Shown: piece by piece, positions 1-64,000 of the stretch
How the letters are laid out: every line of letters begins with the position of its first letter
How positions within the stretch are numbered: position 1 is the stretch's first letter
Source: an uncultured cyanobacterium
Lineage (GTDB): Bacteria; Cyanobacteriota; Cyanobacteriia; Cyanobacteriales; FACHB-T130
Direction of reading: 5' to 3'
Assembly: GCA_936920195.1 (NCBI GenBank)
Contig: CAKZHE010000252.1
Location: 1-64,000 of the forward strand
DNA: 64,000 nucleotides
Made by a program: the position numbers and the translations under genes
The notes under the pieces: generated by a model
Database searches by the model: none
What the model was told of the DNA's origin: nothing
What the model saw: the letters and a program-made list of their open reading frames with translations, nothing else

Positions 1-3
1 CCG

Positions 4-948
4 TTGACTGATCCTCTGACTGATCCTGACTTGGATGAGGATCAGTCAGAAAAAGCACCTCCTTATCCATCTATAGGCGATTGGATTTGGTGTCGCCCTA
101 ACCAGAGGCAGCCGGGGATGGTTTGCTATACTAGCAGGGTTGTAAAAAATGAAGTCTGGGGACTGGCGTTCGCCCAGGGAAATGTGCATAATTGCCCCAT
201 TAGCCGATGGGTTTGGGATAGCGGTCAAGCCGAACCTTATAACCCGAAAAAACACCCCCCAATTCCTCCGGCATTAGAAGATTATGTCCGCACATTTGAA
301 AAGCAAATACTGGGGGCGAAAAACGACCAAGCCAGTCGGCAAGAATCTGGGGAGAGTTCCGAGAAGCCACCAGCACCCAAGTTCATAGAAGGAGATCGCG
401 TTTCTTGGACAGAGAAGTTTGAGTTTGGGACTATCCAAAGATATGAGCGATTCCCGGAGAAATGTTTGGTTCACTTAGACAAGCAGGGAGTTGCCCTAGT
501 TGAAGAATCTAAGCTCGAACTGGCAAAGACAAATCCCCGGTTTGTAGTAGGCGATCGCTGTCGATACAAAGACCAGGTTGGAACGGTGGTTTTCCCTCAT
601 CTCAATAGTCCTTATGTGGTGTGGGATGAGCCTGACCGGAGTGGGATTGCCATTAGAAGTCTGGCTGCCCTGGAAACAACGGCTGAAGAGGGTGGCGAAT
701 TACTACCAGCACCCAAAGCAGTTGCCAACTATTTGAGTTTGATGGCTGGAGATACGGTCAGAATTGGCAAGCACCCACAGCACAAGCCGAAGTGGTATCA
801 GAAAGGTGGGCAGAAAGTTCGGGTTCTCTCAATAATTTTGGGGTTATCAGCTAACCAACTATTTGCGATCGCCGAAATTCCAGGGGAAGAATTCCCGGTC
901 AAGTTGTTCTTGAGTGCCGTGGACATTGTGGAGGGCGCGAGCGAATGA
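4..948 (+). CDS. Hypothetical protein with SH3/KOW-like repeats, upstream of integrase
   Basis: I do not recognise a named family. The protein has repeated short blocks of the type GDRV/GDRC followed by a G-T-V strand and an acidic V-W-D/V-H-L-D strand (around residues 130-165, 180-215 and 250-300). This is the look of small SH3- or KOW-like beta barrels. Pro- and Glu-rich linkers separate them. The first codon in the window is TTG at base 4, so the true start may lie further left. Its stop overlaps the ATG of the integrase gene (ATGA), so the two are probably translated together as part of one mobile element. Confidence 0.6.
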   Translation: MTDPLTDPDLDEDQSEKAPPYPSIGDWIWCRPNQRQPGMVCYTSRVVKNEVWGLAFAQGNVHNCPISRWVWDSGQAEPYNPKKHPPIPPALEDYVRTFEKQILGAKNDQASRQESGESSEKPPAPKFIEGDRVSWTEKFEFGTIQRYERFPEKCLVHLDKQGVALVEESKLELAKTNPRFVVGDRCRYKDQVGTVVFPHLNSPYVVWDEPDRSGIAIRSLAALETTAEEGGELLPAPKAVANYLSLMAGDTVRIGKHPQHKPKWYQKGGQKVRVLSIILGLSANQLFAIAEIPGEEFPVKLFLSAVDIVEGASE

Positions 949-2045
949 CTCGAAAGCAACCCAAGGGGACAGTGGTGGTGAGCAGCGTCCGGGGGATGTT
1001 GCGGTTGCGACTCCCTCGCCACCTGTACGCCGGGGAGTGGAAATCTATTTACTTAGGATTGCCAGACACTCCCATCAACAGGCAAGCTGCCCAACTTAAA
1101 GCGGACGCGATCGCGTCCGATATTGCCTTCGACCGCTTTGACTTCACCCTAGAAAAATATCAACCCCAGTACGCTGCAAAACCGGAGGAATCTATGAAAC
1201 TGATTGATTTGTGGAACAAATATACTACCTTCAAAGAGCGATCGCTTTCTATTACCACTATTCAGAAAGACTTCACTAGAATTCGCAACCATATTGCCAA
1301 ATTGCCATCCCAGAGACTTGAAGATGCTCGGAAAATCAGAAAGCACCTGCTAGACTCTTTCCCCATCCAAACTGTCAAGCGAGTATTAATGCAGATTAAT
1401 GCTTGTTGCCAATGGGCATTGGGAGAAGAACTGATCGCCACCAACCCATTTGCAGAGTTGCCAGGAATCAAGGGAGGCCAGCCTAAAAAACCGATCAACC
1501 CTTTCACCCATGAGGAACGGGATAAAATTATCACCGCTTTTGAATTACACCCAAAGTGGGAATGCTATGTCCCTTTTGTGAAATTTCTATTCTTTACTGG
1601 TTGCCGGACGAGTGAAGCTGTCGGGCTGCTCTGGAAACATATTGATGAAAGATTGACCTCCATCACTTTTTCTGAAGCAGTCGTCGAACGCCAGCGGAAA
1701 GACACCAAAACACACACTGTCCGGAAATTCCCTATCAATCAGTCCCTAAAATCTCTACTGGTAAGCATTAGACCCCGCAATCCATTCCCTAACGAGCCAG
1801 TATTCCTTTCCCTCACCGGGAAAACAATTGATGCCCACAATTTCCTAAACAAAGCCTGGAAAGAGGTCTTAGCAGGATTGGACATTGATTACCGACCTCA
1901 GTACAATACCCGGCACACCTTCATTACTAACTGCCTAGAAAAAAACATTCCAGTGACGCAAGTGGCTAAGTGGGTAGGCAACTCAGCCAAGACTATCTGG
2001 ACTCACTACGCGGGGTTAGTCAATGAGATGGAAGTACCGGAATAA
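945..2045 (+). CDS. Tyrosine-type site-specific recombinase/integrase
   Basis: A 366-aa phage-type integrase. The N-terminal half is an SAM-like arm/core-binding region. The C-terminal catalytic domain shows the family residues: Arg in FFTGCRTSEA, the H-x-x-R-type box TRHTFI, and a C-terminal nucleophile Tyr in THYAGL. The gene ends about 110 bp from the 3' end of a tRNA-Phe gene, the usual arrangement for an element integrated at a tRNA. It probably catalyses integration and excision of the element that extends left of the window. The ATG overlaps the stop of the preceding gene. Confidence 0.9.
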   Translation: MTRKQPKGTVVVSSVRGMLRLRLPRHLYAGEWKSIYLGLPDTPINRQAAQLKADAIASDIAFDRFDFTLEKYQPQYAAKPEESMKLIDLWNKYTTFKERSLSITTIQKDFTRIRNHIAKLPSQRLEDARKIRKHLLDSFPIQTVKRVLMQINACCQWALGEELIATNPFAELPGIKGGQPKKPINPFTHEERDKIITAFELHPKWECYVPFVKFLFFTGCRTSEAVGLLWKHIDERLTSITFSEAVVERQRKDTKTHTVRKFPINQSLKSLLVSIRPRNPFPNEPVFLSLTGKTIDAHNFLNKAWKEVLAGLDIDYRPQYNTRHTFITNCLEKNIPVTQVAKWVGNSAKTIWTHYAGLVNEMEVPE

Positions 2046-2125
2046 ACTCTTGCACCCCATCTGCACCCCACTGCACCTCAACTGCACATCAAAAAACAAG
2101 CGATCGCCGACTGGCTAGAAACGAC

Positions 2126-2150
2126 AAAACCCTTGCATTGCAAGGGTTTT
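2126..2150. terminator. Perfect hairpin between integrase and tRNA-Phe
   Basis: Arms AAAACCCTTGCA and TGCAAGGGTTTT are exact complements around a single central base, ending in a T run (an A run on the other strand). It can act as a bidirectional intrinsic terminator for the integrase (rightward) and the tRNA-Phe transcript (leftward). Confidence 0.7.
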
Positions 2151-2155
2151 GGAGA

Positions 2156-2228
<73 letters not shown>

Positions 2229-2443
2229 GGTTGTTTTTTGACCCTTAACTAAGATAGCAGAATTAATCGAGCTTGGCAAGTGGTTGGCGAAAATTGGTGA
2301 AGTGCGGCGATCGCCCTCCTATTCTCAGCTAATGAAGATCAAATTTGTACTAGCCAATTCAGTACAGATGTACTATAATAAATGCAGAAGGCTAATCGAG
2401 CCAGCCGAAGTCTGAAACGTCGATGGACAGGAGTTTTCCGACT

Positions 2444-2707
2444 ATGAATAAGCATTACATTCTCAACCTCAATCCCCACGCCCAACACTCTTGGGATCGT
2501 TGTACCCTCCGGAACCCCATCACTGGCGATCGCCCAGACTTAGCCAGCTTGATAGCCGAGGCTGTGGGTAAGGAGGGAGGTTCCTATCTAGTATCGGTCA
2601 ACATTGAAATTAAGGTACTAGAACAAGCGCCCCTGCCTGTGGAAAGAGTGCCAGTGGAGATTCCCACTGTTCGCCCCACCCCCCAGTTGCAAGAATTAGT
2701 GGCTTAA
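2444..2707 (+). CDS. Small hypothetical protein
   Basis: An 87-aa protein beginning MNKHYILNLNP. I do not recognise it. An upstream in-frame ATG exists at 2423, but the ATG at 2444 has an AGGAG ribosome site 10 nt before it, so I prefer it. The C-terminal third is Pro/Val-rich and likely disordered. It is followed closely by another small gene on the same strand, probably in one transcript. Confidence 0.5.
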   Translation: MNKHYILNLNPHAQHSWDRCTLRNPITGDRPDLASLIAEAVGKEGGSYLVSVNIEIKVLEQAPLPVERVPVEIPTVRPTPQLQELVA

Positions 2708-2744
2708 AATCCCGAAATTGTTAATTTTTTTTGCGAGGACAGCC

Positions 2745-3113
2745 ATGAAACTGAATCAATATCCCAATGCGATCGCCCAAGCTGCCCAAACTGTCAACGA
2801 ACTGGAATCGCAAGCAGCTGCTGTCCAACTTTTGATTAATCGTCTGGAAGGCAATGCGGACAAGTTAGCTGCCTTCGATCTAGAGTTGAAAAATGATGCC
2901 CAGCGCAAGTCTCGCCGCTTTGAGTTTTTACAAACCAATTTGGAATATCAACAGGCGCTGAATACCTGGATGCGCTTGACTGTGGAAAAGGCGAATGCGA
3001 TCGCCAATCTTGAATACCTCCGCAACCAGTTCAGTGTTGCCAAACTAGAAACCCGGATGGCGATCGCTAGACAACTGGCAGGCTCGGATTCTTTGGAATT
3101 GGTAGGAGTTTAA
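2745..3113 (+). CDS. Small coiled-coil hypothetical protein
   Basis: About 122 aa, almost entirely alpha-helical and charged (ELESQAAAVQLLINRLEGNA and following), consistent with a helical bundle or coiled coil. The start is set at the ATG preceded by GCGAGGAC, rather than an earlier in-frame TTG at 2718. It follows the preceding small gene by 37 bp and probably shares its transcript. The pair resembles two-gene accessory cassettes near mobile elements, but no function can be assigned. Confidence 0.55.
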   Translation: MKLNQYPNAIAQAAQTVNELESQAAAVQLLINRLEGNADKLAAFDLELKNDAQRKSRRFEFLQTNLEYQQALNTWMRLTVEKANAIANLEYLRNQFSVAKLETRMAIARQLAGSDSLELVGV

Positions 3114-3117
3114 GATT

Positions 3118-3208
3118 CAGGACTTACGCAGTCACTCTAGATATAGCGTTGATGGTGCGTTACGCTGCGCTAACACACCCTACGAATAGAGGTATTGCGT
3201 AAGTCCTG
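3118..3208. mobile_element. 91-bp MITE with TIR CAGGACTTACGCA and 5-bp TSD
   Basis: The ends CAGGACTTACGCA and TGCGTAAGTCCTG are perfect 13-bp terminal inverted repeats. The flanks are AGATT on both sides (3113-3117 and 3209-3213), a 5-bp target duplication. The core carries a GGTGCGTTACGC...AACACACCCTAC module. It is non-coding. The 5' TSD overlaps the stop codon region of the preceding gene. Related copies lie at 6591-6721 and 49505-49595. Confidence 0.85.
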
Positions 3209-3253
3209 AGATTAACAAGTTTGACTGACTAGTGGACTCAAAGCAGTAGTTTT

Positions 3254-6250
3254 TTAAACTACTGCTTTTTCTTGTGATTGTGGTTGAGACTGGAGGCGAA
3301 CTATAAATGCAGTCCCTTCTCCCACCGCCGAAGTAAATTCAATTGTGCCACCGTGCATTTCCACTAATTGACGGGTTAATGCTAATCCCAAACCAGTGCC
3401 TTCGTGATGGTGATTTAATTGTTCAAAGCGTTCAAACACTAAATGTTGTTTATGTTCGGGAATGCCAATCCCATTATCGACCACTTCAATAATGGCTATA
3501 TTACCTTCCTGGCGCATTTTCAGACAAACTTGCCCTTCCGGTGGAGTAAACTTCACCGCATTAGACAGCAAATTTAACAAGATTTGTTTGACTCGCCGTT
3601 CGTCTCCAGAAAAATCCTCAGACCGAGATAAATTTGTGAGTTCTTCGGTCAGCAGGACTTTTTTGGTTTCGGCTTTTTCTCGGAGCAGTGCTAAACAAGA
3701 ATAAGCCACATCATATAAACAAAAATTGCTAATTTCCAAAGAAGCTTTGCCCGCTTCAATTTTGGATAAATCGAGAATATCGTTAATTAATTCTAGCAAA
3801 TGTTGACCGCTATCGTGAATGATTTTTACATACTCTATTTGTTTGCCATTTAACGTACCAAGGTATTGCCGCAATAAAGCTGAAGACATCCCAATTACCG
3901 ATGTGAGGGGAGTTCGCAGTTCGTGGCTCATAGTAGCTAAGAAATTACTTTTGGCTTGGGATGCGGCTTTGGCAGCACTTAAAGCATCTTGTAATTGTTC
4001 GGTACGTTCGGAAACAACTTCCTTGGTTTTCACCAATTCGGTAATATCGCGAGCAGTTCCTAAACAAGCATAAACTTCGCCATTCGGTTGCTTGAGAGGA
4101 ATTCTGAAAGTATCAAAATAATGAGTGCCATCAGCGAGAACAAGGGTTTCTTGTTCGTGGAGAGTTTCACCAGAAGCAAATACTTGGAGGTTTTGTCTAG
4201 CAAAAGAATTGGCAACTAGGGGGGGAAAGCATTCAAAAACCGATCTTCCTTGGAGGGAACTGCGATTGTCAAAGCCAAAACCTTGAGCAAAAGCATGATT
4301 GCAAAAGCGCAGGCGGAGATCGGCAGGTTGTAAGTTGTGGTGGTTAGGTTTGACACAATCAACTACAAAAATATAGTCGGGATGAGCATCAAAAAAGCTT
4401 TCTAATTCAGCGGTACTAGCTTGGACTTGGGCAGCTAAATTTTGATTTTGCTGCTGAATTTGTTGGTAGAGAGTTGCTTGATAAATGGCGATCGCTAGTT
4501 GAGCCGCTACGGTTTCTAAAAAGTTTAATTCCAATTTATGCCAGTAGCGAGGATATTTATCCTGGGCAAAAGCTAAACATCCCCAAAGCTTTTCTTGATG
4601 CTGAATTGGAACTAATAGCCAAGAACCAGGATATTTAGCTACTAAGGAAAAATCCACTGGTTTTTCTAGGAAGCGAGTATCGCTAATTTCCACAATTTGT
4701 AAGGCGTGCAGTGCCGATAATAGGGGATTATCTTGTTCGGAAATCAGCAGATGAGTTGCGGCGGGTAAGTCGGTATTAGCGCGATATTCAGCAATTGGTT
4801 GCCAAAGTTGCTGGGCTTCTAAATAATGAAAAATTGTACAGCGATCGGCGACTAATAATTGTCCAAGTTCAATGGTAACTGTTTCAAAAATTTGGGATAG
4901 TTCTAAAGAAGCCCGAATACTTGCCACTAAGCGGTTTAATAGTGCTTCGCGATTAGCCCGTTCTTCGGCTTCTTGATAAAGGGTAGCTTGTTCGACGGCT
5001 AATTGAACTTGATGGAGAGCAAGTTGTAATAATTGCATTTCTCCTAAATGCCAATTCCGTTGTTTATCCCATTGTTCAACAACTAGCAAGCTGGGTAGAG
5101 GAGCGCGATAATTATCAAGATCGGAGAGGCGTTCGGTTGGAGTATTTTGGTTATCTTGATTGCTAGCGATCGCTTCCCAATTCAGCCAAGAAATCAGCGA
5201 GTTTTGGGCTGAGGGAGAACTAATTGAACTATCGACAGGAGAAGTTTCAATCGTCCAATGGGCATCCTTTGGTTGCTGCTGGATTAATTTTTCGATGACT
5301 TTGCCTTTAGGATAAATGGCTGGGCGTTCAGCAATTTTTAATTCTGGAGCATAGGCGATCGCTCCCCATAATAATCGGCGATCTCTAGCACTATAAAAAG
5401 CAATTAAACAGCGACTGACAGCAAAGGTTTGGCAAATCAATCGGGCGGAATGTTGCAAAATTGCTGGCGTTCCGACATTTAAGCGGTTAACTCGCTGCAA
5501 TTCCTGTAATAAATGCGACCAATCTGTAGGATTCAAAATAAAACATGAAGTTCCGTTTAATTCTTCTTGGGAAACCAAGGGAGAAGATGGATTGAGTTTT
5601 TCTTGATTTAGTTGGGGGCTGCTTTCTTTGGCATCGACTGCCGCCAACATTTTGAGGGTGAATTCGCTTTGCAAGGCTGTTACATTTGGTTGAGGGGAAC
5701 AATTGGCGATCGCATCTAAAAATAACCGCTCAACTGCTGGGATGGCGGCTAGTTGAGGGGAAATTTGTTGGCAGAATGCCATCGTTGCGGCTGGCTCAAA
5801 GTTGAAATTGATCTGATATACTGATTCTCCAGATTTTAATGGTCGAGTCTGGTCTTTGACCGCTTGGCAGATAACTTTAAAGCGATCGCCCCATCCCAAA
5901 ACCGTCACTACTTGATCGGAACCCAGTAATGGAGGCAAGTTGAGCGTACAGGGAATCCAAGTTTTGGGAGCTATCTCATTACCATCCTGTCTTTGATAAC
6001 CGGAGCTTATCTCTCTGTCTATCCAGTCTAGATGGGGAAACTGCACATAACTCTGATTGTCCGTAGATTGGCGATCGCTTGCCTGCAAATTTGGGCAAAT
6101 CTTCACCGCCGCTAACTCTGAATCGCTAGAACTAATCAGCACAACTCTGGTATCTACCAGGGATGTGACTAATTCGATTAGGGACTGAACTACAGCCAAA
6201 CAGGACGACTGCTTGAGATAGTAATTTGAACCAGCAGGGAAGACAACCAT
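3254..6250 (-). CDS. Hybrid sensor histidine kinase with GAF and PAS domains
   Basis: A 998-aa soluble sensor kinase. In order: an N-terminal unassigned region; a GAF-like domain (about residues 250-410); a second GAF domain (about 450-610); a PAS domain (about 625-745) with a short coiled coil; HisKA with the phospho-acceptor His in ATMSHELRTPLTSV (about 770); and a HATPase_c domain with N box (NLLSNAVKF), G1 (DNGIGIP) and G2 (GTGLGLAL). No receiver domain or membrane segment is seen. It should autophosphorylate in response to an unknown cytoplasmic signal and pass phosphate to an unlinked regulator. No response regulator is adjacent. Confidence 0.9.
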   Translation of the reverse strand: MVVFPAGSNYYLKQSSCLAVVQSLIELVTSLVDTRVVLISSSDSELAAVKICPNLQASDRQSTDNQSYVQFPHLDWIDREISSGYQRQDGNEIAPKTWIPCTLNLPPLLGSDQVVTVLGWGDRFKVICQAVKDQTRPLKSGESVYQINFNFEPAATMAFCQQISPQLAAIPAVERLFLDAIANCSPQPNVTALQSEFTLKMLAAVDAKESSPQLNQEKLNPSSPLVSQEELNGTSCFILNPTDWSHLLQELQRVNRLNVGTPAILQHSARLICQTFAVSRCLIAFYSARDRRLLWGAIAYAPELKIAERPAIYPKGKVIEKLIQQQPKDAHWTIETSPVDSSISSPSAQNSLISWLNWEAIASNQDNQNTPTERLSDLDNYRAPLPSLLVVEQWDKQRNWHLGEMQLLQLALHQVQLAVEQATLYQEAEERANREALLNRLVASIRASLELSQIFETVTIELGQLLVADRCTIFHYLEAQQLWQPIAEYRANTDLPAATHLLISEQDNPLLSALHALQIVEISDTRFLEKPVDFSLVAKYPGSWLLVPIQHQEKLWGCLAFAQDKYPRYWHKLELNFLETVAAQLAIAIYQATLYQQIQQQNQNLAAQVQASTAELESFFDAHPDYIFVVDCVKPNHHNLQPADLRLRFCNHAFAQGFGFDNRSSLQGRSVFECFPPLVANSFARQNLQVFASGETLHEQETLVLADGTHYFDTFRIPLKQPNGEVYACLGTARDITELVKTKEVVSERTEQLQDALSAAKAASQAKSNFLATMSHELRTPLTSVIGMSSALLRQYLGTLNGKQIEYVKIIHDSGQHLLELINDILDLSKIEAGKASLEISNFCLYDVAYSCLALLREKAETKKVLLTEELTNLSRSEDFSGDERRVKQILLNLLSNAVKFTPPEGQVCLKMRQEGNIAIIEVVDNGIGIPEHKQHLVFERFEQLNHHHEGTGLGLALTRQLVEMHGGTIEFTSAVGEGTAFIVRLQSQPQSQEKAVV

Positions 6251-6503
6251 GATCCTAATGGCTCGATTAATTCGGAGGAACTGCTCAAAGGCTGTATGAA
6301 CGAGGGATTAAATTCTACAATCGTGCAGAAATTGCTGCTGTTTTAGCAGATCTTAGCAAATCTTAAGATAGCGCTTGGCTGACGATGCACCTATTACTCT
6401 GCCAATGTTGCGGCTCACCCTGAAAAAAACTGCGCTCCCAGAACCGACAGTTTGTAGATTCATTCTTAATTTACATTAGCTTAACTTGTCGGTTTTTAAA
6501 AAA

Positions 6504-6590
6504 GGGAACAGGGAACAGGGAACAGGGAACAGGGAACAGGGAACAGGGAATAAGGGAATAAGGGAATAGGGAATGAGGGAATAGACTTAC
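6504..6590. repeat. Heptanucleotide tandem repeat (GGGAACA)n, STRR-like
   Basis: Six exact head-to-tail copies of GGGAACA are followed by degenerate units (GGGAATA, AGGGAAT). Such short tandemly repeated repetitive sequences are known from filamentous cyanobacteria. The reverse complement of the same unit recurs at 52880-52963. Confidence 0.85.
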
Positions 6591-6721
6591 GCAACGCCTC
6601 TATCGGTAGAGTGTATAGCCTATGGCTGTCGCCACGCTGCGCTATCGGCATGGGTAACGCTAAAGCGCAGGCAGCATAACGCACCATCAACACTATATGT
6701 GGAGCAACTGCGTAAGTCCTG
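6591..6721. mobile_element. Degenerate MITE related to the CAGGACTTACGCA family
   Basis: The right end TGCGTAAGTCCTG is intact. The left end is eroded to GACTTACGCA. The core is longer than in the two 91-bp copies and contains a GCGCAACGC/GGTGCGTTATGC-type module. No target duplication is visible. It lies immediately downstream of ctpA. Confidence 0.65.
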
Positions 6722-6722
6722 T

Positions 6723-7958
6723 TTATGCGGCTCCTGCTACCATTGTCTGCTTTTGCAACAGTTCCACCGCTGCCTGATATTGGGGATCTGCTGGTGTGCC
6801 AATTTGCTCCAGAGTTATAGAATCCAGGTTGACTGTCCGATTGGGTGATATGCCCAGCTTATGAATATCTCGATGGTTAGGAGTTTCGTATTTAGCCACC
6901 GTCACGGCTAAACCCGCCCCATCTGGCAAATCAAATAAAGATTGAATTAAGCCTTTGCCAAAAGTTTTTTCCCCTACCAACTCCGCTCGCCGATTATCCT
7001 GCAAGGCTCCGGCTAAAATTTCGCTGGCGCTCGCCGTCCCTTGATTAACTAAAACCGCTAAAGGCGCAGCAGTCAATGCTGTCCCATTGGCATCAAAACT
7101 GCCCATGACCCCCTGACGATTGACTGTATAGACAATTGTGCCGCGATCCAGCCACAGTCGAGCAATTTCAATTCCCGCTTGCAAAAGTCCGCCGGGGTTG
7201 TTCCGCAAGTCCAGCACGTATGCTACTGCTCCCTGTTGCTGCAATTTTTGAATAGCGCGAGTTACTTCTAGGGTGGCATTAGCACTAAATTGGCTGAGGC
7301 GAATATAACCAATGGGGGGACTGCCGGGAAGTTGATTTAACTTCGATGAGACGGGATTGAGGGAAATTCGCCCTCGCACCAGGGGGATTTCTTGGGTTTC
7401 TGTTGTGGGACGCTTAACCTTGAGCGTTACCTTCGTGCCAGCCTGACCGCGCATTCTGGCGGCAGCTTCGTCTAAAGTTAGGGTAGTGGTAGAAATGCCG
7501 TCAATTTCCAAAATGCGATCGCGCGGCTTAATCCCTGCCAATTCTGCCGGAGAACCAGCAATGGGCGTAACCACCTCTAATTCCCCGGTGGCAGCATCCA
7601 CTACAATTTGCAAACCTACCCCCATCAATTCCCCAGAGGTACTGACCTGCAAACTCCTATACTGTTCGGGAGTCAGAAACCTGGTAAAAGGCTCATCCAA
7701 ACTCCCCAGCATCTTTTGAATGGTCTGATAGGCTTTTTCCCGATTTTCTAAAGGTTGCTTGAGCAGCTTTTGCCTGACTGCTGACCAATTTTGATGATTG
7801 AAGGTTTCATCCAAATAGGCGCGATTGACAATCCGCCAAGCTTCATTAACTAGCTGCTGTTCCTCTGTAAACGCCGCTGCTGGGGCAACCTGACCTCCCC
7901 AAAAACCGCACACTTGCAAAATTACCACCAGAGCCATCAAAAAAAATCGTTTTCGCAT
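6723..7958 (-). CDS. ctpA: Carboxyl-terminal processing protease CtpA
   Basis: A 411-aa S41-family protease. It has an N-terminal signal sequence (hydrophobic core FFLMALVVILQVCGFWGG, cleaved near AAAFT), a PDZ domain (about residues 115-185) and a catalytic domain with the Ser in NQGTASASEIL and the Lys in GEKTFGKG, the Ser/Lys dyad of this family. In cyanobacteria CtpA works in the lumen and trims the C-terminal extension of the D1 precursor, which allows assembly of the Mn cluster. It is divergent from petB, a linkage reported in other cyanobacteria. Confidence 0.93.
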   Translation of the reverse strand: MRKRFFLMALVVILQVCGFWGGQVAPAAAFTEEQQLVNEAWRIVNRAYLDETFNHQNWSAVRQKLLKQPLENREKAYQTIQKMLGSLDEPFTRFLTPEQYRSLQVSTSGELMGVGLQIVVDAATGELEVVTPIAGSPAELAGIKPRDRILEIDGISTTTLTLDEAAARMRGQAGTKVTLKVKRPTTETQEIPLVRGRISLNPVSSKLNQLPGSPPIGYIRLSQFSANATLEVTRAIQKLQQQGAVAYVLDLRNNPGGLLQAGIEIARLWLDRGTIVYTVNRQGVMGSFDANGTALTAAPLAVLVNQGTASASEILAGALQDNRRAELVGEKTFGKGLIQSLFDLPDGAGLAVTVAKYETPNHRDIHKLGISPNRTVNLDSITLEQIGTPADPQYQAAVELLQKQTMVAGAA

Positions 7959-8050
7959 AAGGTCAAATTTCCCTTTTGGGCTATGTTAGCTTGAGAGGAC
8001 AGAAGCTTGAAAGCCCTGCCTCTATACTTTCAGTCGGCGATGCCAAGGAG

Positions 8051-8095
8051 AATCTGGGATCAAAAGCGATACAACGTAACTTTTGATCCCAGATT
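8051..8095. repeat. Perfect 16-bp inverted repeat upstream of petB
   Basis: The arms AATCTGGGATCAAAAG and CTTTTGATCCCAGATT are exact complements separated by 13 nt, in the 266-bp ctpA-petB divergent region. No T tract follows, so it may be a regulatory dyad, a leader hairpin or a dispersed repeat. Confidence 0.6.
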
Positions 8096-8127
8096 GCGGC
8101 ACAATCAAATTTATCTGCAATGAATCG

Positions 8128-8158
8128 GGCGAAGCTTTGCGATCGCAGAGCTTCGCCA
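8128..8158. repeat. HIP1-centred palindrome in the petB leader
   Basis: A dyad with arms GGCGAAGCT and AGCTTCGCC surrounds a HIP1 site. It lies about 70 bp before the petB ATG and could fold in the mRNA leader. Such HIP1-centred palindromes are common dispersed repeats in cyanobacteria. Confidence 0.5.
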
Positions 8159-8224
8159 ACCAACCCCCAGGGGAATCAATGTCTGTCAAAATACAGCTAT
8201 ACATCATTTAGGACTTCTCTCTTT

Positions 8225-8872
8225 ATGGCAAGTGTGTACGATTGGTTTGAAGAAAGACTAGAAATTCAAGCCCTGGCTGACGACGTTACCAACAAGTACG
8301 TCCCTCCCCACGTTAATATCTTCTACTGTTTAGGCGGCGTTACCCTAGTCTGCTTTTTAATCCAGTTTGCCACTGGGTTCGCCATGACCTTCTACTACAA
8401 GCCCACAGTAACTGGTGCTTTTGCTTCAATCCAATATTTGATGACCGAAGTCAATTTCGGTTGGCTCATCCGCTCCGTCCATCGCTGGTCTGCCAGTATG
8501 ATGGTGCTAATGATGATTCTCCACATTTTCCGGGTTTACTTGACTGGGGGATTTAAAAAGCCCCGCGAGCTTACCTGGGTGACGGGTGTAATTCTAGCTA
8601 CCATTACCGTTTCCTTTGGTGTCACTGGCTATTCTCTCCCCTGGGATCAATTGGGCTACTGGGCGGTAAAAATCGTCTCTGGCGTTCCCGAAGCTATCCC
8701 AGTAGTGGGTACATTAATTGTGGAATTAATTCGCGGCGGTCAAAGCGTCGGACAAGGAACCCTAACTCGCTTCTACAGCTTGCATACTTTTGTTCTACCT
8801 TGGTTAATCGCTGTTTTCATGCTGTTGCACTTTTTGATGATTCGCAAACAAGGCATTTCTGGACCTTTGTAA
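8225..8872 (+). CDS. petB: Cytochrome b6 (PetB)
   Basis: A 215-aa cytochrome b6 of the thylakoid b6f complex, with four transmembrane helices. The start [15 protein letters not shown] is chosen because it gives the normal length and puts the haem c(n)-linking Cys at position 35 (HVNIFYC); the longer upstream reading frame is leader sequence. Haem-ligand His residues sit in [19 protein letters not shown] and the YSLHTF...LLHF segment. It carries electrons from plastoquinol to plastocyanin or cytochrome c6. petD follows after 63 bp as an operon. Confidence 0.98.
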
Positions 8873-8935
8873 TTAGTGCCAGTCCAAATTTCCCCCCTCA
8901 AAATTGCTAACTTTTCAGGAGAACACTGATAAATT

Positions 8936-9418
8936 ATGTCTAATCTCAAAAAACCGGATTTAAGCGATCCCCAATTACGGGCTAAACTAGCTCGCGGTAT
9001 GGGTCACAACTATTACGGGGAACCAGCTTGGCCTAATGACTTGCTATATGTCTTCCCGATTGTGATCATGGGAACGATCGCGCTCTGTATTGGGTTAGCA
9101 GTTCTTGACCCAGCGATGGTGGGCGAACCATCCAATCCTTTTGCTACTCCCCTAGAAATTCTGCCAGAATGGTACTTGTGGCCTGCTTTCCAAATTCTGC
9201 GGATTCTGCCCAACAAACTATTAGGAATTGCTGGCATGACCAGCATTCCTTTAGGATTAGCATTGATTCCCTTCATTGAAAATGTCAACAAGTTCCAAAA
9301 TCCTTTCCGCCGTCCAGTAGCGACAGTAGTTTTCTTGGTAGGCACATTTGCCGCTTTTTGGTTAGGGATTGGGGCAACTTTCCCCATTGACAAGTCTCTA
9401 ACTCTTGGCTTGTTCTAA
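8936..9418 (+). CDS. petD: Cytochrome b6f subunit IV (PetD)
   Basis: 160 aa, the usual length, with three transmembrane helices. It contains the conserved [14 protein letters not shown] segment (the PEWY motif of the quinol-oxidising site) and the N-terminal [15 protein letters not shown]. It forms the core of the b6f complex together with PetB, which is encoded immediately upstream. A GGAG ribosome site precedes the ATG. Confidence 0.98.
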
Positions 9419-9497
9419 AAAATACTTTCCTATGGGAGAAGAAATAACAGTATTGGTTCCTTCTCTCATAGGCAGTCGGTTAAGTCGCTTCGCTCCA

Positions 9498-9580
9498 ATT
9501 CAAAATTCAAAATTATCAATTCAAAACTAAAGACAATTTCATTTTGAATTTTGAATTTTGAATTTTGAATTTTAGATTTT
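9498..9580. repeat. AT-rich low-complexity repeat (CAAAATTC / GAATTTTG units)
   Basis: Units of CAAAATT and, further on, TTTTGAA in inverse orientation form a short tandem and inverted low-complexity tract after petD. Similar sequence appears at 42640-42666 and 52698-52740. It may form a hairpin downstream of petD. Confidence 0.6.
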
Positions 9581-9592
9581 GGATCTTGAATA

Positions 9593-10033
9593 ATGTTAAA
9601 TTACGACCGTCTAACGGTAAAAAGCGATTTAACGATTTTGAGTCAAGTCCTGGGATGGCTCGATCGATTCTATTCTCAGCATCTCTCTGGACTTAGTTGG
9701 TCAGAGTACCAACTTAATTGTATAAAATTGGCAGTGACAGAGGGGTTTACAAATGCAGTCCGCCACGCCCATGAAGGCTTGCCACCGGAAACGACCATTG
9801 ATATTGAATTAGAGTTATCAGATAATCAGATAGAAATTAGAATTTGGGATTGTGGTAAACCTTTTAATCCAGATAGTTTACCAAAACCAAAGCCGGGAGA
9901 ACTGAAGGGCGGGGGCTATGGCTGGCATTTGTTACGTCGTCTATCAGATCAAGTGGTTTACGAACGCCGTCAAAATGAAAAGAATTGTTTGCGGTTGGTG
10001 AAATACCGCTTGCAAGAAGCTAAATCTGGTTAA
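9593..10033 (+). CDS. Anti-sigma regulatory factor / serine-protein kinase (RsbW-like)
   Basis: 146 aa, a lone HATPase_c_2 domain: N box in VTEGFTNAVRHAH, G1 box IWDCGKPFNP and G2 box GGGYGWHLLRRLSD. Proteins of this type phosphorylate an anti-sigma-factor antagonist (STAS) or bind a sigma factor in partner-switching. No STAS partner is next to it. It runs in the same direction as, and 18 bp before, the DUF2235 gene, so they may be cotranscribed. Confidence 0.88.
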   Translation: MLNYDRLTVKSDLTILSQVLGWLDRFYSQHLSGLSWSEYQLNCIKLAVTEGFTNAVRHAHEGLPPETTIDIELELSDNQIEIRIWDCGKPFNPDSLPKPKPGELKGGGYGWHLLRRLSDQVVYERRQNEKNCLRLVKYRLQEAKSG

Positions 10034-10051
10034 AAAAGGAGTTATTGAAAT

Positions 10052-11116
10052 ATGACCCGCCGTCTAATTGTCTGTTGTGATGGGACTTGGCAGGATTTAG
10101 ATACTAGCTATCCTACCAATGTGGTCAAAATGGCGCAAGCGATTAAGTTAGTTGGCGATCGCGATATTCCCCAAATCCTCTACTACGATCAAGGACTAGG
10201 AACTAAATCTATCGGTATTCAACATTCTATAATTGATTTTTTAACCAGGATGGTTGGGGGGGGTTTAGGATTAGGGATTGACCAGAAAATCCAAACTGCC
10301 TATCGTTTTCTTTGCCTAAATTATCAACCAGAAGACGAAATTTATCTATTTGGATTTAGTCGGGGAGCTTATACAGTCCGTTGTTTAGCTGGATTAATTT
10401 ATAATTCCGGATTATTACATCGTAAATTCATCCGCAAAATACCACAAGCCTACGAACTTTACCGAGAAAAACAAAACCCAGATAATGCTCCTAGCGGCAA
10501 AAATGCTGTGGCATTTCGTCAGCAATATGGGCAAGATGTCCCAATTAAAGCTTTGTGTTGTTGGGATACAGTGGCTTCTTTAGGAATCCCAGATATTTTT
10601 AATTGGCTGAAATTAAGTGAAAAATTTAATGAAAGATATCGCTTTTTTGACTCAACAGTTAACTCGACAATTGAGAAGGCTATCCACGCAGTGGCAATTG
10701 ATGAACTTCGCAAATCTTTTGATGTTACTCTGATGGAGTGTAGTTCAAAACGCAGTTCAGATCAAGTTACTGAAGTATGGTTTCCCGGCGTTCATGGCTG
10801 CGTTGGGGGTGGAAATTCAAAAAATCGGGGTTTATCTGACGCTACTTTGTTGTGGATGATGGCAGAAGTAGAAAAATTGGGTTTAGCTTTGGATAAAAGT
10901 TCGATTGAAGATGGGATTAACCCAGACTATAAAATCCATTTTGAGCATACCCAACCCTGGTATGATTTTGGGAAAGTCAATATCCGTGAAATTAAGGGTG
11001 ATTTTGAAGATCTCGATGAGAGCGTGAAGCAACGGTGGCGAGATCCTAGTATTACTCCCCCGTATCGCCCAGAGAATCTGGAGAAGTTTCAGCAGCAACT
11101 GGATGGGAACAATTGA
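10052..11116 (+). CDS. DUF2235 alpha/beta-hydrolase-like protein
   Basis: 354 aa. It begins RRLIVCCDGTWQD, the signature opening of DUF2235, and carries the nucleophile elbow G-F-S-R-G-A-Y (about residue 110), a serine hydrolase motif. The C-terminal part has VWFPGVHGCVGGG with the candidate acid/base residues. Relatives include type VI secretion phospholipase effectors (Tle1-like), but stand-alone cyanobacterial copies are uncharacterised. No secretion signal is seen. A GGAG-like site precedes the ATG. Confidence 0.85.
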   Translation: MTRRLIVCCDGTWQDLDTSYPTNVVKMAQAIKLVGDRDIPQILYYDQGLGTKSIGIQHSIIDFLTRMVGGGLGLGIDQKIQTAYRFLCLNYQPEDEIYLFGFSRGAYTVRCLAGLIYNSGLLHRKFIRKIPQAYELYREKQNPDNAPSGKNAVAFRQQYGQDVPIKALCCWDTVASLGIPDIFNWLKLSEKFNERYRFFDSTVNSTIEKAIHAVAIDELRKSFDVTLMECSSKRSSDQVTEVWFPGVHGCVGGGNSKNRGLSDATLLWMMAEVEKLGLALDKSSIEDGINPDYKIHFEHTQPWYDFGKVNIREIKGDFEDLDESVKQRWRDPSITPPYRPENLEKFQQQLDGNN

Positions 11117-11175
11117 TAAAATCTTTGAGCGCGATCGCCATGATTTCTTTTCATTTCCCCACCTGTTAATTTACC

Positions 11176-12303
11176 ATGAGCGATCGCACTGCCAATTACC
11201 AAACTATTTTCGTTTTTCTAGAAGCTTTTGACTGTGAAGGGGGAATTCAATCCTATGTCAAGGATATTCTGAGAGCGTACATATCCTGGGGATTGCCGGG
11301 TAAGAGTGAGGTGTTTTTACTGCGCGATCGCCCGAATACTTCTAATCCTTTGGCAAGTAATAATCTGAAATTCCATTATTGTAAAACTTTTCATCCCCAT
11401 CTGGGACGGCTGCGCCTAATTACCGCCTTAACATGGGCATTTTGGTGGCATCCCCCCCAACAGGTAATTTGCGGTCATATTAAATTGGCTCCCTTGGTGC
11501 AAAAACTCTGTGAGTGGCGGGGGATTCCCTACCGGATTTTGACCTACGGCAAAGAGGTTTGGGAACCGTTGTCCTCTGCCGAACAAAGGGCTTTACAGCA
11601 GGCTGAGGGAATTTGGACAATTAGCCGTTATAGTCGCGATCGCCTGTGTGCTGCCCACCATATTTTACCTCAGCGGGTACAGATTCTGCCCTGCGTGGTC
11701 GATGGCAATGTCTTTACCCCCGGAGAGAAGTCGCCAGAGTTAGTGGAGCGTTACGGCTTGGCAGGAGCAAAGGTGTTGATGACAGTGGCGCGTTTGTGGT
11801 CGGGGGATATTTACAAAGGAGTAGATGTGACGATTCGGGCATTACCTGCGATCGCTGCTATTATCCCAGAAGTGAAATATTTAGTCATTGGGCGAGGGGA
11901 TGACCAACCGCGTCTTGCCCAGTTAGCGGTAGAAGTGGGAGTAGCCGACAAAGTAATTTTCGCTGGTTTTGTCCCGGCAACTGAGTTAGTCTGGCATTAT
12001 CGTTTAGCTGATGCCTACGTCATGCCATCCCAAGAAGGGTTTGGGATTGTTTATTTGGAAGCAATGGCCTGTGGAATTCCAGTTTTGGCAGGCGATAATG
12101 ATGGTTCTGCGGACCCTTTGCAAGATGGGAAATTGGGTTGGCAAGTCCCTCATCGCAACCCGGAAGCAGTGGCAGCCGCCTGTATTGAAATGCTTCAAGG
12201 TGAAGATCGGCGTTGCAATGGGTTATGGTTGCGAGAACAAGTTTTGCACCTCTTTAGTCAAGAAGTTTTAAGTCAGAAATTAAAGTTCATTTTTAATTCC
12301 TGA
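11176..12303 (+). CDS. Glycosyltransferase family 4 (GT-B fold)
   Basis: 375 aa. The N-terminal Rossmann half contains FEAFDCEGGIQSYVKD, the glycine-rich acceptor loop. The C-terminal half has the donor-binding features MTVARLWSGDIYKG and the E-x7-E motif EGFGIVYLEAMACGIPVLA. It transfers a sugar from a nucleotide sugar to an unknown acceptor such as a polysaccharide or lipid. Its last 8 codons and stop are part of a 30-bp sequence repeated at 12902. Confidence 0.9.
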   Translation: MSDRTANYQTIFVFLEAFDCEGGIQSYVKDILRAYISWGLPGKSEVFLLRDRPNTSNPLASNNLKFHYCKTFHPHLGRLRLITALTWAFWWHPPQQVICGHIKLAPLVQKLCEWRGIPYRILTYGKEVWEPLSSAEQRALQQAEGIWTISRYSRDRLCAAHHILPQRVQILPCVVDGNVFTPGEKSPELVERYGLAGAKVLMTVARLWSGDIYKGVDVTIRALPAIAAIIPEVKYLVIGRGDDQPRLAQLAVEVGVADKVIFAGFVPATELVWHYRLADAYVMPSQEGFGIVYLEAMACGIPVLAGDNDGSADPLQDGKLGWQVPHRNPEAVAAACIEMLQGEDRRCNGLWLREQVLHLFSQEVLSQKLKFIFNS

Positions 12304-12312
12304 AAATCCTAT
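12283..12312 (+). repeat. 30-bp direct repeat, copy 1
   Basis: This stretch covers the last codons and stop of the glycosyltransferase gene and is repeated at 12902-12931 with one mismatch (29/30). The two copies bracket 589 bp containing one small membrane-protein gene. Confidence 0.85.
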
Positions 12313-12389
12313 CGGTACTTTCCCCCTTGGAGGTGATTAAATTGATTTAAATATCAAACAGGCTGTTGACGCAGCCGAAGGACGGAACC

Positions 12390-12845
12390 ATGTATATTCT
12401 AGCCGCATCCAACCCTTTAGCAGATCTTTTTGAAATTGCTCAAGCGTACCTACTTCTTTTCCTGACTGGCATAATCATTACCCTAATACTTTGGGGGTTT
12501 ATGTGGGACAGAATACTGTCCAAAGCAGGATTTTTGGGAAAGGCTTATTGGCGAATTTACGTCATGTTGATGTCTCCCGCAGTGGTACTCATCTTTGGTG
12601 TATTGTTCACCCCATCATCGCGACTATCCAGTGAACCTCCACCACTAATAAAAGTGTTGGGAACGCTTTCTTTCTTTTTAGCATATATCGGAATGAACAT
12701 AGTCGCTTTCGCACCTTGGCCTGTACGAAAGGATTTAAAACGACTTCGAGAAGCCCAAAAGATAGCCGAACCAAAAACTGAACCATCTGGCATTACCAGC
12801 TTGCCTTTGAAATTTCTCAACTGGCTAAAAAAGATAATTTTCTAG
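12390..12845 (+). CDS. Small membrane protein, unknown
   Basis: About 151 aa from the ATG preceded by AAGGACGG (an earlier TTG at 12366 is less likely). There are three hydrophobic segments, around YLLLFLTGIIITLILWGFMW, an IYVMLMSPAVVLIFGVLF block and a SFFLAYIGMNIVAF block, followed by a basic cytoplasmic tail. I do not recognise a family. The gene lies between two 30-bp direct repeats and next to a strong inverted repeat, so it looks inserted between the glycosyltransferase and Uma2 genes. Confidence 0.5.
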   Translation: MYILAASNPLADLFEIAQAYLLLFLTGIIITLILWGFMWDRILSKAGFLGKAYWRIYVMLMSPAVVLIFGVLFTPSSRLSSEPPPLIKVLGTLSFFLAYIGMNIVAFAPWPVRKDLKRLREAQKIAEPKTEPSGITSLPLKFLNWLKKIIF

Positions 12846-12850
12846 CCATT

Positions 12851-12894
12851 TCCTAGGCTCTGCCTCGTTTGGTGAGTCGAGGCAGAGCCTAGGA
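12851..12894. repeat. Perfect 17-bp inverted repeat
   Basis: The arms TCCTAGGCTCTGCCTCG and CGAGGCAGAGCCTAGGA are separated by 10 nt. It begins 6 bp after the stop of the small membrane protein gene. It may act as a transcription end, or be one end of the inserted segment. A partial copy of the arm occurs at 16198-16218. Confidence 0.8.
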
Positions 12895-12901
12895 ACGAGT
12901 G

Positions 12902-12931
12902 AAGTTCATTTTTAATTCCTGAAAATTCTAT
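12902..12931 (+). repeat. 30-bp direct repeat, copy 2
   Basis: This matches 12283-12312 at 29 of 30 positions and runs into the ATG of the Uma2 gene. Without the intervening segment the glycosyltransferase stop would lie about 10 bp before the Uma2 start. Confidence 0.85.
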
Positions 12932-13526
12932 GGAAACTCTTAATATCCCCACATTGAGGCTAGAAGCCAATACTCTCAAGTATTGGACAGTTCCAGAATA
13001 CCACCGAATGAGCGAATTGGGTATTCTCAATTCCAATGAACGAACAGAACTAATTGCTGGACAAATTACACTGATGGCAGCTAAAGGCACTCCCCATGTT
13101 ACGGCGCTATACCTGTTAGCAAATGCTCTCCGCGAACAACTTGGTAATGCTGCCCTAATTCGCACCCAAGATCCCATTCAACTGGATAATTTTTCGGAAC
13201 CAGAACCAGATCTGATCGTTGCAGTTGGAACAGTTTTAGATTATGCTACCCAGCATCCTCGTCCCCATCAAGTTTATCTGGTGGTGGAAGTGGCAGATTC
13301 TACGTTGAAACAGGACTGCGAAATCAAAGATAAACTTTATGCTGCCGCTGGGATCTCTGATTACTGGGTATTAGATCTCAAAAATCGCCAACTCCACATT
13401 TTTCGGAACCCCACGCCTACAGGTTATACTAGCCATCTGATTCTGACTGAACCAAACCAAGTTTCTCCCCTAGCATTTCCCCGTCTTAGCCTGATACTTA
13501 CTTCTATTTTCCCTCCAGTTTCATAA
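12930..13526 (+). CDS. Uma2 family (DUF820) putative endonuclease
   Basis: 198 aa with the Uma2 core: YHRMSELGILNSNERTELI, then PDLIVAVG, then YLVVEVADSTLKQD and KDKLYAAAGISDYWVLD. The fold is PD-(D/E)xK, with Asp in EPDLIV and Glu in VVEVAD as candidate catalytic residues. These genes are highly multiplied in cyanobacteria and their biological role is not established. Confidence 0.9.
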   Translation: METLNIPTLRLEANTLKYWTVPEYHRMSELGILNSNERTELIAGQITLMAAKGTPHVTALYLLANALREQLGNAALIRTQDPIQLDNFSEPEPDLIVAVGTVLDYATQHPRPHQVYLVVEVADSTLKQDCEIKDKLYAAAGISDYWVLDLKNRQLHIFRNPTPTGYTSHLILTEPNQVSPLAFPRLSLILTSIFPPVS

Positions 13527-13527
13527 A

Positions 13528-14397
13528 TTACTGAAGCAGGCGGTTGATCGTGCTGTTGGCTTGGGAGGCATAGCTGCCCCCAAATAAATTGAAATGGTTG
13601 AGGATATGGTACAGATTATAAAGGGGTTTGCGCTGTGCGTAACCAGGATCGAGAGGCCAAACTTGCTGATAACCTTGATAGAATTCTCTAGGGAAACCAC
13701 CAAATAATTCTGTCATAGCTAGATCCACTTCGCGATCGCCCCAATATGTCGCCGGATCAAAAATTACTGGTTCTCCCGATGTTAAACAAGCGGCATTCCC
13801 TCCCCAAAGATCGCCATGAACTAGGGAAGGCACAGGTTTATAATTGGCTAAAAGTTGGGGAATAGCAGCAACTAAGTTCTCCCCTTGACTAAAATTTCCT
13901 CCTCGCCGTTGAGCTAATTGCAACTGGTAACGAATCCGATTTTGGGCAAAAAATTCTGTCCAACTATCCTGCCAAGTATTGATTTGGGGAGTGGAACCAA
14001 TAGTATTATTAATATCTGCCCCAAATTGCTGACGAGGAGCCGGAGATTTGTGCAAAGCTGCCAATTGTCGCCCCATTTCTAGCCAAGATTGACTGTTACC
14101 GCGCCCTAATGCTAAATATTCCAAAACTAAATAGGCAGAATTACCTGTACTGCCCCAACAAATCGGCTGAGGAACTCGGATAGTTGCCGTTGCGAGCATT
14201 TGTTTTAAACCCCAGGCTTCGGCAACAAACATTTCTGCCAAAGCTGCTTGATTCAACTTGACAAAATAGGTTAAATTACCGTTGGTGATGGTATAGCCTT
14301 GGTTGATGTCGCCGCCGCTGACGGAATGGCGATCGCTAATTTGAAAGTCATTGCCAGTAACTTCAGAAATATGTTTCGCAATTTCTATCCAGATCAT
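13528..14397 (-). CDS. Fructosamine kinase family protein
   Basis: About 289 aa from MIWIEIAKHISE; the longer frame begins in a dispersed repeat and is rejected. Kinase-like fold: SGGDINQGYTI near the N-terminus, the catalytic loop VHGDLWGGNA, and the metal-binding FDPATYWGDREVDLAM. Relatives phosphorylate ketosamines or ribulosamines on glycated proteins, starting deglycation repair. It is convergent with Uma2, with stops almost abutting. Confidence 0.92.
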   Translation of the reverse strand: MIWIEIAKHISEVTGNDFQISDRHSVSGGDINQGYTITNGNLTYFVKLNQAALAEMFVAEAWGLKQMLATATIRVPQPICWGSTGNSAYLVLEYLALGRGNSQSWLEMGRQLAALHKSPAPRQQFGADINNTIGSTPQINTWQDSWTEFFAQNRIRYQLQLAQRRGGNFSQGENLVAAIPQLLANYKPVPSLVHGDLWGGNAACLTSGEPVIFDPATYWGDREVDLAMTELFGGFPREFYQGYQQVWPLDPGYAQRKPLYNLYHILNHFNLFGGSYASQANSTINRLLQ

Positions 14398-14436
14398 CGC
14401 ACTAATGAATGAAAAATTAATAACTTGATTAAAATT

Positions 14437-14517
14437 GTAGGTTGGGTGGCGCGACAGCAAAACCCACCAAACCAGTTATCAATGTTGGGTTTCCACTGTC
14501 GTTTCAACCCAACCTAC
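14437..14517. repeat. 81-bp dispersed repeat with GTAGGTTGGGT ends, copy 1
   Basis: The ends GTAGGTTGGGT and ACCCAACCTAC are inverted repeats. The core has a CGACAG...CTGTCG dyad. A close copy lies at 16322-16402, and both are followed by the same ATTCGCTTGATTAAAAAGGC segment, so the repeat unit is longer than the dyad. The two copies flank the GTPase/membrane-protein pair. Confidence 0.75.
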
Positions 14518-14596
14518 GATTCGCTTGATTAAAAAGGCGATCGCGCTCATTATACCACAAAGAGACAATATTTTTCCTCCAAGCTTTTGATGAGGT

Positions 14597-15250
14597 TTAT
14601 GGCTTTTTCTTGCGGTTCACTCCAGTAACTAATTCATAATATTCCAGTGCTGATTCTGCATCAGTTAGCCGTAAATCCAATTCAATTCGCTTTCCAAGGC
14701 TAGTCTCAATATGTTCGTCAATTTGAGAAGCTACTCGAATAATTTTTTTTAATTTGAGTGCAATTGTTCTGCTGCTTTGCTTCAAAAATTTTTGTTCTTG
14801 TTCAAATCTTACGTTGTTAAAAAAAGAATTAAAAAAAGAATAAATGCCTAATAAACAGCTTCCTAAAACAACCCCAAATATTAGTTGACCATATTTAATT
14901 ATGATTGATTCAAAAAAGACCACAATAAAAGAACTAAGGGAAACAAATATTGCGAAGCCAACACCAATATATGTCAATATAATTATTCTTCTTCTTGCTA
15001 ATTCTTTTAGTTTTTCTAATCTTTCTAATCTTTCTTCTTTTAGTTTTTCTAATCTTTCTTTTGATTTTTCTAATTCTACAAAATTGTCTGAGTCTAATGA
15101 GTAATTCGTAATTTCTCCATTATCATTATAGATTTTGTTGCAAACATCTATTAGTTTTTCTGAATATTCTTTTAATAAAGAAAGTATAAGCTCTCGATCT
15201 TCAGGAAGATAAACAAGCGTTTTATCTGGTTTCTCTCTGTTGGTATCCAC
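14597..15250 (-). CDS. Membrane protein with coiled coil, partner of GTPase-like gene
   Basis: 217 aa from a GTG start with GGAG upstream. Residues about 60-90 are a charged heptad-like LEKLKEERLERLEKLKEL helix. Two transmembrane helices follow (YIGVGFAIFVSLSSFIVVFF and the GQLIFGVVLGSCLLGIYSFF region), then another long helical segment and a C-terminal helix. No family is recognised. It lies 13 bp downstream of the GTPase-like gene on the same strand and is AT-rich. A membrane partner or effector regulated by that NTPase is an inference only. Confidence 0.65.
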   Translation of the reverse strand: MDTNREKPDKTLVYLPEDRELILSLLKEYSEKLIDVCNKIYNDNGEITNYSLDSDNFVELEKSKERLEKLKEERLERLEKLKELARRRIIILTYIGVGFAIFVSLSSFIVVFFESIIIKYGQLIFGVVLGSCLLGIYSFFNSFFNNVRFEQEQKFLKQSSRTIALKLKKIIRVASQIDEHIETSLGKRIELDLRLTDAESALEYYELVTGVNRKKKP

Positions 15251-15263
15251 AAGCTTATGGCTC

Positions 15264-16100
15264 CTATCTGCCTAAAGAAATTTTCAGCAAAGCGTCAATA
15301 GTGTCAAGAAGATATTTTAAGTTTGCAAATTTTATGCGATCATCGTATCCTCCTGTAGTAGCAACTAATAACTCTTTAGCTCCGGAAACAAAATTTTCCA
15401 TCACTAAAGAAACTGAACGATATTCATGAATAAAATTAGCTGCGCCTCTTTGATTTTGAATTTTCTGGATAACTCGCTCGTAATCTCCATTCATATAGTA
15501 GTCTTTCACCAATTTTCTGTTCTGCCACCACAGATCCTGTTTATTCACCAAGGTAATCATAATCGTCTTCTTACCACCCGCAATTGATAACTGGGGGGCA
15601 ATATGTTCTAAAACATCTAGTTCTCGGCGGCGACGTTCTTTAGTATATTCTTCAACGAACTCCTCGACAGTCATCCCTGATTGATACAGACGATGATTGG
15701 TATAGCTGATTTCTCCAAAGGAGTGATATCCCCAAGATACCACATGAATAATCAGTTGAATTTTACCGACAGCAATCATTCTGAGAATATCGTGCCAATT
15801 ATCCTGTCGCCGCTCTTGCCCCGGCACAACCACCACCGAACCAAAAACATTACTATCTAATTGGTATTCTTCAATGGTAATCGATTCTTGGTATGGTGAA
15901 AACAAACTCTCTAACTGAAAATCTTGAGATAGCAATTTGCCTAGAGTGGTTTTACCAATGCCACCAGCCCCAAAAATGGCAATTTTCAAATCCCCTCTTT
16001 TAAGTCTAGTCAGAATTTTCTTAAAGGTGGGAAATGCTCTTTGACCAAGTTCAATTACACTTACCCCAGTGCTGAGAGTTGTGACCGTTTCCACAAACAT
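15264..16100 (-). CDS. Small GTPase-like P-loop NTPase
   Basis: 278 aa. The P-loop is G-A-G-G-I-G-K-T-T at residues 44-52. The switch II-like VVVPGQERR (about 91-99) replaces the usual DxxGQ with PGQ. NKQD (about 163) is a G4 guanine-specificity motif. The N-terminal helix (SVIELGQRAFPTFKKIL) may contact membrane or partner. It is related in outline to Arf/Rag-like GTPases. The AT-rich two-gene operon with the downstream membrane protein is flanked by copies of the same dispersed repeat, suggesting an acquired cassette. Confidence 0.75.
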   Translation of the reverse strand: MFVETVTTLSTGVSVIELGQRAFPTFKKILTRLKRGDLKIAIFGAGGIGKTTLGKLLSQDFQLESLFSPYQESITIEEYQLDSNVFGSVVVVPGQERRQDNWHDILRMIAVGKIQLIIHVVSWGYHSFGEISYTNHRLYQSGMTVEEFVEEYTKERRRRELDVLEHIAPQLSIAGGKKTIMITLVNKQDLWWQNRKLVKDYYMNGDYERVIQKIQNQRGAANFIHEYRSVSLVMENFVSGAKELLVATTGGYDDRIKFANLKYLLDTIDALLKISLGR

Positions 16101-16237
16101 AAGGAACCATTGATAGTAGGGTTAAGGAAATTATAGCAGTTCTCGATTTAGTGCAGTACACCTGTTTTCTGTCTGGCATTTTACTTATTCTACTCGTTTC
16201 TAGGCTCTGCCTCTAGGATAACTAAGTGAGACAGTAG

Positions 16238-16283
16238 TAGGGTGTGTTAGCGATAGCGTAACGCACCGTTAACTGGTAGGCAG
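16238..16283. repeat. 45-bp dispersed repeat, inverse of 52805-52849
   Basis: From GTAGTAGGGTGTGTTAGCG through GTTAACTGGTA, this stretch is the exact reverse complement of a segment in the 52.8-kb gap. Shorter parts of it (GGTGCGTTACGC, AACACACCCTAC) also form the core of the MITE at 3118. Confidence 0.8.
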
Positions 16284-16321
16284 TGCGTTACACTGCCGCT
16301 GAACTGCATTTAATTATAATC

Positions 16322-16402
16322 TCAGGTTGAATGGCGCGACAGCAAAACCTAACAAACCAGCGATAAATGTTGGGTTTCCACTGTCGTTTCAACCCAACCT
16401 AC
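16322..16402. repeat. 81-bp dispersed repeat, copy 2
   Basis: This is a near copy of 14437-14517 in the same orientation, with an eroded left end (CAGGTTGAAT) and an intact CCCAACCTAC right end. It shares the trailing ATTCGCTTGATTAAAAAGGC. Confidence 0.75.
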
Positions 16403-16602
16403 AATTCGCTTGATTAAAAAGGCGATCGCGTTCATTTTACCAAAAGCCCAACTACAAACTTAATTTACCCCTTGACCTCCCAAGGCATTTTTGGTATTAT
16501 ACTCATAATGGAGAAGGTGCGCCCATATATCTGAATAAAATGGCGAAACCAAGCTGTTTATAGCTTCGTCATCTGTAGTCAACGTAGGCTCCAAATCCAA
16601 AA

Positions 16603-19600
16603 CTAATCAGCTTCACCAATTAAAATAAATGCTGCCCAATCTTTTGGGTTAGGATGTTGTTTCATGGTGGCTAACATTGCTTGGCGCAAGGCTTGAGCTT
16701 TATCGGATTGCTGGGATAATTGCCGATAAAATTCAGTCATTAAAGTGGCGGTAGGAGCATCGGGAACTGCCCATAAAGATACAATGACACTTGGCACGCC
16801 AGCGGAAATTAAAGCGCGGGATAAACCAATTACGCCATCTCCGGTAATTGTGCCTCTGCCAGTATCGCAGGCACTGAGAACAACTAATTCAGCATTCAGT
16901 TTTAAATTCAGAATTTCATTGGCAGCTAATAAACCATTGATTTCCCCTATTGTGGTTGCTGAAAAGTTAGGATCGGGAGCAAGAGCGATCGCACCTGGTA
17001 TTCCCGCTCCTTGAAAGTCATCTAATAACCCGTGGGTGGCGAAATGAATTAATTTTGCCTTGGTCATTTGTTGTAAAACCGTAGATTTATTGGCTTGTTT
17101 ACCAATTAAGGCTGCGGTTTTTAATAATTGGGCGATCGCTTTCGCTTCTTCTTCGGCTCCAGGTAAACTATTTAAAGGTTCTGGCGGCTCGCCAATTTGG
17201 GGGGGAATGCTCGGCATGGTGGGATTGCCAACAATTACAGCTCGCTCTAAATTACTGGTTGAGCTACTATTGGCAATTCTTTGGCGCTGCTGGCGGGTAA
17301 AATCTAAAACTTGAATGGAAGGGGCGGTAATAATGGTATGTTTTTCAATTAAGTATTTTCCGGTGGCATCTGGTAAGGCGGGAAAAGGCACTAAAAATAA
17401 GGATTTGTGGGGAAAGAAAATAACGCGATCGCGGGGATTTTTGGGCAGCAATTCGGCAATAGGAGCAATTAACAATTGATGTAGTTGCTGCAACCGCTCG
17501 GCTGGATTGGGAGCGCTGGCGATCGCTTCTACGGCAATTCCCCCCCTTCCTCTAACTCCCAAGGCTTCCCGACTGTTGGCAACTAAATCAGGTAGGGAAA
17601 GATTTTTTTCCCACCACAGGGGGGTTAAATCAACTTGGCGAAAATCAACTTTTCCTGTGGGTTGAATTACCCAAATAAATAGTTGGGATTCTCGGCTATT
17701 CCACTTTCCTTGCTCTTCAAAATCATCATTAATAATGGCATATTCTACCAAGGTAGCGTTGGCAGCTTTAGCAATTTGTTTGATTTGAGCAATGGTAGGG
17801 GGAGCATAATTTTCAGGAGTGGTTTTGTCTGACAGCCGCGCTGCTAATAATTCCACAAAGGCACGCGATCGCCCTCTTTCGGCAATTTCTAAAGCGGCTT
17901 CCGGTTGACTTTGGGCAATTAAGGTTTGCTGTAACAGTCGATAAGTAGCAGATTGGGTTTCAAACAAGGATACTTTATTGCGATCGTCTTTCCCTAAACT
18001 AGCTCGCAAAGATTCCTTGACTTTCATGGCGGCGCGGAGCATGGTTTCGGCTTCAGCAAATCGCTCTAATTTTAACAACCCAAACCCGATATTATTCAAA
18101 GATTTGGTTTCCCCAACGCGATCGTTAATTTCGCGAACAATGTTCAAACTCTGCCGTTGATACTTAATCCCTTGTTCATAATCTTTCCGATCGGAATAAA
18201 TATTACCCAGATTATTCAAGGCAATGCTTTCTCCCCCGCGATCGCCTAATTTTCTGGCAATAGTTAAACGCCGTTGCTGGTAATCCAAAGCTTGTGGATA
18301 ATCCCCTAATTCTTGGTAAACAATGCCAATATTGCCTAAAACGATGGCTTCGCTGTTGGGATCTTGAATATCTTGGGCAATTTTTAAGCTTTTTTGGTAA
18401 ATTTCCAGCGCTTCGCTGTAGTTTTTCTGGGTATTGTAAACATTGCCTAAATTAGTTAAGGATTTTGATTCTCCCAATTTATCGCCAATTTGTTGAAAAA
18501 TTTGCAATGACTTTTGCTGATAATCAATGGAGCGCTCAAAATTCCCTAAGTCTAAATAAGTTAATCCTAAACCACTTAAAGCTTTGGCTTCCCCGGCTTT
18601 CTCCCCAATCTCCTTTGATATAGCTAAACTTTTTTGGTAATTGTCAATAGCTTGGGCATAATTTCCCAAACTGCTGTGGACATTGCCTAAATACCAAAGG
18701 TCTTTTAATTCGTTGGGGCGACTTTTAATCGCTTGAGAAATGGCTAAACTTTGTTGATAATAATCCAGAGCTTTGAAATAGTCTCCCATCGCCTCATAAA
18801 TATTGCCCAAATTGCCGAGAATAATTCCTTCTGCCCAGCGATCGCCTAATTCTTTGGCAATTACCAAACCTTGCTGATATAATTTCAGCGCTTGGGGATA
18901 AACGCTGATATGGGAATAGGTTAAACCTAAATTAACCAAAGCAGTTTTTTCAATATTTCGATTGCCTAATTCCTGGGCAATTTTTAATGCCTGTTGGTAA
19001 TTATTAATCGCTGGCTGGTAATTTCCCCACACATCATAAATAAGTCCCAAACCGATTAAAGCATTTGCCTCTCCCAGTTTATCGCCCAAGGAACGAGAAA
19101 TTTCTAAATACTGTTGGCGATATTGACTAGATTTGGTATAATTCCCCAAGGCAAAGTAAGAACCACCCAAATTAGCTAATGCTTCTCCTTCCCCAGCTAA
19201 GTCTTTCAATTCGCGCGCGATCGCTAAACTTTGTTCCTGATATTCAATGGCTTTCTGATAATTGCCTAAATGGGAATAGGGCAAACTCAAACTGAGTAGC
19301 GCCGCCAGTTCTATCTGGCGATTCCCCAGCCGCTGGACAATTTTGAGAGTTTGCTCTAAATATTTAATCGCAGTGGGATAATCAGCTAAAGCATCATAAG
19401 CTAAACCTAAATTTCCCATAGCTAGGGCGGCTTTGTATTCGATGCCAATTTCCTGATAAATTGCTAGTGCCTGTTGCCAAAAGGCGATCGCTACTTGCAG
19501 TTTCCCTGCCTCCCTTGCCAGAATTCCCCGTTTCATTAATTGATCGGCTTCATCTTGGCGGTTATTCCCAGTTTCAGCCGCTACCTGCCAAGAGGAAATT

Positions 19601-19719
19601 TGCCAAGTTTGAATCGCTAAAACTGGCTCAAATGTCAGCAATGTGGCTAAAAGAGAGAGTGCGGTAATCCCAACAATTTTTGGCAAGTGTATGGAAGTGG
19701 TAAATTTCGAGTTTGGCAC
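16603..19719 (-). CDS. TPR-repeat protein with C-terminal CHAT protease domain
   Basis: 1038 aa. An N-terminal hydrophobic signal segment (ITALSLLATLLTFEPVLA) suggests export or membrane anchoring. About 13 TPR/Kinesin-light-chain-type repeats of 40 residues follow (pattern ALxxLGxxYxxLGdYxxAIdyyqqsL). The C-terminal CHAT domain (about 650-1030) has the catalytic His in LIHFATHGLLDD and Cys in VVLSACDTGRG. CHAT is a caspase-like peptidase fold; TPR-CHAT proteins are common in cyanobacteria and some act in defence-type systems. No obvious partner is adjacent. Confidence 0.92.
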   Translation of the reverse strand: MPNSKFTTSIHLPKIVGITALSLLATLLTFEPVLAIQTWQISSWQVAAETGNNRQDEADQLMKRGILAREAGKLQVAIAFWQQALAIYQEIGIEYKAALAMGNLGLAYDALADYPTAIKYLEQTLKIVQRLGNRQIELAALLSLSLPYSHLGNYQKAIEYQEQSLAIARELKDLAGEGEALANLGGSYFALGNYTKSSQYRQQYLEISRSLGDKLGEANALIGLGLIYDVWGNYQPAINNYQQALKIAQELGNRNIEKTALVNLGLTYSHISVYPQALKLYQQGLVIAKELGDRWAEGIILGNLGNIYEAMGDYFKALDYYQQSLAISQAIKSRPNELKDLWYLGNVHSSLGNYAQAIDNYQKSLAISKEIGEKAGEAKALSGLGLTYLDLGNFERSIDYQQKSLQIFQQIGDKLGESKSLTNLGNVYNTQKNYSEALEIYQKSLKIAQDIQDPNSEAIVLGNIGIVYQELGDYPQALDYQQRRLTIARKLGDRGGESIALNNLGNIYSDRKDYEQGIKYQRQSLNIVREINDRVGETKSLNNIGFGLLKLERFAEAETMLRAAMKVKESLRASLGKDDRNKVSLFETQSATYRLLQQTLIAQSQPEAALEIAERGRSRAFVELLAARLSDKTTPENYAPPTIAQIKQIAKAANATLVEYAIINDDFEEQGKWNSRESQLFIWVIQPTGKVDFRQVDLTPLWWEKNLSLPDLVANSREALGVRGRGGIAVEAIASAPNPAERLQQLHQLLIAPIAELLPKNPRDRVIFFPHKSLFLVPFPALPDATGKYLIEKHTIITAPSIQVLDFTRQQRQRIANSSSTSNLERAVIVGNPTMPSIPPQIGEPPEPLNSLPGAEEEAKAIAQLLKTAALIGKQANKSTVLQQMTKAKLIHFATHGLLDDFQGAGIPGAIALAPDPNFSATTIGEINGLLAANEILNLKLNAELVVLSACDTGRGTITGDGVIGLSRALISAGVPSVIVSLWAVPDAPTATLMTEFYRQLSQQSDKAQALRQAMLATMKQHPNPKDWAAFILIGEAD

Positions 19720-19866
19720 AATCCCTACCAGATCTACTATTTCTCGCTTGGTTGTCTTGGTTTTATTTTATATAAATCAATATTACTTAAGTAAAGCTGA
19801 TTTATGTCAAAAAACCCAATGGCTGCGATCGCTCCCTTGCTGATGGCGATCGCTGCTATATTTTTC

Positions 19867-20340
19867 CTAGGAATTGTCGGGTTTTTCACCAACTTTCACT
19901 GGCAGTAAGTCTCGGTCCAAGAAGCTGGCTTTTGAGGTGTAAGATTCATCTTGTTCTACAAATCGCCATCCCCTTAAATCGCACTCTTGTTGCAGTCTTT
20001 CTTTGACTTTAGCTGTAGTTCTGTAATTAGGCAGTCTCGGTTTTTGATGAAGCTCTCCTTTCTTCGCTAGCTTGGACAAAGCCCGGAAAGAGCTAAAGGA
20101 TTCAGCGACGGACTTTAAAGATTGTTGAGCGACTTGAGAATAGAGTAAGGCGTAATTTTCGTTGGTCTTGGCTATTTTGTATAAGTCAGGATATTTAATT
20201 GCGCCTTTGTCCTTAAAGTACCTTTGCCGACTCTCGTAAGTTCCGACATTAAACAGGTTGTTTGACCATCTCAGCAGTTGTTCAACAATGGTTTTGTCGA
20301 GTCCCGTTAAATGCCAAATATCTTTTTGGACTGCGTACAT
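19867..20340 (-). pseudogene. Truncated and internally deleted TnpB (IS200/IS605-type) remnant
   Basis: 157 codons. The first about 107 residues match the N-terminal part of TnpB (RWSNNLFNVGTYESRQRYF, the LSKLAKKG region). The reading then jumps to a segment typical of the region just before the zinc ribbon (ESYTSKASFLDRDLLPVKVG) and stops at GEKPDNS. The RuvC catalytic core and the CxxC zinc ribbon are missing, so it cannot be an active nuclease. The open frame is kept despite the deletion. Confidence 0.85.
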
Positions 20341-20552
20341 TTAATTGACTGTTGGTTGTTGTACTATGTTTAGTATAGACTATAATCTGCACAGAAACAG
20401 TTAAGCGCTACATTGAAGCTCATGCGAGAGTAGGCCGGATAAATCCTGCCACGCCCTTTCATCCCTGGACTAACAGTCACAGGGTTTTCAGTGGATTTCT
20501 TATAATACCTGCACCGATCGCTAATCAATCTGCCGCTGGGATCAACCACCTT

Positions 20553-21935
20553 ATGCCTGATAATTCCTGGTCAGAAATTGAATCTGACAAACAGTTTAAC
20601 CCCATTAGTTCTTTACTATCTGAAACCGAGTCGGACGAAATCAATCCTAGCTTCTTTTTTCAGGGAGCAGAAGGCCGCCGCATCAAAGCGGCCTTGGTAC
20701 TTGTGCTAATCTGGATAGGAATTCTTGCCCTCCACTGGTTTCCAGAAAGTAATTGGTTGATCCTGGGACTAACTGGCTTGTTGGGAATTCAGGCACTGCG
20801 AATTTTGTTGGCTCGCCCCCGCCCAACTTTACCCGCCTCAACCGCCTCGACTCCCTTGGTTTCTTTATTGGTGGCAGCGAAAAATGAAGAAGCAGTCATT
20901 GGCAACTTAGTTCAAGGACTGTGCAATTTAGATTATCCCAGCGATCGCTACGAACTTTGGGTAATTGATGACGGCAGCACTGACCGCACCCCGATTTTAC
21001 TCGATCAACTCGCCCAAGAATATCCCCAACTGAAAGTTTTACATCGAGTGGCTGGAGCAGGCGGCGGCAAATCTGGGGCATTGAATGAGGTGTTGGCATT
21101 AGCCCAGGGAGAATTTTTGGGCGTATTTGATGCCGATGCCCAAGTGTCTAGGGAGATGTTGACACAGGTACTACCATTATTTGAGCGGGAAAAAGTTGGA
21201 GCAGTGCAGATGCGAAAAGCGATCGCCAACTACCCGACTAATTTCTGGACTTGGGGACAAAGGGCAGAAATGGCTCTTGATACCTACTTCCAAGAAAATC
21301 GTACTGCCATTGGGGGCATAGGAGAACTGCGAGGCAATGGCCAATTTGTCCGCCGCCAAGCCCTACAAAGATGCGGTGGCTGGAATGAAGAAACGATTAC
21401 TGACGACTTAGATTTAACTTTTCGCCTGCATATTGATGGTTGGGATATCGAATTTCTGAGAACTCCTGCCGTGCAGGAAGAGGGTGTGACTACAGTAGTT
21501 GCTCTCTGGCATCAACGCAACCGTTGGGCAGAAGGGGGATATCAGCGCTATCTAGACTATTGGCGGTTAATTGCTCGCAATCAAATGGGAACTTTAAAAA
21601 CCATTGATTTGCTAGGTTTTTTAATTATGCAGTACCTGCTTCCAACCGCTGCCGTGGCAGATTTGGTAATGGCGATCGCCTTTAATCATGCTCCAGTCCT
21701 CACTCCCGTTGCTAGTTTAGCTTTTTTCCTGTCCTTGGTGGGAATGTTTTCCGGTTTGCGGCGCATTGATCGCGATCAAAATCAATCTGTACCATTTTGG
21801 GTAACTCTCTGGCAAACCCTCCACGGCTATGTCTATATGCTGCACTGGTTGATTGTTATGGGTAGTACCACCGCCCGAATGTCAGTTTTCCCCAAAACCC
21901 TCAAATGGGTAAAAACCGTCCATCAAGGTACATAG
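20553..21935 (+). CDS. Family 2 glycosyltransferase, probable monoglucosyldiacylglycerol synthase
   Basis: 460 aa, a processive-type GT2. It has VSLLVAAKNEE, VIDDGSTDRTP (D-x-D region), FDADAQ, acceptor TDDLDLTFRL and the QRNRW-type HQRNRWAEG motif. Hydrophobic helices lie near residues 50-85 and at the C-terminus. The opening MPDNSW...LSSLL-like pattern and the length resemble the cyanobacterial beta-monoglucosyldiacylglycerol synthase (MgdA), the first step of galactolipid synthesis in these organisms. The enzyme name rests on resemblance from memory; the GT2 assignment is firm. Confidence 0.8.
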   Translation: MPDNSWSEIESDKQFNPISSLLSETESDEINPSFFFQGAEGRRIKAALVLVLIWIGILALHWFPESNWLILGLTGLLGIQALRILLARPRPTLPASTASTPLVSLLVAAKNEEAVIGNLVQGLCNLDYPSDRYELWVIDDGSTDRTPILLDQLAQEYPQLKVLHRVAGAGGGKSGALNEVLALAQGEFLGVFDADAQVSREMLTQVLPLFEREKVGAVQMRKAIANYPTNFWTWGQRAEMALDTYFQENRTAIGGIGELRGNGQFVRRQALQRCGGWNEETITDDLDLTFRLHIDGWDIEFLRTPAVQEEGVTTVVALWHQRNRWAEGGYQRYLDYWRLIARNQMGTLKTIDLLGFLIMQYLLPTAAVADLVMAIAFNHAPVLTPVASLAFFLSLVGMFSGLRRIDRDQNQSVPFWVTLWQTLHGYVYMLHWLIVMGSTTARMSVFPKTLKWVKTVHQGT

Positions 21936-22004
21936 GGTGAAAAGCGATCATTACCACCCCCATCTCAATCATAAATCAAACCTGATTGGGCTTATCCGCC
22001 AAAA

Positions 22005-22146
22005 TCAATTATTCTGGCTAGCGATAAATTGCTGAATCTTGTCAATGTTGATTTTTAACTCTTCAGCAATTTGCTCAGTCGTTAGTCCCAACTTTAAGAG
22101 CAAAGGCACTGTTTTTACCTGAGTTCGATATAAGCAAATAAGCTAC
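22005..22146 (-). pseudogene. C-terminal remnant of an Rpn/DUF4351-type transposase-like protein
   Basis: On the minus strand a short open stretch reads TVPLLLKLGLTTEQIAEELK followed by INIDKIQQFIASQNN and a stop. This matches the C-terminal tail typical of cyanobacterial Rpn-family (PD-(D/E)xK, putative transposase) proteins. There is no start and no N-terminal domain; an in-frame stop lies exactly at the CAST boundary. It is a fragment outside the transposon. Confidence 0.6.
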
Positions 22147-22385
22147 TGTACATTAACGAATTAATTGTCACTTTAACAAATTAATGTCTCATTCTTTCTC
22201 CAAGCGCTGTAATCCTTTCAAAACAAGGATTACAGCGCTTTTTTACTGTTTCAACCTCTGCGTTCTTCATTCCTATTGAATTAACAAATTAAATGTCTGA
22301 CCCCCGAAAATTCACAAATTAGGTGTCACTTCCTAAAACTGCGATTTTTTTGAGCTTGATCCGAGATTAACACATTGACTGTCAC
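22147..22385. repeat. tnsB-side transposon end with TnsB-binding-like repeats
   Basis: The terminal TGTACATTAACG starts at 22147. Motif copies: 22152-22171 (ATTAACGAATTAATTGTCAC), 22172-22190, 22279-22299, 22310-22329 and 22364-22385, all sharing TTAACA-A-TT...TGTC in the same orientation. The first two are adjacent; the others are spaced out up to the tnsB promoter region, so TnsB could also repress its own operon by binding here. Confidence 0.88.
22202..22246. terminator. Strong hairpin inside the tnsB-side end
   Basis: The arms AAGCGCTGTAATCCTT and AAGGATTACAGCGCTT (16 bp, exact) are followed by TTTTTT. It lies between the second and third end repeats. It looks like an intrinsic terminator that would stop transcription entering the transposon from the flank. 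Confidence 0.75.
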
Positions 22386-22428
22386 AGCTTGATCCTTTAA
22401 AATACAAGTATGTTTTAATCAAACACTA

Positions 22429-24135
22429 ATGTTTATGTCTAAGGCCGATCTCTCGGAAACAATTTCAGATGAGAGGGACAATCTCAAAGAAGCCAATACC
22501 ATCGCCTCTGAACTTGATGACGAGGCAATGCTGAAAATGGAAGCAATCCAACGCTTGATGGAGGCAGGCGATCGCGCCACTTATTCTCAACGGCTAAAGG
22601 AAGCTGCCGAAAAGCTGGGCAAGTCGGTGCGGACGGTGCGACGGTTAGTCCATAAATGGGAAGAACAAGGGCTGTTGGGTCTGGTTCAAGCTGAACGCTC
22701 TGATAAAGGTAAGCACCGAGTTGATACCGACTGGCAAGATTTCATCCTCAAAACCTATCGGGAAGGAAATAAGGGTAGTAAACGGATAACCCCGAAACAG
22801 GTTTTCCTAAGAGTGCAAGCAAAAGCTCATGAATTAGGGGTTAAGTCTCCAAGTCACATGACTGTTTACCGCATTCTTAATCCTTTAATTGAAAAACAAG
22901 AAAAAGCTAAAAGCATTCGCAGTCCAGGGTGGCGAGGGTCGCGGTTGTCAGTTAAAACCCGCTCTGGTAAAGATTTGGCAGTAGAGTACAGCAACCAGGT
23001 GTGGCAATGCGACCACACCCGCGTCGATCTGTTGTTAGTAGATCGGCACGGCGAGATTTTAGGCCGTCCTTGGCTGACAACTGTTATTGACAGCTATTCT
23101 CGTTGCATTATCGGCATTAATTTAGGTTTTGATGCTCCCAGTTCTCAGGTAGTTGCTTTAGCATTGCGTCATGCTATTTTGCCGAAGCAGTACAGCGCAG
23201 AATATGGTCTGCATTGCGACTGGGGAACCTATGGGAAACCAGAGCATTTTTATACTGATGGTGGTAAGGATTTTCGTTCTGAACATTTGAGTCAGATTTC
23301 GGTGCAGTTAGGGTTTGTTTGCCATTTGCGCGATCGCCCCTCTGAAGGCGGTATTGTTGAGCGTCCCTTTGGCACATTGAATACAGAGGTCTTTGCCACT
23401 TTGCCGGGATATACGGGGTCAAATGTCCAAAAACGACCGGAAGATGCGGAAAAAGAAGCTTGTTTGACCCTGCGGCAGTTAGAGCAGTATTTAGTCCGTT
23501 ATATCGTTGACAACTACAACCAGCGACTTGACGCTCGTATGGGCGACCAAACAAGGTTTCAACGGTGGGAATCTGGTCTATTGGCTATGTTGCCTTTAAT
23601 CGCAGAAAGAGATTTGGATATCTGCCTGATCAAACAGTCTAGACGAACGATTCAAAGGGGCGGCTACTTGCAATTTGAGAATTTGATGTACCGAGGCGAT
23701 CGGCTGGAAGGCTATGCCGGAGAAAGTGTGGTACTGCGATTTAACCCTAGAGATATTACAACTATCTTGGTTTATCGGAATGAAGGCAGTAAGGAGGTGT
23801 TTTTAGCCCGTGCTTATGCTCAGGATTTGCAAACGGAGCAACTGTCTTTGGATGAGGCTAAAGCTAGCAGTCGCAAGATTCGGGAAGCAGGTAAGGCAGT
23901 TAGTAACCGTTCGATTTTGGCAGAGGTACGCGATCGCGAAACTTTCTTGACTCAAAAGAAAAGCAAAAAGGAACGTCAAAAATCTGAACAGATTGAAGTT
24001 CAAAAAGCTAAAAAGTCATTACAGAGTGAGTTTGAAGCTGAAGAAATAGACTTGGCAGATATTGAAAATGAACCTGAACCAGAAATGCCAGAAGTCTTTG
24101 ATTACGAACAAATGCGGGAAGATTACGGGTGGTAA
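22429..24135 (+). CDS. tnsB: TnsB, DDE transposase subunit of the V-K CAST
   Basis: 568 aa. N-terminal helix-turn-helix region (about 35-90, including GKSVRTVRRLVHKW), a second HTH region, then the RNase H-fold integrase core with the catalytic triad Asp in QCDHTRVD (about 195), Asp in YTDGGKDF (about 275) and Glu in GGIVERPFG (about 307). A Mu-type beta-barrel and a charged C-terminal tail (about 490-568) follow; in known V-K systems the tail contacts TnsC. It binds the end repeats and performs strand transfer. The stop is 3 bp before tnsC. An alternative ATG at 22435 removes two residues. Confidence 0.96.
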   Translation: MFMSKADLSETISDERDNLKEANTIASELDDEAMLKMEAIQRLMEAGDRATYSQRLKEAAEKLGKSVRTVRRLVHKWEEQGLLGLVQAERSDKGKHRVDTDWQDFILKTYREGNKGSKRITPKQVFLRVQAKAHELGVKSPSHMTVYRILNPLIEKQEKAKSIRSPGWRGSRLSVKTRSGKDLAVEYSNQVWQCDHTRVDLLLVDRHGEILGRPWLTTVIDSYSRCIIGINLGFDAPSSQVVALALRHAILPKQYSAEYGLHCDWGTYGKPEHFYTDGGKDFRSEHLSQISVQLGFVCHLRDRPSEGGIVERPFGTLNTEVFATLPGYTGSNVQKRPEDAEKEACLTLRQLEQYLVRYIVDNYNQRLDARMGDQTRFQRWESGLLAMLPLIAERDLDICLIKQSRRTIQRGGYLQFENLMYRGDRLEGYAGESVVLRFNPRDITTILVYRNEGSKEVFLARAYAQDLQTEQLSLDEAKASSRKIREAGKAVSNRSILAEVRDRETFLTQKKSKKERQKSEQIEVQKAKKSLQSEFEAEEIDLADIENEPEPEMPEVFDYEQMREDYGW

Positions 24136-24138
24136 ACC

Positions 24139-24981
24139 ATGACTAAAACCAACAATGAAGCCCAAGCAGTTGCCCAACAATTAGGGGATATTCCCCTTAA
24201 TGATGAAAGATTACAGGCAGAAATTCAACGCTTAAACCGGAAGAATTTTATCCCGCTGGAGCAGGTAAAAATGTTGCATGATTGGCTAGAAGGAAAACGC
24301 CAATCGCGGCAATCTGGTCGTGTGGTGGGAGAGTCAAGAACGGGTAAAACTATGGGTTGTGATGCCTATAGGTTGCGTCACAAACCGCACCAGGAAGCAG
24401 GAAAACCGCCGATAATACCTGTTGCTTATATTCAGATTCCCCAGGAGTGCGGCTCTAAGGAGTTGTTTGGAGTAATTATTGAGCATCTAAAGTATCAGGT
24501 AACAAAGGGAACAGTAGCAGAAATTAGAGATAGGGCGCTACGGGTTCTGAAGGGTTGTGGCGTGGAAATGCTAATTATTGATGAGGCTGACCGCTTGAAA
24601 CCCAAGACTTTTGCAGAGGTACGAGATATTTTTGACAAGTTGGAAATTGCGGTGATTTTGGTGGGTACTGACCGCTTGGATGCAGCAATTAAGCGGGATG
24701 AACAGGTATATAATCGCTTTCGGGCTTGTCATCGTTTTGGCAAGTTGTCAGGGGAAGATTTTAAACGCACTGTAGAGATTTGGGAAAAGCAGGTTTTACG
24801 GTTGTCGGTTGCTTCCAATCTTTCTAGTAAGACGATGTTGAAGACTTTGGGGGAAGCAACTGGGGGTTATGTGGGTCTGCTGGATATGATTCTCAGGGAA
24901 GCAGGGATTCGGGCTTTAAGAAAGGGATTGCAGAAGATTGATTTGGAAACGCTAAAGGAAGTATCTGGGGAGTACAAGTGA
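24139..24981 (+). CDS. tnsC: TnsC, AAA+ ATPase regulator of the V-K CAST
   Basis: 280 aa, an AAA+ ATPase of the TniB/TnsC type: Walker A GESRTGKT (about 65), Walker B MLIIDEADRLK (about 145), then a sensor-like VILVGTDRLD. In V-K systems TnsC polymerises on DNA next to the Cas12k-TniQ complex and recruits TnsB. It is the short V-K form without a long TnsA-binding tail, in keeping with the absence of tnsA. It overlaps tniQ by 4 bp (ATGA), so translation is coupled. Confidence 0.96.
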   Translation: MTKTNNEAQAVAQQLGDIPLNDERLQAEIQRLNRKNFIPLEQVKMLHDWLEGKRQSRQSGRVVGESRTGKTMGCDAYRLRHKPHQEAGKPPIIPVAYIQIPQECGSKELFGVIIEHLKYQVTKGTVAEIRDRALRVLKGCGVEMLIIDEADRLKPKTFAEVRDIFDKLEIAVILVGTDRLDAAIKRDEQVYNRFRACHRFGKLSGEDFKRTVEIWEKQVLRLSVASNLSSKTMLKTLGEATGGYVGLLDMILREAGIRALRKGLQKIDLETLKEVSGEYK

Positions 24982-25505
24982 TGGAAGCCCTAGATATCGA
25001 GCCTTGGTTATTTCGAGTAGAACCCTTTGAGGGTGAGAGTATAAGTCATTTTTTGGGGCGGTTTCGACGGGCAAATGAGTTAACGCCAACTGGGTTGGGT
25101 AAGATGGTGGGATTGGGAGGAGCGATGCCTTCGGCGGGCTTCGCCTACGCTCGTTGGGAAAAGTTTCGCTTTAATCCGCCTCCTTCTCGTCAGCAGTTGG
25201 AAGCGTTAGCGGTAGTGGTGGGGGTGGAGAGCGATCGCTTAGTCCAGATGTTACCGCCTCCTGGGGTAGGAATGAAAATGGAGCCGATTCGGTTGTGTGG
25301 GGCTTGTTACGCTCAGTCGCCTTGTCATAAGATTGAGTGGCAGTTTAAGGCGACAACGGGGTGCGATCGGCATTCCTTACGCTTGCTGTCGGAGTGTCCT
25401 AACTGTGGGGCGAGGTTTAAGGTTCCGGCGTTGTGGGTTGATGGGTGGTGTCAGCGGTGTTTTCTGGGGTTTGCAGAAATGGTGAGGTATCAGAAGATTT
25501 GTTGA
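24978..25505 (+). CDS. tniQ: TniQ, targeting adaptor of the V-K CAST
   Basis: 175 aa, the small V-K type. The N-terminal TniQ signature EPFEGESISHFLGRFRRANE is clear. Zinc-binding pairs follow in LCGACYAQSPCH and in CPNCG...CQRC. It bridges Cas12k/crRNA and the TnsC filament. It is about 8 residues longer than I recall for the ShCAST protein. The extra residues (GGAMPSAGFAYARW region) are encoded by a palindromic 29-bp dispersed repeat at 25122-25150, i.e. an in-frame repeat insertion. Confidence 0.95.
   Translation: MMEALDIEPWLFRVEPFEGESISHFLGRFRRANELTPTGLGKMVGLGGAMPSAGFAYARWEKFRFNPPPSRQQLEALAVVVGVESDRLVQMLPPPGVGMKMEPIRLCGACYAQSPCHKIEWQFKATTGCDRHSLRLLSECPNCGARFKVPALWVDGWCQRCFLGFAEMVRYQKIC
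25122..25150. repeat. Palindromic small dispersed repeat inside tniQ
   Basis: The segment GCGATGCCTTCGGCGGG continued by CTTCGCCTACGC is a well-known kind of cyanobacterial short palindromic repeat (GCGATGCC..CGGCGGGCT..GCCTACGC). Here it lies in frame within tniQ and adds about 8 residues. Confidence 0.75.
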
Positions 25506-25681
25506 AAATCACAGATATTGTCAAATCACATGAAGAACAATAAACCAAAAATCGCTAAAGCCCATAATACATAATGGTTTCAGCGATTTCACTATATTCC
25601 TAATTCAGGGATATTGGCTGGTCAGTCACATAACCGTCACATAAAACAAACTTATGCAATACAAGCTTTTCTATAAAAGAT

Positions 25682-27139
25682 TTATGCCCAAAATGGTACA
25701 TATTTAGCGTGTTTTCTGGATTTATTTTCTAAATCATAGGCTCTGATTAATCCTTCATTGATTGTATCTGCGATAATTCGTGAAGCCATAGAGTAATTTT
25801 TGTCATCAATTGCAAATCGTTTTCGCAAAGATTCATTAGTCATTTGTTCTCGACATACAAACCTTAAACAGGCGTGCTGGTAACAAGCTCTTATTCGATC
25901 GCTCTTATCCATATCTTTTAGTTCTCTATAAGTAAATAAGAGAACTTCAGTATGTTTACCATTGACGTTAAATTCTGGAGCAGGTAATTGAAAAACTTCT
26001 ACTGAATGAATTACTTTATCTATACCGCTACCACGTTCTTCACAAATATTAATTCTTCTCATAAAAGCAGCTAAATTTTCATTGCGAGATTGAGGTGGTA
26101 AATCTATAAAACGCATTGTATCAACTAATGGTTCGCCAGGGTTTCTAATTTCCATTCGATCGGAAAATATCTCAATGGTAGAACTAACACCAGTCATATT
26201 AAAATCTTGATGGATTATAGCATTAGCCACTAATTCTCTAATGGCAATCTCTGGATACATTTTGATGTTTTTTCGTACTGCTTGACCAATTTGTTCATTT
26301 TGCGGCAGTTGCTCGTTAATAAATTTAATGATTTCTTCATAACTAACAGCGTAGCCTTTATCGAATACCTGTTCTCTTTGAGTAGAAATTCGATCTTTTT
26401 CTTTGTATATAATTACTCTAATCGCTTTTCTTCCTAGTTTTTCAAATTCTGTTAACTTTTTAGCAAAAAGAATTGCACCAAAATTAGTGATATCATAATA
26501 ATTACTAAGCTTTATGTTAATTAAATTTTCCGATGCCAAACGGTCTAAAATACCTTGCTTATTATCTGGAAGGTTTTGTTGTGTGAAATCGAAATAACTT
26601 GGATAATTTATTTTTGCTAAAACTTCATCTGCGCTTATATTTTCTAATGCAATTCCCTTTTCAAACGGTTGGCGAGAAAACAATGACCATAACTCTCTCT
26701 CTTTTTCTGTAAAATCTTTGAGCTTTTTTTTATAACTACCTACACGAATGTACTCAACTCCTTTAAAACTAATAGGTATATGAGCGGCTTTTGGTATCTC
26801 AAACAAAACAATATCTTTACTCTCGCAAGTAAATTCATAAATTCTAAAATCTATTCGTGGTTCAAGTTGTACGGCAAGCCAGTTTTCTAGTTCTTGGCCT
26901 TTGATTTTTTCTTGCTTCGGTTTAAATTTTGTACCTATAATATTGTGGCTTTTATCATCAATCCCCCAAATAAGGTAAGCAGTTTGCTGATTATGTAGTG
27001 TAGCAGAGTTTGACAAAGCCGACAGATATTCACCAATAAGCTCTGGATTTGTATTATCTTTTTTGAATTCAACCCATTCTGTTTCATTTGGAAGGGCTAA
27101 TAATTGTTGTAGTAACGGTATTAAATGCTTGGTTTCCAT
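25682..27139 (-). CDS. AlbA_2/Schlafen-type putative DNA- or RNA-binding protein (CAST cargo)
   Basis: 485 aa. The N-terminal AlbA_2 domain has ETEWVEFKKD and LSALSNSATL with YLIWGIDD (about 15-130). A central region with ELVANAIIHQDF, IRNPGEPL and RGSGIDKV resembles the C-terminal HATPase-like half of COG2865 proteins. A winged-helix-like tail follows. These proteins often accompany type I-like restriction modules, where their role is unclear. It is the third gene of the cargo operon, 47 bp after the specificity subunit, on the opposite strand to the transposition genes, and AT-rich. Confidence 0.82.
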   Translation of the reverse strand: METKHLIPLLQQLLALPNETEWVEFKKDNTNPELIGEYLSALSNSATLHNQQTAYLIWGIDDKSHNIIGTKFKPKQEKIKGQELENWLAVQLEPRIDFRIYEFTCESKDIVLFEIPKAAHIPISFKGVEYIRVGSYKKKLKDFTEKERELWSLFSRQPFEKGIALENISADEVLAKINYPSYFDFTQQNLPDNKQGILDRLASENLINIKLSNYYDITNFGAILFAKKLTEFEKLGRKAIRVIIYKEKDRISTQREQVFDKGYAVSYEEIIKFINEQLPQNEQIGQAVRKNIKMYPEIAIRELVANAIIHQDFNMTGVSSTIEIFSDRMEIRNPGEPLVDTMRFIDLPPQSRNENLAAFMRRINICEERGSGIDKVIHSVEVFQLPAPEFNVNGKHTEVLLFTYRELKDMDKSDRIRACYQHACLRFVCREQMTNESLRKRFAIDDKNYSMASRIIADTINEGLIRAYDLENKSRKHAKYVPFWA

Positions 27140-27186
27140 AACGATTTTTGCTCTCCTTTTCTGGTTTTTGTTCAGCCTGAAAATTT

Positions 27187-28641
27187 TTATACTTTGATAG
27201 AAGTGAGATTTTCAATCTGACGGATGGCCTCTCGTTCTTTCTGCCAAGCTTCATCGCGCAACGCATTAGCTTTGAGAACTAAATCTCCAATCTCGTTTCT
27301 GATAGTTGGCACAGGTAATGGGATGGGAACAGAGGCAAGCATATCAAGATCAATGTGTACAATGACCGAACCATAAGAATGTCTTGTTATAAGACAATAA
27401 CCATAATCGGAGGCAAGCCAAGTGTAAAGATAGCCAGCGTTGATATCAGATGCAGCTAGTATTCTCGTTGCGTCTTCACTAGCTGTCCAATCTGCCATAT
27501 ATTTAGGAATAATTTGTACCCGTCCAATTGTACCGGAGCGAGTTATAGCAATCATTCCTTCTTCTAACTGGATTTCAGGTAAATCTTTAGTATGAGCGCC
27601 TTTTGCTAATCGCTTGACATCTATGGGATCGATTTGAAAAATCTGCTTGCTACTAAGCATCGGAATTCCACCACGAGGAACATACGTTCGTTCGCGGAAT
27701 TTGGTAATTGCTCTAATTTCCTTAGTAACTCGTTCATCACCAATAGTGGTAATTTCTACTGGCAACTGCTTTAACTTCTGTTCCGCTTTAATGGCGATCG
27801 GATCGTGAAAACTTGCTTCTAAGCGTCCAGCAAGTTGAGATGCTTTAACTCTAGATGTTAAACAACCGCTATTGCTTGATGTTAATGAGTCCAAATAAGG
27901 CAGATTCAGATGTGCGTGTAAAAGCCTATCCGCTTCATCTAATAAACGATTGGCTTCATCTCTTAGTTTTCCAGCTTCACACATCAATCGTCCAATAGCA
28001 ATTCGACGCAGCGGGTGTAAATCGGGAATAACTATTCGTGTTAGGTGTTCCGGTTCAATATGGACAATAACTGAACCGTAAGTCGCTTGAAGAAGTTGGG
28101 GACGACCTAAACGACTGCGGAGAAAAGCCGCGACATAGCCAGCAGTATCAGGGTCATTGCTACGAAGACGGATAGCGTGTTCGGATAAGGCTTTTCCAGC
28201 CATTATTGCTGTTGCTAAAGCAACATTTCCTATAGTGCCAGAGCGAGAAATGAGAACATCCCACATCTCGACTAAAAACTTATTTACATTAGGTGTTAGC
28301 TTGCGACTTAGAAACCGTTCTATTTTGGGTCGCAAGCTAATAATGTCAGAACTCGATAAAAATGGTACACCCCAATCTGGACTTACTGAAGTTCGTTTAA
28401 GTCGAAATGGTTTTGCAGGCTGCTGACACAAACCTTCATTCCCACACAGAGGAACCAGAGGTAAACCACTTGCTCGTAACTTAGCAACAGCATTACGAGC
28501 CTCAATACTAAAATTAGAGGCTTCTAAGCGAACTCCAGCATCAAAAACTTCCGTTAAACGGACTGTAGTAGAAAGCTTTTCAGGCTCCGTTACCGGGGCT
28601 GAAGGGATAGGCGTTGGTTGTACATTTGTTCGTTTTACCAT
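27187..28641 (-). CDS. Restriction-modification DNA specificity subunit (HsdS/BcgI B-like; CAST cargo)
   Basis: 484 aa from the ATG that overlaps the stop of the upstream gene by 7 bp (ATGGTAA); an earlier TTG at 28665 is less likely. Two target-recognition halves are plain: SRSGTIG and TRSGTIG, and YGSVIVHI present in both. Each half is followed by a helical spacer (RLMCEAGKLRDEANRLLDEA; DEAWQKEREAIRQI). Two TRDs predict a bipartite recognition sequence. It would direct the nuclease-methyltransferase encoded just upstream. Confidence 0.9.
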   Translation of the reverse strand: MVKRTNVQPTPIPSAPVTEPEKLSTTVRLTEVFDAGVRLEASNFSIEARNAVAKLRASGLPLVPLCGNEGLCQQPAKPFRLKRTSVSPDWGVPFLSSSDIISLRPKIERFLSRKLTPNVNKFLVEMWDVLISRSGTIGNVALATAIMAGKALSEHAIRLRSNDPDTAGYVAAFLRSRLGRPQLLQATYGSVIVHIEPEHLTRIVIPDLHPLRRIAIGRLMCEAGKLRDEANRLLDEADRLLHAHLNLPYLDSLTSSNSGCLTSRVKASQLAGRLEASFHDPIAIKAEQKLKQLPVEITTIGDERVTKEIRAITKFRERTYVPRGGIPMLSSKQIFQIDPIDVKRLAKGAHTKDLPEIQLEEGMIAITRSGTIGRVQIIPKYMADWTASEDATRILAASDINAGYLYTWLASDYGYCLITRHSYGSVIVHIDLDMLASVPIPLPVPTIRNEIGDLVLKANALRDEAWQKEREAIRQIENLTSIKV

Positions 28642-30620
28642 CTCAGCACCACCTGTTTTTTCCAATCTAGAAACTCGTCTGCCAAAACAGGCGTATCATC
28701 ATCTAAAATTTTACGACGCGGTAAAGGTCGAACTGTGGCATCACCGGAAGCAGTTCTTTCCAACAGAGGGGTAATTTCTGACTCGGCAGGTGCAAGTAGT
28801 TCTTCACCATCTTCATTCCGCTTGTAAACCTTATTACCGCGCTTATCATGCCCAATGGCATTGACTTGAGCCATAAAAATTTCATAGTCTCGAATTCCTT
28901 CAAATGCTTCTCGATTCATCTCTTCTTCTGTTTTTTTCTGAAGTATTAAAACAGAAGTTTGCGTACCGTTACGAGGCTGAAAGGTATCGGGGTGAAGATC
29001 GATCGAGGCAATTACCTGACAATGAGTTAACATCCAATAACGGACATATAGCAGACCGGGCGCACCTAAAATAGCATCTGGCAGCACAATTGCCATGCGT
29101 CCACCTGGTTTAAGAAATTGCCAACATCTTTCAATAAAAAGAATTTCCGGGGGTTGAGAACCTTGTAATACCTCAGTAGGTTCCCATCCATTTTCTGTTT
29201 CTTTCCAAACATGACCTAGTTTATATTGTCTCAGAGTTTCTGTGTCTTTTATCGGTAACTTAGAACCAAACGGAGGATTTGAAGCAACAACGTCAAAATG
29301 CGCTAAATCTTTTGAACTACGCAAAGAATCTGGATCGATATTGAGGGAATCAGCAAGCTGTCTGCGAAAAGTATCTTCCCACTGATGAGGGTGTAATAGG
29401 CTATCTTGTCGCAAAATATTTCCAGACCCGTCATTATTCATCACCATATTCATTTTGGTGGCTTTAACAAGGTCGGGATTGATATCTATTCCAAAGAAAC
29501 ATTGACCAGCAACTTCTTTAATGCGATCGCGCAAGGCTTCTAAAAAACCACTGCTACCAGGAACTCCGAGAGAGGCTTTTAGTTGATTAATCATTTCATT
29601 CATAGCGATTACTAAGAAACCCCCTGTACCGCAAGCCGGATCGAGAAACTTTTCATCTACTTGTAAATCCAGCATTTTGACTGCCATTCTTTGTACGTTT
29701 CTAGGTGTGAAAAACTCTCCGCGATCGCCCCGCAGATTTGCACCCACTAATTCTTCATAAGCTTTTCCTTTTACATCAATATCTGTATCCAGAAAGCTAT
29801 ATCGTTGAAGCTCGCCTACTATATAAGCCAAAGATCGAGCTTGAAGCTTAATAGCATCGTTAGCATCAAAAATGGTTGGATATCTTTTTTTTACAGCTTC
29901 AAAAATTTTACCAATTCGTTTAGCAACCGTTAGCCGACCATCATTGCTGGCTTTTTCCGAGGCAGTAGCATAAAACTCAAGAGGTTTAGGGACATCGCGT
30001 TCATCGTGAATTTTGCAAAAAATCACTTTCAGCAATTCAAAGAAAGCTGGCTGTTTTTGAAGTCCATCAGTAACGTAAATATGGTTATGGCAAATTTTAA
30101 ACGAGAATAAGAGGTTATCGTCTGTTGCGTGTTTTAACTGTTCTCTAGTTGGACGATTGACTTCTTCTACATTACCATTACTGGATGGGATATCATTGGG
30201 TTCTTCCCAAACAGTTTGTCCTTCTACAACTACCCTTCGGTAGACAAATTTGTACTTTCCATTTGTCCACATTCCCCATTCAGCATTTGGACAAACAGAC
30301 ATATAAGACTTAAGTTGCTCTACACCATCTTTACGATCTGATGGCTCAATAGAGTCTCGCTTACATTCGATTACGATCCAAGCATTATCTTGGGTATGTT
30401 CGTCACCCTCACGAAAAATAATGAGGTCAGCACGACCACGTTTACTAAAAACTTTTACAGGAAACTCTACGGCAATTTGTTTAAAATTGTAGGCCAGTTC
30501 CAAGACAAGACGACGCTCAATATTTTGACGAACATATTCTTCTGGCGTATCATTACGAATTTTTTGGTCAATGAAGTCGCAGATTTTACCATCTGGGATA
30601 GTCATCAGTATCTTGGACAT
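28635..30620 (-). CDS. Nuclease-N6-adenine methyltransferase fusion, BcgI A-like (CAST cargo)
   Basis: 661 aa. An N-terminal HSDR_N-type domain carries a PD-(D/E)xK motif: Asp65 in GRADLIIF, Glu85 and Lys87 in VIECKRD. A helical region precedes an N6-MTase core with motif I DPACGTGGFL (about 330) and motif IV NPPFG (about 448). The fusion plus a separate two-TRD subunit, with no hsdR helicase gene present, resembles type IIB enzymes such as BcgI, which cut on both sides of a bipartite site. It could equally be a modification-only module if the nuclease site is inactive. Confidence 0.88.
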   Translation of the reverse strand: MSKILMTIPDGKICDFIDQKIRNDTPEEYVRQNIERRLVLELAYNFKQIAVEFPVKVFSKRGRADLIIFREGDEHTQDNAWIVIECKRDSIEPSDRKDGVEQLKSYMSVCPNAEWGMWTNGKYKFVYRRVVVEGQTVWEEPNDIPSSNGNVEEVNRPTREQLKHATDDNLLFSFKICHNHIYVTDGLQKQPAFFELLKVIFCKIHDERDVPKPLEFYATASEKASNDGRLTVAKRIGKIFEAVKKRYPTIFDANDAIKLQARSLAYIVGELQRYSFLDTDIDVKGKAYEELVGANLRGDRGEFFTPRNVQRMAVKMLDLQVDEKFLDPACGTGGFLVIAMNEMINQLKASLGVPGSSGFLEALRDRIKEVAGQCFFGIDINPDLVKATKMNMVMNNDGSGNILRQDSLLHPHQWEDTFRRQLADSLNIDPDSLRSSKDLAHFDVVASNPPFGSKLPIKDTETLRQYKLGHVWKETENGWEPTEVLQGSQPPEILFIERCWQFLKPGGRMAIVLPDAILGAPGLLYVRYWMLTHCQVIASIDLHPDTFQPRNGTQTSVLILQKKTEEEMNREAFEGIRDYEIFMAQVNAIGHDKRGNKVYKRNEDGEELLAPAESEITPLLERTASGDATVRPLPRRKILDDDTPVLADEFLDWKKQVVLRW

Positions 30621-30718
30621 TTTTGTATTACCTTGACTTTTTGATGCGAAACAGATTTTGTTTTAATACCAAAAAGGTGCTAAGACACATTTTGGAGCGA
30701 TCGCCTCTTTTTCCGCAC

Positions 30719-31162
30719 TCAGGCACATTTCCCCCAGTCTTTCAACCTCACCTCTAACTGCTGATGAATAACATCTAACCATACTGGCACAACAGGCAAC
30801 CCCTCTGCCCAAAGTGCGATCGCCTTTGAGCTATCAAACTCAACTAAATCAAAAGATTGCTCAGTAGGATGGCGGTACAGCATTAACCGGACTCTTTGGG
30901 ATGGGCTAAAAAACTCCGGTTCCCTTTCCTTCAAAGTCTTCAGCGTTTCCCTCGCCAACTCAAAACTCAACCCCACAGACAGCCAATAGGCGATCGCTGC
31001 CAGTTCTACCAAATTAGACCGCGAATAGTAAATACTCCGTCCCGTCCCCGTTTCCGTAATTACAGGGACAACAACCCCACTCTCTCGCCAATACTGCAAC
31101 TGGCGTAGGGAACAGCCTGTAATTTCTGCCGCTTGCTTGGTGGTAAAAAAAGTCTCTTGCAT
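30719..31162 (-). CDS. MerR-type regulator of the CAST (CvkR-like)
   Basis: 147 aa. The N-terminal MerR winged helix (TTKQAAEITGCSLRQLQYWR, then GRSIYYSRSNLVELAAIAYWL) is followed by a helical segment and a short C-terminal domain. There is no Cys cluster for metal sensing. It is encoded divergently from cas12k with a 68-bp shared promoter region. CvkR proteins in this position repress cas12k and the tracrRNA/crRNA in characterised V-K systems, which is the likely role here. Confidence 0.9.
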   Translation of the reverse strand: MQETFFTTKQAAEITGCSLRQLQYWRESGVVVPVITETGTGRSIYYSRSNLVELAAIAYWLSVGLSFELARETLKTLKEREPEFFSPSQRVRLMLYRHPTEQSFDLVEFDSSKAIALWAEGLPVVPVWLDVIHQQLEVRLKDWGKCA

Positions 31163-31189
31163 AAAATTTATTTTACAGAAAGCTCAGTC

Positions 31190-31224
31190 TATACATCTGT
31201 GTTAGTATTAAACATAAATGTATA
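31190..31224. promoter_or_regulatory. Candidate CvkR operator in the cvkR-cas12k divergent promoter
   Basis: TATACAT (31190) and ATGTATA (31218) form an inverted repeat in the 68-bp gap. Inside it ACAT-N2-ATGT (31212-31221) is a tighter dyad. ACAT/ATGT half-sites are those reported for CvkR (from memory). The site lies just before the cas12k ATG, where binding would block transcription. Confidence 0.55.
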
Positions 31225-31230
31225 AAGCCG

Positions 31231-33147
31231 ATGAGCCAAATCACGATCCAGTGCCGCCTAGTCGCCTCAGAATCAACCCGCCGCCAACTTTGGGAGTTGA
31301 TGGCAGATAAAAACACGCCCCTAATTAACGAATTGTTACAACAAGTAGGCCAACATCCCGATTTCCTCACCTGGCGGCAAAAAGGCAAGCTTCCCAGTAC
31401 AGTAGTTAGCCAACTGTGCCAACCCCTCAAAACCGATCCTCGTTTTGCTGGACAGCCCAGCCGTTTTTATCTGTCAGCCATTCATGCCGTAGACTATATC
31501 TATAAATCTTGGTTAGCCATCCAAAAACGCTTACAGCAGAAGCTTGAAGGGAAAACCCACTGGCTAGAAATATTTAAAAGCGATGCTAAATTAGTCGAGA
31601 CTAGCGATCGCAGCTTAGAGGCTATTCGCATCAAAGCCGCTGAAATTTTGGCTCAAGCTACATCTTCCCCTGACTCAAAATCCACTCTACCCAAACAGAA
31701 AAACAGCAAGAAGGCTAAAAAAACCGTATCCTCAGACTCAAGCCGCCGCCTTTCTACTACTCTATTCCAGGTTTACCGAGAAACAGAAGACATCCTGACT
31801 CGCAGCGCTATTAGTTACTTACTCAAAAATGGATGTCAAATCAGCGAACAAGAAGAAAACCCCGAAAAATTTGCTCTGCGTCGTCGTAAACTAGAAATCC
31901 AAATCCAACGGATTAGCGATCAATTAGATTCTCGAATGCCCAAAGGTCGAGACTTGACCAATGAGAAATGGTTAGAAGCCTTAACACTTGCCACAACTAC
32001 AGATCCTCAAGACAATGCCGAAGCTAAACGCTGGCAAGATATTCTTTTAACTCGTTTCAGTTGTCTACCCTTCCCTCTGATCTATGAAACCAATGAAGAT
32101 ATGGTTTGGTCAAAAAACCAAAAAGGTCGCCTTTCTCTTCATTTCAATGGTTTAAGAGACTTGACTTTTGACATATATTGCGATCGATGTCAGCTTCACT
32201 GGTTCCAACGCTTCCTAGAAGACCAGCAAACCAAACGCAGCCACAAGAACCAACATTCTAGTAGCTTATTTACCTTGCGAAGCGGACATTTAGCTTGGCA
32301 ACAAGGTGAAGGCAAAGGAGAGCCTTGGAATGTCCACCATTTAACTCTATACTGCTGTATAGATACGCGATTATGGACTGCCGAAGGAACAGAACAGGTA
32401 CGTCGAGAAAAAGCTGATGAAATTACCAAATTCATCACTAAAATGAAAGAAAAAAGTAACCTCAGCGAAACGCAACAAGCCTTCATTAACCGCAAAGAAT
32501 CTACCCTCAAGCGCATCAACAATCCTTTTCAGCGTCCCAGTCAGCCCCTTTATCAAGGACAGCCTCATATTATAGTTGGAGTTAGCTTAGGCTTAGAAAA
32601 GCCTGCGACAGTAGCCGTAATAGATGTCATTAAAAATCAAGTTCTTACCTATCGCAATATTCGGCAACTACTTGGGGACAATTACAACTTACTCAATCGC
32701 CAGCGCCAGCAAAAGCAACGCTCATCTCGCCACCGCCATCAAGCTCAAAAACTTGCTGCTCCAAATGAATTTGGCGATTCAGAATTGGGACAATATATAG
32801 ATAGACTGCTAGCCAAAGCTATAGTAGATATTACTCAAACTTACCAGGCTGGCAGTATCGTCTTACCCAAGTTAAGTGATATCAGAGAAATTATCCAAGC
32901 CGAAATTCAAACGAAAGCTGAAAAAAAGTGTCCTGGCTATTTAGAAGGCCAGCAAAAATATGCCAAAGAGTATCGAGTTAACATTCATCAGTGGAGTTAT
33001 GGTAGACTAATTGATAGCATTAAAACTCAATCAGCCAAAAACAACATTATCATTGAAGAGGGAAAGCAACCGATTATCGGCAATGCCCAAGAGCAAGCAA
33101 GAGAATTAGCAATCTCAGCTTATCAATCTCGCCTCAAAAAAGGTTGA
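31231..33147 (+). CDS. cas12k: Cas12k, nuclease-dead effector of the V-K CAST
   Basis: 638 aa, the normal size. It begins MSQITIQCRLVASESTRRQL, the Cas12k opening. The RuvC-I equivalent is IIVGVSLGLEKPATVAVIDV (about 447), where the usual catalytic Asp of GIDxG is Ser. The basic RQQKQRSSRHRHQAQ helix and the later LPKLSDIREIIQAEIQ block are typical. It binds the tracrRNA/crRNA and the GTN PAM and marks the target for TnsC/TniQ without cutting. The stop overlaps the tracrRNA promoter. Confidence 0.97.
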   Translation: MSQITIQCRLVASESTRRQLWELMADKNTPLINELLQQVGQHPDFLTWRQKGKLPSTVVSQLCQPLKTDPRFAGQPSRFYLSAIHAVDYIYKSWLAIQKRLQQKLEGKTHWLEIFKSDAKLVETSDRSLEAIRIKAAEILAQATSSPDSKSTLPKQKNSKKAKKTVSSDSSRRLSTTLFQVYRETEDILTRSAISYLLKNGCQISEQEENPEKFALRRRKLEIQIQRISDQLDSRMPKGRDLTNEKWLEALTLATTTDPQDNAEAKRWQDILLTRFSCLPFPLIYETNEDMVWSKNQKGRLSLHFNGLRDLTFDIYCDRCQLHWFQRFLEDQQTKRSHKNQHSSSLFTLRSGHLAWQQGEGKGEPWNVHHLTLYCCIDTRLWTAEGTEQVRREKADEITKFITKMKEKSNLSETQQAFINRKESTLKRINNPFQRPSQPLYQGQPHIIVGVSLGLEKPATVAVIDVIKNQVLTYRNIRQLLGDNYNLLNRQRQQKQRSSRHRHQAQKLAAPNEFGDSELGQYIDRLLAKAIVDITQTYQAGSIVLPKLSDIREIIQAEIQTKAEKKCPGYLEGQQKYAKEYRVNIHQWSYGRLIDSIKTQSAKNNIIIEEGKQPIIGNAQEQARELAISAYQSRLKKG

Positions 33148-33174
33148 CAAATATCTGTACCTTGACAATATAAT
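33144..33174 (+). promoter_or_regulatory. Predicted tracrRNA promoter
   Basis: TTGACA at 33144-33149 and TATAAT at 33169-33174, spaced 19 nt, immediately precede the conserved tracrRNA start. The -35 box overlaps the cas12k stop codon. Confidence 0.6.
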
Positions 33175-33177
33175 ATA

Positions 33178-33440
33178 GTTAATAGCGCCGCAGTTAATGC
33201 TCGTCAGAGTTTCTGAACTGCGTAAGTGAGGGTTAGTTTGGCGGTTGGAAGACCGTCTTGCTTTCTGACCCTGGTAGCTGCTCACCCCGATGCTGCTGTT
33301 CCTTGCGGACAGGAATAAGGTGCGCTCCCAGCAATAAGGGCGCGGGTCTACTGCTGTAGTGGCTACTGAATCACCCCCGACCAAGGGGGAACCCACTCTA
33401 TTTATTTGAGGTCTTCCCACAGGTATTAAATTTCAACGTC
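33178..33440 (+). ncRNA. V-K tracrRNA
   Basis: The sequence follows the known V-K tracrRNA almost word for word: TTAATAGCGCCGC, GAGGGTTAGTTTG, TTGCTTTCTGACCCTGGTAG, CTGCTCACCCCGATGCTGCTG, GGTGCGCTCCCAGCAATAAG, CTGCTGTAGTGGCTACTGAA and ATCACCCCCGACCAAGGGGG. Anti-repeat 1 is AACCCACT (33390-33397), exactly complementary to AGTGGGTT of the delocalized crRNA. Anti-repeat 2 is TTTCAAC (33431-33437), complementary to GTTGAAA. The 3' end is estimated. Confidence 0.95.
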
Positions 33441-33451
33441 AATCCGCGCAA

Positions 33452-33494
33452 GTTTCAAAACCTTTATTTGGTCTGGATTCGAGGGGATTGAATG
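33452..33494 (+). CRISPR. Degenerate CRISPR repeat-like sequence
   Basis: The 5' part GTTTCAAAACC and the 3' part GAGGGGATTGAATG match the two ends of V-K repeats (GTTTCAA..AACC ... AGGGG..TTGAAAG), but the middle is altered and the unit is 43 nt instead of about 37. No second matching repeat is found, so this is at best an eroded relic of the main array. Confidence 0.4.
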
Positions 33495-33559
33495 ATGAAG
33501 AAATATTACTTGTGAAAGAGGCACAAAAGGGGATGGTCAAGAGATCCGCGCATTTTAAC

Positions 33560-33593
33560 TCTAAAACCTTTGTTAACAAAGGGTTTGGGAGAG
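33560..33593. terminator. Hairpin between tracrRNA and delocalized crRNA
   Basis: The arms around CTCTAAAACCTTTGTT and AACAAAGGGTTTGGGAGAG are largely complementary around GTTAAC. There is no clear T run. It could end the tracrRNA transcript or be a processing structure before the crRNA. Confidence 0.4.
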
Positions 33594-33646
33594 TGCAGTT
33601 CCAACAGCCCTCTCCAATGGAAGCGGATGGATTAATTTATTAATAA

Positions 33647-33675
33647 GTGGGTTGAAAGCGAGTCCAGTTGTGTCC
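33647..33675 (+). CRISPR. Delocalized (homing) crRNA: half-repeat plus 17-nt tRNA-Val spacer
   Basis: GTGGGTTGAAAG (33647-33658) is the 3' end of the V-K repeat. The next 17 nt, CGAGTCCAGTTGTGTCC (33659-33675), equal the minus-strand sequence of 33811-33827 in tRNA-Val(GAC). The genomic protospacer is preceded by GTT, a valid GTN PAM; here the crRNA copy is preceded by repeat sequence, so the transposon spares itself. The following base differs (T versus A). The unit sits just inside the transposon end. Confidence 0.95.
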
Positions 33676-33681
33676 TTTAAT

Positions 33682-33766
33682 TTGACACGAATTTGGCTAA
33701 ATGAACATCCAATTTGTTACCGTGACACTAATTTGTTACCAGTGACAAGGAATCTGTTAATGTACA
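33682..33766. repeat. tRNA-side transposon end with TnsB-binding-like repeats
   Basis: Read inward from TGTACATTAAC (ending at 33766), motif copies lie at 33741-33766, 33722-33740, 33701-33721 and 33682-33699. All have the TAACAAATT...TGTCAC form seen at the other end, in inverted orientation. Confidence 0.88.
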
Positions 33767-33809
33767 CCTAAAAGCGCCACAACCCTGTACAGGAAAGGGT
33801 TTGAACTAA

Positions 33810-33883
33810 TGGACACAACTGGACTCGAACCAGTGACCCCCACGATGTCAACGTGGTGCTCTAACCAACTGAGCTATGCGTCC
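33810..33883 (-). tRNA. tRNA-Val (anticodon GAC), CAST target site
   Basis: A 74-nt cloverleaf on the minus strand. The acceptor GGACGCA pairs with TGTGTCC. The anticodon stem-loop is CCACG-TTGACAT-CGTGG, giving anticodon GAC. The TPsiC arm reads GGTTCGAGTCC. The discriminator is A and CCA is not encoded. The homing spacer of the adjacent CAST matches its TPsiC/acceptor 3' region. The gene remains intact because insertion is downstream. Confidence 0.96.
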
Positions 33884-34051
33884 GCCCGGAAAATTAATAT
33901 AACACAGATTTTGGCGAATAGGGAAGCGGGAGAAAATTTTTTTGGGGATGAAGGGGAAATTTGGCGGCGCGGGAGAAAATCTTGGGGTAGATAGACAAAT
34001 AATGCCTCTGAATCTGGTAAAATACCGTGGTCGTTCAGCTTAATCCTTTCT

Positions 34052-34555
34052 TTGAGTCAATCAATCCAGATTCCCAAAATTGACGAACTCGCCCAAGAAC
34101 TAGCGACGATCCAGCAAACAGGTTCCAAACGGATTGCTTTGCTGGGTTCGCGCCATGTCCCAATTACCCACCAGCATCTCATTGAAATGATGAGCTATGC
34201 TCTGGTACTGACTGGCAACCGGATCATTACCTCCGGGGCAGGTGGGACTAATTCAGCGGCGATTAGAGGTGCAATGAGAGCAGATGCTAGTTTGTTAACG
34301 GTGATTTTACCCCAAAGCTTGGATCGACAGCCGAGGGAATCCCAGGAGCAAATGCAGCAGGTGATGCACTTGGTGGAAAGTCCCGAAAACGATAGTCTTT
34401 CCCTGGGGGAAGCTAGCGCTCTCTGCAATCAAGAGATTGTTTCTCGTTGCCAGCAACTGATTTGCTTTGCTTTCCACGACAGTCAAACGCTACTAAAAAG
34501 CTGTCGGGATGCGGAAGAACAGCGGAAAGTGGTGACTTTGTTCTACTTTGATTAG
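34052..34555 (+). CDS. DprA/SLOG-like Rossmann protein
   Basis: 167 aa from a TTG start (SQSIQIPKIDELAQELAT). Features are RIALLGSRHVPITH, ITSGAGGTNSAAIRGAMRA and VILPQSLDRQP, a nucleotide-binding Rossmann/SLOG arrangement like the central part of DprA, but without its N- and C-terminal domains. It is conserved in cyanobacteria and often annotated as a DNA recombination-mediator-like protein. Its function is not established. No ATG fits the conserved N-terminus, so the TTG is accepted. Confidence 0.8.
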   Translation: MSQSIQIPKIDELAQELATIQQTGSKRIALLGSRHVPITHQHLIEMMSYALVLTGNRIITSGAGGTNSAAIRGAMRADASLLTVILPQSLDRQPRESQEQMQQVMHLVESPENDSLSLGEASALCNQEIVSRCQQLICFAFHDSQTLLKSCRDAEEQRKVVTLFYFD

Positions 34556-34763
34556 GAAAATTGAGTCTCCGTAGCGCGATCGCTGTTTTCCCGCTCTACC
34601 ATCAGATTGATAGCCAAGAATGCCCTGGTTTGGACTGGCTATCAAAATTTTTACATTTCTGCTGTCGCGGCGATCGCTGGCGATGAATATCCTTTTTGGG
34701 AACTTCAGAAATATTGCTCCTCTGTTAAAATCAAAAATTAACCCCCATTCCCAGACTTCCGTT

Positions 34764-35255
34764 ATGGCAGCTACTTACTCTTTCGATATTGTCAGCGACT
34801 TCGATCGCCAAGAACTGGTAAATGCGGTAGATCAAGCCGTGCGCGAAATTCAAAGCCGTTATGACCTGAAAGATACCAAAACTACTGTAGAACTAGGGGA
34901 AAGCGCAATTACGATTAATACGGATAGCGAATTTACCTTGGACGCGGTACAGACGATTTTGCAATTAAAAGCGTCAAAGCGTAATTTATCCCTGAAAATT
35001 TTTGACTATGGCAAACCAGAAACCGCTAGCGGCAACCGGGTACGCCAGGAAATTAAGTTACAGAAAGGAATTAGTCAGGAGATTGGCAAGCAAATTACTA
35101 AGTTGATTCGGGATGAGTTTAAGAAGGTACAAGGCTCAATTCAAGGGGATGCTGTCCGGGTTTCGGCTAAATCTAAGGATGAATTACAAGTGGTAATTCA
35201 ACGTTTAAAGCAGGAAGAATTTCCGGTGGCACTGCAATTTACTAACTATCGATAA
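34764..35255 (+). CDS. YajQ family (DUF520) nucleotide-binding protein
   Basis: 163 aa, the family's usual length, starting [20 protein letters not shown]. It has the two-domain YajQ pattern with [19 protein letters not shown] at the front and [20 protein letters not shown] and the closing [11 protein letters not shown]. Members bind nucleotides such as cyclic di-GMP in some bacteria. The longer upstream frame is rejected. Confidence 0.93.
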
Positions 35256-35293
35256 AAGCAGTTCAGCGATTTCTATGGTTGAAAATATCCAGA

Positions 35294-36271
35294 ATGCGTA
35301 AATCAATTATTATGGCTATGGCGGCGATCGCCCTGGGAATTACTACAGTTAGTTGTTCTTCCCAGAAGCCCCAAGCTGAAAAATCTCCTTCTCCTTCTCC
35401 CTCTCCCTTGCCATCAACTAATACTCAGTCTCCCACCGCCCTATTCCCCAAAAACCCCAATCAGCCACCACCAAGTATCTTTCCGAGTTCCGCGAATACT
35501 GCCGCCGATGCCATCAATCAAGGCTTGGCACTGTATCAACAGGGCAATTATAAAGGGGCAGAAATTGTCTTGCAACGGGCAATTACCTTAGATCCCAATA
35601 ATGCTACGGCGCAATATACTTTGTGCAAGGCGATGGCAGAACAGGGCAAATTAGAGGCAGCGGTGGCGTATTGCCAAACAGCGGTGCGCGTCGCTCCCAA
35701 GGACAGCAACGCCCATGCTAGTTTAGGTAATACCCTAGGCAAGATGGGAAAAATGGAAGAAGCGATCGCCTCTTTTCGGAAAGCAATTGAACTCGACCCT
35801 AAGAATATTAAAGCCCAAGATAACCTCGGTGTCGCCCTCGCCAAGACGGGTAAACTGGATGAAGCGATCGCCCAACACCAAAAAGCGATCGCCATCGATC
35901 CCAAATATGTCCAGGCACACATGAACCTAGGGACGATTTTTGCTGCCCAAGGTAAATTAGAGCCGGCGGTATCCGAATATCAGCAGGCAGTGGCGCTCAA
36001 CCCCAACATTCCCGAAGCCTTTGCCAACCTAGGGATTTTGCTGGTAGCCCAGAAGAAACTCCCCGAAGCCAGCGAAGCCTTCAAAAAAGCGATCGCCCTC
36101 AATCCCAACGCCGCCGATGCTCGCGCCAACCTGGGGATTACCCTCTACCAGCAAGGTAACAAACAGGAAGCCATATTACAACTCAAACAAGCCAGAGACA
36201 TCTTTAAAGCCCAGGGAAACAACCCCGGAGTAACTCAAATCGACCAAATCTTGCAAAAAATTGGCGGATAG
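35294..36271 (+). CDS. TPR-repeat lipoprotein
   Basis: About 325 aa from the ATG; an in-frame TTG at 35279 is the alternative. The N-terminal signal ends in a lipobox-like TTVSC, predicting lipid anchoring after cleavage. A Pro/Ser-rich linker (SPSPSPSPLPSTN) follows, then about six TPRs of 34 residues (consensus AIAxxQKAIaLDPNxaxAhxNLGxxLaxqGklxEA). It is a protein-interaction scaffold at the cell envelope or thylakoid; its partner is unknown. Confidence 0.88.
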   Translation: MRKSIIMAMAAIALGITTVSCSSQKPQAEKSPSPSPSPLPSTNTQSPTALFPKNPNQPPPSIFPSSANTAADAINQGLALYQQGNYKGAEIVLQRAITLDPNNATAQYTLCKAMAEQGKLEAAVAYCQTAVRVAPKDSNAHASLGNTLGKMGKMEEAIASFRKAIELDPKNIKAQDNLGVALAKTGKLDEAIAQHQKAIAIDPKYVQAHMNLGTIFAAQGKLEPAVSEYQQAVALNPNIPEAFANLGILLVAQKKLPEASEAFKKAIALNPNAADARANLGITLYQQGNKQEAILQLKQARDIFKAQGNNPGVTQIDQILQKIGG

Positions 36272-36403
36272 AACTATATTTATGCTTATCCCTGCCAGCA
36301 CACCTCGTTAATATCCTTTAAAACTAGCTGCCATTAGCTAGGGGAACAAGCTAATATATTTCATAGAGAAGAAAATTCTCACAGCAATATTGGGGTGCGC
36401 TAG

Positions 36404-37411
<1,008 letters not shown>

Positions 37412-37425
37412 ATGTCCATTCAATT

Positions 37426-37503
37426 TCACCACAAAGACACAAAGAACTAAGATTAAAGCACTGAGCGCGATAGTTCCTTCGTGTCTTTGTGCCTTTGTGG
37501 TTA
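37426..37503. repeat. Inverted dispersed repeat (ACCACAAAGACACAAAG type)
   Basis: CACCACAAAGACACAAAG and CTTTGTGCCTTTGTGG form a long imperfect dyad between convergent hetR and the fused spermidine synthase gene. A related half copy is at 41878-41902. It may serve as a bidirectional terminator. Confidence 0.65.
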
Positions 37504-37524
37504 ATCTCCAATCCGATTGTAAGA

Positions 37525-39855
37525 TTAGGTTGGGTTAAAAATCCTCAGAACTTGGAAGATATTGGAAAAATCATCTGTCCAAATTGGAGCATAGGGTTTT
37601 GGAGCTATCGTTTGCCAGCGGCTATCATTCATAAGTTCCCCAAAATCCTCCCTTTCACGGGCAAATAGTACCCAGTGAGAAGGGGATTTACCCAGTTCTC
37701 TTTCCGCCTGACTAATATTCCATTGTAACTGTCTGAGGGTAGACAAACCTAAATTATTTGCCAAAGCACCTAATACAGGTTCAAGATTTAGATGCCGATT
37801 GGAAATATTAATGGCTAGTAAACCTGCTTTTGCCAACTTAGTCAAATAAAGTTGCATGGCTTCTCGCGTAACTAAATGGGTAGGAATGGAGTCAGAACTA
37901 AAGGCATCCATAATCAGCAAATCATAATAATTATTCGTAACCTTCTGTACTGATAATCTGGCATCTCCTAAAATTATTGAAAACTTTGCTTGAGCATCTG
38001 CCAAAAAGGTAAAATATTTCGGGTTTTGCGCCAGCTTTTCCACGCTAGGATCGATTTCATAGAAAGTCCAATTTTGTCCAGGTTTGCCGTAGGCAGCTAA
38101 AGTACCAATTCCCAATCCCATAACGCCAATATGAGATAGTCGTTGGTCTAAAACTTGGAAAACTTGCCCAATCGGACTAGAATAGGAAAAGTAAGTTAAT
38201 GGCTCATGGCGACGTTGAGGATCGAGACTTTGTTTGCCATGTAAAGTTGTACCATGCAAGAGACTATGATAATTTTCTGATTTATTTTCTAGTACCCGAT
38301 TAACTCCAAAAAAACTCCGTTCAGTTACCAGTAATGCGCCCATCCCAGGTAGATAAAACTGGTTGATTAAAATGATGAGAATGACGCTGATAAATAAGCG
38401 AGTGGGATGGAGATTAAAGGCATAACGCATTGCCAACAGTAAGCCAACGGCAAAAATAATTCCGAGGGAGTTACCATGAAAATATTTGACTTGAAAGCCA
38501 GCGAGGAGAAAGCAAAATAATAGAGCAATACTGATAGCGAGAATTAAGGGCGATCGCCTGCTTCCTGGCAAATTAGATGAGTTAAAATGTAAGGGAGTAT
38601 AACTTCCCGAATCATCCCCATTAATCAACGTCGCCAAAATTGCTGCTTCCGCTCGCTTTTTAGCTTCAGCCTGTTGTTTCAACTCTTCCGCCGACGAGAT
38701 TCCCAACAGCAGCAAACTCAACCCCAAAATCAAGGGATATTCTAGCACATTCGGAAATAATAATGGGGCAGCGATCGCATTAAACAATCCTCCTAATACC
38801 CCACCCAAGGAAATCCAGAAATAAAAGCTCGTTAAATACTTAGGATTAGGGCGACTTTTAGCTAACTTGCCGTGGAAAACCCCCGCAATTCCCAACAATC
38901 CCAAGAGATGTAAAGGGAGTAACAGCCAAACAGGTTGAATAATTTTCAATAAAGATAAAATAATCAGCGGCGACAATAACAACGGCAAACCAATTTCGAT
39001 CGTTTTTTCCGAAAATATCGGTTTCCGGGCAAAAGTAAAAATGAACGTTAATAAATAAATTGCCAGCGGTAACGCCCACAACAACGGTATTGCCGCTAAA
39101 TCAGTTGTTAAATAGGTAGTCACGCCCAAAAGTAAACTGGAAGGCAAGAAAGATAATAATATCCATTGAGTTTTGAGTTGCCATGTGGGAGCAGGTTGGC
39201 TAATATTTTCGTCAACTTGATTTTCAGCGCTTTCTTGAGGGGTATCGCTCTTTTTCGATAACCACAAACAAGCACCACATCCCAAAGTTAATAAAAACAG
39301 CAATCCATAACCAATTCCCCAGCCCCAACTTTGACTACTCAAAGACAAATTTGGTTCAATTAAAAGCGGATAAGCGATCACTCCCAACAAACTCCCCAAA
39401 TTACTAGCAGTATATAAAAAATAAGGGTCAGCACTATTAGGATGATTGGTATGAGCAAACCACTTTTGCACTAACGGCGCAGTGGTAGAAACCGCAAAAA
39501 ACGGACTGCCAACCGATAGCAATAGTAATCCTAACAACCAAAAAGTGGGATTATCTGTCTGGGGTGGCAACCAACCCTTAGTTAAGGTAATTGGTAAAAA
39601 AGCCATTGGCAACAAAAGCACCAAAATATGAATCAAAGTTTGGCGGCGAGTTCCCCACCATTTGGTAGTAATATGAGCGTAGCCATAGGCCAGTAACAAA
39701 GTTGTTTGAAAGAAGAACAAAGAAGTGTTCCAAACTGCCGGAGATCCTCCCAGCAACGGCAGCACCATCTTCGCTACCATCAGTTCTACCCAGAAAAGCA
39801 GGAAAGCACTGAGAAACAGGGTAAGAGAGAAAAGAATCAGCAAAACAGTATTCAC
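37525..39855 (-). CDS. Fused MFS-like membrane / spermidine synthase-like protein
   Basis: 776 aa. The N-terminal about 500 residues form at least 12 hydrophobic helices (opening LILFSLTLFLSAFLLFWVEL). The C-terminal domain is a Rossmann methyltransferase/aminopropyltransferase fold: GVMGLGIGTLAAYG, FYEIDPSVEKLA, LGDARLSVQ and LLIMDAFSSDSIPTHLVT. These fusions are frequent in bacteria; the substrate is not known and the membrane part is not proved to transport. Confidence 0.9.
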   Translation of the reverse strand: MNTVLLILFSLTLFLSAFLLFWVELMVAKMVLPLLGGSPAVWNTSLFFFQTTLLLAYGYAHITTKWWGTRRQTLIHILVLLLPMAFLPITLTKGWLPPQTDNPTFWLLGLLLLSVGSPFFAVSTTAPLVQKWFAHTNHPNSADPYFLYTASNLGSLLGVIAYPLLIEPNLSLSSQSWGWGIGYGLLFLLTLGCGACLWLSKKSDTPQESAENQVDENISQPAPTWQLKTQWILLSFLPSSLLLGVTTYLTTDLAAIPLLWALPLAIYLLTFIFTFARKPIFSEKTIEIGLPLLLSPLIILSLLKIIQPVWLLLPLHLLGLLGIAGVFHGKLAKSRPNPKYLTSFYFWISLGGVLGGLFNAIAAPLLFPNVLEYPLILGLSLLLLGISSAEELKQQAEAKKRAEAAILATLINGDDSGSYTPLHFNSSNLPGSRRSPLILAISIALLFCFLLAGFQVKYFHGNSLGIIFAVGLLLAMRYAFNLHPTRLFISVILIILINQFYLPGMGALLVTERSFFGVNRVLENKSENYHSLLHGTTLHGKQSLDPQRRHEPLTYFSYSSPIGQVFQVLDQRLSHIGVMGLGIGTLAAYGKPGQNWTFYEIDPSVEKLAQNPKYFTFLADAQAKFSIILGDARLSVQKVTNNYYDLLIMDAFSSDSIPTHLVTREAMQLYLTKLAKAGLLAINISNRHLNLEPVLGALANNLGLSTLRQLQWNISQAERELGKSPSHWVLFAREREDFGELMNDSRWQTIAPKPYAPIWTDDFSNIFQVLRIFNPT

Positions 39856-40355
39856 CTACTCGTTTTTCATCGGGGCATCACACATCTGAAATAGTAGCTT
39901 AAAAAATCAGTTCATAGTTCCTAATTGAGCAACTATAGTGCTTCTGAATCATTTGTGCAAATGTCTAGGGGTAGCGCCCCCGTGCCTACCCTTACACATC
40001 GGTGCGATAGCGCTAGCGCGCACGCAGGGCTTCGCGGGGGGATTGCCCCTACGGATAACTACCGACAGTTTAAAGCATAAACAGGATGGCATATAGAATT
40101 TTTATCCAATTTATAAACTGTCCTTGTAAAATCCAACCATCTAGCTCTAGCATTGGTGTAATCATAATCTGATGTAAAATCATAAGTTAGACATTAGGAG
40201 TGACTACCTCGACTGTCCAAAGGCACGACGAGAGTCCAACTTGTTCAACTGTAACTTTTTTGCAGGAGACTCCATACCTTCGGAATATAGCGCGATCGCT
40301 TGCCCCTTAATTCAATCGTTATACTTTCTCTAGAACTGCAATGATGGGAAAATAA
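39856..40355. other. Intergenic region, dispersed repeat only
   Basis: There is no gene in this 500-bp gap. At 39966-40062 there is a GC-rich dispersed repeat (GGGGTAGCGCCCCCGTG ... GGGGGATTGCCCCTACGG) of the same GGGGCAATCCCC type as the core of the MITE at 49505. The rest includes the promoter region for the pentapeptide gene; I see no RNA gene. Confidence 0.6.
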
Positions 40356-41132
40356 ATGGCTAATTCTGAACACTTAAAAATCCTTTCTCAAGGAGCCAAA
40401 GCTTGGAATACTTGGAGAGAAAGCAATCCAGAAAAGATTCCAGATTTCAGTGGAGCATATATTGGCTTTATGGGTTTAGCCGATTCATGTAATGATGGAT
40501 CAATAGAGATTTCCTATGAATTTGAAGAAGATGAGGTGGATTTAACAAGATTAAACCTTAGCAGAGCCAATATGAAAGGCTGTGACTTTGAAATTCTCGA
40601 CCTTACCGAGGCAAACCTCAGTTATGCCGACTTGAGTCAATGCCAGTTTCTCTGTTCAGTAGAATTTACCAAGGCTAACTTTTTTAAAGCTAACTTAGTC
40701 GATGCAGACTTCAGTTATGGTGTCCTTATGGAAGGACTTTTTTTCAAGGCATCTCTGACACAAGCAAATTTGACAGAAGCAAATTTAACTGGGGCGTGTT
40801 TATCAGCGGCAGATTTGGATAATGCAAGTTTAGTTAGAGCTAATCTGAGTAATACTAAATTGGCTGGAGCAAATTTCAGGAATGCCAACCTTGAAGGGGC
40901 AAATCTTTACGAAGCCGATTTTAGAGGTGTGGATTTTACGGGCGCAATCCTCAGAAAAGCTAACTTAAACAAAGCATTAACAAGGGGAAGAACTGATTTT
41001 GGCAAAATGGGAATGTTGGATCTTAGTTCATTGAACCGCAGTCATGTTATTTTCAAGAATGCCGATTTAAGGAATGCTACGTTAATTGATGTAGATTTAA
41101 GTGAAGCCGATCTTGATGGAGCAATATTTTGA
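40356..41132 (+). CDS. Pentapeptide repeat protein
   Basis: 258 aa. From about residue 65 onwards it is a run of A(N/D)LxX pentapeptides (ANLSYADLSQ, ANLTEANLTGACLSAADLDN, ANLEGANLYEADFRG), predicting a right-handed quadrilateral beta-helix. The first 60 residues are a separate N-terminal segment with GAYIGFMGLAD. There is no signal peptide. Its function is unknown; this is one of two pentapeptide proteins in the window. Confidence 0.92.
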   Translation: MANSEHLKILSQGAKAWNTWRESNPEKIPDFSGAYIGFMGLADSCNDGSIEISYEFEEDEVDLTRLNLSRANMKGCDFEILDLTEANLSYADLSQCQFLCSVEFTKANFFKANLVDADFSYGVLMEGLFFKASLTQANLTEANLTGACLSAADLDNASLVRANLSNTKLAGANFRNANLEGANLYEADFRGVDFTGAILRKANLNKALTRGRTDFGKMGMLDLSSLNRSHVIFKNADLRNATLIDVDLSEADLDGAIF

Positions 41133-41226
41133 CTTGATTCAATCTATTCTCTATCAGTAGGATGTTTTAGCGGAGCGTAACGCACCATTAAGATCGGGCA
41201 AAACGGTGATATTAAGAGAGAATAGA

Positions 41227-41862
41227 ATGATGTTAGAAACAATCCAGGCACGGGAAATTAGCCTCTATCAATTAGAAGAAAAATTCGGATTGCGACTAGA
41301 AACTGATACAGATTTATTTTCAGAATGGCTGGACAAATTACCGCCATTATCCGATGCCGAAAAACAATCTTTAGAGCGGATTAGAAGTAACTATTTTAAC
41401 CTGAATAAAAGACGCTCTCTTTCCGAGGAGGCCGTCAAAATGGTTGTGCTATCTCCTCTCCTAGACTTAGCTGGATTTTACCAACCACCCTTTGAAATCG
41501 AAACCGAAACTGCCATCGAAATTTCTGCCGCCGATGCAGGAATTCTTGTTAAAGGTAATATCGACGTTCTGGTACTTCTCAAGCGTTTTTGGGTATTGGC
41601 AATTGAATCTAAAAGTAACAAATTTGATGTTACGGTAGCTGTTCCACAAGCCCTAACTTATATGCTGAATAGTCCCAATACTGTCCAACCCACTTTTGGC
41701 CTAATTGTCAATGGACGAGAGTTTGTTTTTTTAAAACTCATTAAACGAGAAAACCCCCAATATACCCGTTCCTATACCTTGTCCATAGAACGATTAGAAG
41801 AACTATATCAAGTTTTGAGTGGACTAAAGTATATTGTTCAATTGATTCTAGAGAGCATCTGA
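41227..41862 (+). CDS. Putative PD-(D/E)xK / HSDR_N-like protein
   Basis: About 211 aa from ATG (upstream GTG at 41206 or ATG at 41230 are alternatives). It contains NLNKRRSLSEEAVKMVVLSP, LLDLAGFYQPPFEIETE, GNIDVLVLLKRFWVLAIESK and PQALTYMLNSP, the pattern of the N-terminal domain of type I restriction R subunits, with Asp in NIDVLV and E-S-K as the nuclease motif. It is stand-alone in cyanobacteria; whether it cuts DNA is unknown. Confidence 0.78.
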   Translation: MMLETIQAREISLYQLEEKFGLRLETDTDLFSEWLDKLPPLSDAEKQSLERIRSNYFNLNKRRSLSEEAVKMVVLSPLLDLAGFYQPPFEIETETAIEISAADAGILVKGNIDVLVLLKRFWVLAIESKSNKFDVTVAVPQALTYMLNSPNTVQPTFGLIVNGREFVFLKLIKRENPQYTRSYTLSIERLEELYQVLSGLKYIVQLILESI

Positions 41863-41988
41863 GACACTTCCCCTCATTCTTAGTGTCTTTGTGCCTTAGT
41901 GTTAAAAACAACACCCTTGCAAAAATCCCCAACTATGACTATAATTATAGTTTTGGGTAAAGATCGAAGGAACGAGAGAGGAACCTAA

Positions 41989-42597
41989 ATGTCCCGATAC
42001 AGAGGCCCCCGCCTCAGAATTGTCCGTCGCTTGGGCGATTTGCCCGGATTAACTCGCAAGTCACCCCGCCGCGCCTATCCCCCCGGACAGCACGGTCAGG
42101 CTCGCAAAAAGCGCTCTGAATATGCTATCCGTTTAGAAGAAAAGCAGAAACTCCGCTTTAACTACGGCATCACCGAAAGGCAACTGCTCCGTTATGTGCG
42201 GAAAGCTCGCCGCGCTACTGGTTCTACGGGACAAGCGCTACTGCAAATGCTAGAAATGCGCTTGGATAATACCGTTTTCCGGATGGGTATGGCTCCTACC
42301 ATTCCGGCAGCACGGCAACTGGTAAATCATGGTCACGTGACTGTGAATGGTAAATCAGTTAATATTCCCAGCTATCAATGCCGTCCAGGGGAAGTAATTG
42401 CGGTTCAAAACCAAGAACGCTCTCGGCAAATGGTGTTGAACAACTTGCAATATCCTGGTTTAGCCAATACTCCTAGTCATCTAGAATTTGATAAAACCAA
42501 GCTCGAAGGTAAGGTGAATGGGGTGGTGGAGCGCGAATGGATTGCGCTGCAAATCAATGAGTTGCTAGTGGTGGAATACTACTCGCGGCAAGCCTAA
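41989..42597 (+). CDS. rpsD: 30S ribosomal protein S4
   Basis: 202 aa. It begins [20 protein letters not shown], with an S4 RNA-binding domain ([20 protein letters not shown], then [20 protein letters not shown]) and C-terminal [20 protein letters not shown]. It is a primary assembly protein of the 30S subunit. It stands alone, as is usual in cyanobacteria. Confidence 0.98.
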
Positions 42598-42669
42598 TTA
42601 GTTTTGGATTGGCGATTTTGGATTTTAGTGGCTGCCTAATTAATCCAAAATCCAAAATCCAAAATTGCT

Positions 42670-43656
42670 TTAACCGCCGATTTGGGACATGGTGCGGGTG
42701 TAGTTACCTGTTGTCCCAGAGTCTCGCTGCTTAAAGTTAATTTCGGGTTTAATTACCAGTAGTTGACGAACTTGTTCCCGGAGTTCGGCTAAGGCAACTC
42801 CGGCACGCAACCTTGCTTTTAGGTCAATTTGACCATTTTCATTTAATAGGCAAGGACGCAACCAACCGTCGGCAGAAAGGCGCATTCGGTTGCAGCGATC
42901 GCAAAAACATTCGGACATTTGACTAATAAAGCCTAGGGTTCCTTGAGCGCTAGGAATTTGAAAAATGTCTGCTGGACCATTACCTCGGACTTGGGAGGTT
43001 TCTAAGCCAAACGCTTGGCGAATGCGATCGCGCAATTGAGCCGAATCCACCCAACCTTTGCTACCAAATAAGCTATCATTGCCGATGGGCATAAATTCAA
43101 TAAATCGCACGTGCCACTGTCGGTCAATGGTGAGAGCGGCTAAATCTAAAACTTCTTGGTCGTTGACTCCGGGAATAATCACCACATTTAATTTCAAAGG
43201 ATCAAAACCCACTTGGTGAGCGGCTTGAATGCCTTGCCAAACTTGCTGCCAACGAGAATGAACGCGATCGCCAATAATTTTATCAAAGGTTTCCGGATTG
43301 AGGGAATCTAAACTAATATTAATTCGCCGCAGCCCTGCATTGTAGAGTTCTTGGGCTTTGGCTGCCAAGAGGAAACCATTGGTAGTCATGGACAAATCTT
43401 GCGTTTCTGGCAGAGAGGCGATCGCCTTTACCAACTCTACCACCCCCGGACGCAACAGCGGTTCTCCTCCAGTCAACCGAAAGCGAGTAAACCCCACGGG
43501 AATAAACACCTCTCGCAGCAGCAACAGCAATTCCTCATCAGTCAGCAGTTGCTGGCGCAGAATATAATCCAACTCTACACCTGACGGCATACAGTATTGA
43601 CACCGGAAATTGCAGCGGTCAATGAGGCTAATCCGAAGATAGTCTACTTGATTCAT
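42670..43656 (-). CDS. moaA: GTP 3',8-cyclase MoaA (molybdenum cofactor biosynthesis)
   Basis: 328 aa from [11 protein letters not shown] (an earlier TTG at 43674 is rejected). Radical-SAM cluster: C-x3-C-x2-C in [14 protein letters not shown]. The C-terminal second [4Fe-4S] site is in [20 protein letters not shown], and the protein ends in the conserved Gly-Gly. It converts GTP to 3',8-cyclo-7,8-dihydro-GTP, the first step of molybdopterin synthesis. No other moa genes are in the window. Confidence 0.96.
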
Positions 43657-43724
43657 GTTAAGGGGTAATGGCAAAAACCATTTGCTGTTAAATTACAAAA
43701 GCCAACCGCGTTGGATACCACTTT

Positions 43725-44321
43725 TTAATGTCGTATTCCAATCATTAATTCATCATTCAAATCAGATGATTCTTGCAGAACGTTAGATTGTATCTCTGGG
43801 TTATTACTATCTTTCTCAGATATAGACATTCCTGGTTGAGTATTTTGCAATGATGCCTTAACAGTAACACCTATAACAAAATCGTGATCTTTTGTTTCAA
43901 TTCTTGCAAATGGCCTTTCTAGCATATTGGAATAACTAGAAGCGGCAAAGAAAATATCTTTAAATGTATGTGATTTTCCAAGAAGAGCGTAGGGACTGAA
44001 ATTTTCTATTAAATCCTTAAACAAATAGTAAACGAATTCTTCTAATACACTTGAATGCAAGTTTGATCTAGAATCAAAGTGTTCAGCATAGTGTTTTTGA
44101 TCAATAAAATTCTTATACGTTTCAAAAAGAGCTACTCGCTGCTTGATAAAATCAGTATCAGGATCTCTATCTGAAATTATTGGCCTTTTTAATTTCATGT
44201 TTTCTGTATGCCACTTATCGTATTCATGGCGAATTTCTGACAGATATTGCTTGCTTAAATCATCTTGGTATTTACCCTGTTTTTTTTCTTTTTGTGTAAG
44301 ATTTGATCCATGTACTAGCAT
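43725..44321 (-). pseudogene. C-terminally truncated type II restriction endonuclease (Bpu10I-like)
   Basis: 198 aa. It resembles the N-terminal two thirds of Bpu10I-type endonucleases: SRSNLHSSVLEEFVYYLFKD, LGKSHTFKDIFFAASSYSNM and ETKDHDFVIGVTVKA. The frame then ends at ELMIGIRH. In the family as I recall it, a later block with an E-C-K motif completes the PD-(D/E)xK site; that part is absent. It is AT-rich and lies 2 bp after the cytosine methyltransferase gene, so it is probably the broken cutting half of an RM pair. Confidence 0.65.
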
Positions 44322-44323
44322 GA

Positions 44324-45505
44324 CTAAAATTCCTCCATCAAATTACTAGCAATTGCTTGAGCTAACAGGGGGGGGACAGCATTCCCAATTTGATTATATT
44401 GACAAAGATGTTTTTCTGCTAGCCTTCCTTCTCTTTCAAGCAGTTTATGGCTAACAACGGTAGGCTTACCCTTAAAAACAAACCAATCAGGAAATGATTG
44501 AATTCTTGCTCCTTCTCTAGCAGTAAAATTTCTATTTTTGTAAGGATGAACAAAATTAGCATAAAAGGATGCCGGAATAGTATGGCAAGGTCTATGAGGA
44601 TGTAAACATCTGCTATTTTGATCGTATATTTTTTCTGATATTTGACCTTGACCGTTCCTTTTGTAAGGTCTTAAGTGTTTTGGAACATCATGCAAGGAAT
44701 CCCCCCATGACATTGAAGCAAAGCGCTCAACTGTCCTTTTAGTATGTTTCATTGCCACATGATTATATACATTGCTTGATCCTAATCGCATTTGTGTTTG
44801 ATAGGAATTAGAGGACTTTTTGTCATAGTTCATTTCTTCTTCTCCTTCAGAAGCTTCAATATCAGGTAAATCTGAAATAGCTTCCCATAAAGTTGGACAA
44901 ATTTTCAAATCTTCAGCTAAATAATCTAATTGTCCTGACTCTGGAAGATAATGAGTAGGCTGAGGAAAAGGATGCTTTAATTGGTGCTTAGAGGCAATAA
45001 TAAATAATCTCCGTCTTATCTGTGGTATGCCATATTCAGTTGCTTCAAGTATTTTCCAATTTACATGATATCTAAGATTTTCTAGTTCTTCAACTATAAT
45101 TTTAAGGATTGAATATTTTGATTTGGTTCTTGAATTAACTAAATTAGGGACATTCTCCATGATCAAATAGTCAGGAGAAAATATTCTCCCTAATCTTAAA
45201 AATTCTTGAAACAAGGAATTACGAATATCTTTAAAGTTCCCAGAATCTTTGTTGCATATTGAGAAACCTTGACACGGCGGCCCACCTAAAATTATCTCTG
45301 GTTTATTATCTTTAAATTGTTGTAATAAGTAGTCATCCGAAAATTTTTGGATGTCTCCAATAAGAACATTCGCATCTTTCATATTGAATTGAAAAGTTTC
45401 TGCCGCCCACTTATCTTCTTCTATAGCCCCAATAATGTTATAACCCGCCAGTTTAAAGCCTAAGCTAAACCCTCCAGATCCAGAAAATATATCTAATACT
45501 TTCAT
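44324..45505 (-). CDS. DNA (cytosine-5) methyltransferase
   Basis: 393 aa from MKVLDIFSGSGGFSLGF (motif I). Motif IV is GGPPCQGFS with the catalytic Cys; motif VI is ENVPNL; motif VIII is IRRRLFIIA-like; motif IX/X is REGARIQSFPDWFVF with the closing QIGNAVPPLLAQAIA. It makes 5-methylcytosine at an unknown site. It is AT-rich against its neighbours moaA and cysA, suggesting transfer. Its linked endonuclease appears truncated, so it may be a solitary methylase now. Confidence 0.95.
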   Translation of the reverse strand: MKVLDIFSGSGGFSLGFKLAGYNIIGAIEEDKWAAETFQFNMKDANVLIGDIQKFSDDYLLQQFKDNKPEIILGGPPCQGFSICNKDSGNFKDIRNSLFQEFLRLGRIFSPDYLIMENVPNLVNSRTKSKYSILKIIVEELENLRYHVNWKILEATEYGIPQIRRRLFIIASKHQLKHPFPQPTHYLPESGQLDYLAEDLKICPTLWEAISDLPDIEASEGEEEMNYDKKSSNSYQTQMRLGSSNVYNHVAMKHTKRTVERFASMSWGDSLHDVPKHLRPYKRNGQGQISEKIYDQNSRCLHPHRPCHTIPASFYANFVHPYKNRNFTAREGARIQSFPDWFVFKGKPTVVSHKLLEREGRLAEKHLCQYNQIGNAVPPLLAQAIASNLMEEF

Positions 45506-45666
45506 CAAAACTACCTTGCAAGTCAATTTGCTTTCTTTAACTATAAACTATATATCGGGTTTGGCGCAATAAAAATTAAGCGATTTTAACGCTCAAAACT
45601 TTATCGCAGCAAAATTTAACCCAGCAAACAGTGGGAAAGATTTTGATTATTTTTTGTGTGCTAACT

Positions 45667-46683
45667 CTAAATTGAGTAATAGAGCGGAAAAGCCTTGGCA
45701 TCCTTGGGTTTAATATATACCTTCTGTTGGGGTTGTAATTGCAATTCGTCAAACCGTTCTCGCGTTAAGTGAGCCATAATGATTTGACCATCATCTAGAG
45801 TCAATTCGGCTTGAATTTCCCAACCTAGATGAATAATCCGGCTCACTGTTGCCGTCACGCCGTTGCCATTGGGTTGCTTTTCAATCAGAATGTCCTGGGG
45901 ACGCAAAAACATCTGTTCTTGAGTGGTATCAAAACCAGTTTTTTGGAAGATTTTGGAACTACTAGGCAAAACGTTCACAGGACCAATAAATCCCATCACA
46001 AAAGCAGAAGCAGGAGAATCATAAATTTCGGCGGGGGTTCCCACCTGCTCCACTACCCCTTTATTCATCACCACAATTTCATCTGCCACTTCCATCGCTT
46101 CTTCTTGATCGTGGGTGACAAAGACGGTAGTTACATGAACTTCATCGTGGAGGCGGCGTAACCAGGCGCGTAAATCTTTCCTAACTTTGGCATCCAACGC
46201 CCCAAAGGGTTCATCCAATAGTAGCACTTTGGGTTCAACGGCAAGCGATCGCGCCAGGGCTACCCGCTGCCTTTGTCCGCCGGAAAGTTGAGAGGGATAG
46301 CGATCGCCCAATCCTTGCAACTGGACTAATTCTAACAGTTCTTCTACCCGCGCCTTCACTTTAGCCTTGGGAGCTTGACGAATTTCTAATCCAAAGGCAA
46401 TATTCTTGCGGACACTTAAATGCTTAAATAGGGCATAGTGCTGAAATACAAAGCCAATATTCCGTTCTTGCACGCTGCGATAGGTGGCATCTTCCCCAGT
46501 TAACCAGATTTTCCCGCGATCTGGTAACTCTAAACCCGCAATCAACCGCAGCAAAGTAGACTTACCGGAACCAGATGGGCCTAATAATGCCACTAGGGAA
46601 CCAGATTTAATTTCCAAGCTCACATCTTCTACAGCTTTGAAACTACCAAACTGCTTGGATACATTTTCTACATGGATGCCCAC
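45667..46683 (-). CDS. cysA: Sulfate/thiosulfate ABC transporter ATP-binding protein CysA
   Basis: 338 aa. Walker [11 protein letters not shown] loop FVFQHYALF, signature [15 protein letters not shown], Walker [16 protein letters not shown], then a C-terminal TOBE domain. The opening [20 protein letters not shown] is typical of CysA. It powers sulfate import with CysTW and a binding protein, none of which is adjacent here. Cytoplasmic face of the plasma membrane. Confidence 0.93.
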
Positions 46684-46779
46684 AGCTACTACCCTCTGAA
46701 CAGTAATCTACCCATTATCCATGCAATTGTAGTAGTTTACACTATTTATTCCCCAATTAGAGATTCTTGCCTATCTATA

Positions 46780-47322
46780 TTAACTGCAACTGCCGCAGTC
46801 AAGAAAACTACAATCAACGGCTCCACAGTCCAAGGCACTGCAATCCAAGGCACTACAATCGGCTGCCCCGCAACCTTCGCTAATCATGCCAGACCAGTCA
46901 ACACACTCGCAACCTGATAGAGCGCAATCAACAGAATTGCTGTCACAATTACTGTTACTGGAAGAGGATTGTCGGGCTTCCGGACTGGCTGCCTGTTGTC
47001 CTGGCACTTCGAGATTGGGGATTTCTGGTTCTTCTGCCTCTGGGGGTTGATTTTCAGAAGCTGATAATCGCATCCTTAAAATTTGGTTGGCTTGCTTGCA
47101 CTCTTGAAACCGCTGCTGAGATTTGTGGAGAGCCGCTGCTAAACCTTCCTGGGCGATAATTTGCTTGGTGTACTGGGAGCAGGATACCCCACCGTGCAGC
47201 AAACGATGGGCGCAGGAAAAGCCTTTGAGGGGGGAAAGGTGCTTTTGATAGCCAGCGATCGCGCTGATTACCAATTCCCTTACAGTCGCATCTAGGGGAT
47301 TATGGTTAAAAGTTTTCAGCAT
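46780..47322 (-). CDS. YidD-like protein with Cys-Asp-rich C-terminal tail
   Basis: 180 aa. The N-terminal about 75 residues carry the YidD signature (AGYQKHLSPLKGFSCAHRLL and GGVSCSQYTKQI), a family linked to membrane-protein insertion. After a Pro/Glu linker, the last about 58 residues hold 11 cysteines, many in a five-residue D-C repeat (ADCSALDCSALDCGAVDC). Standard YidD is about 80 aa, so the tail is an addition, perhaps for metal binding. The membrane role is inferred from the family only. Confidence 0.8.
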   Translation of the reverse strand: MLKTFNHNPLDATVRELVISAIAGYQKHLSPLKGFSCAHRLLHGGVSCSQYTKQIIAQEGLAAALHKSQQRFQECKQANQILRMRLSASENQPPEAEEPEIPNLEVPGQQAASPEARQSSSSNSNCDSNSVDCALSGCECVDWSGMISEGCGAADCSALDCSALDCGAVDCSFLDCGSCS

Positions 47323-47372
47323 TGGGTTGTCGTATAGTAGGGGGTGTTAGTTGAAAATTTATCGAAAAATTG

Positions 47373-48684
47373 GGTTTTAAACCCCGTCCTAGAAGGATGG
47401 CTTTATATTTCTTGATATTTTTTGGTCACAATTTTAGGCTAAAATAGTCAGGATAAAATTAAGCCGAACCATGTTAGTTCTCGAAGCCAAACTCAAAGGT
47501 AAAACAGAGCAGTACCGACTCATAGACGAGGCGATTCGTACCGCGCTATTTTGTCGAAATAAGGCGCTGAGATACTGGATGGATAATCGCGGTGCAGGCA
47601 AGTACGACCTCAATAAGTTCATGGCGGTACTGGCAAAGGATTTTGATTTTGCCAATAAATTAAACTCCCAAGCAAGGCAATCTAGCGCTGAAAGGGCATG
47701 GTCGGGCATTGCCAAATTCTTTGACAACTGCCAAAAGAAAAAGCTGGGAAAGAAAGGATATCCCAAATTCAAGAAACGCGGCCACTCAGTTGAGTATAAA
47801 ACCTCTGGATGGAAGCTTTCTCAAGATCGCAAATATCTAAATTTAACCGATGGCTTCAAAATTGGCAAGTTGAAGTTGGTCGGCTCGCGAGATCTGAACT
47901 TCTACCAGATTGAGCAGATTAAACGGGTTCGCCTAGTAAAAAGGGCTGATGGCTACTATGCTCAGTTCTGTATTGATATTGACCGGAAAGAAGAGGTTAA
48001 ACCATCTCAAACCACCATTGGCTTAGATGTGGGATTAAACCATTTCTACACCGACTCTAATGGCGAAGTGGTCGAGAATCCTAGATTCCTGAGAAAATCC
48101 GAACGTCAACTCAAAAAGTTGCAACGTCAGGTTTCTAAGCGCAAAAAGGGTTCAGCTAATCGTCGAAAAGCAATTAAACGGTTAGCCAAGAAGCATTTGC
48201 AAGTAAGTAGGCAACGTAAAGACTTTGCCGTCAAGACAGCAAGGTGCGTAGTTCGGTCTAACGACCTGATTGCCTACGAGGATCTGCAAGTGCGGAACAT
48301 GGTCAAGAATCATAAATTAGCTAAATCAATCTCTGATGCCAGCTGGTCTATGTTTCGAGACTGGATTGAGTATTTTGGGAAGGTATTTGGCAAGGTAACA
48401 GTTGCCGTGCCGCCACAATATACCAGCCAGAATTGCTCAAATTGTGGAACAGTAGTTCAGAAATCCCTTAGCGATCGCACTCATCAATGCAGTCATTGTG
48501 GCATTGTGTTAGACCGCGACCATAATGCGGCTTTAAATATCTTGGCAATGGGATTAAATAGGGTAGGGCATACCCAAATTAACGCCTGTGGAGAGTTCAA
48601 CCTCTGCCAGTTAGATGCAAATCTGTCTGGTAAGTTGTCTCGCTGAATCAGGAATCCCCGTGCCTTTAGGTCGGGGAGTGTCAA
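47373..48684 (+). mobile_element. IS200/IS605-family element (IS1341-type, TnpB only)
   Basis: The left side has the subterminal hairpin CCGTCCT-AGA-AGGATGG (47384-47400). The right side, just after the tnpB stop, has CCCCGTGCCTTTAGGTCGGGG (about 48656-48676), the typical right-end hairpin. No TnpA is present, so movement needs a transposase in trans. Exact ends are estimated. A guide (omega) RNA would be expected to overlap the tnpB 3' end and the right end. Confidence 0.8.
47471..48646 (+). CDS. tnpB: TnpB, RNA-guided nuclease of IS605-type element
   Basis: 391 aa, full length. RuvC residues are present: Asp in TIGLDVGLNHF (about 188), Glu in IAYEDLQVRNM (about 275), Asp in VLDRDHNAALNI (about 355). 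The zinc ribbon is NCSNCG...QCSHCG between the last two. The N-terminal OrfB_IS605 helix-turn-helix region (YWMDNRGAGKYDLNKF) is intact. It should bind an omega RNA and cut DNA at a TAM-flanked target, helping retention of the element. The frame is intact, unlike the remnant at 19867. Confidence 0.95.
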   Translation: MLVLEAKLKGKTEQYRLIDEAIRTALFCRNKALRYWMDNRGAGKYDLNKFMAVLAKDFDFANKLNSQARQSSAERAWSGIAKFFDNCQKKKLGKKGYPKFKKRGHSVEYKTSGWKLSQDRKYLNLTDGFKIGKLKLVGSRDLNFYQIEQIKRVRLVKRADGYYAQFCIDIDRKEEVKPSQTTIGLDVGLNHFYTDSNGEVVENPRFLRKSERQLKKLQRQVSKRKKGSANRRKAIKRLAKKHLQVSRQRKDFAVKTARCVVRSNDLIAYEDLQVRNMVKNHKLAKSISDASWSMFRDWIEYFGKVFGKVTVAVPPQYTSQNCSNCGTVVQKSLSDRTHQCSHCGIVLDRDHNAALNILAMGLNRVGHTQINACGEFNLCQLDANLSGKLSR

Positions 48685-48715
48685 CAGATAGTAGCCATAC
48701 CGGGAGTAAATTACT

Positions 48716-48808
48716 ATGGAAAAGATAGAAATAGAAATAGACCGAATTAGCTTACAACGGGCTAAAACTCTCGCCCAATTGCATAAATTTACTTTGCCAG
48801 AATTATGA
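48716..48808 (+). CDS. 30-residue leader peptide-like gene before the VapB-like gene
   Basis: Encodes MEKIEIEIDRISLQRAKTLA plus ten residues ending KFTLPEL. Its stop overlaps the ATG of the next gene (ATGA), indicating coupled translation. A diverged second copy follows the toxin gene and is split by a MITE. It may be a remnant of an antitoxin N-terminus or a genuine short peptide. Confidence 0.45.
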   Translation: MEKIEIEIDRISLQRAKTLAQLHKFTLPEL

Positions 48809-49089
48809 TTGGGACTAATATTTACATCGCTCAAGAAACTCAAGCATCTCTAATTAAAGCTGCGGCTTTAAAAAAGATGTCTGTTGAAGAACTAGCTTCT
48901 GCTATCTTGAAAGAAAGTATCCAAGAGAAATTTGGAGAAATTAGCTATCCTGCCCAAAGCCAAAGCAAATTTGCAGTTAATCCGCTGAGAGAAATGCAAC
49001 CCTATGCCTATTTAGCAGATCCTAATGAACCCGCTATTTCTCCTGATGATTGGGAAATGAATCAGGATATTGAGGTCAACGATCTATGA
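48805..49089 (+). CDS. Putative antitoxin (VapB-like) of a PIN-domain module
   Basis: 94 aa. The N-terminal part (TNIYIAQETQASLIKAAALK, then MSVEELASAILKES) looks like a small ribbon-helix-helix or similar DNA-binding antitoxin. The C-terminal acidic tail would bind the toxin. It overlaps the PIN-toxin gene by 4 bp, the usual antitoxin-toxin arrangement. The family name is not certain. Confidence 0.7.
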   Translation: MIGTNIYIAQETQASLIKAAALKKMSVEELASAILKESIQEKFGEISYPAQSQSKFAVNPLREMQPYAYLADPNEPAISPDDWEMNQDIEVNDL

Positions 49090-49478
49090 TCGTCCTTGAT
49101 ACTCATATTTGGATTTGGTGGAATCATAATGATTCAAAATTACCCCCTTTATACCATGAGGCAATCAATAGAGAAAGACCTCATGGTTTAGGTATTTATT
49201 CCATAAGCTTGATAGAAATTAGTAGGCTTGTCACCCAAAATAAGTTGATTCTTCCCTGTTCTGTTCAAGAATGGTTTAATATTGCTTTGGCACAAGAGGG
49301 AATCATACTGCTGTCAATCACTCCCCAAATTGCTATTGATTCCTACTCACTGCCAGGGAATTTTCATAAAGATCCAGCCGATAGAATTATAGTTTCAACA
49401 GCAAGAATATATGATGTCTCTTTGGTGAGTGTAGATGATAAAATACTTGCTTATCCTTATGTAAAAAAGATTGTATAG
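49086..49478 (+). CDS. PIN-domain toxin (VapC-like ribonuclease)
   Basis: 130 aa. The PIN fold has acidic residues at LDTHIWIW (Asp5), SLIEISRLV (Glu about 40) and HKDPADRIIVSTA (Asp about 97 and about 100), then VSVDDKIL. It is predicted to cut RNA (tRNA or rRNA in known VapC) when freed from its antitoxin, which is encoded just before it. Confidence 0.9.
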   Translation: MIVLDTHIWIWWNHNDSKLPPLYHEAINRERPHGLGIYSISLIEISRLVTQNKLILPCSVQEWFNIALAQEGIILLSITPQIAIDSYSLPGNFHKDPADRIIVSTARIYDVSLVSVDDKILAYPYVKKIV

Positions 49479-49640
49479 AAATAGCCCAAATTAGCCTACA
49501 ACTACAGGACTTACGCAGACCCTATACATATAGTGTTTTGTAGGGGCAATCCCCCCGTGGTTGCCCCTATTCCTAGGATAGTTGCGTAAGTCCTGAACTA
49601 GCTAAAATTATCGCCCAACTACATGAATTGACTTTGATAG
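49475..49640 (+). pseudogene. Second copy of the 30-residue gene, interrupted by a MITE
   Basis: ATAGAAATAGCCCAAATTAG before the MITE and GCTAAAATTATCGCCCAACT after it align with the small gene at 48716 (peptide IEIAQISLQLAKIIAQLHEL against IEIDRISLQRAKTLAQLHKF). Removing the MITE and one AACTA restores the continuous sequence. No start codon remains. Confidence 0.75.
49505..49595. mobile_element. 91-bp MITE with TIR CAGGACTTACGCA and TSD AACTA
   Basis: It has the same 13-bp terminal inverted repeats and the same 91-bp length as the copy at 3118. The core is different: a GTAGGGGCAATCCCC/GGTTGCCCCTA hairpin. It is flanked by AACTA on both sides (49500-49504, 49596-49600). It splits a duplicated small coding sequence. 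Confidence 0.9.
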
Positions 49641-49675
49641 CGTCTGCCTCAATTTATTTGGACAACAGAACATTG

Positions 49676-50416
49676 TTATGATGGAATTTCGGGGATTTCC
49701 AATTGCCGCCAGCGGACTAAATAAACTGGCACATTAAACCAAGGATTATTCGGCTCTGGCACTTGAACTTTAATCACTTTTTGATAATTGGGGTCAGCTT
49801 CAATCCAAACATTGTTGCCAATATAGGCTAAAGTGTGTACGCCATCTTTGGTAACGGCAAAATCTCCTACTTGAATTTTAGCCGCATCTATTTGGTTGAT
49901 GCTGTCGGCGGCAAATAGGACTTGGGTTTTATTCAAATAGCCCGTTTTGAGATTAACTGCCGAAGAGTCGTACCACCAAATCGAAACACCTTCTCTGATG
50001 GTTTGGGGATTCAGAAATCTCAACCCATACATTAAATTAGCTTTGACTAAACCTTCCCGCACCAATCCCGAACAATCAATGCCAAATTTATTTTCTCCTC
50101 CCCAAACATAGCGAGTTCCTTCATAATAAATCAGTCCTTGGACGTAGTAGGAGCGCAAAATATCGGGATTAATCGGTTGCCCCGGCAGCAAAGAAATTAA
50201 AAGGGCGATCGCTCCTACCACAAAACCAGCCACTTTGATCGGTAGACGTTGCCAAAAGATGACAATTGCCCCCAACCAAACTAAAAATAATAAAATTACC
50301 GTTAAGAAACGCAAAATCCCATAGCTAATGGGATAAATGAGTAAAATTGCTAACAAAAACCAATCCCAGCACCATAAATAGAAAATCCAACGGCGCTGAA
50401 TATTTGGGAACAGCAT
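49676..50416 (-). CDS. NlpC/P60-family peptidase with N-terminal membrane segments
   Basis: 246 aa. Three hydrophobic helices lie in the first about 80 residues. The catalytic domain follows: GTRYVWGGENKFGIDCSGLV (Cys nucleophile, about 118) and DGVHTLAYIG (His). It is predicted to cleave cell-wall peptides or related amide bonds outside the plasma membrane. It is stand-alone, and MITE and TA-related sequences lie just downstream. Confidence 0.88.
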   Translation of the reverse strand: MLFPNIQRRWIFYLWCWDWFLLAILLIYPISYGILRFLTVILLFLVWLGAIVIFWQRLPIKVAGFVVGAIALLISLLPGQPINPDILRSYYVQGLIYYEGTRYVWGGENKFGIDCSGLVREGLVKANLMYGLRFLNPQTIREGVSIWWYDSSAVNLKTGYLNKTQVLFAADSINQIDAAKIQVGDFAVTKDGVHTLAYIGNNVWIEADPNYQKVIKVQVPEPNNPWFNVPVYLVRWRQLEIPEIPS

Positions 50417-50590
50417 CTTCAGAATTTAGGAGTTGGCGATCGCCTACCATTTTAACCGATAAATTTCTACCCCCACTCCCCTGCTGAAGATTTTGTCAAA
50501 AATTGTCCCGTTTGGAATAAAGAGGTTATAATGACGATCAGATTAGGTATCGGCAGGCCAAGTTTTCTCTGGCATTAGGAAAAATCTTTT

Positions 50591-50659
50591 GTTTAGTGTA
50601 AGTTATTAAGCTTACCTCCGAATTCCGATCTCTACACGCTTTAATTGGAGAGGTAAGTT
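50591..50659 (+). promoter_or_regulatory. Structured 5' leader of the RNA-binding-protein gene
   Basis: AAGCTTACCTCC (50608-50619) can pair with GGAGAGGTAAGTT (50648-50660), which contains the Shine-Dalgarno and reaches the ATG. An alternative local hairpin pairs GTAAG (50598-50602) with CTTAC (50611-50615). The two folds exclude each other. Cyanobacterial rbp genes are known to be cold-inducible with post-transcriptional control; a temperature-dependent switch is inferred. Confidence 0.55.
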
Positions 50660-50974
50660 ATGACGATTTATGTAGGCAATCTTTCTTATGACGTTACAGA
50701 AGACGACCTGAAGGGCGTTTTCAAGGAATATGGCGAGGTAAAACAAGTTCAACTGCCTGTAGACCGGGAAACTGGTCGGGTGCGCGGCTTCGCTTTTGTC
50801 GAAATGATCACAGAAGCCGAAGAAACATCTGCGATTGAAAAGCTTGATGGTGCAGAATGGATGGATCGTACCCTCAAGGTGAATAAGGCCAAACCCCGTG
50901 AAGACCGGAGATCTTCCAGCAGCGGTGGTGGTGGTGGTTGGGGCAACAACCGCAACTCTTCACGCCGCTACTAA
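50660..50974 (+). CDS. Glycine-rich RNA-binding protein (RRM)
   Basis: 104 aa. One RRM with RNP2 IYVGNL (residues 3-8) and RNP1 RGFAFVEM (about 44-51), then a Gly/Ser/Arg tail (SSSSGGGGGWGNN). This is the Rbp family of cyanobacteria, linked to mRNA handling and cold response. It is followed by a terminator and then rpsU, a neighbourhood reported in other cyanobacteria. Confidence 0.96.
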   Translation: MTIYVGNLSYDVTEDDLKGVFKEYGEVKQVQLPVDRETGRVRGFAFVEMITEAEETSAIEKLDGAEWMDRTLKVNKAKPREDRRSSSSGGGGGWGNNRNSSRRY

Positions 50975-51019
50975 GATTATAGATGAAATAAAGATCGTCT
51001 AAAATTCTCAGGTCTTGCT

Positions 51020-51052
51020 ACAGGACAGGGGATATTACCCTGTCCTGTTTTC
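51020..51052 (+). terminator. Intrinsic terminator after rbp
   Basis: ACAGGACAGGG and CCCTGTCCTGT form an exact 11-bp stem with a 7-nt loop, followed by TTTT. It ends the rbp transcript or attenuates read-through to rpsU. Confidence 0.85.
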
Positions 51053-51115
51053 ATTGGCTAAATAATAGCCGTTGATGGGTCTATACTAGGTAACTTTAGA
51101 GTAGGAGCATATCGA

Positions 51116-51316
51116 ATGAGCCAAGTGGTTCTCGGTGAAAGCGAACAATTAGAGTCAGCCCTCCGCCGATTTAAGCGCAAGGTCTCTAGTGCGGGCATTT
51201 TTTCCGATATGAAAAAGCACCGCCATTTTGAAACGCCGTCGGAAAAACGCAAGCGGAAAGAAATTGCCAGACATCGGGAGCATCGCCGACTTCGGAATAG
51301 CAGAAGACAGTCCTAA
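51116..51316 (+). CDS. rpsU: 30S ribosomal protein S21
   Basis: 66 aa. The S21 pattern is clear: [20 protein letters not shown], then [20 protein letters not shown] and a basic tail. It joins the 30S subunit late and aids initiation. Its position behind rbp suggests shared stress regulation. Confidence 0.96.
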
Positions 51317-51525
51317 CGGGTGTAATTGGGAATCCCGCTGAATTCATCATTACCACAAGTATTCCACCCCCAAGCAGTGCAGGGGTCTGGGCATTTGCCA
51401 TAAATTGGCAAGTGCCTGCTGTATGTTGGGCGATCGCCTGATTTTTTGGTAGAATAAATAGCGATCGCTGGTCTGAGCCAAGAATTAGAATTGAACTAGA
51501 AAATTAGTCATATAGGTCTAGTCCG

Positions 51526-51843
51526 ATGGCAGTTAAAAAAAGTTTCCCCAGTTTTCAAGAGCTACTTGCTAGTTCAACCCAACCAGTTTTAGTTGATTTC
51601 TATGCTACTTGGTGCGGTCCTTGTCAGATGATGGCAGGTATCCTAGAACAGGTCAGCGCTAGGATGAAGGAAAAGTTACAAGTTGTCAAAATTGATACGG
51701 ACAAATATCCCCAATTAGCATCTAAATATGGCGTACAAGCTCTACCAACTCTAGTTCTGTTCAATAATGCTCAGGTAGTGGAGCGGATTGAAGGAGTAGT
51801 TCCCGCCGAACAATTAATCCAGCGCCTGCAATCGCTAATCTGA
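51526..51843 (+). CDS. Thioredoxin
   Basis: 105 aa, standard size. The active site is WCGPC (Trp29-Cys33) in DFYATWCGPCQM; cis-Pro is in GVQALPTLVLF. It is a cytoplasmic disulfide reductase. The first residues differ from typical TrxA, so it may be one of several cyanobacterial paralogues. Confidence 0.95.
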   Translation: MAVKKSFPSFQELLASSTQPVLVDFYATWCGPCQMMAGILEQVSARMKEKLQVVKIDTDKYPQLASKYGVQALPTLVLFNNAQVVERIEGVVPAEQLIQRLQSLI

Positions 51844-51906
51844 CGCTCATGGCGGGCAAGTTAGGATCTGGTAACAATTAAAGTAAAAAAATAAAAGAAA
51901 GTTTGT

Positions 51907-51947
51907 AGTTGGGCTTTAGCCCTAGTTTGGAGGGCTGAAGCCCAACT
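51907..51947. repeat. Inverted repeat (AGTTGGGCTTTAGCCCT type)
   Basis: AGTTGGGCTTTAGCCCT and AGGGCTGAAGCCCAACT form a long near-perfect hairpin after the thioredoxin gene. Half copies occur at 55313-55332 and 62522-62545. It is a dispersed repeat that may double as a terminator. Confidence 0.75.
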
Positions 51948-51980
51948 GCGAGCTTTTGCTAACAAGGAGAGCAAGGAAAG

Positions 51981-52694
51981 ATGCAATTAAAAGCTTTGGG
52001 TGTGGTGGCGCTGATTGCTGGGGCATTCTCAATTTTGTCTGGTTCATCGGCAACAGCTGCTGACCCCGCTACTGTGGCACAATTGCTAGCGACTAAAAAA
52101 TGTGTGGGCTGCATTTTGATTAATGCGGATTTGCGAAATGCCGATTTGAAGGGAGCCGACTTGAGAGGAGCGGATTTGTCCTTTGCGGATTTAGGCGGAG
52201 TCGATCTCAGCGGAGCCAATTTGAGCGGGGTAAAGTTGGAAGGAGCATTGTTAAATTGTGCCTTTAATGATTTGACGGATATTCAACAGTGCGCTAATTT
52301 AACCGGAGCTAATCTTAGTGGGGCAAATCTTTCTACAGCAAACTTACTTAAAGCCACTTTGAATCAAGCCAATCTCAGCAAGGCCAATTTAACTTTAGCT
52401 CATCTGAGTTCTTTCCTGATTCGGGCAGACCTCAGAGATGCCATTCTCCGAGGCGCTCAATTAGCTGGGGCGGAAATGTCCGGAGCGGATCTCCGGGGTG
52501 CTAATCTGGGGAAAGCAATTGTAGGCGATCGCTTGCAAGTAGCCACGAATCTCACTATCAATCAGGCTTCAGGCGTTTTGACTCCAGCGAATCTTAGCCA
52601 AGCGAATTTGCAAGGGGTGGATTTGAGTCAGGTGGATATGACTGGGGTGAAGTTAGTGGGGGCAATTATGCCCGATGGTACAGTCCATCCTTAA
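51981..52694 (+). CDS. Exported pentapeptide repeat protein
   Basis: 237 aa. A signal peptide (GVVALIAGAFSILSGSSATA, then AADPA) predicts export. Then come a Cys pair in TKKCVGCILINADL and pentapeptide repeats (ADLKGADLRGADLSFADLGG and onward). A TKxCxxC motif before the repeats recurs in exported cyanobacterial pentapeptide proteins. Probably periplasmic or lumenal; function unknown. Confidence 0.93.
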   Translation: MQLKALGVVALIAGAFSILSGSSATAADPATVAQLLATKKCVGCILINADLRNADLKGADLRGADLSFADLGGVDLSGANLSGVKLEGALLNCAFNDLTDIQQCANLTGANLSGANLSTANLLKATLNQANLSKANLTLAHLSSFLIRADLRDAILRGAQLAGAEMSGADLRGANLGKAIVGDRLQVATNLTINQASGVLTPANLSQANLQGVDLSQVDMTGVKLVGAIMPDGTVHP

Positions 52695-52804
52695 CCAATT
52701 CAAAATTATCAATTATCAATTCAAAAATTTTGAATTAAGTATTGAAAAATCAATAAATTGATTATCATTGTAGGTTGGGTTTTCACTAGCGCAACGCACC
52801 ACTT

Positions 52805-52849
52805 ACCAGTTAACGGTGCGTTACGCTATCGCTAACACACCCTACTACT
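52805..52849. repeat. 45-bp dispersed repeat, inverse of 16238-16283
   Basis: TACCAGTTAACGGTGCGTTA through AACACACCCTACTAC is the exact reverse complement of the segment at 16238. Confidence 0.8.
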
Positions 52850-52879
52850 ATTCCCTCTTCTCCCTCTTCTCCCTCTCCT

Positions 52880-52963
52880 CCCTGTTCCCTGTTCCCTGTT
52901 CCCTGTTCCCTGTTCCCTGTTCCCTGTTCCCTGTTCCCAATTCCCTGTTCCCCGTTCCCTATT
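52880..52963. repeat. Heptanucleotide tandem repeat (CCCTGTT)n, STRR-like
   Basis: About eight head-to-tail CCCTGTT units, then degenerate ones (CCCAATT, CCCCGTT, CCCTATT). It is the reverse complement of the unit at 6504-6590. Confidence 0.85.
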
Positions 52964-53075
52964 AGCTAAAATAATGTAGAGACGTTGCCAGCAGCGTCTC
53001 TACATTTTGTGTTTAATAAGATTAAGTGCTAACGCGATCGCTACAGCGAAGAGCCTATTACTTCAGGAGTTGCCC

Positions 53076-55316
53076 ATGAATCCAGTCGTCTTGGTTTTAG
53101 TAGAAATTCTAATTGTGATTGGATTGTCGCGGATCATTGGTTTAGCCTGTCGCTGGGTGAATCAGCCTTTGGTGATTGGAGAAATTATTGCCGGGATTAT
53201 GTTGGGACCATCTCTATTTGGGCTAGTCGCTCCCGGTTTAGCGGCAGCAATCTTCTCTCCAGAAACCATTCCTTATTTGAATGTGCTGTCTCAGGTAGGG
53301 CTGATCTTTTTTATGTTTTTGATTGGTTTGGAATTAGACCCCAAATATCTCAAAAATAATTTAGATGTAGCTATTTTAACTTCTAATGTCAGCATTATTG
53401 TCCCGTTTTCCTTGGCAATTGTCCTTTCTTTGTGGCTTTATCCCCTAGTTTCTAACGCTAGTGTTTCTTTTACTGCTTTTGCCCTATTTTTAGGTTCGGC
53501 GCTGTCCATTACGGCTTTTCCAGTTCTCGCCAGAATTATTACAGAAAATAACTTGCAAGGAACCCGTTTAGGCACGCTGGCTTTAACTTGTGCTGCCGTA
53601 GATGATGTCACAGCTTGGTGTTTGCTGGCATTATCAATTGCCGTCACGCGGACTAATAGCATGGCAGGAGCAGTTCCAACGATGATTGCTTCCTTGGTCT
53701 ACATTGGTTTGATGCTAACTGCTGGGCGGTGGTTTCTTCAGCGGGTAGCAACTGTTTACGAACGCAATGGTAGACTAACCCAGTTGATGCTAGCAGGCAT
53801 TTATGCAGGGGTGGTGGCTTCAGCCTTGATTACTGAATTGATTGGCATTCACTTGATTTTCGGCGCTTTTTTGTTAGGGGCGGTAATGCCAAAAAATCCT
53901 GGTTTGGTGCGGGAATTAGCCCAAAAAACTGAGGATTTTGTCTTGATTTTTCTGCTGCCAATTTTCTTTGCCTATAGCGGCTTGCGGACTCAAATTGGGT
54001 TGCTAGATAAAGCAGAATTATGGGGGATTTGTTTGGCAATTTTGGTAATGGCGATCGCGGGTAAATATGTCGGCACTTACTTCGCGGCTCGGGCTAGCGG
54101 CATTAACAAACGAGAAGCTTCTGCCCTAGGTTGGTTGATGAATACGCGGGGACTAACGGAACTAATTGTCCTGAATATTGGTTTATCTTTAGGGGTGATT
54201 TCGCCACTGCTATTTACCATGTTGGTAATTATGGCGCTAGTGACTACTTTTATGACTTCTCCCCTATTGGAGTGGACTTATCCCAAAAAACTGATCCAGT
54301 TGGATGTCCTAGAAGCCGTTAATCCTCAAGAAATTCCTAGCACTGATTCATCAGGATCTGGTTCTCAAAACCCCCAAGTTACCAACTCGCTAATTCGGAC
54401 TTATAATATTTTAGTTCCAGTCGCTAATCCTAGCACCCAAAAAGGATTGCTCCAACTGGCAGTAGCGATCGCCGGAACTAGACTGCAACCTGCCATCGTC
54501 CATCCTCTAAGTTTAATTGAATTGCAGGACGATTATTTATTTGAAAGTATGCCGATGGAGGCAGAAAGAGTCATTGCCGAGCGCCACTTGCGCCTGGAAG
54601 AGTTAATTCAAAGTTTGGAGCCACCAGAAGTCAGGGCATTAGTTCATCCGATTATCAAAATTTCTAACAATATCGCCCAAGAAACTGCCCAAATTGCTGC
54701 CTTAGATGGCACAGATTTAATTTTAGCTGGTTCCCATCGTCCAGCTTTTAGTCAAAATCTCTTGGGTGGGAGAGTGGGGCAAATCCTCAGCACGGCTCCG
54801 GCAGATGTGGCGGTGCTAATCAACCGAGCCGTGGAATTGGGAGAAGCGGCAATTCAGGATTATGAAAATTTATTGGTTCCCTATTCTGCCAATATTCACG
54901 ACGATCTGAGTTTGGAATTAGCTTTACGGCTACTCATTAAGCGCGATCGCCGTCATCTGACCATACTGCGAATTGCTGCCAATGGACAACCTGCCCAGGA
55001 ATTAAGTTATGAAGCCAACGCATTGATGGCAAAATTGCCCTCAACAGTGCGATCGCGGATAGAAATGCAGTTGATTGAAGCCGAAGATCCCATTCAAGCG
55101 GTGATTGAAGCCTCGGCTAAGGTTGATCTTACTTTAGCTGGGATGAGTCGTTCTTGGGGCATAGAACGCCAAACCCTAGGGCGCTATACCGACGAATTGG
55201 CAACGCGCTGCCAGTCTCCGCTGTTAATTACCCGCCGATATTCTCAAGTTACTTCTCACTTAGCCTCTGTGCTAGCCAAAGAGGAGCAGAATTTCAACTT
55301 GCAAACTTCAACCTAG
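53076..55316 (+). CDS. CPA2-family cation:proton antiporter with UspA-like tail
   Basis: 746 aa from the ATG preceded by AGGAG; an upstream frame from 53007 is rejected. The first about 400 residues form a Na+/H+ exchanger domain with 12-13 helices (including GEIIAGIMLGPSLFG and TCAAVDDVTAWCLLAL, the conserved Asp-Asp ion-binding pair). The cytoplasmic remainder has two UspA-like halves (IRTYNILVPVANPSTQKGLL; ENLLVPYSANIHDDLSLELA). It exchanges Na+ or K+ for protons in pH or salt balance. Confidence 0.93.
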   Translation: MNPVVLVLVEILIVIGLSRIIGLACRWVNQPLVIGEIIAGIMLGPSLFGLVAPGLAAAIFSPETIPYLNVLSQVGLIFFMFLIGLELDPKYLKNNLDVAILTSNVSIIVPFSLAIVLSLWLYPLVSNASVSFTAFALFLGSALSITAFPVLARIITENNLQGTRLGTLALTCAAVDDVTAWCLLALSIAVTRTNSMAGAVPTMIASLVYIGLMLTAGRWFLQRVATVYERNGRLTQLMLAGIYAGVVASALITELIGIHLIFGAFLLGAVMPKNPGLVRELAQKTEDFVLIFLLPIFFAYSGLRTQIGLLDKAELWGICLAILVMAIAGKYVGTYFAARASGINKREASALGWLMNTRGLTELIVLNIGLSLGVISPLLFTMLVIMALVTTFMTSPLLEWTYPKKLIQLDVLEAVNPQEIPSTDSSGSGSQNPQVTNSLIRTYNILVPVANPSTQKGLLQLAVAIAGTRLQPAIVHPLSLIELQDDYLFESMPMEAERVIAERHLRLEELIQSLEPPEVRALVHPIIKISNNIAQETAQIAALDGTDLILAGSHRPAFSQNLLGGRVGQILSTAPADVAVLINRAVELGEAAIQDYENLLVPYSANIHDDLSLELALRLLIKRDRRHLTILRIAANGQPAQELSYEANALMAKLPSTVRSRIEMQLIEAEDPIQAVIEASAKVDLTLAGMSRSWGIERQTLGRYTDELATRCQSPLLITRRYSQVTSHLASVLAKEEQNFNLQTST

Positions 55317-55341
55317 GGCTAAAGCCCAACTACTAACCAAA

Positions 55342-55854
55342 ATGAAACTTAAATCTTTGCTCTTTTACAGTGTAGCAATTGGTTCTGCAATTATTTTATT
55401 TAAAACTGTTACTGCCTACGGGGAGTCTGCCTTGAAAGCACCTCCTCCAATTAGCGGGCGCTATCTTTTGCAAGCCCAAAATTTACCCGGATGCTTAAAA
55501 GCTGAAAATTTAGTTTTAAATATTCAGCAATCAGGAATTTATTTATTTGGCTCCTTAGCCCCAAGAGAAAAAAGTTCTGAAAGCACTACTGAAGCCGAAG
55601 AAAAACCTTCTTTAAGCGGATTATTGCGCCATCGGCAGCTAGTTTTATCCGGCACAATTCCCCATTTATCAGGGTGCGATCGCTCGCTCCACAAGTCGGC
55701 GGAAATTAAAATTATAGCCGAGTTAGAAGCAGGGGCGATCGCTCCCCAGCCCCAAAAACTGATTGGTAAAATTACTTTCAACTTTATTTCCGACTCAACT
55801 GAATTTACTGCCGAATTACAACCCAAAATCGCCTCTCAAAAACCTGCTCATTAG
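55342..55854 (+). CDS. Exported hypothetical protein
   Basis: 170 aa. An N-terminal hydrophobic segment (LLFYSVAIGSAIILFKTVTA) predicts a signal peptide or anchor. The rest is beta-rich (SGRYLLQAQNLPGCLKAENL, LVLSGTIPHLSGCD) with two conserved-looking Cys that could form a disulfide. It lies 25 bp after the antiporter and is probably cotranscribed. No family recognised. Confidence 0.6.
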   Translation: MKLKSLLFYSVAIGSAIILFKTVTAYGESALKAPPPISGRYLLQAQNLPGCLKAENLVLNIQQSGIYLFGSLAPREKSSESTTEAEEKPSLSGLLRHRQLVLSGTIPHLSGCDRSLHKSAEIKIIAELEAGAIAPQPQKLIGKITFNFISDSTEFTAELQPKIASQKPAH

Positions 55855-55868
55855 TGGCTCCTAAATGT

Positions 55869-58100
55869 TCAAGATTTAATTGGCAGTAGAATTGTAAATT
55901 TAGTGCCATTTTCCGATTCTGAGTAAACATTAATTTTGCCATGATGCTGTTCAATAATCCGATAGCAAACCGATAAACCTAAGCCCGTACCTTGTCCTAC
56001 AGGCTTCGTCGTAAAAAAAGGATCGAATAATTTATGGAGAATTTCCGGCGCGATCGCCGGACCATTATTCCAAATGCCAATCTCAACCAATCGATAATTA
56101 ATTGTAGATGTACCAATTTCAATCGTTGGCTGAAATAAATCTTCATCCAGGACTTTAATTGCTTCTTCTAAAGCATCAATAGCATTACTAATTATATTAA
56201 AAAATACCTGATTTAATTGTGCTGGACAGCACTCAATCAACGGCAGTTCCCCATATTTTTTAATTAGCTTAATTCCCCCTACCAAGCGATGGTTGAGAAT
56301 TAATAAAGTGCTATCAATGCCTTTGTGAATGTCCGCCTCTTTGACTTCCGATTCATCTAACCGCGAGAAGTTTCGCAAAGAGAGAATGATCTGGCGAATT
56401 CGCTCCGTACCACTCTGCATAGAATTTAAAGTTTTCGGCAAGTCTTGATACAGAAAATCTAGTTCAATGTTAGTAATTTTATCAGCCACTTCTGCCACTG
56501 GTTGTGGATAGTATCGGTGATAAAGATTAATTAATTCTAGCAAATCTTGGACATAGCTCTTCACATAACTAATATTACCATAAATAAAATTAATCGGATT
56601 ATTAATTTCGTGGGCTACTCCCCCCACCATTTGCCCCAAACTAGACATTTTTTCTTTTTGAATTAACTGAGTTTGAGTTTGTTGCAATTGAGATAAAGCC
56701 TCTCGGAGCTTTTCTTCGGCTAGTTGGTATTCGGTAATATCTCTAACTATGCCATCTATCCGAATTGGGTTTCCCCGATCGTCGTAGACAATCCAAGCCC
56801 GATTATTTACCCACCTTATTTCCCCATCCGGTCTAATAATCCGACAACTAACATCAAATTTACCATCGGTCAAGATTTGGCGATAACATTGTTTTACCCG
56901 CTGCCAATCTTCTCTAAAAACAATTTTTTTCCACAAACGGGGATTGTTGAAAAAATTCTCTTCTGAGCGATGAAAGATAGTTTTGCTGGCAGGATTGAGG
57001 TAAAGTAGTTCTAACTTATTTGGACTAGCTGACCAAACGGTATCTTGCAAAAAGCTTAAAATACTCTGTAGCCGGGATTCACTTTTGTAAAGGGCGGCGG
57101 TTCTTTCTTCTACCCGCTGTTCTAGGGTTTGCCGCGCTAACTCTAATTCTTGGGTATATTCAGCCACTTTTTGAATTAAATTATTGAAGGAGTGGGCTAA
57201 TATTCCCACCTCATCTCTGGTAGTTACAGGAATTCGCAAGGTAAAATTCGCTTTTTCTGTGGCTTGCTGGGCTACCTTGATTGCTGATTCAATTGGTTGG
57301 GCGATCGCGCAGCTAGTATAATAGGCCAATGCTAAAGCAACAACCAATGATATTAGCATCGTACTACCAACCAACATCCGCCCCAATACTTCTGATTCTT
57401 CTACTTCTTCATTGGCGCGATCTTCCTCTTTTTGCGCTATCATCAGTAGCGCTTCTACATCTTGGGAAAATCTTTCAAATTCAGTCGCAGTAGGGGCATT
57501 AGTAAAACTAATAATCGTCTGTTGCGCCCTACTAATTTCTGTGGATGGCAGACTGCGCCAATTAATTTTTTCCAGTAAAAGCTTAACCTCTTGGAAATAG
57601 TTTTCGATTAGGGGTTGGTGCGTTTTTAAAAACAATTTCCATTCTGGACGATGGTGACGATTCGCTAGATCGTTAATTTCCTCAACTAAATTGGTTACTT
57701 CTGCTTCGGTTTTTAAAAATTGAATATAGTGCTGGTGAAAACTTTTTGGTTGAGATAATAAAAAAATAAATTGCTGTTGGTGATTTCTAGCCGTAATCAC
57801 ATTAAATCTCAGTTTATTAAATAAGTTGCTTTGTTCGCGAATCAATTCTACCCGTTTTTTCGCTTCAGCTTCATAGTAATAATCTCCCAGAATCTGTGAG
57901 GCAGTTATTCCTAGGAGCAAAATAAAAATCGAAATTGTATATCCTAGGTAGATCTTTTTTTTAATGCTGAGACAATCCAGCAATTGTCGTATTTTCTCTG
58001 GGAAAAGTTTTAGAACCTTAGTCTCAGGGACAGAAGTCAGTTGAGAATTTACAACTTTAGTTAGACGGACAAAGCTAAATTTTTTGTTTTCCACAACCAT
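55869..58100 (-). CDS. Membrane sensor histidine kinase (HAMP-PAS-HisKA-HATPase)
   Basis: 743 aa. It has a TM helix at about 52-72 (YTISIFILLLGITASQILGD), a periplasmic helical sensor (about 75-235), a second TM (about 240-265), HAMP, PAS/PAC (about 345-465), a HisKA-type helix with GQMVGGVAHEINNPINFIYG (phospho-His), and HATPase_c with NIISNAIDAL, GIWNNGPAI and GTGLGLSV. The HEINNP form is typical of the HisKA family common in cyanobacteria. No response regulator is adjacent. Confidence 0.92.
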   Translation of the reverse strand: MVVENKKFSFVRLTKVVNSQLTSVPETKVLKLFPEKIRQLLDCLSIKKKIYLGYTISIFILLLGITASQILGDYYYEAEAKKRVELIREQSNLFNKLRFNVITARNHQQQFIFLLSQPKSFHQHYIQFLKTEAEVTNLVEEINDLANRHHRPEWKLFLKTHQPLIENYFQEVKLLLEKINWRSLPSTEISRAQQTIISFTNAPTATEFERFSQDVEALLMIAQKEEDRANEEVEESEVLGRMLVGSTMLISLVVALALAYYTSCAIAQPIESAIKVAQQATEKANFTLRIPVTTRDEVGILAHSFNNLIQKVAEYTQELELARQTLEQRVEERTAALYKSESRLQSILSFLQDTVWSASPNKLELLYLNPASKTIFHRSEENFFNNPRLWKKIVFREDWQRVKQCYRQILTDGKFDVSCRIIRPDGEIRWVNNRAWIVYDDRGNPIRIDGIVRDITEYQLAEEKLREALSQLQQTQTQLIQKEKMSSLGQMVGGVAHEINNPINFIYGNISYVKSYVQDLLELINLYHRYYPQPVAEVADKITNIELDFLYQDLPKTLNSMQSGTERIRQIILSLRNFSRLDESEVKEADIHKGIDSTLLILNHRLVGGIKLIKKYGELPLIECCPAQLNQVFFNIISNAIDALEEAIKVLDEDLFQPTIEIGTSTINYRLVEIGIWNNGPAIAPEILHKLFDPFFTTKPVGQGTGLGLSVCYRIIEQHHGKINVYSESENGTKFTILLPIKS

Positions 58101-58328
58101 AGCTTCTTGGTTATTGAAAAGTCAATTTAAGTTTTCGTGTACTGGATAGTTAATTTAACATTACTCGATCGCAAATTGGACATTTACCATTTTTTGATAC
58201 AATTCTTAATTAATGGTTAAATTGCTAGCGAATATACTTAGACTCCGGCATTGAGCAATAAGGATGCCATAGCCTCGATATTGACATACTCACCGGGCTG
58301 AAGCCACGGGGATAGTATTCATCACAAT

Positions 58329-58925
58329 CTAGTGTTCGATGGCAGAACGTCCTTGTTTGGCTAGCCGAATCAGGACAAAGTAGGCTAAATAAAGCACATA
58401 AATCATTAAGGCGGTGATGCCCAGAAATCCTAAAAACTTGGGGGTGGAACCAGCATGGAAATATTGCTTATATAGCCAGGGAGCTTTCAGCCAGACTTCA
58501 CAGAAGGGGGTGTTAATAGCTCCGGCAGAGAAGCCACAAGGTAAAAAGGGAATTAAGGCGATCGCCCCTAAAATATGGTAGATTGTTGTTGCCCAGCGCC
58601 AAGATGTCACCGTCAGTTTGAGGGGACTGGGTAACTGATCGTTAATATCTTCATTAATGTCTGCCCAAAACCACAAAGAAATCGGAATTAACAAGCGAGC
58701 AAGGAAAGCAGAGACAAAGCTCAACGGCGAACTGGCAATCATCAAATAAATGGTAATTGCTAGCAGGCTGGCAACTCGCCAGTAAATTGCTAACAGGTGT
58801 TGGATAGATTCTGATTTTTCCACAAACGCCCAAATTAGGATCGCTATGGGCATAATGACAGCTAAAACTACTGCCAATCGATAATCCATCCAAACTAGAG
58901 GTTCAAACCAAAGTTGACTATTCAT
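58329..58925 (-). CDS. DUF3177 family membrane protein
   Basis: 198 aa with five to six hydrophobic helices. It opens WFEPLVWMDYRLAVVLAVIM and has FVSAFLARLLIPISLWFWAD and the GCGFSAGAINTPF-like loop region. This matches the cyanobacterial DUF3177 family. Its function is unknown. It lies downstream of CP12 on the same strand, separated by a hairpin. Confidence 0.85.
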   Translation of the reverse strand: MNSQLWFEPLVWMDYRLAVVLAVIMPIAILIWAFVEKSESIQHLLAIYWRVASLLAITIYLMIASSPLSFVSAFLARLLIPISLWFWADINEDINDQLPSPLKLTVTSWRWATTIYHILGAIALIPFLPCGFSAGAINTPFCEVWLKAPWLYKQYFHAGSTPKFLGFLGITALMIYVLYLAYFVLIRLAKQGRSAIEH

Positions 58926-58952
58926 TAATTTTTATGTGTAGTCTCGTCCAAG

Positions 58953-58999
58953 AAAAAGCAAGCAACGCCAGCTACTAGAACAGCGTTTTGCTTGCTTTG
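58953..58999 (-). terminator. Hairpin downstream of CP12
   Basis: AAAGCAAGCAACGC and GCGTTTTGCTTGCTTT are largely complementary with a 14-nt loop. It lies between the CP12 stop and the DUF3177 start and probably terminates the CP12 transcript. Confidence 0.6.
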
Positions 59000-59047
59000 A
59001 GAGTAATCTAGGTGAAATCAAAAGAATTGACTAACTGCCAAACCAGA

Positions 59048-59302
59048 TTAATCCTCATAGAGACGGCACTCATCCGCACCAGGATTATCATCGCAATATC
59101 GCTCTAGGGAGTTTTTGGGCTTTTTAGTTTCTTTTTGATGAGATGCTTCCGCTTGTAGTTCTTCTACTGCATCCCAAGCCGCCGCGCATTCACCGGAGCT
59201 TGCGCCCTTAATATCGCAAACTTCACGGGCTTGGCTGCGTTCTGTTTCAATTTTTTCTTGTAGGTCTGATTTTGGTTCAACTGTTTGTTGTAGGTTGCTC
59301 AT
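59048..59302 (-). CDS. cp12: CP12, Calvin-cycle regulatory protein
   Basis: 84 aa from MSNLQQTVEPK; a longer frame is rejected. Both Cys pairs are present: AREVCDIKGASSGECAAAWD (N-terminal loop) and YCDDNPGADECRLYED (C-terminal GAPDH-binding tail). It is intrinsically disordered when reduced. On oxidation in darkness it clamps GAPDH and phosphoribulokinase into an inactive complex, stopping carbon fixation. Confidence 0.96.
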   Translation of the reverse strand: MSNLQQTVEPKSDLQEKIETERSQAREVCDIKGASSGECAAAWDAVEELQAEASHQKETKKPKNSLERYCDDNPGADECRLYED

Positions 59303-59344
59303 AATAAGATATGGGATTTTGGGAAACTTAGGGGCTTGAGCCAA

Positions 59345-59662
59345 TAGAGGGAAAAGGACTCAAGCTATTTTTACCACATTATCTTTGGGATAGCTGATTT
59401 AGCGGTTTTTAGAGCGGATCTATCGGTATTTTTTAAGATTTAGCCGTTCTGGGCTAGTCGCTAACCAGTTTACCCAGGTGTTGTGGTTGACCTCTGTATA
59501 TTAACTTATATTAAGGAGCGATCGCCACTGTCAAAGTAGATCGCGCCAATAATTGCCTATAATTGCGAATAATCAGCATAGCAGATTCCCCAGTATCTTG
59601 CAGGAGATCCCGCTAGGATAAGGTCTAATCCCTCATTAAGAGTCAATTCTTCAGGAAAAGCA
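59345..59662. other. Intergenic region between CP12 and FIST gene
   Basis: A 318-bp divergent promoter region for CP12 (leftward) and the FIST protein (rightward). Apart from one HIP1-like site (GAGCGATCGCC) I see no gene, RNA or repeat. Confidence 0.6.
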
Positions 59663-60916
59663 ATGGCTAATCAGCTTCAGTGGACTAACGCTTTATCAAC
59701 TCGTCCCTCTTTGGAAGCCGCAGTGACAGAAGTCGTAGAGCGCACTCAAAAGTCGCTGTATGCCCCTGCTGAATTGGCACTGGTGTTTATTTCTTCGGCT
59801 TTTGCCAGCGAATATTCTCGTCTGATGCCTCTATTGCGGGAAAAGCTCTCTGTGCCAGCCTTGATTGGCTGTAGCGGTAGCGGCGTTGTGGGGACAAATG
59901 CGGCGGGACTAACTCAGGAAGTGGAGGGAGAAGCCGCCCTGAGCCTTACTCTCGTCCATCTGCCGGGAGCTTCCGCCCAAGCATTCCATGTTGATGAAGC
60001 GGATTTACCAGACTTAGACAGCGCACCGGGAGCATGGGTGGAATTGATTGGAGTTCCACCCCAAGAGCAACCTCATTTCATCCTATTGGCGGATGCCTTT
60101 TCTTCCCGAATTAACGATTTGTTGCAGGGGATAGATTTTGCCTATCCAGGGGCGGTGAAGGTGGGGGGACAAGCCAGCGGCGGCTCCGCAGGCAATCGCA
60201 GTGCTTTATTTTGCAATTACCAAATGTACCGCGAAGGCACGGTGGGCGTATCTTTGGTAGGGGATATTGTCCTAGAAACCATTGTGGCGCAGGGTTGTCG
60301 TCCCATCGGTCAGACCTATCGAGTCACGAAGGCAGAACGGAATATTGTGGTGGAAATCGCCGCCGATAATAGCGACAATACACCCGGTTATGATGAGAAA
60401 TCCCGTCCGCCCTTGGAAGTGCTGCGAGATTTAATCCAACAGTTGAGTGAAAATGATCGTCAATTAGCCCAGCATTCGCTGTTTGTGGGGATTGTGCGAG
60501 ATGAATTTAAACTGCACGTGGGACAGGGAGATTTTTTGATCCGGAATTTATTGGGGGTAGATCCTAGGTTAGGGGCAATTGCCATTGGCGATCGCATTCG
60601 TTCTGGTCAGCGGTTGCAATTTCACCTCCGGGATGCCCAAACTTCGGCAGAAGACCTGGATTTTCTACTCAAAAGATATCAAAGTAAAACGGCTACCAGC
60701 CCCTCGGCAGCCGGGGCGCTGATGTTTTCCTGTGTTGGTCGCGGCGAAGGGCTGTATGGGCGGCCTAACTTTGATTCAGCGTTGTTTCAGCAGCACATTC
60801 CCAATATCCCTGTAGGCGGTTTCTTCTGTAACGGGGAAATCGGACCTGTGGGAGGTAGCACTTTTCTGCACGGTTATACTTCCGTGTTTGGGATTTGTCG
60901 CTCTGCTGCTGGTTGA
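59663..60916 (+). CDS. FIST-domain sensory protein
   Basis: 417 aa. FIST_N (about 20-215), with LALVFISSAFASEYSRL, LIGCSGSGVVG and GAVKVGGQASGGS. FIST_C (about 220-400), with PPLEVLRDLIQQL and ALMFSCVGRGEGLYGRPNFD, and the closing PVGGFFCNGEIGPVGGSTFL, HGYTSVFGI. FIST domains are thought to bind small ligands such as amino acids. There is no output domain, so it probably acts by protein contact. Confidence 0.93.
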   Translation: MANQLQWTNALSTRPSLEAAVTEVVERTQKSLYAPAELALVFISSAFASEYSRLMPLLREKLSVPALIGCSGSGVVGTNAAGLTQEVEGEAALSLTLVHLPGASAQAFHVDEADLPDLDSAPGAWVELIGVPPQEQPHFILLADAFSSRINDLLQGIDFAYPGAVKVGGQASGGSAGNRSALFCNYQMYREGTVGVSLVGDIVLETIVAQGCRPIGQTYRVTKAERNIVVEIAADNSDNTPGYDEKSRPPLEVLRDLIQQLSENDRQLAQHSLFVGIVRDEFKLHVGQGDFLIRNLLGVDPRLGAIAIGDRIRSGQRLQFHLRDAQTSAEDLDFLLKRYQSKTATSPSAAGALMFSCVGRGEGLYGRPNFDSALFQQHIPNIPVGGFFCNGEIGPVGGSTFLHGYTSVFGICRSAAG

Positions 60917-61120
60917 TTTTGATTTTAAGAAAAAAGCGATCGCGCACGCCAAGTTTCACAAACGCCGTTAAATCCGGTTGGTGGTTGGCTGGAGAATCAA
61001 CACTTATTTAAGGTTTGGTAAATTTTGGGTTAAATTATTGATTTAACTAATTGGCAAGGGACTATCTAGATTATCCTGATTCTAAAGGGCAGATCTCTTG
61101 TAGGGTTCGGATGGAAGATA

Positions 61121-62512
61121 ATGACAAAGCTGCAAATAAATTCCCCCCCAGGGAAAAGTATTAGTTTTCTGGCTTTTTTTAACAGTTTAGACCCCGCTAG
61201 AAAACTAATTTTATTGGGATTGGGATTTCTAAGTATTGGTTTAGTGGCAGGAATGGCTTGGTATCTCCTGCAAACCTTTAAAATTCATAAATTAACCCTG
61301 GTAGCTGGCAGTAAAGACGGCGAAAGCTATGTCCTCAGTCAAGCAATTAAACAAGTAGTAGAAGCACAAAATTCCAAAATCAGAATTGAAGTTGTAGAAA
61401 CTAGCGGTACATCGGAGAACCTAAAATTATTAGAAGCGGGAAAAGCTCAACTAGCAACGGCTCAAGCTGATGTACCCGGAGGGGCATCGGTTCGGACGGT
61501 GGTAATTTTATATCCAGATGTTTTTCAATTAGTTGTTAAAGATACATCAAAAATCAAGCAATTCACGGACTTAAAAAGTAAGCGGATTGGTTTGTGGAAA
61601 AAAGGCGGGCAGTATCGTTCTTTTTTAGATATTGCGGCGCACTACGGTTTGCAAGAATCCAACTTTATTTTTGTGGGAGAAAACCAAGAAGAATCGAATC
61701 AAGCTTTTCGCCAAAATCAAGTAGATGCCATTTTTCGCGTTCGGGCTTTGGGCAACAAAACGATTGCCGATTTGGTAGAAAAACATCGAGGACGATTGGC
61801 AGCAATCGAGCAAGGGGCAGCAATGCGGATTAAATATCCCGCTTTTGAACCATCGGTGATTCCCAGAGGAGCATATCGCGGTAGCAGCCCAGCAGTACCT
61901 GGGGCGGAATTACCGACAGTCATAGTAAATCGGTTGTTGGTGGCGAGCGATCGCGTTGATAATGAGATAATTAAAGAAATTACCGAAATTCTGGACAGTC
62001 ACCGTCAGGAAATTGCCAATAAAATCCCGGCTGAATCTGCCGATGTTCGTCCTTTGGTTTCTTTAATTAGCAAGCCGACTACCACAGGCGGCACGGGGAT
62101 GCCCATTCATCCAGGGGCAATCGCCTATTTTGAGCGCGATAAGCCTTCATTTGTGCAAGAATATGCTGATTATGTGGGGCTAATTTTAACTCTCATCTTA
62201 CTATTCGGTTCCTGGTTGTGGGAACTAAAAGCATGGCTAGAGCGGCGGCGCAAAGATGAAGCGGATATCCATATTGAAGCAGTAATTCAGTTGATGACAG
62301 CAGTACAGGAAAATCACCAACAACCGAATGCCGCTCTAGGCGACTTAGATCAAATTTTCGCTCGTGCTGCCAAAGATCTAATTGACGAAAAAATTTCCCA
62401 AGAATCTTTTCGTACCATCAGTGAAGCCTACAAAGCTGTGAGAGATGCTATTGAATATAAAGGCAAACTAAATACCTTAATGGCTCGTAAATCTCCCCAG
62501 GTATCCCAATAA
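61121..62512 (+). CDS. TAXI-family solute-binding protein, membrane anchored
   Basis: 463 aa. An N-terminal TM (LILLGLGFLSIGLVAGMAWY) is followed by a periplasmic binding domain (about 60-320: LVAGSKDGESYVLSQAIKQV, KSKRIGLWKKGGQYRSFLDI, QVDAIFRVRALGN), a second TM (YVGLILTLILLFGSWLWEL) and a cytoplasmic helical tail. TAXI proteins normally feed TRAP transporters. No TRAP permease is adjacent, and the second TM with cytoplasmic tail suggests a sensor or orphan receptor. Confidence 0.88.
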   Translation: MTKLQINSPPGKSISFLAFFNSLDPARKLILLGLGFLSIGLVAGMAWYLLQTFKIHKLTLVAGSKDGESYVLSQAIKQVVEAQNSKIRIEVVETSGTSENLKLLEAGKAQLATAQADVPGGASVRTVVILYPDVFQLVVKDTSKIKQFTDLKSKRIGLWKKGGQYRSFLDIAAHYGLQESNFIFVGENQEESNQAFRQNQVDAIFRVRALGNKTIADLVEKHRGRLAAIEQGAAMRIKYPAFEPSVIPRGAYRGSSPAVPGAELPTVIVNRLLVASDRVDNEIIKEITEILDSHRQEIANKIPAESADVRPLVSLISKPTTTGGTGMPIHPGAIAYFERDKPSFVQEYADYVGLILTLILLFGSWLWELKAWLERRRKDEADIHIEAVIQLMTAVQENHQQPNAALGDLDQIFARAAKDLIDEKISQESFRTISEAYKAVRDAIEYKGKLNTLMARKSPQVSQ

Positions 62513-62585
62513 AATCAAAAGTTTGTAGTTGGGCTTCAGCCCTCCAGATTAGGAAGGGAAAATAAATAAGATGATGAATTTAGCA

Positions 62586-63503
62586 TTACCAAGAAATCCT
62601 AATTGGTAAAAGATTATGCAGCCAACTTAACTGCTGACCAAAAAAACGATCGCGACTACTGTAAAAACGGTCTAACTCTTTTTCCACCAGCGAGCGGCTA
62701 TTATACAAATTAGCCAAAATCGCTTTTCCCGATTGGGACATTTCTAGATAGCGAATGCCCTGTTTCAAATAGAGTGAAACTCCTTTCCAGTAGAATTTGG
62801 GATAACCTGCCCGGAGATCTTTGGGATTGCTATAGCCTAAAGCTTTATTGCTACCGATTTCTTCAAACTCGCGAAACAAAGAAGGTAACTTAGTGAGATA
62901 ATCAGGATCGGCTAATTGACCAATTAAATCGGCGGCTCTAGTTAATCCGGGAAAATTAGAAATATCTTGGTGGAGAGCGGTTTTGGGAACGGGAAATCGA
63001 GTTAATTCAATGTTAAGTTGTACCGCATCGACATTGATGTAGGGGTGATTGCTGAAGTTTTCGGCTACAAATATCTTGCTGCGATCGACATGATAAGGGG
63101 TTAAACTAGCACCAGTAGATTCCGGTAAAAGTGTGACTCTACCGCTATCAACTCCAGTTACAAAACTATACTCTTCTGGTCGATCTTCGCGACAGATGCC
63201 TTTGAGATAACCAATGTCATGGCAAAGTAGAGACACAATAAAGTTGAGCCATTCTTGGGGAGCAATTGGTTCATCGCAAAGGTGTTTGCCATAGAGAATT
63301 TCTTGCCCGACTAGCACTACCTGAACAGTATGTTCTAGGTTGTGGTAAGCATTATCGCCACAGGCGACTGCTTCTAGAGTCAGGGTGGCGATGGGAGCGA
63401 TCGCTTCAGCATACTCTAAATAGCGATCGCCATAAATATGCTGGTACTCAGATCGCAAATAATTAATGCAAAGGTCGATTAATCTAGTTTGAGAGAGTGG
63501 CAT
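62586..63503 (-). CDS. HD-domain metalloprotein (phosphodiesterase-like)
   Basis: 305 aa from MPLSQTRLIDL (a TTG at 63527 is the alternative). The HD-type metal site is His in YHNLEHTVQV and His-Asp in LCHDIGYLKG, with further polar residues in PYHVDRSKIFV. It resembles cyanobacterial HD proteins of the Npun_R2479 type. It may hydrolyse cyclic nucleotides or other phosphoesters; the substrate is unknown. Confidence 0.85.
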   Translation of the reverse strand: MPLSQTRLIDLCINYLRSEYQHIYGDRYLEYAEAIAPIATLTLEAVACGDNAYHNLEHTVQVVLVGQEILYGKHLCDEPIAPQEWLNFIVSLLCHDIGYLKGICREDRPEEYSFVTGVDSGRVTLLPESTGASLTPYHVDRSKIFVAENFSNHPYINVDAVQLNIELTRFPVPKTALHQDISNFPGLTRAADLIGQLADPDYLTKLPSLFREFEEIGSNKALGYSNPKDLRAGYPKFYWKGVSLYLKQGIRYLEMSQSGKAILANLYNSRSLVEKELDRFYSSRDRFFGQQLSWLHNLLPIRISW

Positions 63504-63785
63504 GGCACTAAAATGTCTATTTATCAACTTCCAAGAGTAACTAATTCCAAATTGATAACACCATCTTCATCTATTCTTAATACATTTGGTTGCGCCCTGC
63601 CAATTACTATAATTCTAATTAAACATTTAAGATAAGTCAAGGGCGATCGCTGTCAAAATTGCCAAAAAACAATAAATGCTCCTGCTGATAGAGTTCTTGA
63701 ATATTATTAAAATTCTATAATCGATGATATCTTGCCAGCTAGAGCTAGATATTTACCATCTTTTTAAACTTAGAGGCAACAAACT

Positions 63786-64000
63786 ATGGTAGCGTTACTC
63801 AGCAAAGCCGAAATTGAATCCCATGCCAGTCATTTAGAAGGGTGGACGGTGGAGGGAAAGGAACTACAGATTACCAAAACCTTTAAAGATTTTATCGAAG
63901 CGATCGCTTTTGTCAACCGCCTAGTTGCCCCAGCCGAAGCCGCCGCCCACCATCCCGACATTGCTATTTCTTACAATCGAGTCACAATTTCGCTAACAAC
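63786..64000 (+). CDS. 4a-hydroxytetrahydrobiopterin dehydratase (partial, runs off window)
   Basis: The first 71 codons read MVALLSKAEIESHASHLEGW, then KTFKDFIEAIAFVNRLVAPA and AEAAAHHPDIAISYNRVTIS. The HHPD block with its paired His is the PCD/DCoH active-site signature. The gene continues beyond base 64000. It recycles pterin cofactors; in cyanobacteria some copies have been linked to other roles such as carboxysome function. Confidence 0.92.
   Translation, partial: MVALLSKAEIESHASHLEGWTVEGKELQITKTFKDFIEAIAFVNRLVAPAEAAAHHPDIAISYNRVTISLT

Follow-up and report, generated by a model that had tools for sequence, protein, structure and literature searches.

A putative type IIB-like restriction-modification pair on a type V-K CAST belongs to a protein family that includes MAD2 of MADS

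The CAST described here carries a restriction-modification (RM) pair, from the family of which the MADS defence system has probably arisen by loss of the nuclease. Taken as a whole, we consider it likely that a type IIB-like pair rides on the CAST, that a separate Schlafen-type effector accompanies it, and that MAD2 of MADS stems from the same RM family. RM cargo on V-K CASTs has already been published, and the new interest lies in the link to MADS. RM genes are frequent V-K cargo, and according to the same study nothing points to a mechanistic link with the CAST (PMC9938897). RM was also tabulated in 947 Tn7-like elements, where it is the commonest innate defence cargo (PMC8649781).

The V-K CAST and Its Cargo

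The window, i.e., the whole stretch of 64,000 nucleotides that was analysed, contains an element with the hallmarks of a V-K CAST, namely Cas12k, TnsB, TnsC, TniQ, an anchor spacer matching a tRNA gene, and terminal TGTACA (Table 1). The anchor spacer matches the end of tRNA-Val at 17 of 17 positions, while no match is expected by chance. The protospacer in tRNA-Val is preceded by GGTT, and 62 bp lie between the end of the CAST and this PAM-like position, a distance that is usually 60–66 bp in V-K elements. Ends, spacer match and distance together show the homing geometry of the CAST at tRNA-Val, and the anchor spacer would direct this homing. The usual CRISPR array of a V-K CAST was not seen, only one degenerate and one truncated repeat were found by eye. 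A 5-bp target duplication was not seen at the borders either (GCTAC left, CCTAA right). Such duplications are common in V-K CASTs, and an old insertion can belong to them without one.

Table 1. Features of the V-K CAST, its cargo and its target site.
Feature	Position	Strand	Remarks
V-K CAST	22147..33766	.	TGTACA at both termini; 11.6 kb
tnsB	22429..24135	+	PADLOC TnsB V-K, 806 bits
tnsC	24139..24981	+	PADLOC TnsC V-K, 341 bits
tniQ	24978..25505	+	PADLOC TniQ V-K, 254 bits
Third gene: Schlafen(AlbA_2)-GHKL ATPase-winged helix protein, 485 aa	25682..27139	-	GC 32.6%
S subunit, 492 aa, two TRD repeats	27187..28641	-	MAD5-like, below NCBIfam cut-off; alternative TTG start at 28665
RM fusion (MT), 661 aa	28635..30620	-	PD-(D/E)XK, helical connector and N6-MTase; MAD2-like, below NCBIfam cut-off
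MerR-type regulator at cvkR position	30719..31162	-	MerR_1, 1.3e-15; upstream of cargo, same strand
cas12k	31231..33147	+	NF038191, 972 bits
Anchor spacer, 17 nt	33659..33675	+	identical to 33811-33827 (-) in tRNA-Val
tRNA-Val (GAC), attachment target	33810..33883	-	

The gene content is restricted to the Tns genes, the RM pair, the third gene, the MerR-type regulator and Cas12k. Three minus-strand genes occupy the whole interval from tniQ to the MerR-type regulator, the position of which is that of cvkR as described in the accessible part of PMC9938897, and they are the sole cargo. The pair thus resembles the RM cargo of other V-K CASTs, e.g., AnCAST, in which RM genes lie between tniQ and cvkR/cas12k, but it differs from HsdR-containing type I cargo in being a two-gene type IIB-like RM. 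Sixty-two V-K loci were surveyed, comprising 60 stretches of at most 20 kb (L137–L196, taken from the best-preserved entries of a longer list), the window, and G300. Within the 20-kb scope for cargo, a MAD2-like pair was present in two of them, the window and G300.

The RM Pair

In the fusion protein, Pfam recognizes HSDR_N_2 at residues 26–145 (6.4e-24) and N6_Mtase at residues 280–572 (3.4e-31). The nuclease residues are E52, D65 and E85-C-K87, and the MTase motifs are CGTG and NPPF. An AF2 model, built from 50 sequences (those for structure models and trees were samples of our choice), has a pLDDT of 83, and its residues 26–119 follow the order of a PD-(D/E)XK core, with E52, D65 and E85 on successive strands. 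The top structural match in the PDB is BsaXI (5.6e-28), which aligns with residues 25–661 over 514 residues (Z of 28.3); the next match, an HsdM (Z of 22.8), covers 164–660 only. Type I M proteins align only from about residue 147–171 on, and among the structural matches shown the nuclease domain is reached only by BsaXI and by DrdV, a type IIG enzyme. The rmsd of the BsaXI superposition is high (8.7–16 Å, with 8.7 Å for the 514 residues), probably due to domain shifts. The catalytic residues of BsaXI are given as E73, D90, E105 and K107 in the accessible text of PMC11997821. In a weak profile match of the N-terminus to BsaXI (E = 0.038), D65 pairs with the catalytic D90 and E52 pairs with E75, not with the catalytic E73, and residue correspondence to the catalytic site is established for D65/D90 only.

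The S protein matches Methylase_S (3.2e-10), and its two halves align to each other with 33% identity (E = 1e-25). Its probable start codon is the ATG at 28641, in preference to the TTG at 28665; the stop of MT and the start of S overlap in ATGGTAA.

The pair has the features of type IIB RM+S enzymes like BcgI, BsaXI, BveI and Hso63250II, i.e., PD-(D/E)XK nuclease, helical connector and N6-MTase in one chain, a separate S subunit with two TRDs, a conserved E/D/ExK site, the BsaXI fold, and no translocase. BsaXI and BcgI are placed in one RM+S group (PMC11997821, as far as accessible). Unlike BsaXI, which has 916 aa, the fusion has only 661 aa, with little room for the BsaXI knob and paddle inserts. 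"BcgI-like" is the best reading of the pair, because of the BsaXI-like fold, E52/D65/E85-C-K87, and the failure to find an HsdR; cleavage is predicted. Type IIB enzymes are defined by cutting on both sides of their site, and the pair may do the same.

The original prediction had proposed three reading frames at 25682–30620 as cargo of a CAST, comprising a nuclease fused to an N6-MTase, with D65 and E85-x-K87, and a separate S subunit with two TRDs, lacking an hsdR. All of this stands: the frames lie there on the minus strand, flanked by the V-K type Cas12k, TnsB, TnsC and TniQ, the residues are at the numbered positions and are preceded by E52, the halves of S are repeats, and a search for a pairing hsdR elsewhere found none above the cut-off in the 95%-complete draft. 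Its BcgI-like reading was borne out with respect to the layout and the fold, but it overlooked the nearest curated families, MAD2 and MAD5, and also that the nuclease is intact just where the other MADS genes are lacking.

The Third Gene

The third protein contains SLFN_AlbA_2 at residues 19–140 (3.2e-20), in line with the AlbA_2 features that had been predicted, and HATPase_c_4 at residues 320–401 (1.8e-21). In a structure model derived from 13 sequences (pLDDT of 86), the N-terminus matches Schlafen N-domains, residues of about 225–405 match histidine-kinase ATPases, and residues of about 409–485 match winged helices. SLFN13, SLFN5 and SLFN14 are among the structural matches, and 3lmm, an entry with the bare title DIP2311 protein, matches best over the full length. 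E19, E24 and K26 are invariant in all 31 rows, as are the N-box ATPase residues E302, N306 and H310 (31/31). The protein is a candidate RNase of the Schlafen type that also has a histidine-kinase-like ATPase and a winged helix. According to the available text of PMC12839542, fusions of Schlafen RNases with a minimal histidine kinase and a wHTH accompany BREX-type loci, in at least 1017 taxa, and are described as "backup effectors." The third gene shares with them the three-domain architecture and the linkage to methylase-based defence genes; unlike the BREX-linked ones, it lies within a CAST and has a type IIB-like pair as its neighbour. It would most likely be a separate second-line effector, which might fire once a phage overcomes restriction.

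The third gene has no fixed genomic context. Of 26 cyanobacterial and plasmid copies, 10 lie within 6 kb of a gene for RM or for an anti-phage methylase (including blast labels and the G300 CAST; 6/26 by a stricter motif count) and 16 do not, compared to 1 of 20 control stretches with such a gene; this had at first suggested an RM accessory. In Aliarcobacter, it is embedded in the order HsdR-HsdM-third gene-HsdS, in Desulfosarcina it adjoins a DUF1156 anti-phage methylase, and in many other loci it stands alone. However, none of 14 viral-contig copies has an RM gene within 4 kb, and therefore the gene is taken to be independently mobile and the idea of an RM accessory was given up. Thirty loci with flanks of only 1.5 kb also yielded none (0/30), but these flanks are too short to be informative. 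That the third gene is a part of the RM system, which according to the earlier proposal it might regulate or extend, found no support: it joins the pair in two CASTs only (window and G300), and elsewhere it is found alone or beside other RM or anti-phage methylase genes.

If the third gene encoded a transcriptional regulator of its operon, instead of an effector, this would fit the C-terminal winged helix and the position of the gene, which closes the operon 47 bp past S. Many regulators contain HATPase and wHTH domains. However, the Schlafen catalytic-type residues E19/E24 do not vary, Schlafen proteins are among the structural matches, and copies occur in many unrelated contexts, which makes a dedicated regulator of this pair less likely; we regard this role as possible, but rather unlikely.

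Alternatively, the pair and the Schlafen-like protein could form one integrated CAST-borne system under joint selection. The same order MerR-MT-S-third gene is present in the window and in G300 (locus L048), and a third CAST has the third gene beside a type I RM (L120). Yet the MTs of the window and G300 fall into separate clades (44% identity), whereas their third genes share 79% identity, and the GC content of the third gene is 32.6% versus 40–48% of its CAST neighbours. None of the other close relatives listed has the third gene as a neighbour, and on this account a constant partnership with the pair was rejected. We judge an integrated system to be improbable. Among V-K loci, the third gene was found in the window, in G300 and in G087, each time with another RM system, and the third genes of G300 and G087 are 78–79% identical to that of the window. 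Either the RM part was exchanged while the third gene stayed, or the third gene was gained repeatedly.

Relatives of the Pair and the Link to MADS

A match to the fusion at 1e-20 was found in 53 of 388 genomes of the cyanobacterial class, and a scan of GTDB genomes confirmed at least 535 relatives in bacteria and archaea. Eighty of these were kept (55–81% identity; Cyanobacteria, Pseudomonadota, Bacillota, Bacteroidota, archaea and others), and 75 of the 80 have an S reading frame of more than 400 aa directly downstream on the same strand. The nearest of the 80 is from Roseofilum acuticapitatum (MT 81%, S 74% identity), with no CAST genes in the fetched stretch. In three pairs (L350, L352, L353) a short S-like gene lies upstream and none downstream, and the viral-contig members are only 41–53% identical to the MT of the window. 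A same-strand MAD6-like kinase after S is absent from the relative loci listed, with the exception of the MADS-type locus L349, and the usual form is a stand-alone pair that has no fixed third partner. In another clade of pairs there is a PIN toxin, the antitoxin of which is fused to the S subunit.

The nearest NCBIfam models are MAD2 for MT (621 bits, 1.7e-186, full length) and MAD5 for S (321 bits), both under the respective cut-offs of 720 and 400. MAD2 proteins of MADS-type loci, which are found on plasmids and in cyanobacteria, score 632–1049 bits, and five of six tested exceed the cut-off. No further mad genes (MAD6 kinase, others) were found in the CAST of the window. The pair is like MADS in that MT and S are homologous over their full length to MAD2 and MAD5, respectively, and unlike MADS in the lack of further mad genes and in its intact nuclease tetrad; membership in MADS was rejected in view of the sub-cut-off scores and the missing mad genes.

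The tetrad E52, D65, E85 and K87 separates the two groups. It is intact in all 105 distinct stand-alone relatives (112 rows), viral-contig members included, and it is lost in all 11 MADS-type loci, in which E85 and K87 are gone in 11/11 and a D stands in place of E52 in 10/10 scorable cases (L054, with a partly missing N-terminus, was scorable at E85 and K87 only). Two of the MADS-type loci (L348, L351), in which the contig stops right after MAD2, were assigned by the upstream mad1 and similarity, with no visible kinase. Four broken or cut genes (L047, L051, L052, L056) and L283 were left out of this count; the latter, a Streptomyces methylase with neither S gene nor kinase, has also lost the tetrad and thereby breaks a strict rule. 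All 116 stand-alone and MADS-type proteins keep the MTase motif residues that were scored. Among 11 single-chain outgroup proteins, which are a part of the weak matches of the cyanobacterial scan with most others left out, D65, E85 and K87 are kept in 11/11 and E52 in 10/11, and therefore a gain of the tetrad is unlikely. In quick trees, both without bootstrap, the MADS rows come together in a single group (SH-aLRT 99) next to two groups of pairs, and the branching order of the two pair clades and MADS is not fixed in them. A search of viral contigs with one MADS MAD2 gave no match.

Could the pair be a remnant or reduced MADS, i.e., a methylation and sensing module to which the third gene supplies the effector? 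MAD2 and MAD5 are indeed the nearest families, and a gene with a predicted nuclease comes next. Against this, the window pair scores under the cut-offs that five of six MADS-type MAD2 proteins exceed, its fusion has the tetrad that MADS has lost, and stand-alone pairs are the common state. Such a reduction seems very doubtful.

The opposite direction is favoured. Because the tetrad is intact in stand-alone pairs and lost in MADS, and the MADS rows form one group within the family, MADS has probably arisen from such an RM pair by loss of the nuclease, and a single loss of the tetrad on the MADS stem would be the simplest account. The loss is evident from the comparison, and its direction is what we infer. 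In the full version, to which we incline with some reservation, the ancestor of MAD2 in a stand-alone type IIB-like pair lost its nuclease once and kept the methylase, and the kill step presumably passed to recruited partners (kinase, others). The intact pairs would be the living form, which gains varied second-line modules, Schlafen-like on CASTs and PIN toxin with S-fused antitoxin in the other clade. This derivation was not found stated in the available text of the literature searched (including PMC12839542, PMC12322248, PMC12926258, PMC11842806); the original MADS paper (Maestri, 2024) may state it.

The Question of HsdR and the Proposed Mechanism

The source genome is a 5.70 Mb draft of 95% completeness, and the remaining 5% could hold an HsdR; in the part covered, the only HsdR match has 35.6 bits versus a cut-off of 284.55, the sole Methylase_S match is the S gene of the window, and the other HSDR_N_2 matches are in open frames of 227–486 aa, too short for HsdR. 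A type I system with an HsdR acting in trans, which the likeness of the MTase and S domains to type I M and S and the type I genes on other V-K CASTs (e.g., L120) might suggest, was therefore rejected as highly unlikely, also since the MTase has its own fused nuclease domain and BsaXI is the best structural match.

The preferred reading is a self-sufficient type IIB-like RM enzyme formed by MT and S. The S subunit would recognize a bipartite DNA site, and the MTase domain, judged by its motifs and fold, is predicted to methylate adenines at this site. Unmethylated DNA would be cut beside the site by the N-terminal PD-(D/E)XK domain without ATP-driven translocation, as suggested by the intact and invariant tetrad, the BsaXI-like fold and the lack of an HsdR. 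The complex is probably (RM)2S or A2B, the latter being the composition of BcgI given in the accessible text of PMC4027205.

The sole cargo of the CAST consists of two layers of candidate phage defence. Members of the large RM family seen in plasmid records are annotated as "N-6 DNA methylase," yet they look like complete restriction enzymes. The split within the family, with the nuclease intact without other mad genes and dead with them, offers a simple rule for annotation, and it also leads to a testable scenario in which a restriction system turned into a multi-gene defence system.

Ends and cargo of the V-K elements

The CRISPR array of the type V-K CAST in the window seems to be reduced to one degenerate repeat and a truncated repeat, which precedes the anchor spacer matching tRNA-Val. 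A target-site duplication was not seen when the sequences at the two CAST ends (see table) were compared. Another V-K CAST, found in genome G300 (loci L048 / L118), has its genes in the order MerR, MT, S and Schlafen-like gene. Both cas12k and tnsB are broken in this element, whereas the cargo genes are open.

Coordinates of the features discussed
Feature	Sequence	Positions
CRISPR array	window	33450-33660
CAST ends compared	window	22142-22146 and 33767-33771
Extended S subunit and PIN gene	L040	10965-13051

Relatives of the cargo genes

A Schlafen-like gene is also situated between HsdM and HsdS in a type I operon on the Aliarcobacter faecis plasmid pAFAEC (L279). A solitary MAD2-like methylase, without S and without a kinase, is encoded on a plasmid of Streptomyces sp. 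NBC_00637 (L283), and its nuclease tetrad is missing.

In one clade of close relatives (L040-L046, L198-L202, L204-L206), the C-terminus of the S subunit is extended by about 60 amino acids, and a PIN gene lies downstream of S, an arrangement that is not present in the window. Elsewhere, the extension is a separate small ORF preceding a PIN-domain gene. Apparently, the extension is an antitoxin that has been joined to the specificity subunit.

Follow-up and report, generated by a model that had tools for sequence, protein, structure and literature searches.

A type V-K CAST with a homing guide and an apparently collapsed CRISPR array in an uncultured cyanobacterium

Two pathways are believed to be common to all CRISPR-guided transposons (PMC11406308): homing to a safe site, and following plasmids with the guides of an array. 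Within type V-K, ShCAST and AnCAST are among the array-bearing systems of the literature, and the array has been described as always present after the tracrRNA (PMC9938897). CAST variants with a delocalized crRNA only, and no array, have been discovered according to a review in which details are absent (PMC11656645), and a word search for an array-less case in the main text of the source that it cites (PMC10293859) found none. Here we ask whether a V-K element in a 64,000-nt stretch of DNA from an uncultured cyanobacterium (the window) has lost its array, which parts of its guide system are left, and whether such an element is confined to homing.

Anatomy of the element and its homing guide

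The element lies between two TGTACA ends (Table 1); on direct reading, the terminus TGTACATTAAC stands at its left end and the reverse complement closes its right end. Its genes run in the order TnsB, TnsC, TniQ, cargo, MerR and Cas12k, followed by the tracrRNA, with tRNA-Val outside the element end. TnsB is 60–69% identical to the TnsB proteins of three relatives (L132, L133, L220), none of the eight element proteins scanned is TnsA-like, and the genome holds a single cas12k copy. The MerR gene adjoins the cas12k start in reverse orientation, the arrangement described for CvkR (PMC9938897). On its gene content the element is assigned to type V-K with all effector and transposition features present, and RNA-guided activity is predicted. 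The exception within the type is the short array of 37-nt repeats, which is absent.

Table 1 Features of the element and its target in the window
Feature	Coordinates	Strand	Basis
Type V-K CAST, complete, 11.6 kb	22147..33766		between two TGTACA ends
TnsB transposase, 568 aa	22429..24135	+	Mu-transpos_C and rve domains
TnsC AAA+ regulator, 280 aa	24139..24981	+	TniB PF05621, E 4.8e-33
TniQ, 175 aa	24978..25505	+	TniQ PF06527
MerR-type regulator, CvkR-like by family and position	30719..31162	-	MerR_1 E 1.3e-15
Cas12k effector, 638 aa, intact	31231..33147	+	NF038191 V_Cas12k, 972 bits, above cut-off
tracrRNA (core)	33182..33410	+	core motif at relatives' offset
tracrRNA anti-repeat AACCCACT	33390..33397	+	8/8 pairing with R*
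tracrRNA-3'/leader region, complete	33398..33597	+	collinear with seven array-bearing relatives
Single decayed terminal CRISPR repeat GTTCCAACAGCCCTCTCCAATGGAAGCGGATGGATT, GAAAG 3' handle lost	33598..33633	+	R1 profile and layout of relatives
Homing half-repeat R* AGTGGGTTGAAAG	33646..33658	+	R1 11.2 bits
Homing spacer, 17 nt	33659..33675	+	inverted repeat with tRNA-Val, 0 mismatches in 17
tRNA-Val target: protospacer 33811-33827, PAM GTT 33828-33830	33811..33830	-	
tRNA-Val	33810-33883	-	

An identical 5-bp target duplication is absent from the ends, where GCTAC (22142–22146) faces CCTAA (33767–33771), so the element may have been rearranged later. None of five family members showed its left flank next to tRNA-Val. 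A dispersed repeat of ~115 bp occupies this flank at 22003–22117, and three more copies (81–83%) lie on contigs C147, C130 and C95. The cargo at 27187–30620 encodes a methyltransferase and a specificity subunit that resemble two MADS defence proteins, MAD2 (621 bits) and MAD5 (322 bits), both scoring below the NCBIfam cut-offs; no other MADS genes were seen, and a Schlafen/AlbA_2 protein (25682–27139) adjoins these MAD-like genes.

The tracrRNA is located downstream of cas12k, where both the conserved core and the anti-repeat keep their usual offset. Anabaena 7120 served as the model for placing its putative start 35 nt past the cas12k stop (PMC9938897); an Rfam search matched tRNAs only and no tracrRNA or CRISPR model. 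R* contains RGTGGGTTGAAAG, whose one exact occurrence in the genome is here, and the similarity of the adjoining homing spacer to tRNA-Val extends to 33682 (22/24). The element ends ~61 bp from the GTT PAM, within the 46–82 nt published for V-K elements (PMC9938897). R* followed by a 17-nt homing spacer to a tRNA, a GTN PAM and a MerR regulator are all shared with array-bearing V-K CASTs (PMC9938897). Judged by the 17/17 target match, the PAM, this distance and the compensated pairing described below, R* and its homing guide appear functional.

In the minimum-energy fold of the presumed precursor (33185–33675), AACCCACT is paired with R* across the leader, over a distance of 248 nt. We found no intrinsic terminator between the anti-repeat and R*, which fits the joint tracrRNA–array precursor of Anabaena 7120 (PMC9938897). 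Within the clade of the window element, the pair AACCCTCC/GGAGGGTT has changed to AACCCACT/AGTGGGTT by two compensatory double changes that keep the pairing. Across 34 loci, anti-repeat/R* pairing reached 276, versus 245 ± 4 after swapping anti-repeats among loci in a test that leaves locus relatedness uncontrolled; 0 of 10,000 swaps reached the observed value. As a separate observation, unbroken anti-repeat pairing in Cas12k loci L045–L213 is longer for R* than for array repeats in 23 of 38 comparisons, equal in 7 and shorter in 8 (sign test p 0.011). Anti-repeats with T at position 6 form a T-T mismatch with the array repeat that R* mends in 14 combinations. A near-universal array-repeat mismatch at position 6 (26/32 loci favouring R*) was considered and rejected: the signal was weaker in a larger set, came mostly from one T-group and is a tendency only.

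The array region

The region between the anti-repeat and R* is that of an array-bearing element up to the point at which the array would begin. Positions 33430–33595 align end to end with the anti-repeat-to-first-repeat region of seven relatives that have arrays, at a score of 86 (shuffles 30.9 ± 4.5, with 0/300 equal to the real alignment). Two CGCGC leader motifs are spaced 102 nt apart in the window and ~99 nt apart in L045, which speaks against any repeat insertion in this stretch. The array-bearing Nostoc sp. WHI (L045) and Nostoc sp. KVJ20 (L046) share gene set, gene order, tracrRNA and leader with the window element.

No periodic repeats were found in the element, and no repeat pair encloses a spacer. 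We built a sequence profile (R1) from 29 aligned V-K repeats taken from the arrays of relatives and ran it over the whole 5.7 Mb assembly, a 326-contig draft that is 95% complete. It returned two matches only, both partial, at 33598–33627 and 33642–33658. In positive controls, R1 gave 25–36 bits to the array repeats of L045 and L050, 17 bits to the last repeat of L050 and 10–12 bits to the half-repeats of both. By these scores the window half-repeat resembles the half-repeats of array-bearing elements, and the longer window repeat is clearly decayed. Over its first 30 nt this repeat reaches 10.3 bits (E 8e-4 within the interval), and in a separate shuffle test 0/300 shuffles did as well; it occupies the repeat-1 position of array-bearing relatives and runs into R*. 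In L045, L046, L063 and L066, a last repeat without GAAAG is followed by a ~20-nt AT-rich linker and then R*. The window has the same layout, but directly behind the leader. Two to fifteen repeats separate leader and R* in array-bearing V-K CASTs; here there is none with a working handle.

A preliminary description of this DNA had proposed that the array is lost and the homing crRNA kept, which is now well supported. Its statement that no matching repeats bound a spacer is borne out across the element by periodicity and the R1 profile. It was wrong about the relic, naming a repeat-like unit at 33452–33494 and overlooking the true remnant at 33598–33633. As counter-evidence we searched the 95% complete assembly for a second true repeat or for an array able to pair with AACCCACT, and found neither. 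We conclude, with a probability of about 0.8, that this is a complete V-K CAST with a collapsed array, which has lost every spacer and every repeat with a functional handle and retains the R* homing mechanism.

Array-less relatives and fused homing guides

We took a census of 118 distinct Cas12k loci, ~112 of them assessable. Two or more repeats are present in nearly all assessable loci. In L096 and L108 we found no repeat at all, L156 and L203 have one, and a few further loci have one or two decayed repeats. TnsB, TnsC, TniQ and Cas12k are all open in L096, L108 and L156, and each of the three keeps a homing guide with its PAM. The 17-nt tRNA-Val spacer of L156 is identical to that of the window; L156 differs in retaining one good repeat (36.6 bits). 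No array was found in the ~40 kb read around L096 and L108, nor by R1 in their one-contig and three-contig genomes, respectively, R1 being blind to repeat divergence at the level of L107.

In the Cas12k tree, an array-bearing clade contains the window element (SH-aLRT 99), the array-bearing L089 is the sister of L096 (SH-aLRT 100), and L108 is placed among the array-bearing L107 and L194 (SH-aLRT 100). Array state requires four changes on this tree, L156 counted. The census counts and tree placements together indicate that array loss is rare and recurrent, and, as far as sequence and phylogeny can tell, the array-less state is one that a few relatives in different clades have reached separately. 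The window element, which the preliminary description had put forward as a minimal form of V-K CAST if its array is lost, is not the most minimal: L096 and L108 are smaller.

Several candidates did not withstand reading. L057, L070, L179 and L187 were array-less by automatic count, and repeats are present in all four; deletions have reduced L197 and L062 to relics; in L109, a second cas12k copy in the L108 genome, an insertion sequence follows the tracrRNA. Two of these loci have unusual layouts of their own. In L179 (G606:C108), 322–415 nt past cas12k, the homing half-repeat lies between the tracrRNA and the array, not behind the array. In L187 (G553:C14), 600–900 nt past cas12k, a second tracrRNA copy comes after the short array, and the homing guide is attached straight to it, as in L096 and L108.

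L096 (G368:C1:1563800-1569400) carries the anti-repeat AATCCGCTTT, ~20 nt, AAAGTGGATTGAAAG and then the guide, ~330–390 nt past cas12k. Its 17-nt guide matches tRNA-Phe at 17/17 positions, with PAM GTG. In L108 (G056:C1:998900-1004500), anti-repeat and half-repeat form one short hairpin, AGTTCTTTTAGAGAATTGAAAG, ~220–260 nt past cas12k; the gap between them is a few nt, and the guide target is tRNA-Leu. Both loci are also without a leader, their half-repeat folding back on the anti-repeat, whereas the window keeps its leader. By sequence, only L096 and L108, and not the window element, have a short hairpin that joins guide and tracrRNA. These two look like natural single-guide RNAs, with the homing guide mounted on an anti-repeat/half-repeat hairpin. 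The fold of L108 has no stability beyond that of shuffles (z 0.5), and the fold of L096 exceeds theirs only moderately (z -1.9); the two hairpins therefore rest on observed pairing and not on folding energy. The fused homing guides may be new relative to the literature searched, which omitted key subscription papers and preprints.

Likely history, alternatives and significance

From the anatomy, the absence of other V-K repeats from the assembly, the guide–target match and the pairing with its compensatory changes, all of which are observed, we infer the following recombination, transcription, processing and activity steps. In the simplest history, the array was probably removed when its first repeat recombined with its last, and the product would be the leader, the handle-less last repeat and R*. 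The tracrRNA and R* would most likely be made as one precursor from a promoter behind cas12k. The anti-repeat AACCCACT would pair with AGTGGGTT of R*, and Cas12k, loaded with the 17-nt guide, would bind tRNA-Val at the GTT PAM, with TniQ, TnsC and TnsB inserting the element ~61 bp away.

The preliminary description had further stated that the element can only home to tRNA-Val. This appears to hold for RNA-guided transposition with the element's own guides; beyond that it is too strong. The element may also reach plasmids by untargeted transposition, with crRNAs from host arrays, or after spacer acquisition at its leader by a host type I-D Cas4–Cas1–Cas2 set. We regard this as a real possibility, a little short of even odds; it concerns the consequence of array collapse and is compatible with the anatomy described above. 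The host does carry a type I-D Cas4–Cas1–Cas2 set and a 4-repeat array, and its Cas1 scores 444.8 bits with the type I-D model TIGR04093 (cut-off 385). The element retains its leader, and the type I-D adaptation module has been proposed as the supplier of V-K arrays (PMC11406308). Off-site transposition is reported to be frequent for type V-K CASTs in heterologous hosts (PMC11406308), and crRNAs from host arrays are reported to be usable by CASTs including V-K (PMC11656645). Against this, the remaining V-K repeat is decayed and thus not a good adaptation substrate. Read in the likely crRNA orientation, the host repeat forms a poor duplex with the anti-repeat (-7.9 versus -13.1 kcal/mol for R*), a weak objection given -12.7 kcal/mol in the other orientation.

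That the element is a dead relic whose array was lost by simple decay is unlikely. A relic would agree with the decayed last repeat and with ends that have no identical target duplication, but the four core proteins, TnsB, TnsC, TniQ and Cas12k, are all open and full length, and decay would not yield the joint change of the anti-repeat and R*. An assembly artefact is still less probable. Short-read assembly is known to handle CRISPR arrays badly, and a normal array might have been collapsed or dropped, or might lie on sequence missing from the fragmented draft. However, the surviving repeat is decayed and handle-less, leaving no canonical copy to bridge a collapse, V-K repeats are absent from every other contig, and the array-less L096 and L108 sit in near-closed genomes (one and three contigs). 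Finally, we give hardly any credence to the unit at 33452–33494 as a genuine degenerate repeat producing a second crRNA: although it begins GTTTCAA, finishes GGGGATTGAATG and is somewhat repeat-like in plain alignment to V-K repeats (1/300 shuffles as good), it scores 0.0 bits with R1, lies inside the stretch collinear with the relatives' leader, and pairs two anti-repeat bases through its GGGGATT before a mismatch, so that what was first described as a repeat is leader/tracrRNA-3' sequence.

With array collapse as the preferred reading, the window element would have the architecture of the delocalized-crRNA-only variants mentioned in the review (PMC11656645); it is an uncommon, stripped-down form of an already mentioned kind, documented here in more detail. 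Rather speculatively, and with more doubt than confidence, V-K CASTs may repeatedly shed their arrays toward single-purpose homing and end in natural single-guide RNAs, the window element being an early stage that retains its leader and in which the anti-repeat has been re-matched to R* alone.

The recurrent loss of arrays in intact elements suggests that, of the two pathways, homing alone can be sufficient for some time. Array-less elements are natural test cases for the spread of CASTs, and they reveal which component of the guide machinery selection retains. For V-K tools, the fused guides seen in L096 and L108 would offer single-guide designs that nature has already made.

Follow-up and report, generated by a model that had tools for sequence, protein, structure and literature searches.

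An apparently intact type V-K CAST in an uncultured cyanobacterium very probably inserted beside a tRNA-Val gene under the direction of its own RNA-guided homing module

Results

A type V-K CAST lies next to a tRNA-Val gene

The window analysed here is a stretch of 64,000 nucleotides (positions 1 to 64,000, forward strand) of contig CAKZHE010000252.1, from assembly GCA_936920195.1 of an uncultured cyanobacterium (Cyanobacteriales; FACHB-T130). A type V-K CAST of 11.6 kb spans the region from its right end (RE) at 22147 to its left end (LE) at 33766. Its ends and protein-coding genes are as follows.

22147-22428, + strand: RE, with a TGTACA terminus and TnsB-binding-like repeats at about 22153, 22281, 22311 and 22367
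22429-24135, + strand: tnsB, 568 aa (phmmer ShTnsB 7svw, E=1e-257; Pfam Mu-transpos_C)
24139-24981, + strand: tnsC, 280 aa (ShTnsC, E=1e-120; TniB)
24978-25505, + strand: tniQ, 175 aa (ShTniQ, E=1.5e-74; Pfam TniQ)
25682-30620, - strand: cargo of three genes, assigned by family profile matches
25682-27139, - strand: Schlafen/AlbA_2 ATPase-like protein (cargo)
27187-28665, - strand: MAD5-like specificity subunit (cargo)
28635-30620, - strand: MAD2-like DNA methyltransferase (cargo)
30719-31162, - strand: cvkR, MerR-type V-K repressor (phmmer Alr3614/CvkR 7xn2, E=6.6e-35; MerR_1)
31231-33147, + strand: cas12k, 638 aa, full length (NCBIfam V_Cas12k, NF038191, 972 bits; ShCas12k 7n3o)
33676-33766, - strand: LE, with TnsB-binding-like repeats and a TGTACA terminus at 33761-33766

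The first 11 bases of the termini (TGTACATTAAC) are common to LE and RE, and tnsB, tnsC and tniQ adjoin RE in that order. The phmmer searches with the element's proteins had solved structures as their targets, and in these Cas12k matched ShCas12k over its full length (E=0, 1052 bits); its NF038191 score compares with a cut-off of 150 bits. In alignments, the DDE blocks of TnsB are intact, as are the two Walker motifs of TnsC (A, GESRTGKT; B, LIIDEAD). No tnsA was found among the element's annotated genes. The assembly has one cas12k copy, RE is partially matched elsewhere in it by the element's own LE alone, and no second CAST copy was found there. A search of a plasmid collection gave only weak matches or tRNA matches. 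Judged by its genes and ends, the element is a complete type V-K CAST that is close to ShCAST (Tn7747, Scytonema hofmannii).

The MAD2-like methyltransferase and MAD5-like subunit, whose scores lie under the curated equivalog cut-offs, may form with the Schlafen/AlbA protein a partial methylation-associated defence set within the CAST. On a contig of a metagenome-assembled genome (L034, 10001-12674), a short match to the N-terminus of cas12k runs into a match to the N-terminus of tnsB and is followed by the window's Schlafen (87%) and MAD5 (76%) cargo; this locus is apparently a collapsed close relative of the window element.

A 17-nt guide just inside the left end matches the tRNA-Val gene

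The region between cas12k and the tRNA gene contains the parts of a delocalized crRNA and its target.

33647-33658, + strand: R*, the truncated repeat of the delocalized crRNA, GTGGGTTGAAAG
33659-33675, + strand: 17-nt anchor spacer (homing guide), CGAGTCCAGTTGTGTCC
33810-33883, - strand: tRNA-Val (GAC), intact, the attachment gene (ARAGORN and Rfam)
33811-33827, - strand: anchor protospacer in the 3' part of tRNA-Val, equal to the spacer
33828-33830, - strand: PAM GTT, read on the tRNA strand directly 5' of the protospacer

A first-pass annotation made from the sequence letters had claimed that the 17 nt following a half-repeat equal the reverse complement of 33811-33827, that GTT precedes the protospacer, and that 61 bp lie between the PAM-adjacent base and the transposon end. 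Each of these readings is exact. On direct alignment, spacer and protospacer are identical at 17/17 positions with a mismatch at base 18, GTT is read at the reverse complement of 33828-33830, and the distance from 33827 to 33767 inclusive is 61 bp, with the left end at 33766. The spacer and protospacer 17-mers occur once each in the window. The match is not a chance one: against the other 870-bp tiles of the window the best match to the spacer was 13/17 and the modal match 10/17, and 17/17 identity would arise by chance in a stretch of 870 bp, counting both strands, with a probability of about 1e-7, a figure that leaves PAM and distance out.

Published V-K homing modules consist of an R* of about 12 nt and a 17-nt anchor spacer, with a GTN PAM and 46-82 nt to LE (PMC9938897), and their guides are directed mostly to tRNA genes (PMC11406308). 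The same features are present here: an R* of about 12 nt and a 17-nt spacer near LE, a tRNA match, a GTN PAM and the spacing. The orientation fits the published description as well (PMC9938897).

One alternative is that the 17-nt copy is no guide but an att-site duplicate, produced when a tyrosine-recombinase island integrates and leaves a direct repeat of the tRNA 3' end. The copy does match the 3' end of the tRNA gene, a classic integrase site; however, it is inverted with respect to the tRNA, whereas att cores are direct repeats. Moreover, a CRISPR half-repeat directly precedes the copy, the annotated genes of the element include no integrase, and the guides of related CASTs often match the anticodon region and not the 3' end. 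The probability of an att duplicate is negligible, and the inverted orientation together with the related elements rules it out.

R* pairs with a predicted tracrRNA in an element that has lost its array

Three further features lie between cas12k and the guide.

33182-33398, + strand: predicted tracrRNA, starting 35 nt past the cas12k stop by analogy to PMC9938897
33390-33398, + strand: anti-repeat AACCCACTC, pairing with R*
33598-33633, + strand: single decayed CRISPR repeat remnant (sub-threshold CRISPR-DR15 match at 33598-33658)

The predicted tracrRNA gene is placed downstream of cas12k, and the sequence at 33148-33394 has homologues in the tracr regions of over 20 related CASTs. R*, taken as AGTGGGTT (33646-33653), pairs with the anti-repeat AACCCACT at 8/8 positions.

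A CRISPR array with 37-nt repeats is absent; downstream of cas12k there are one exact half-repeat copy and one decayed repeat. The latter, GTTCCAACAGCCCTCTCCAATGGAAGCGGATGGATT, is directly 5' of R* and resembles a decayed full repeat, and an array-type repeat is found directly 5' of R* in three other loci as well (L004, L022 and L025). By these sequence features, the ordinary CRISPR array has been lost from the window element, and it therefore probably now uses the homing pathway alone. A pattern search found no array in 13 of 49 anchored elements, the window element included. A survey of V-K CASTs counted 90 arrays and 130 left ends, and thus an array is not essential to the V-K class (PMC9938897).

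Relatives have empty tRNA-Val loci, and related elements carry guides for their own targets

Five genomes from the host's family and one from its order (G030) have the tRNA-Val gene next to the same right-hand gene (34052 in the window, 87-93% protein identity). The first-pass annotation had proposed the empty locus in relatives as a check, and tRNA-Val is indeed free of a CAST in relatives, with no CAST proteins found near it in those six genomes. Four of the six have exactly the same 17-nt protospacer, and G002 and G003 have one mismatch each. In G003, a V-K-end-like sequence, TGTCGATTGCCACATTATTTGACACTAATAACAAATTAGTGTCAC, adjoins tRNA-Val (L077, 8999-9060) without CAST genes and is possibly the remnant of a previous insertion there.

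Another genome of the order, G019, has a decayed CAST at tRNA-Val (L090, G019:C10:18000-36000) with the identical 17-nt guide, a GTT PAM and 61 bp. Like the window element it is without an array. Its genes, in contrast, are decayed, the remnants being an 83-aa N-terminal cas12k match and partial tnsC and tniQ, and its R* and anti-repeat carry a compensatory change relative to the window (GGATT/AATCC). In G019, the homing guide and the ends have outlived the effector.

The presence of the guide at unrelated sites, which the annotation had named as evidence that would count against its reading, was not found: with up to 2 mismatches allowed, the R*-spacer unit has a single occurrence in 390 genomes of the class, the window itself, and the G019 guide is also at tRNA-Val. 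A Cas12k query yielded 31 loci, 20 of which were compared with the window element and G019 for their guides (n=22). The guides match their own flanks at 15-17/17 positions with a GT-type PAM, versus mostly 9-12/17 for the flanks of other elements, with higher values where the same or a similar tRNA is shared. The targets of the 20 further elements are mostly tRNA genes (Val, Leu, Thr, Ala, Pro and Gly).

The element junctions depart from those of a simple insertion

The five bases immediately outside LE differ from those outside RE.

33767-33771, no strand: CCTAA, outside LE (outside RE, where its duplicate would be expected, 22142-22146 is GCTAC)

No matching 5-bp target-site duplication was found within 3 bp of either end. 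Both ends could be read clearly in a further nine V-K elements; on the assumption that a paired LE and tnsB belong to one element, the duplications matched in three of them (G042, G244 and G299) and were mismatched in six (G017, G186, G265, G181, G252 and G039). Since mismatch is common in native V-K CASTs, the mismatched duplication is not diagnostic here; a target-site duplication is the mark of a simple insertion event and not of the V-K family.

RE abuts the last 38 codons of a truncated gene that is presumably Rpn-like (DUF2887-type) and that has many other copies in the genome. The C-terminal fragment of this gene occupies 22008-22121, within about 30 bp of RE. The mismatched duplications and the position of RE at a truncated gene make the right-hand junction unlike the product of one simple insertion. 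The downstream neighbour of tRNA-Val in G003, G005 and G030 is a gene that, from its sequence, is presumably ndhD, and in the window's genome this gene is on another contig. The left flank in the window is not the ancestral neighbour of tRNA-Val, which is ndhD in several relatives. On the ndhD contig of the same genome (C124), where a reciprocal deletion or inversion junction was looked for, no tRNA or CAST end is visible beside ndhD. It is possible that later recombination or replicative intramolecular transposition caused the mismatch. V-K elements are without TnsA and form cointegrates (PMC11406308).

These departures bear on two other readings of the locus. In the first, the element arrived by recombination or by transfer of the whole locus with its tRNA, and the match between guide and target was merely co-inherited. 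The mismatched duplications, the left flank rearranged relative to relatives and the truncated gene at RE would agree with such a history. We nevertheless consider it very unlikely, as the tRNA and its right-hand gene (34052, 87-93%) have the native arrangement of the family, LE lies as far from the PAM as in a de novo V-K insertion, and the same relation of guide to target recurs at many different tRNAs. In the second, the element homed once and is now a dead relic that is no longer mobile. An open tnsB, tnsC, tniQ, cas12k and cvkR with conserved blocks kept, full pairing of R* with the anti-repeat (8/8) and two intact ends argue against a relic, even though the array is lost, the target-site duplications are mismatched and the genome has a single copy. 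The loss of the array is by itself no bar to homing, and 12 other anchored elements are also array-less. Altogether, a dead relic seems unlikely.

The window element resembles known V-K CASTs

TnsB, TnsC, TniQ and Cas12k of ShCAST are full-length homologues of those of the window element. The two elements are alike in gene order, TGTACA ends, GTN PAM, the location of LE on the PAM side and a guide just inside LE. Unlike ShCAST, the window element has the 3' part of tRNA-Val(GAC) as its attachment site with its own guide, lacks an array and carries Schlafen-like and MAD2/MAD5-like methylation cargo. AnCAST of Anabaena sp. PCC 7120, which is regulated by CvkR (PMC9938897), shares with the window element the MerR-type CvkR divergent from cas12k and the layout of R* and a 17-nt anchor spacer, but has kept its array and has other cargo. 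The published CvkR motif was absent from the window upstream of cas12k and tnsB at up to 2 mismatches, and no enrichment was seen.

The V-K CASTs of Nostoc at L004, L005 and L025 have the same tRNA-Val(GAC) attachment gene, the V-K layout and a GTT PAM, with a spacing of 57-59 bp. Their guide, AGAGCGCTACGTTGACA, matches the anticodon region of tRNA-Val, whereas that of the window matches the 3' part, and their arrays are kept.

R* co-varies with the tracrRNA anti-repeat

Across the CAST loci L004-L206, R* co-varies with the tracrRNA anti-repeat, while at pair 6 a mismatch is conserved in the array repeats of the same elements. Anchors were selected on their spacer match and a GT PAM, without regard to the anti-repeat; some of the 49 anchored elements are from the same genomes (L013=L171, L014=L176 and L015=L175), and there are 32 distinct combinations of anti-repeat and R*. 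For pairs 6-8, which the search pattern left unconstrained, the 32 combinations had 2.34 of 3 Watson-Crick pairs, compared with 1.59 (sd 0.126) for shuffled anti-repeats. The observed 2.34 was reached in 0/5000 shuffles, which ignore shared ancestry, so that this is not a formal probability. Compensatory combinations of anti-repeat and R* include AACCCT/AGGGTT, AACCCA/TGGGTT, AATCCA/TGGATT and AACTCG/CGAGTT.

Among the array-bearing elements, pair 6 is Watson-Crick with R* in 30/36 and with the commonest array repeat in 4/36. Counted over pairs 1-8, Watson-Crick pairs are more numerous for R* than for the array repeat in 20 elements, equally numerous in 13 and fewer in 3 (L009, L177 and L195, with doubtful anti-repeat calls in L177 and L195). 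The covariation has no mention in the literature covered, a scope outside which Saito 2021 and Hsieh & Peters 2021 possibly report the same.

Discussion

What can be read directly at this locus is the match between guide and target, the PAM, the spacing and orientation, the full gene set, the empty loci of relatives, and guides of related elements that match their own flanks in the same way. On these features, the locus is very probably the homing module of an apparently intact V-K CAST, and its crRNA would have guided insertion at tRNA-Val(GAC). The element has the defining features of a V-K CAST except for the array and the target-site duplication. The claim of the first-pass annotation that the element very likely inserted itself with this crRNA thus finds support in the complete V-K CAST, the empty loci of relatives and the self-matching guides of other CASTs; we infer both the insertion and the expression of the crRNA.

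The proposed crRNA would comprise R* (33647-33658) and the 17-nt spacer (33659-33675). By analogy to PMC9938897, the tracrRNA promoter, 35 nt past cas12k, would probably drive transcription through R*. The crRNA may then pair with the tracrRNA anti-repeat and be loaded into Cas12k, which it would guide to the GTT PAM and the protospacer in the 3' part of tRNA-Val(GAC). Insertion of the element by TniQ, TnsC and TnsB would follow at about 61 bp from the PAM, on the downstream side of the tRNA gene, which stays whole because the insertion falls outside it. Homing in this manner is the already published V-K mechanism (PMC9938897, PMC11406308) and is established, not new.

The covariation of R* with the anti-repeat suggests that the homing guide is privileged. 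It is conceivable, at slightly less than even odds in our estimation, that V-K CASTs rank their guides via the tracrRNA, with R*-paired homing guides outcompeting array guides for Cas12k/tracrRNA and array-less elements being homing specialists. The covariation could also be relevant when guides are designed for V-K CAST tools.

The locus is a natural, base-resolved record of RNA-guided homing, in which guide, PAM, spacing and empty relatives are all readable. It adds an attachment site in the 3' part of tRNA-Val and an array-less element whose R* is fully paired to its tracrRNA.
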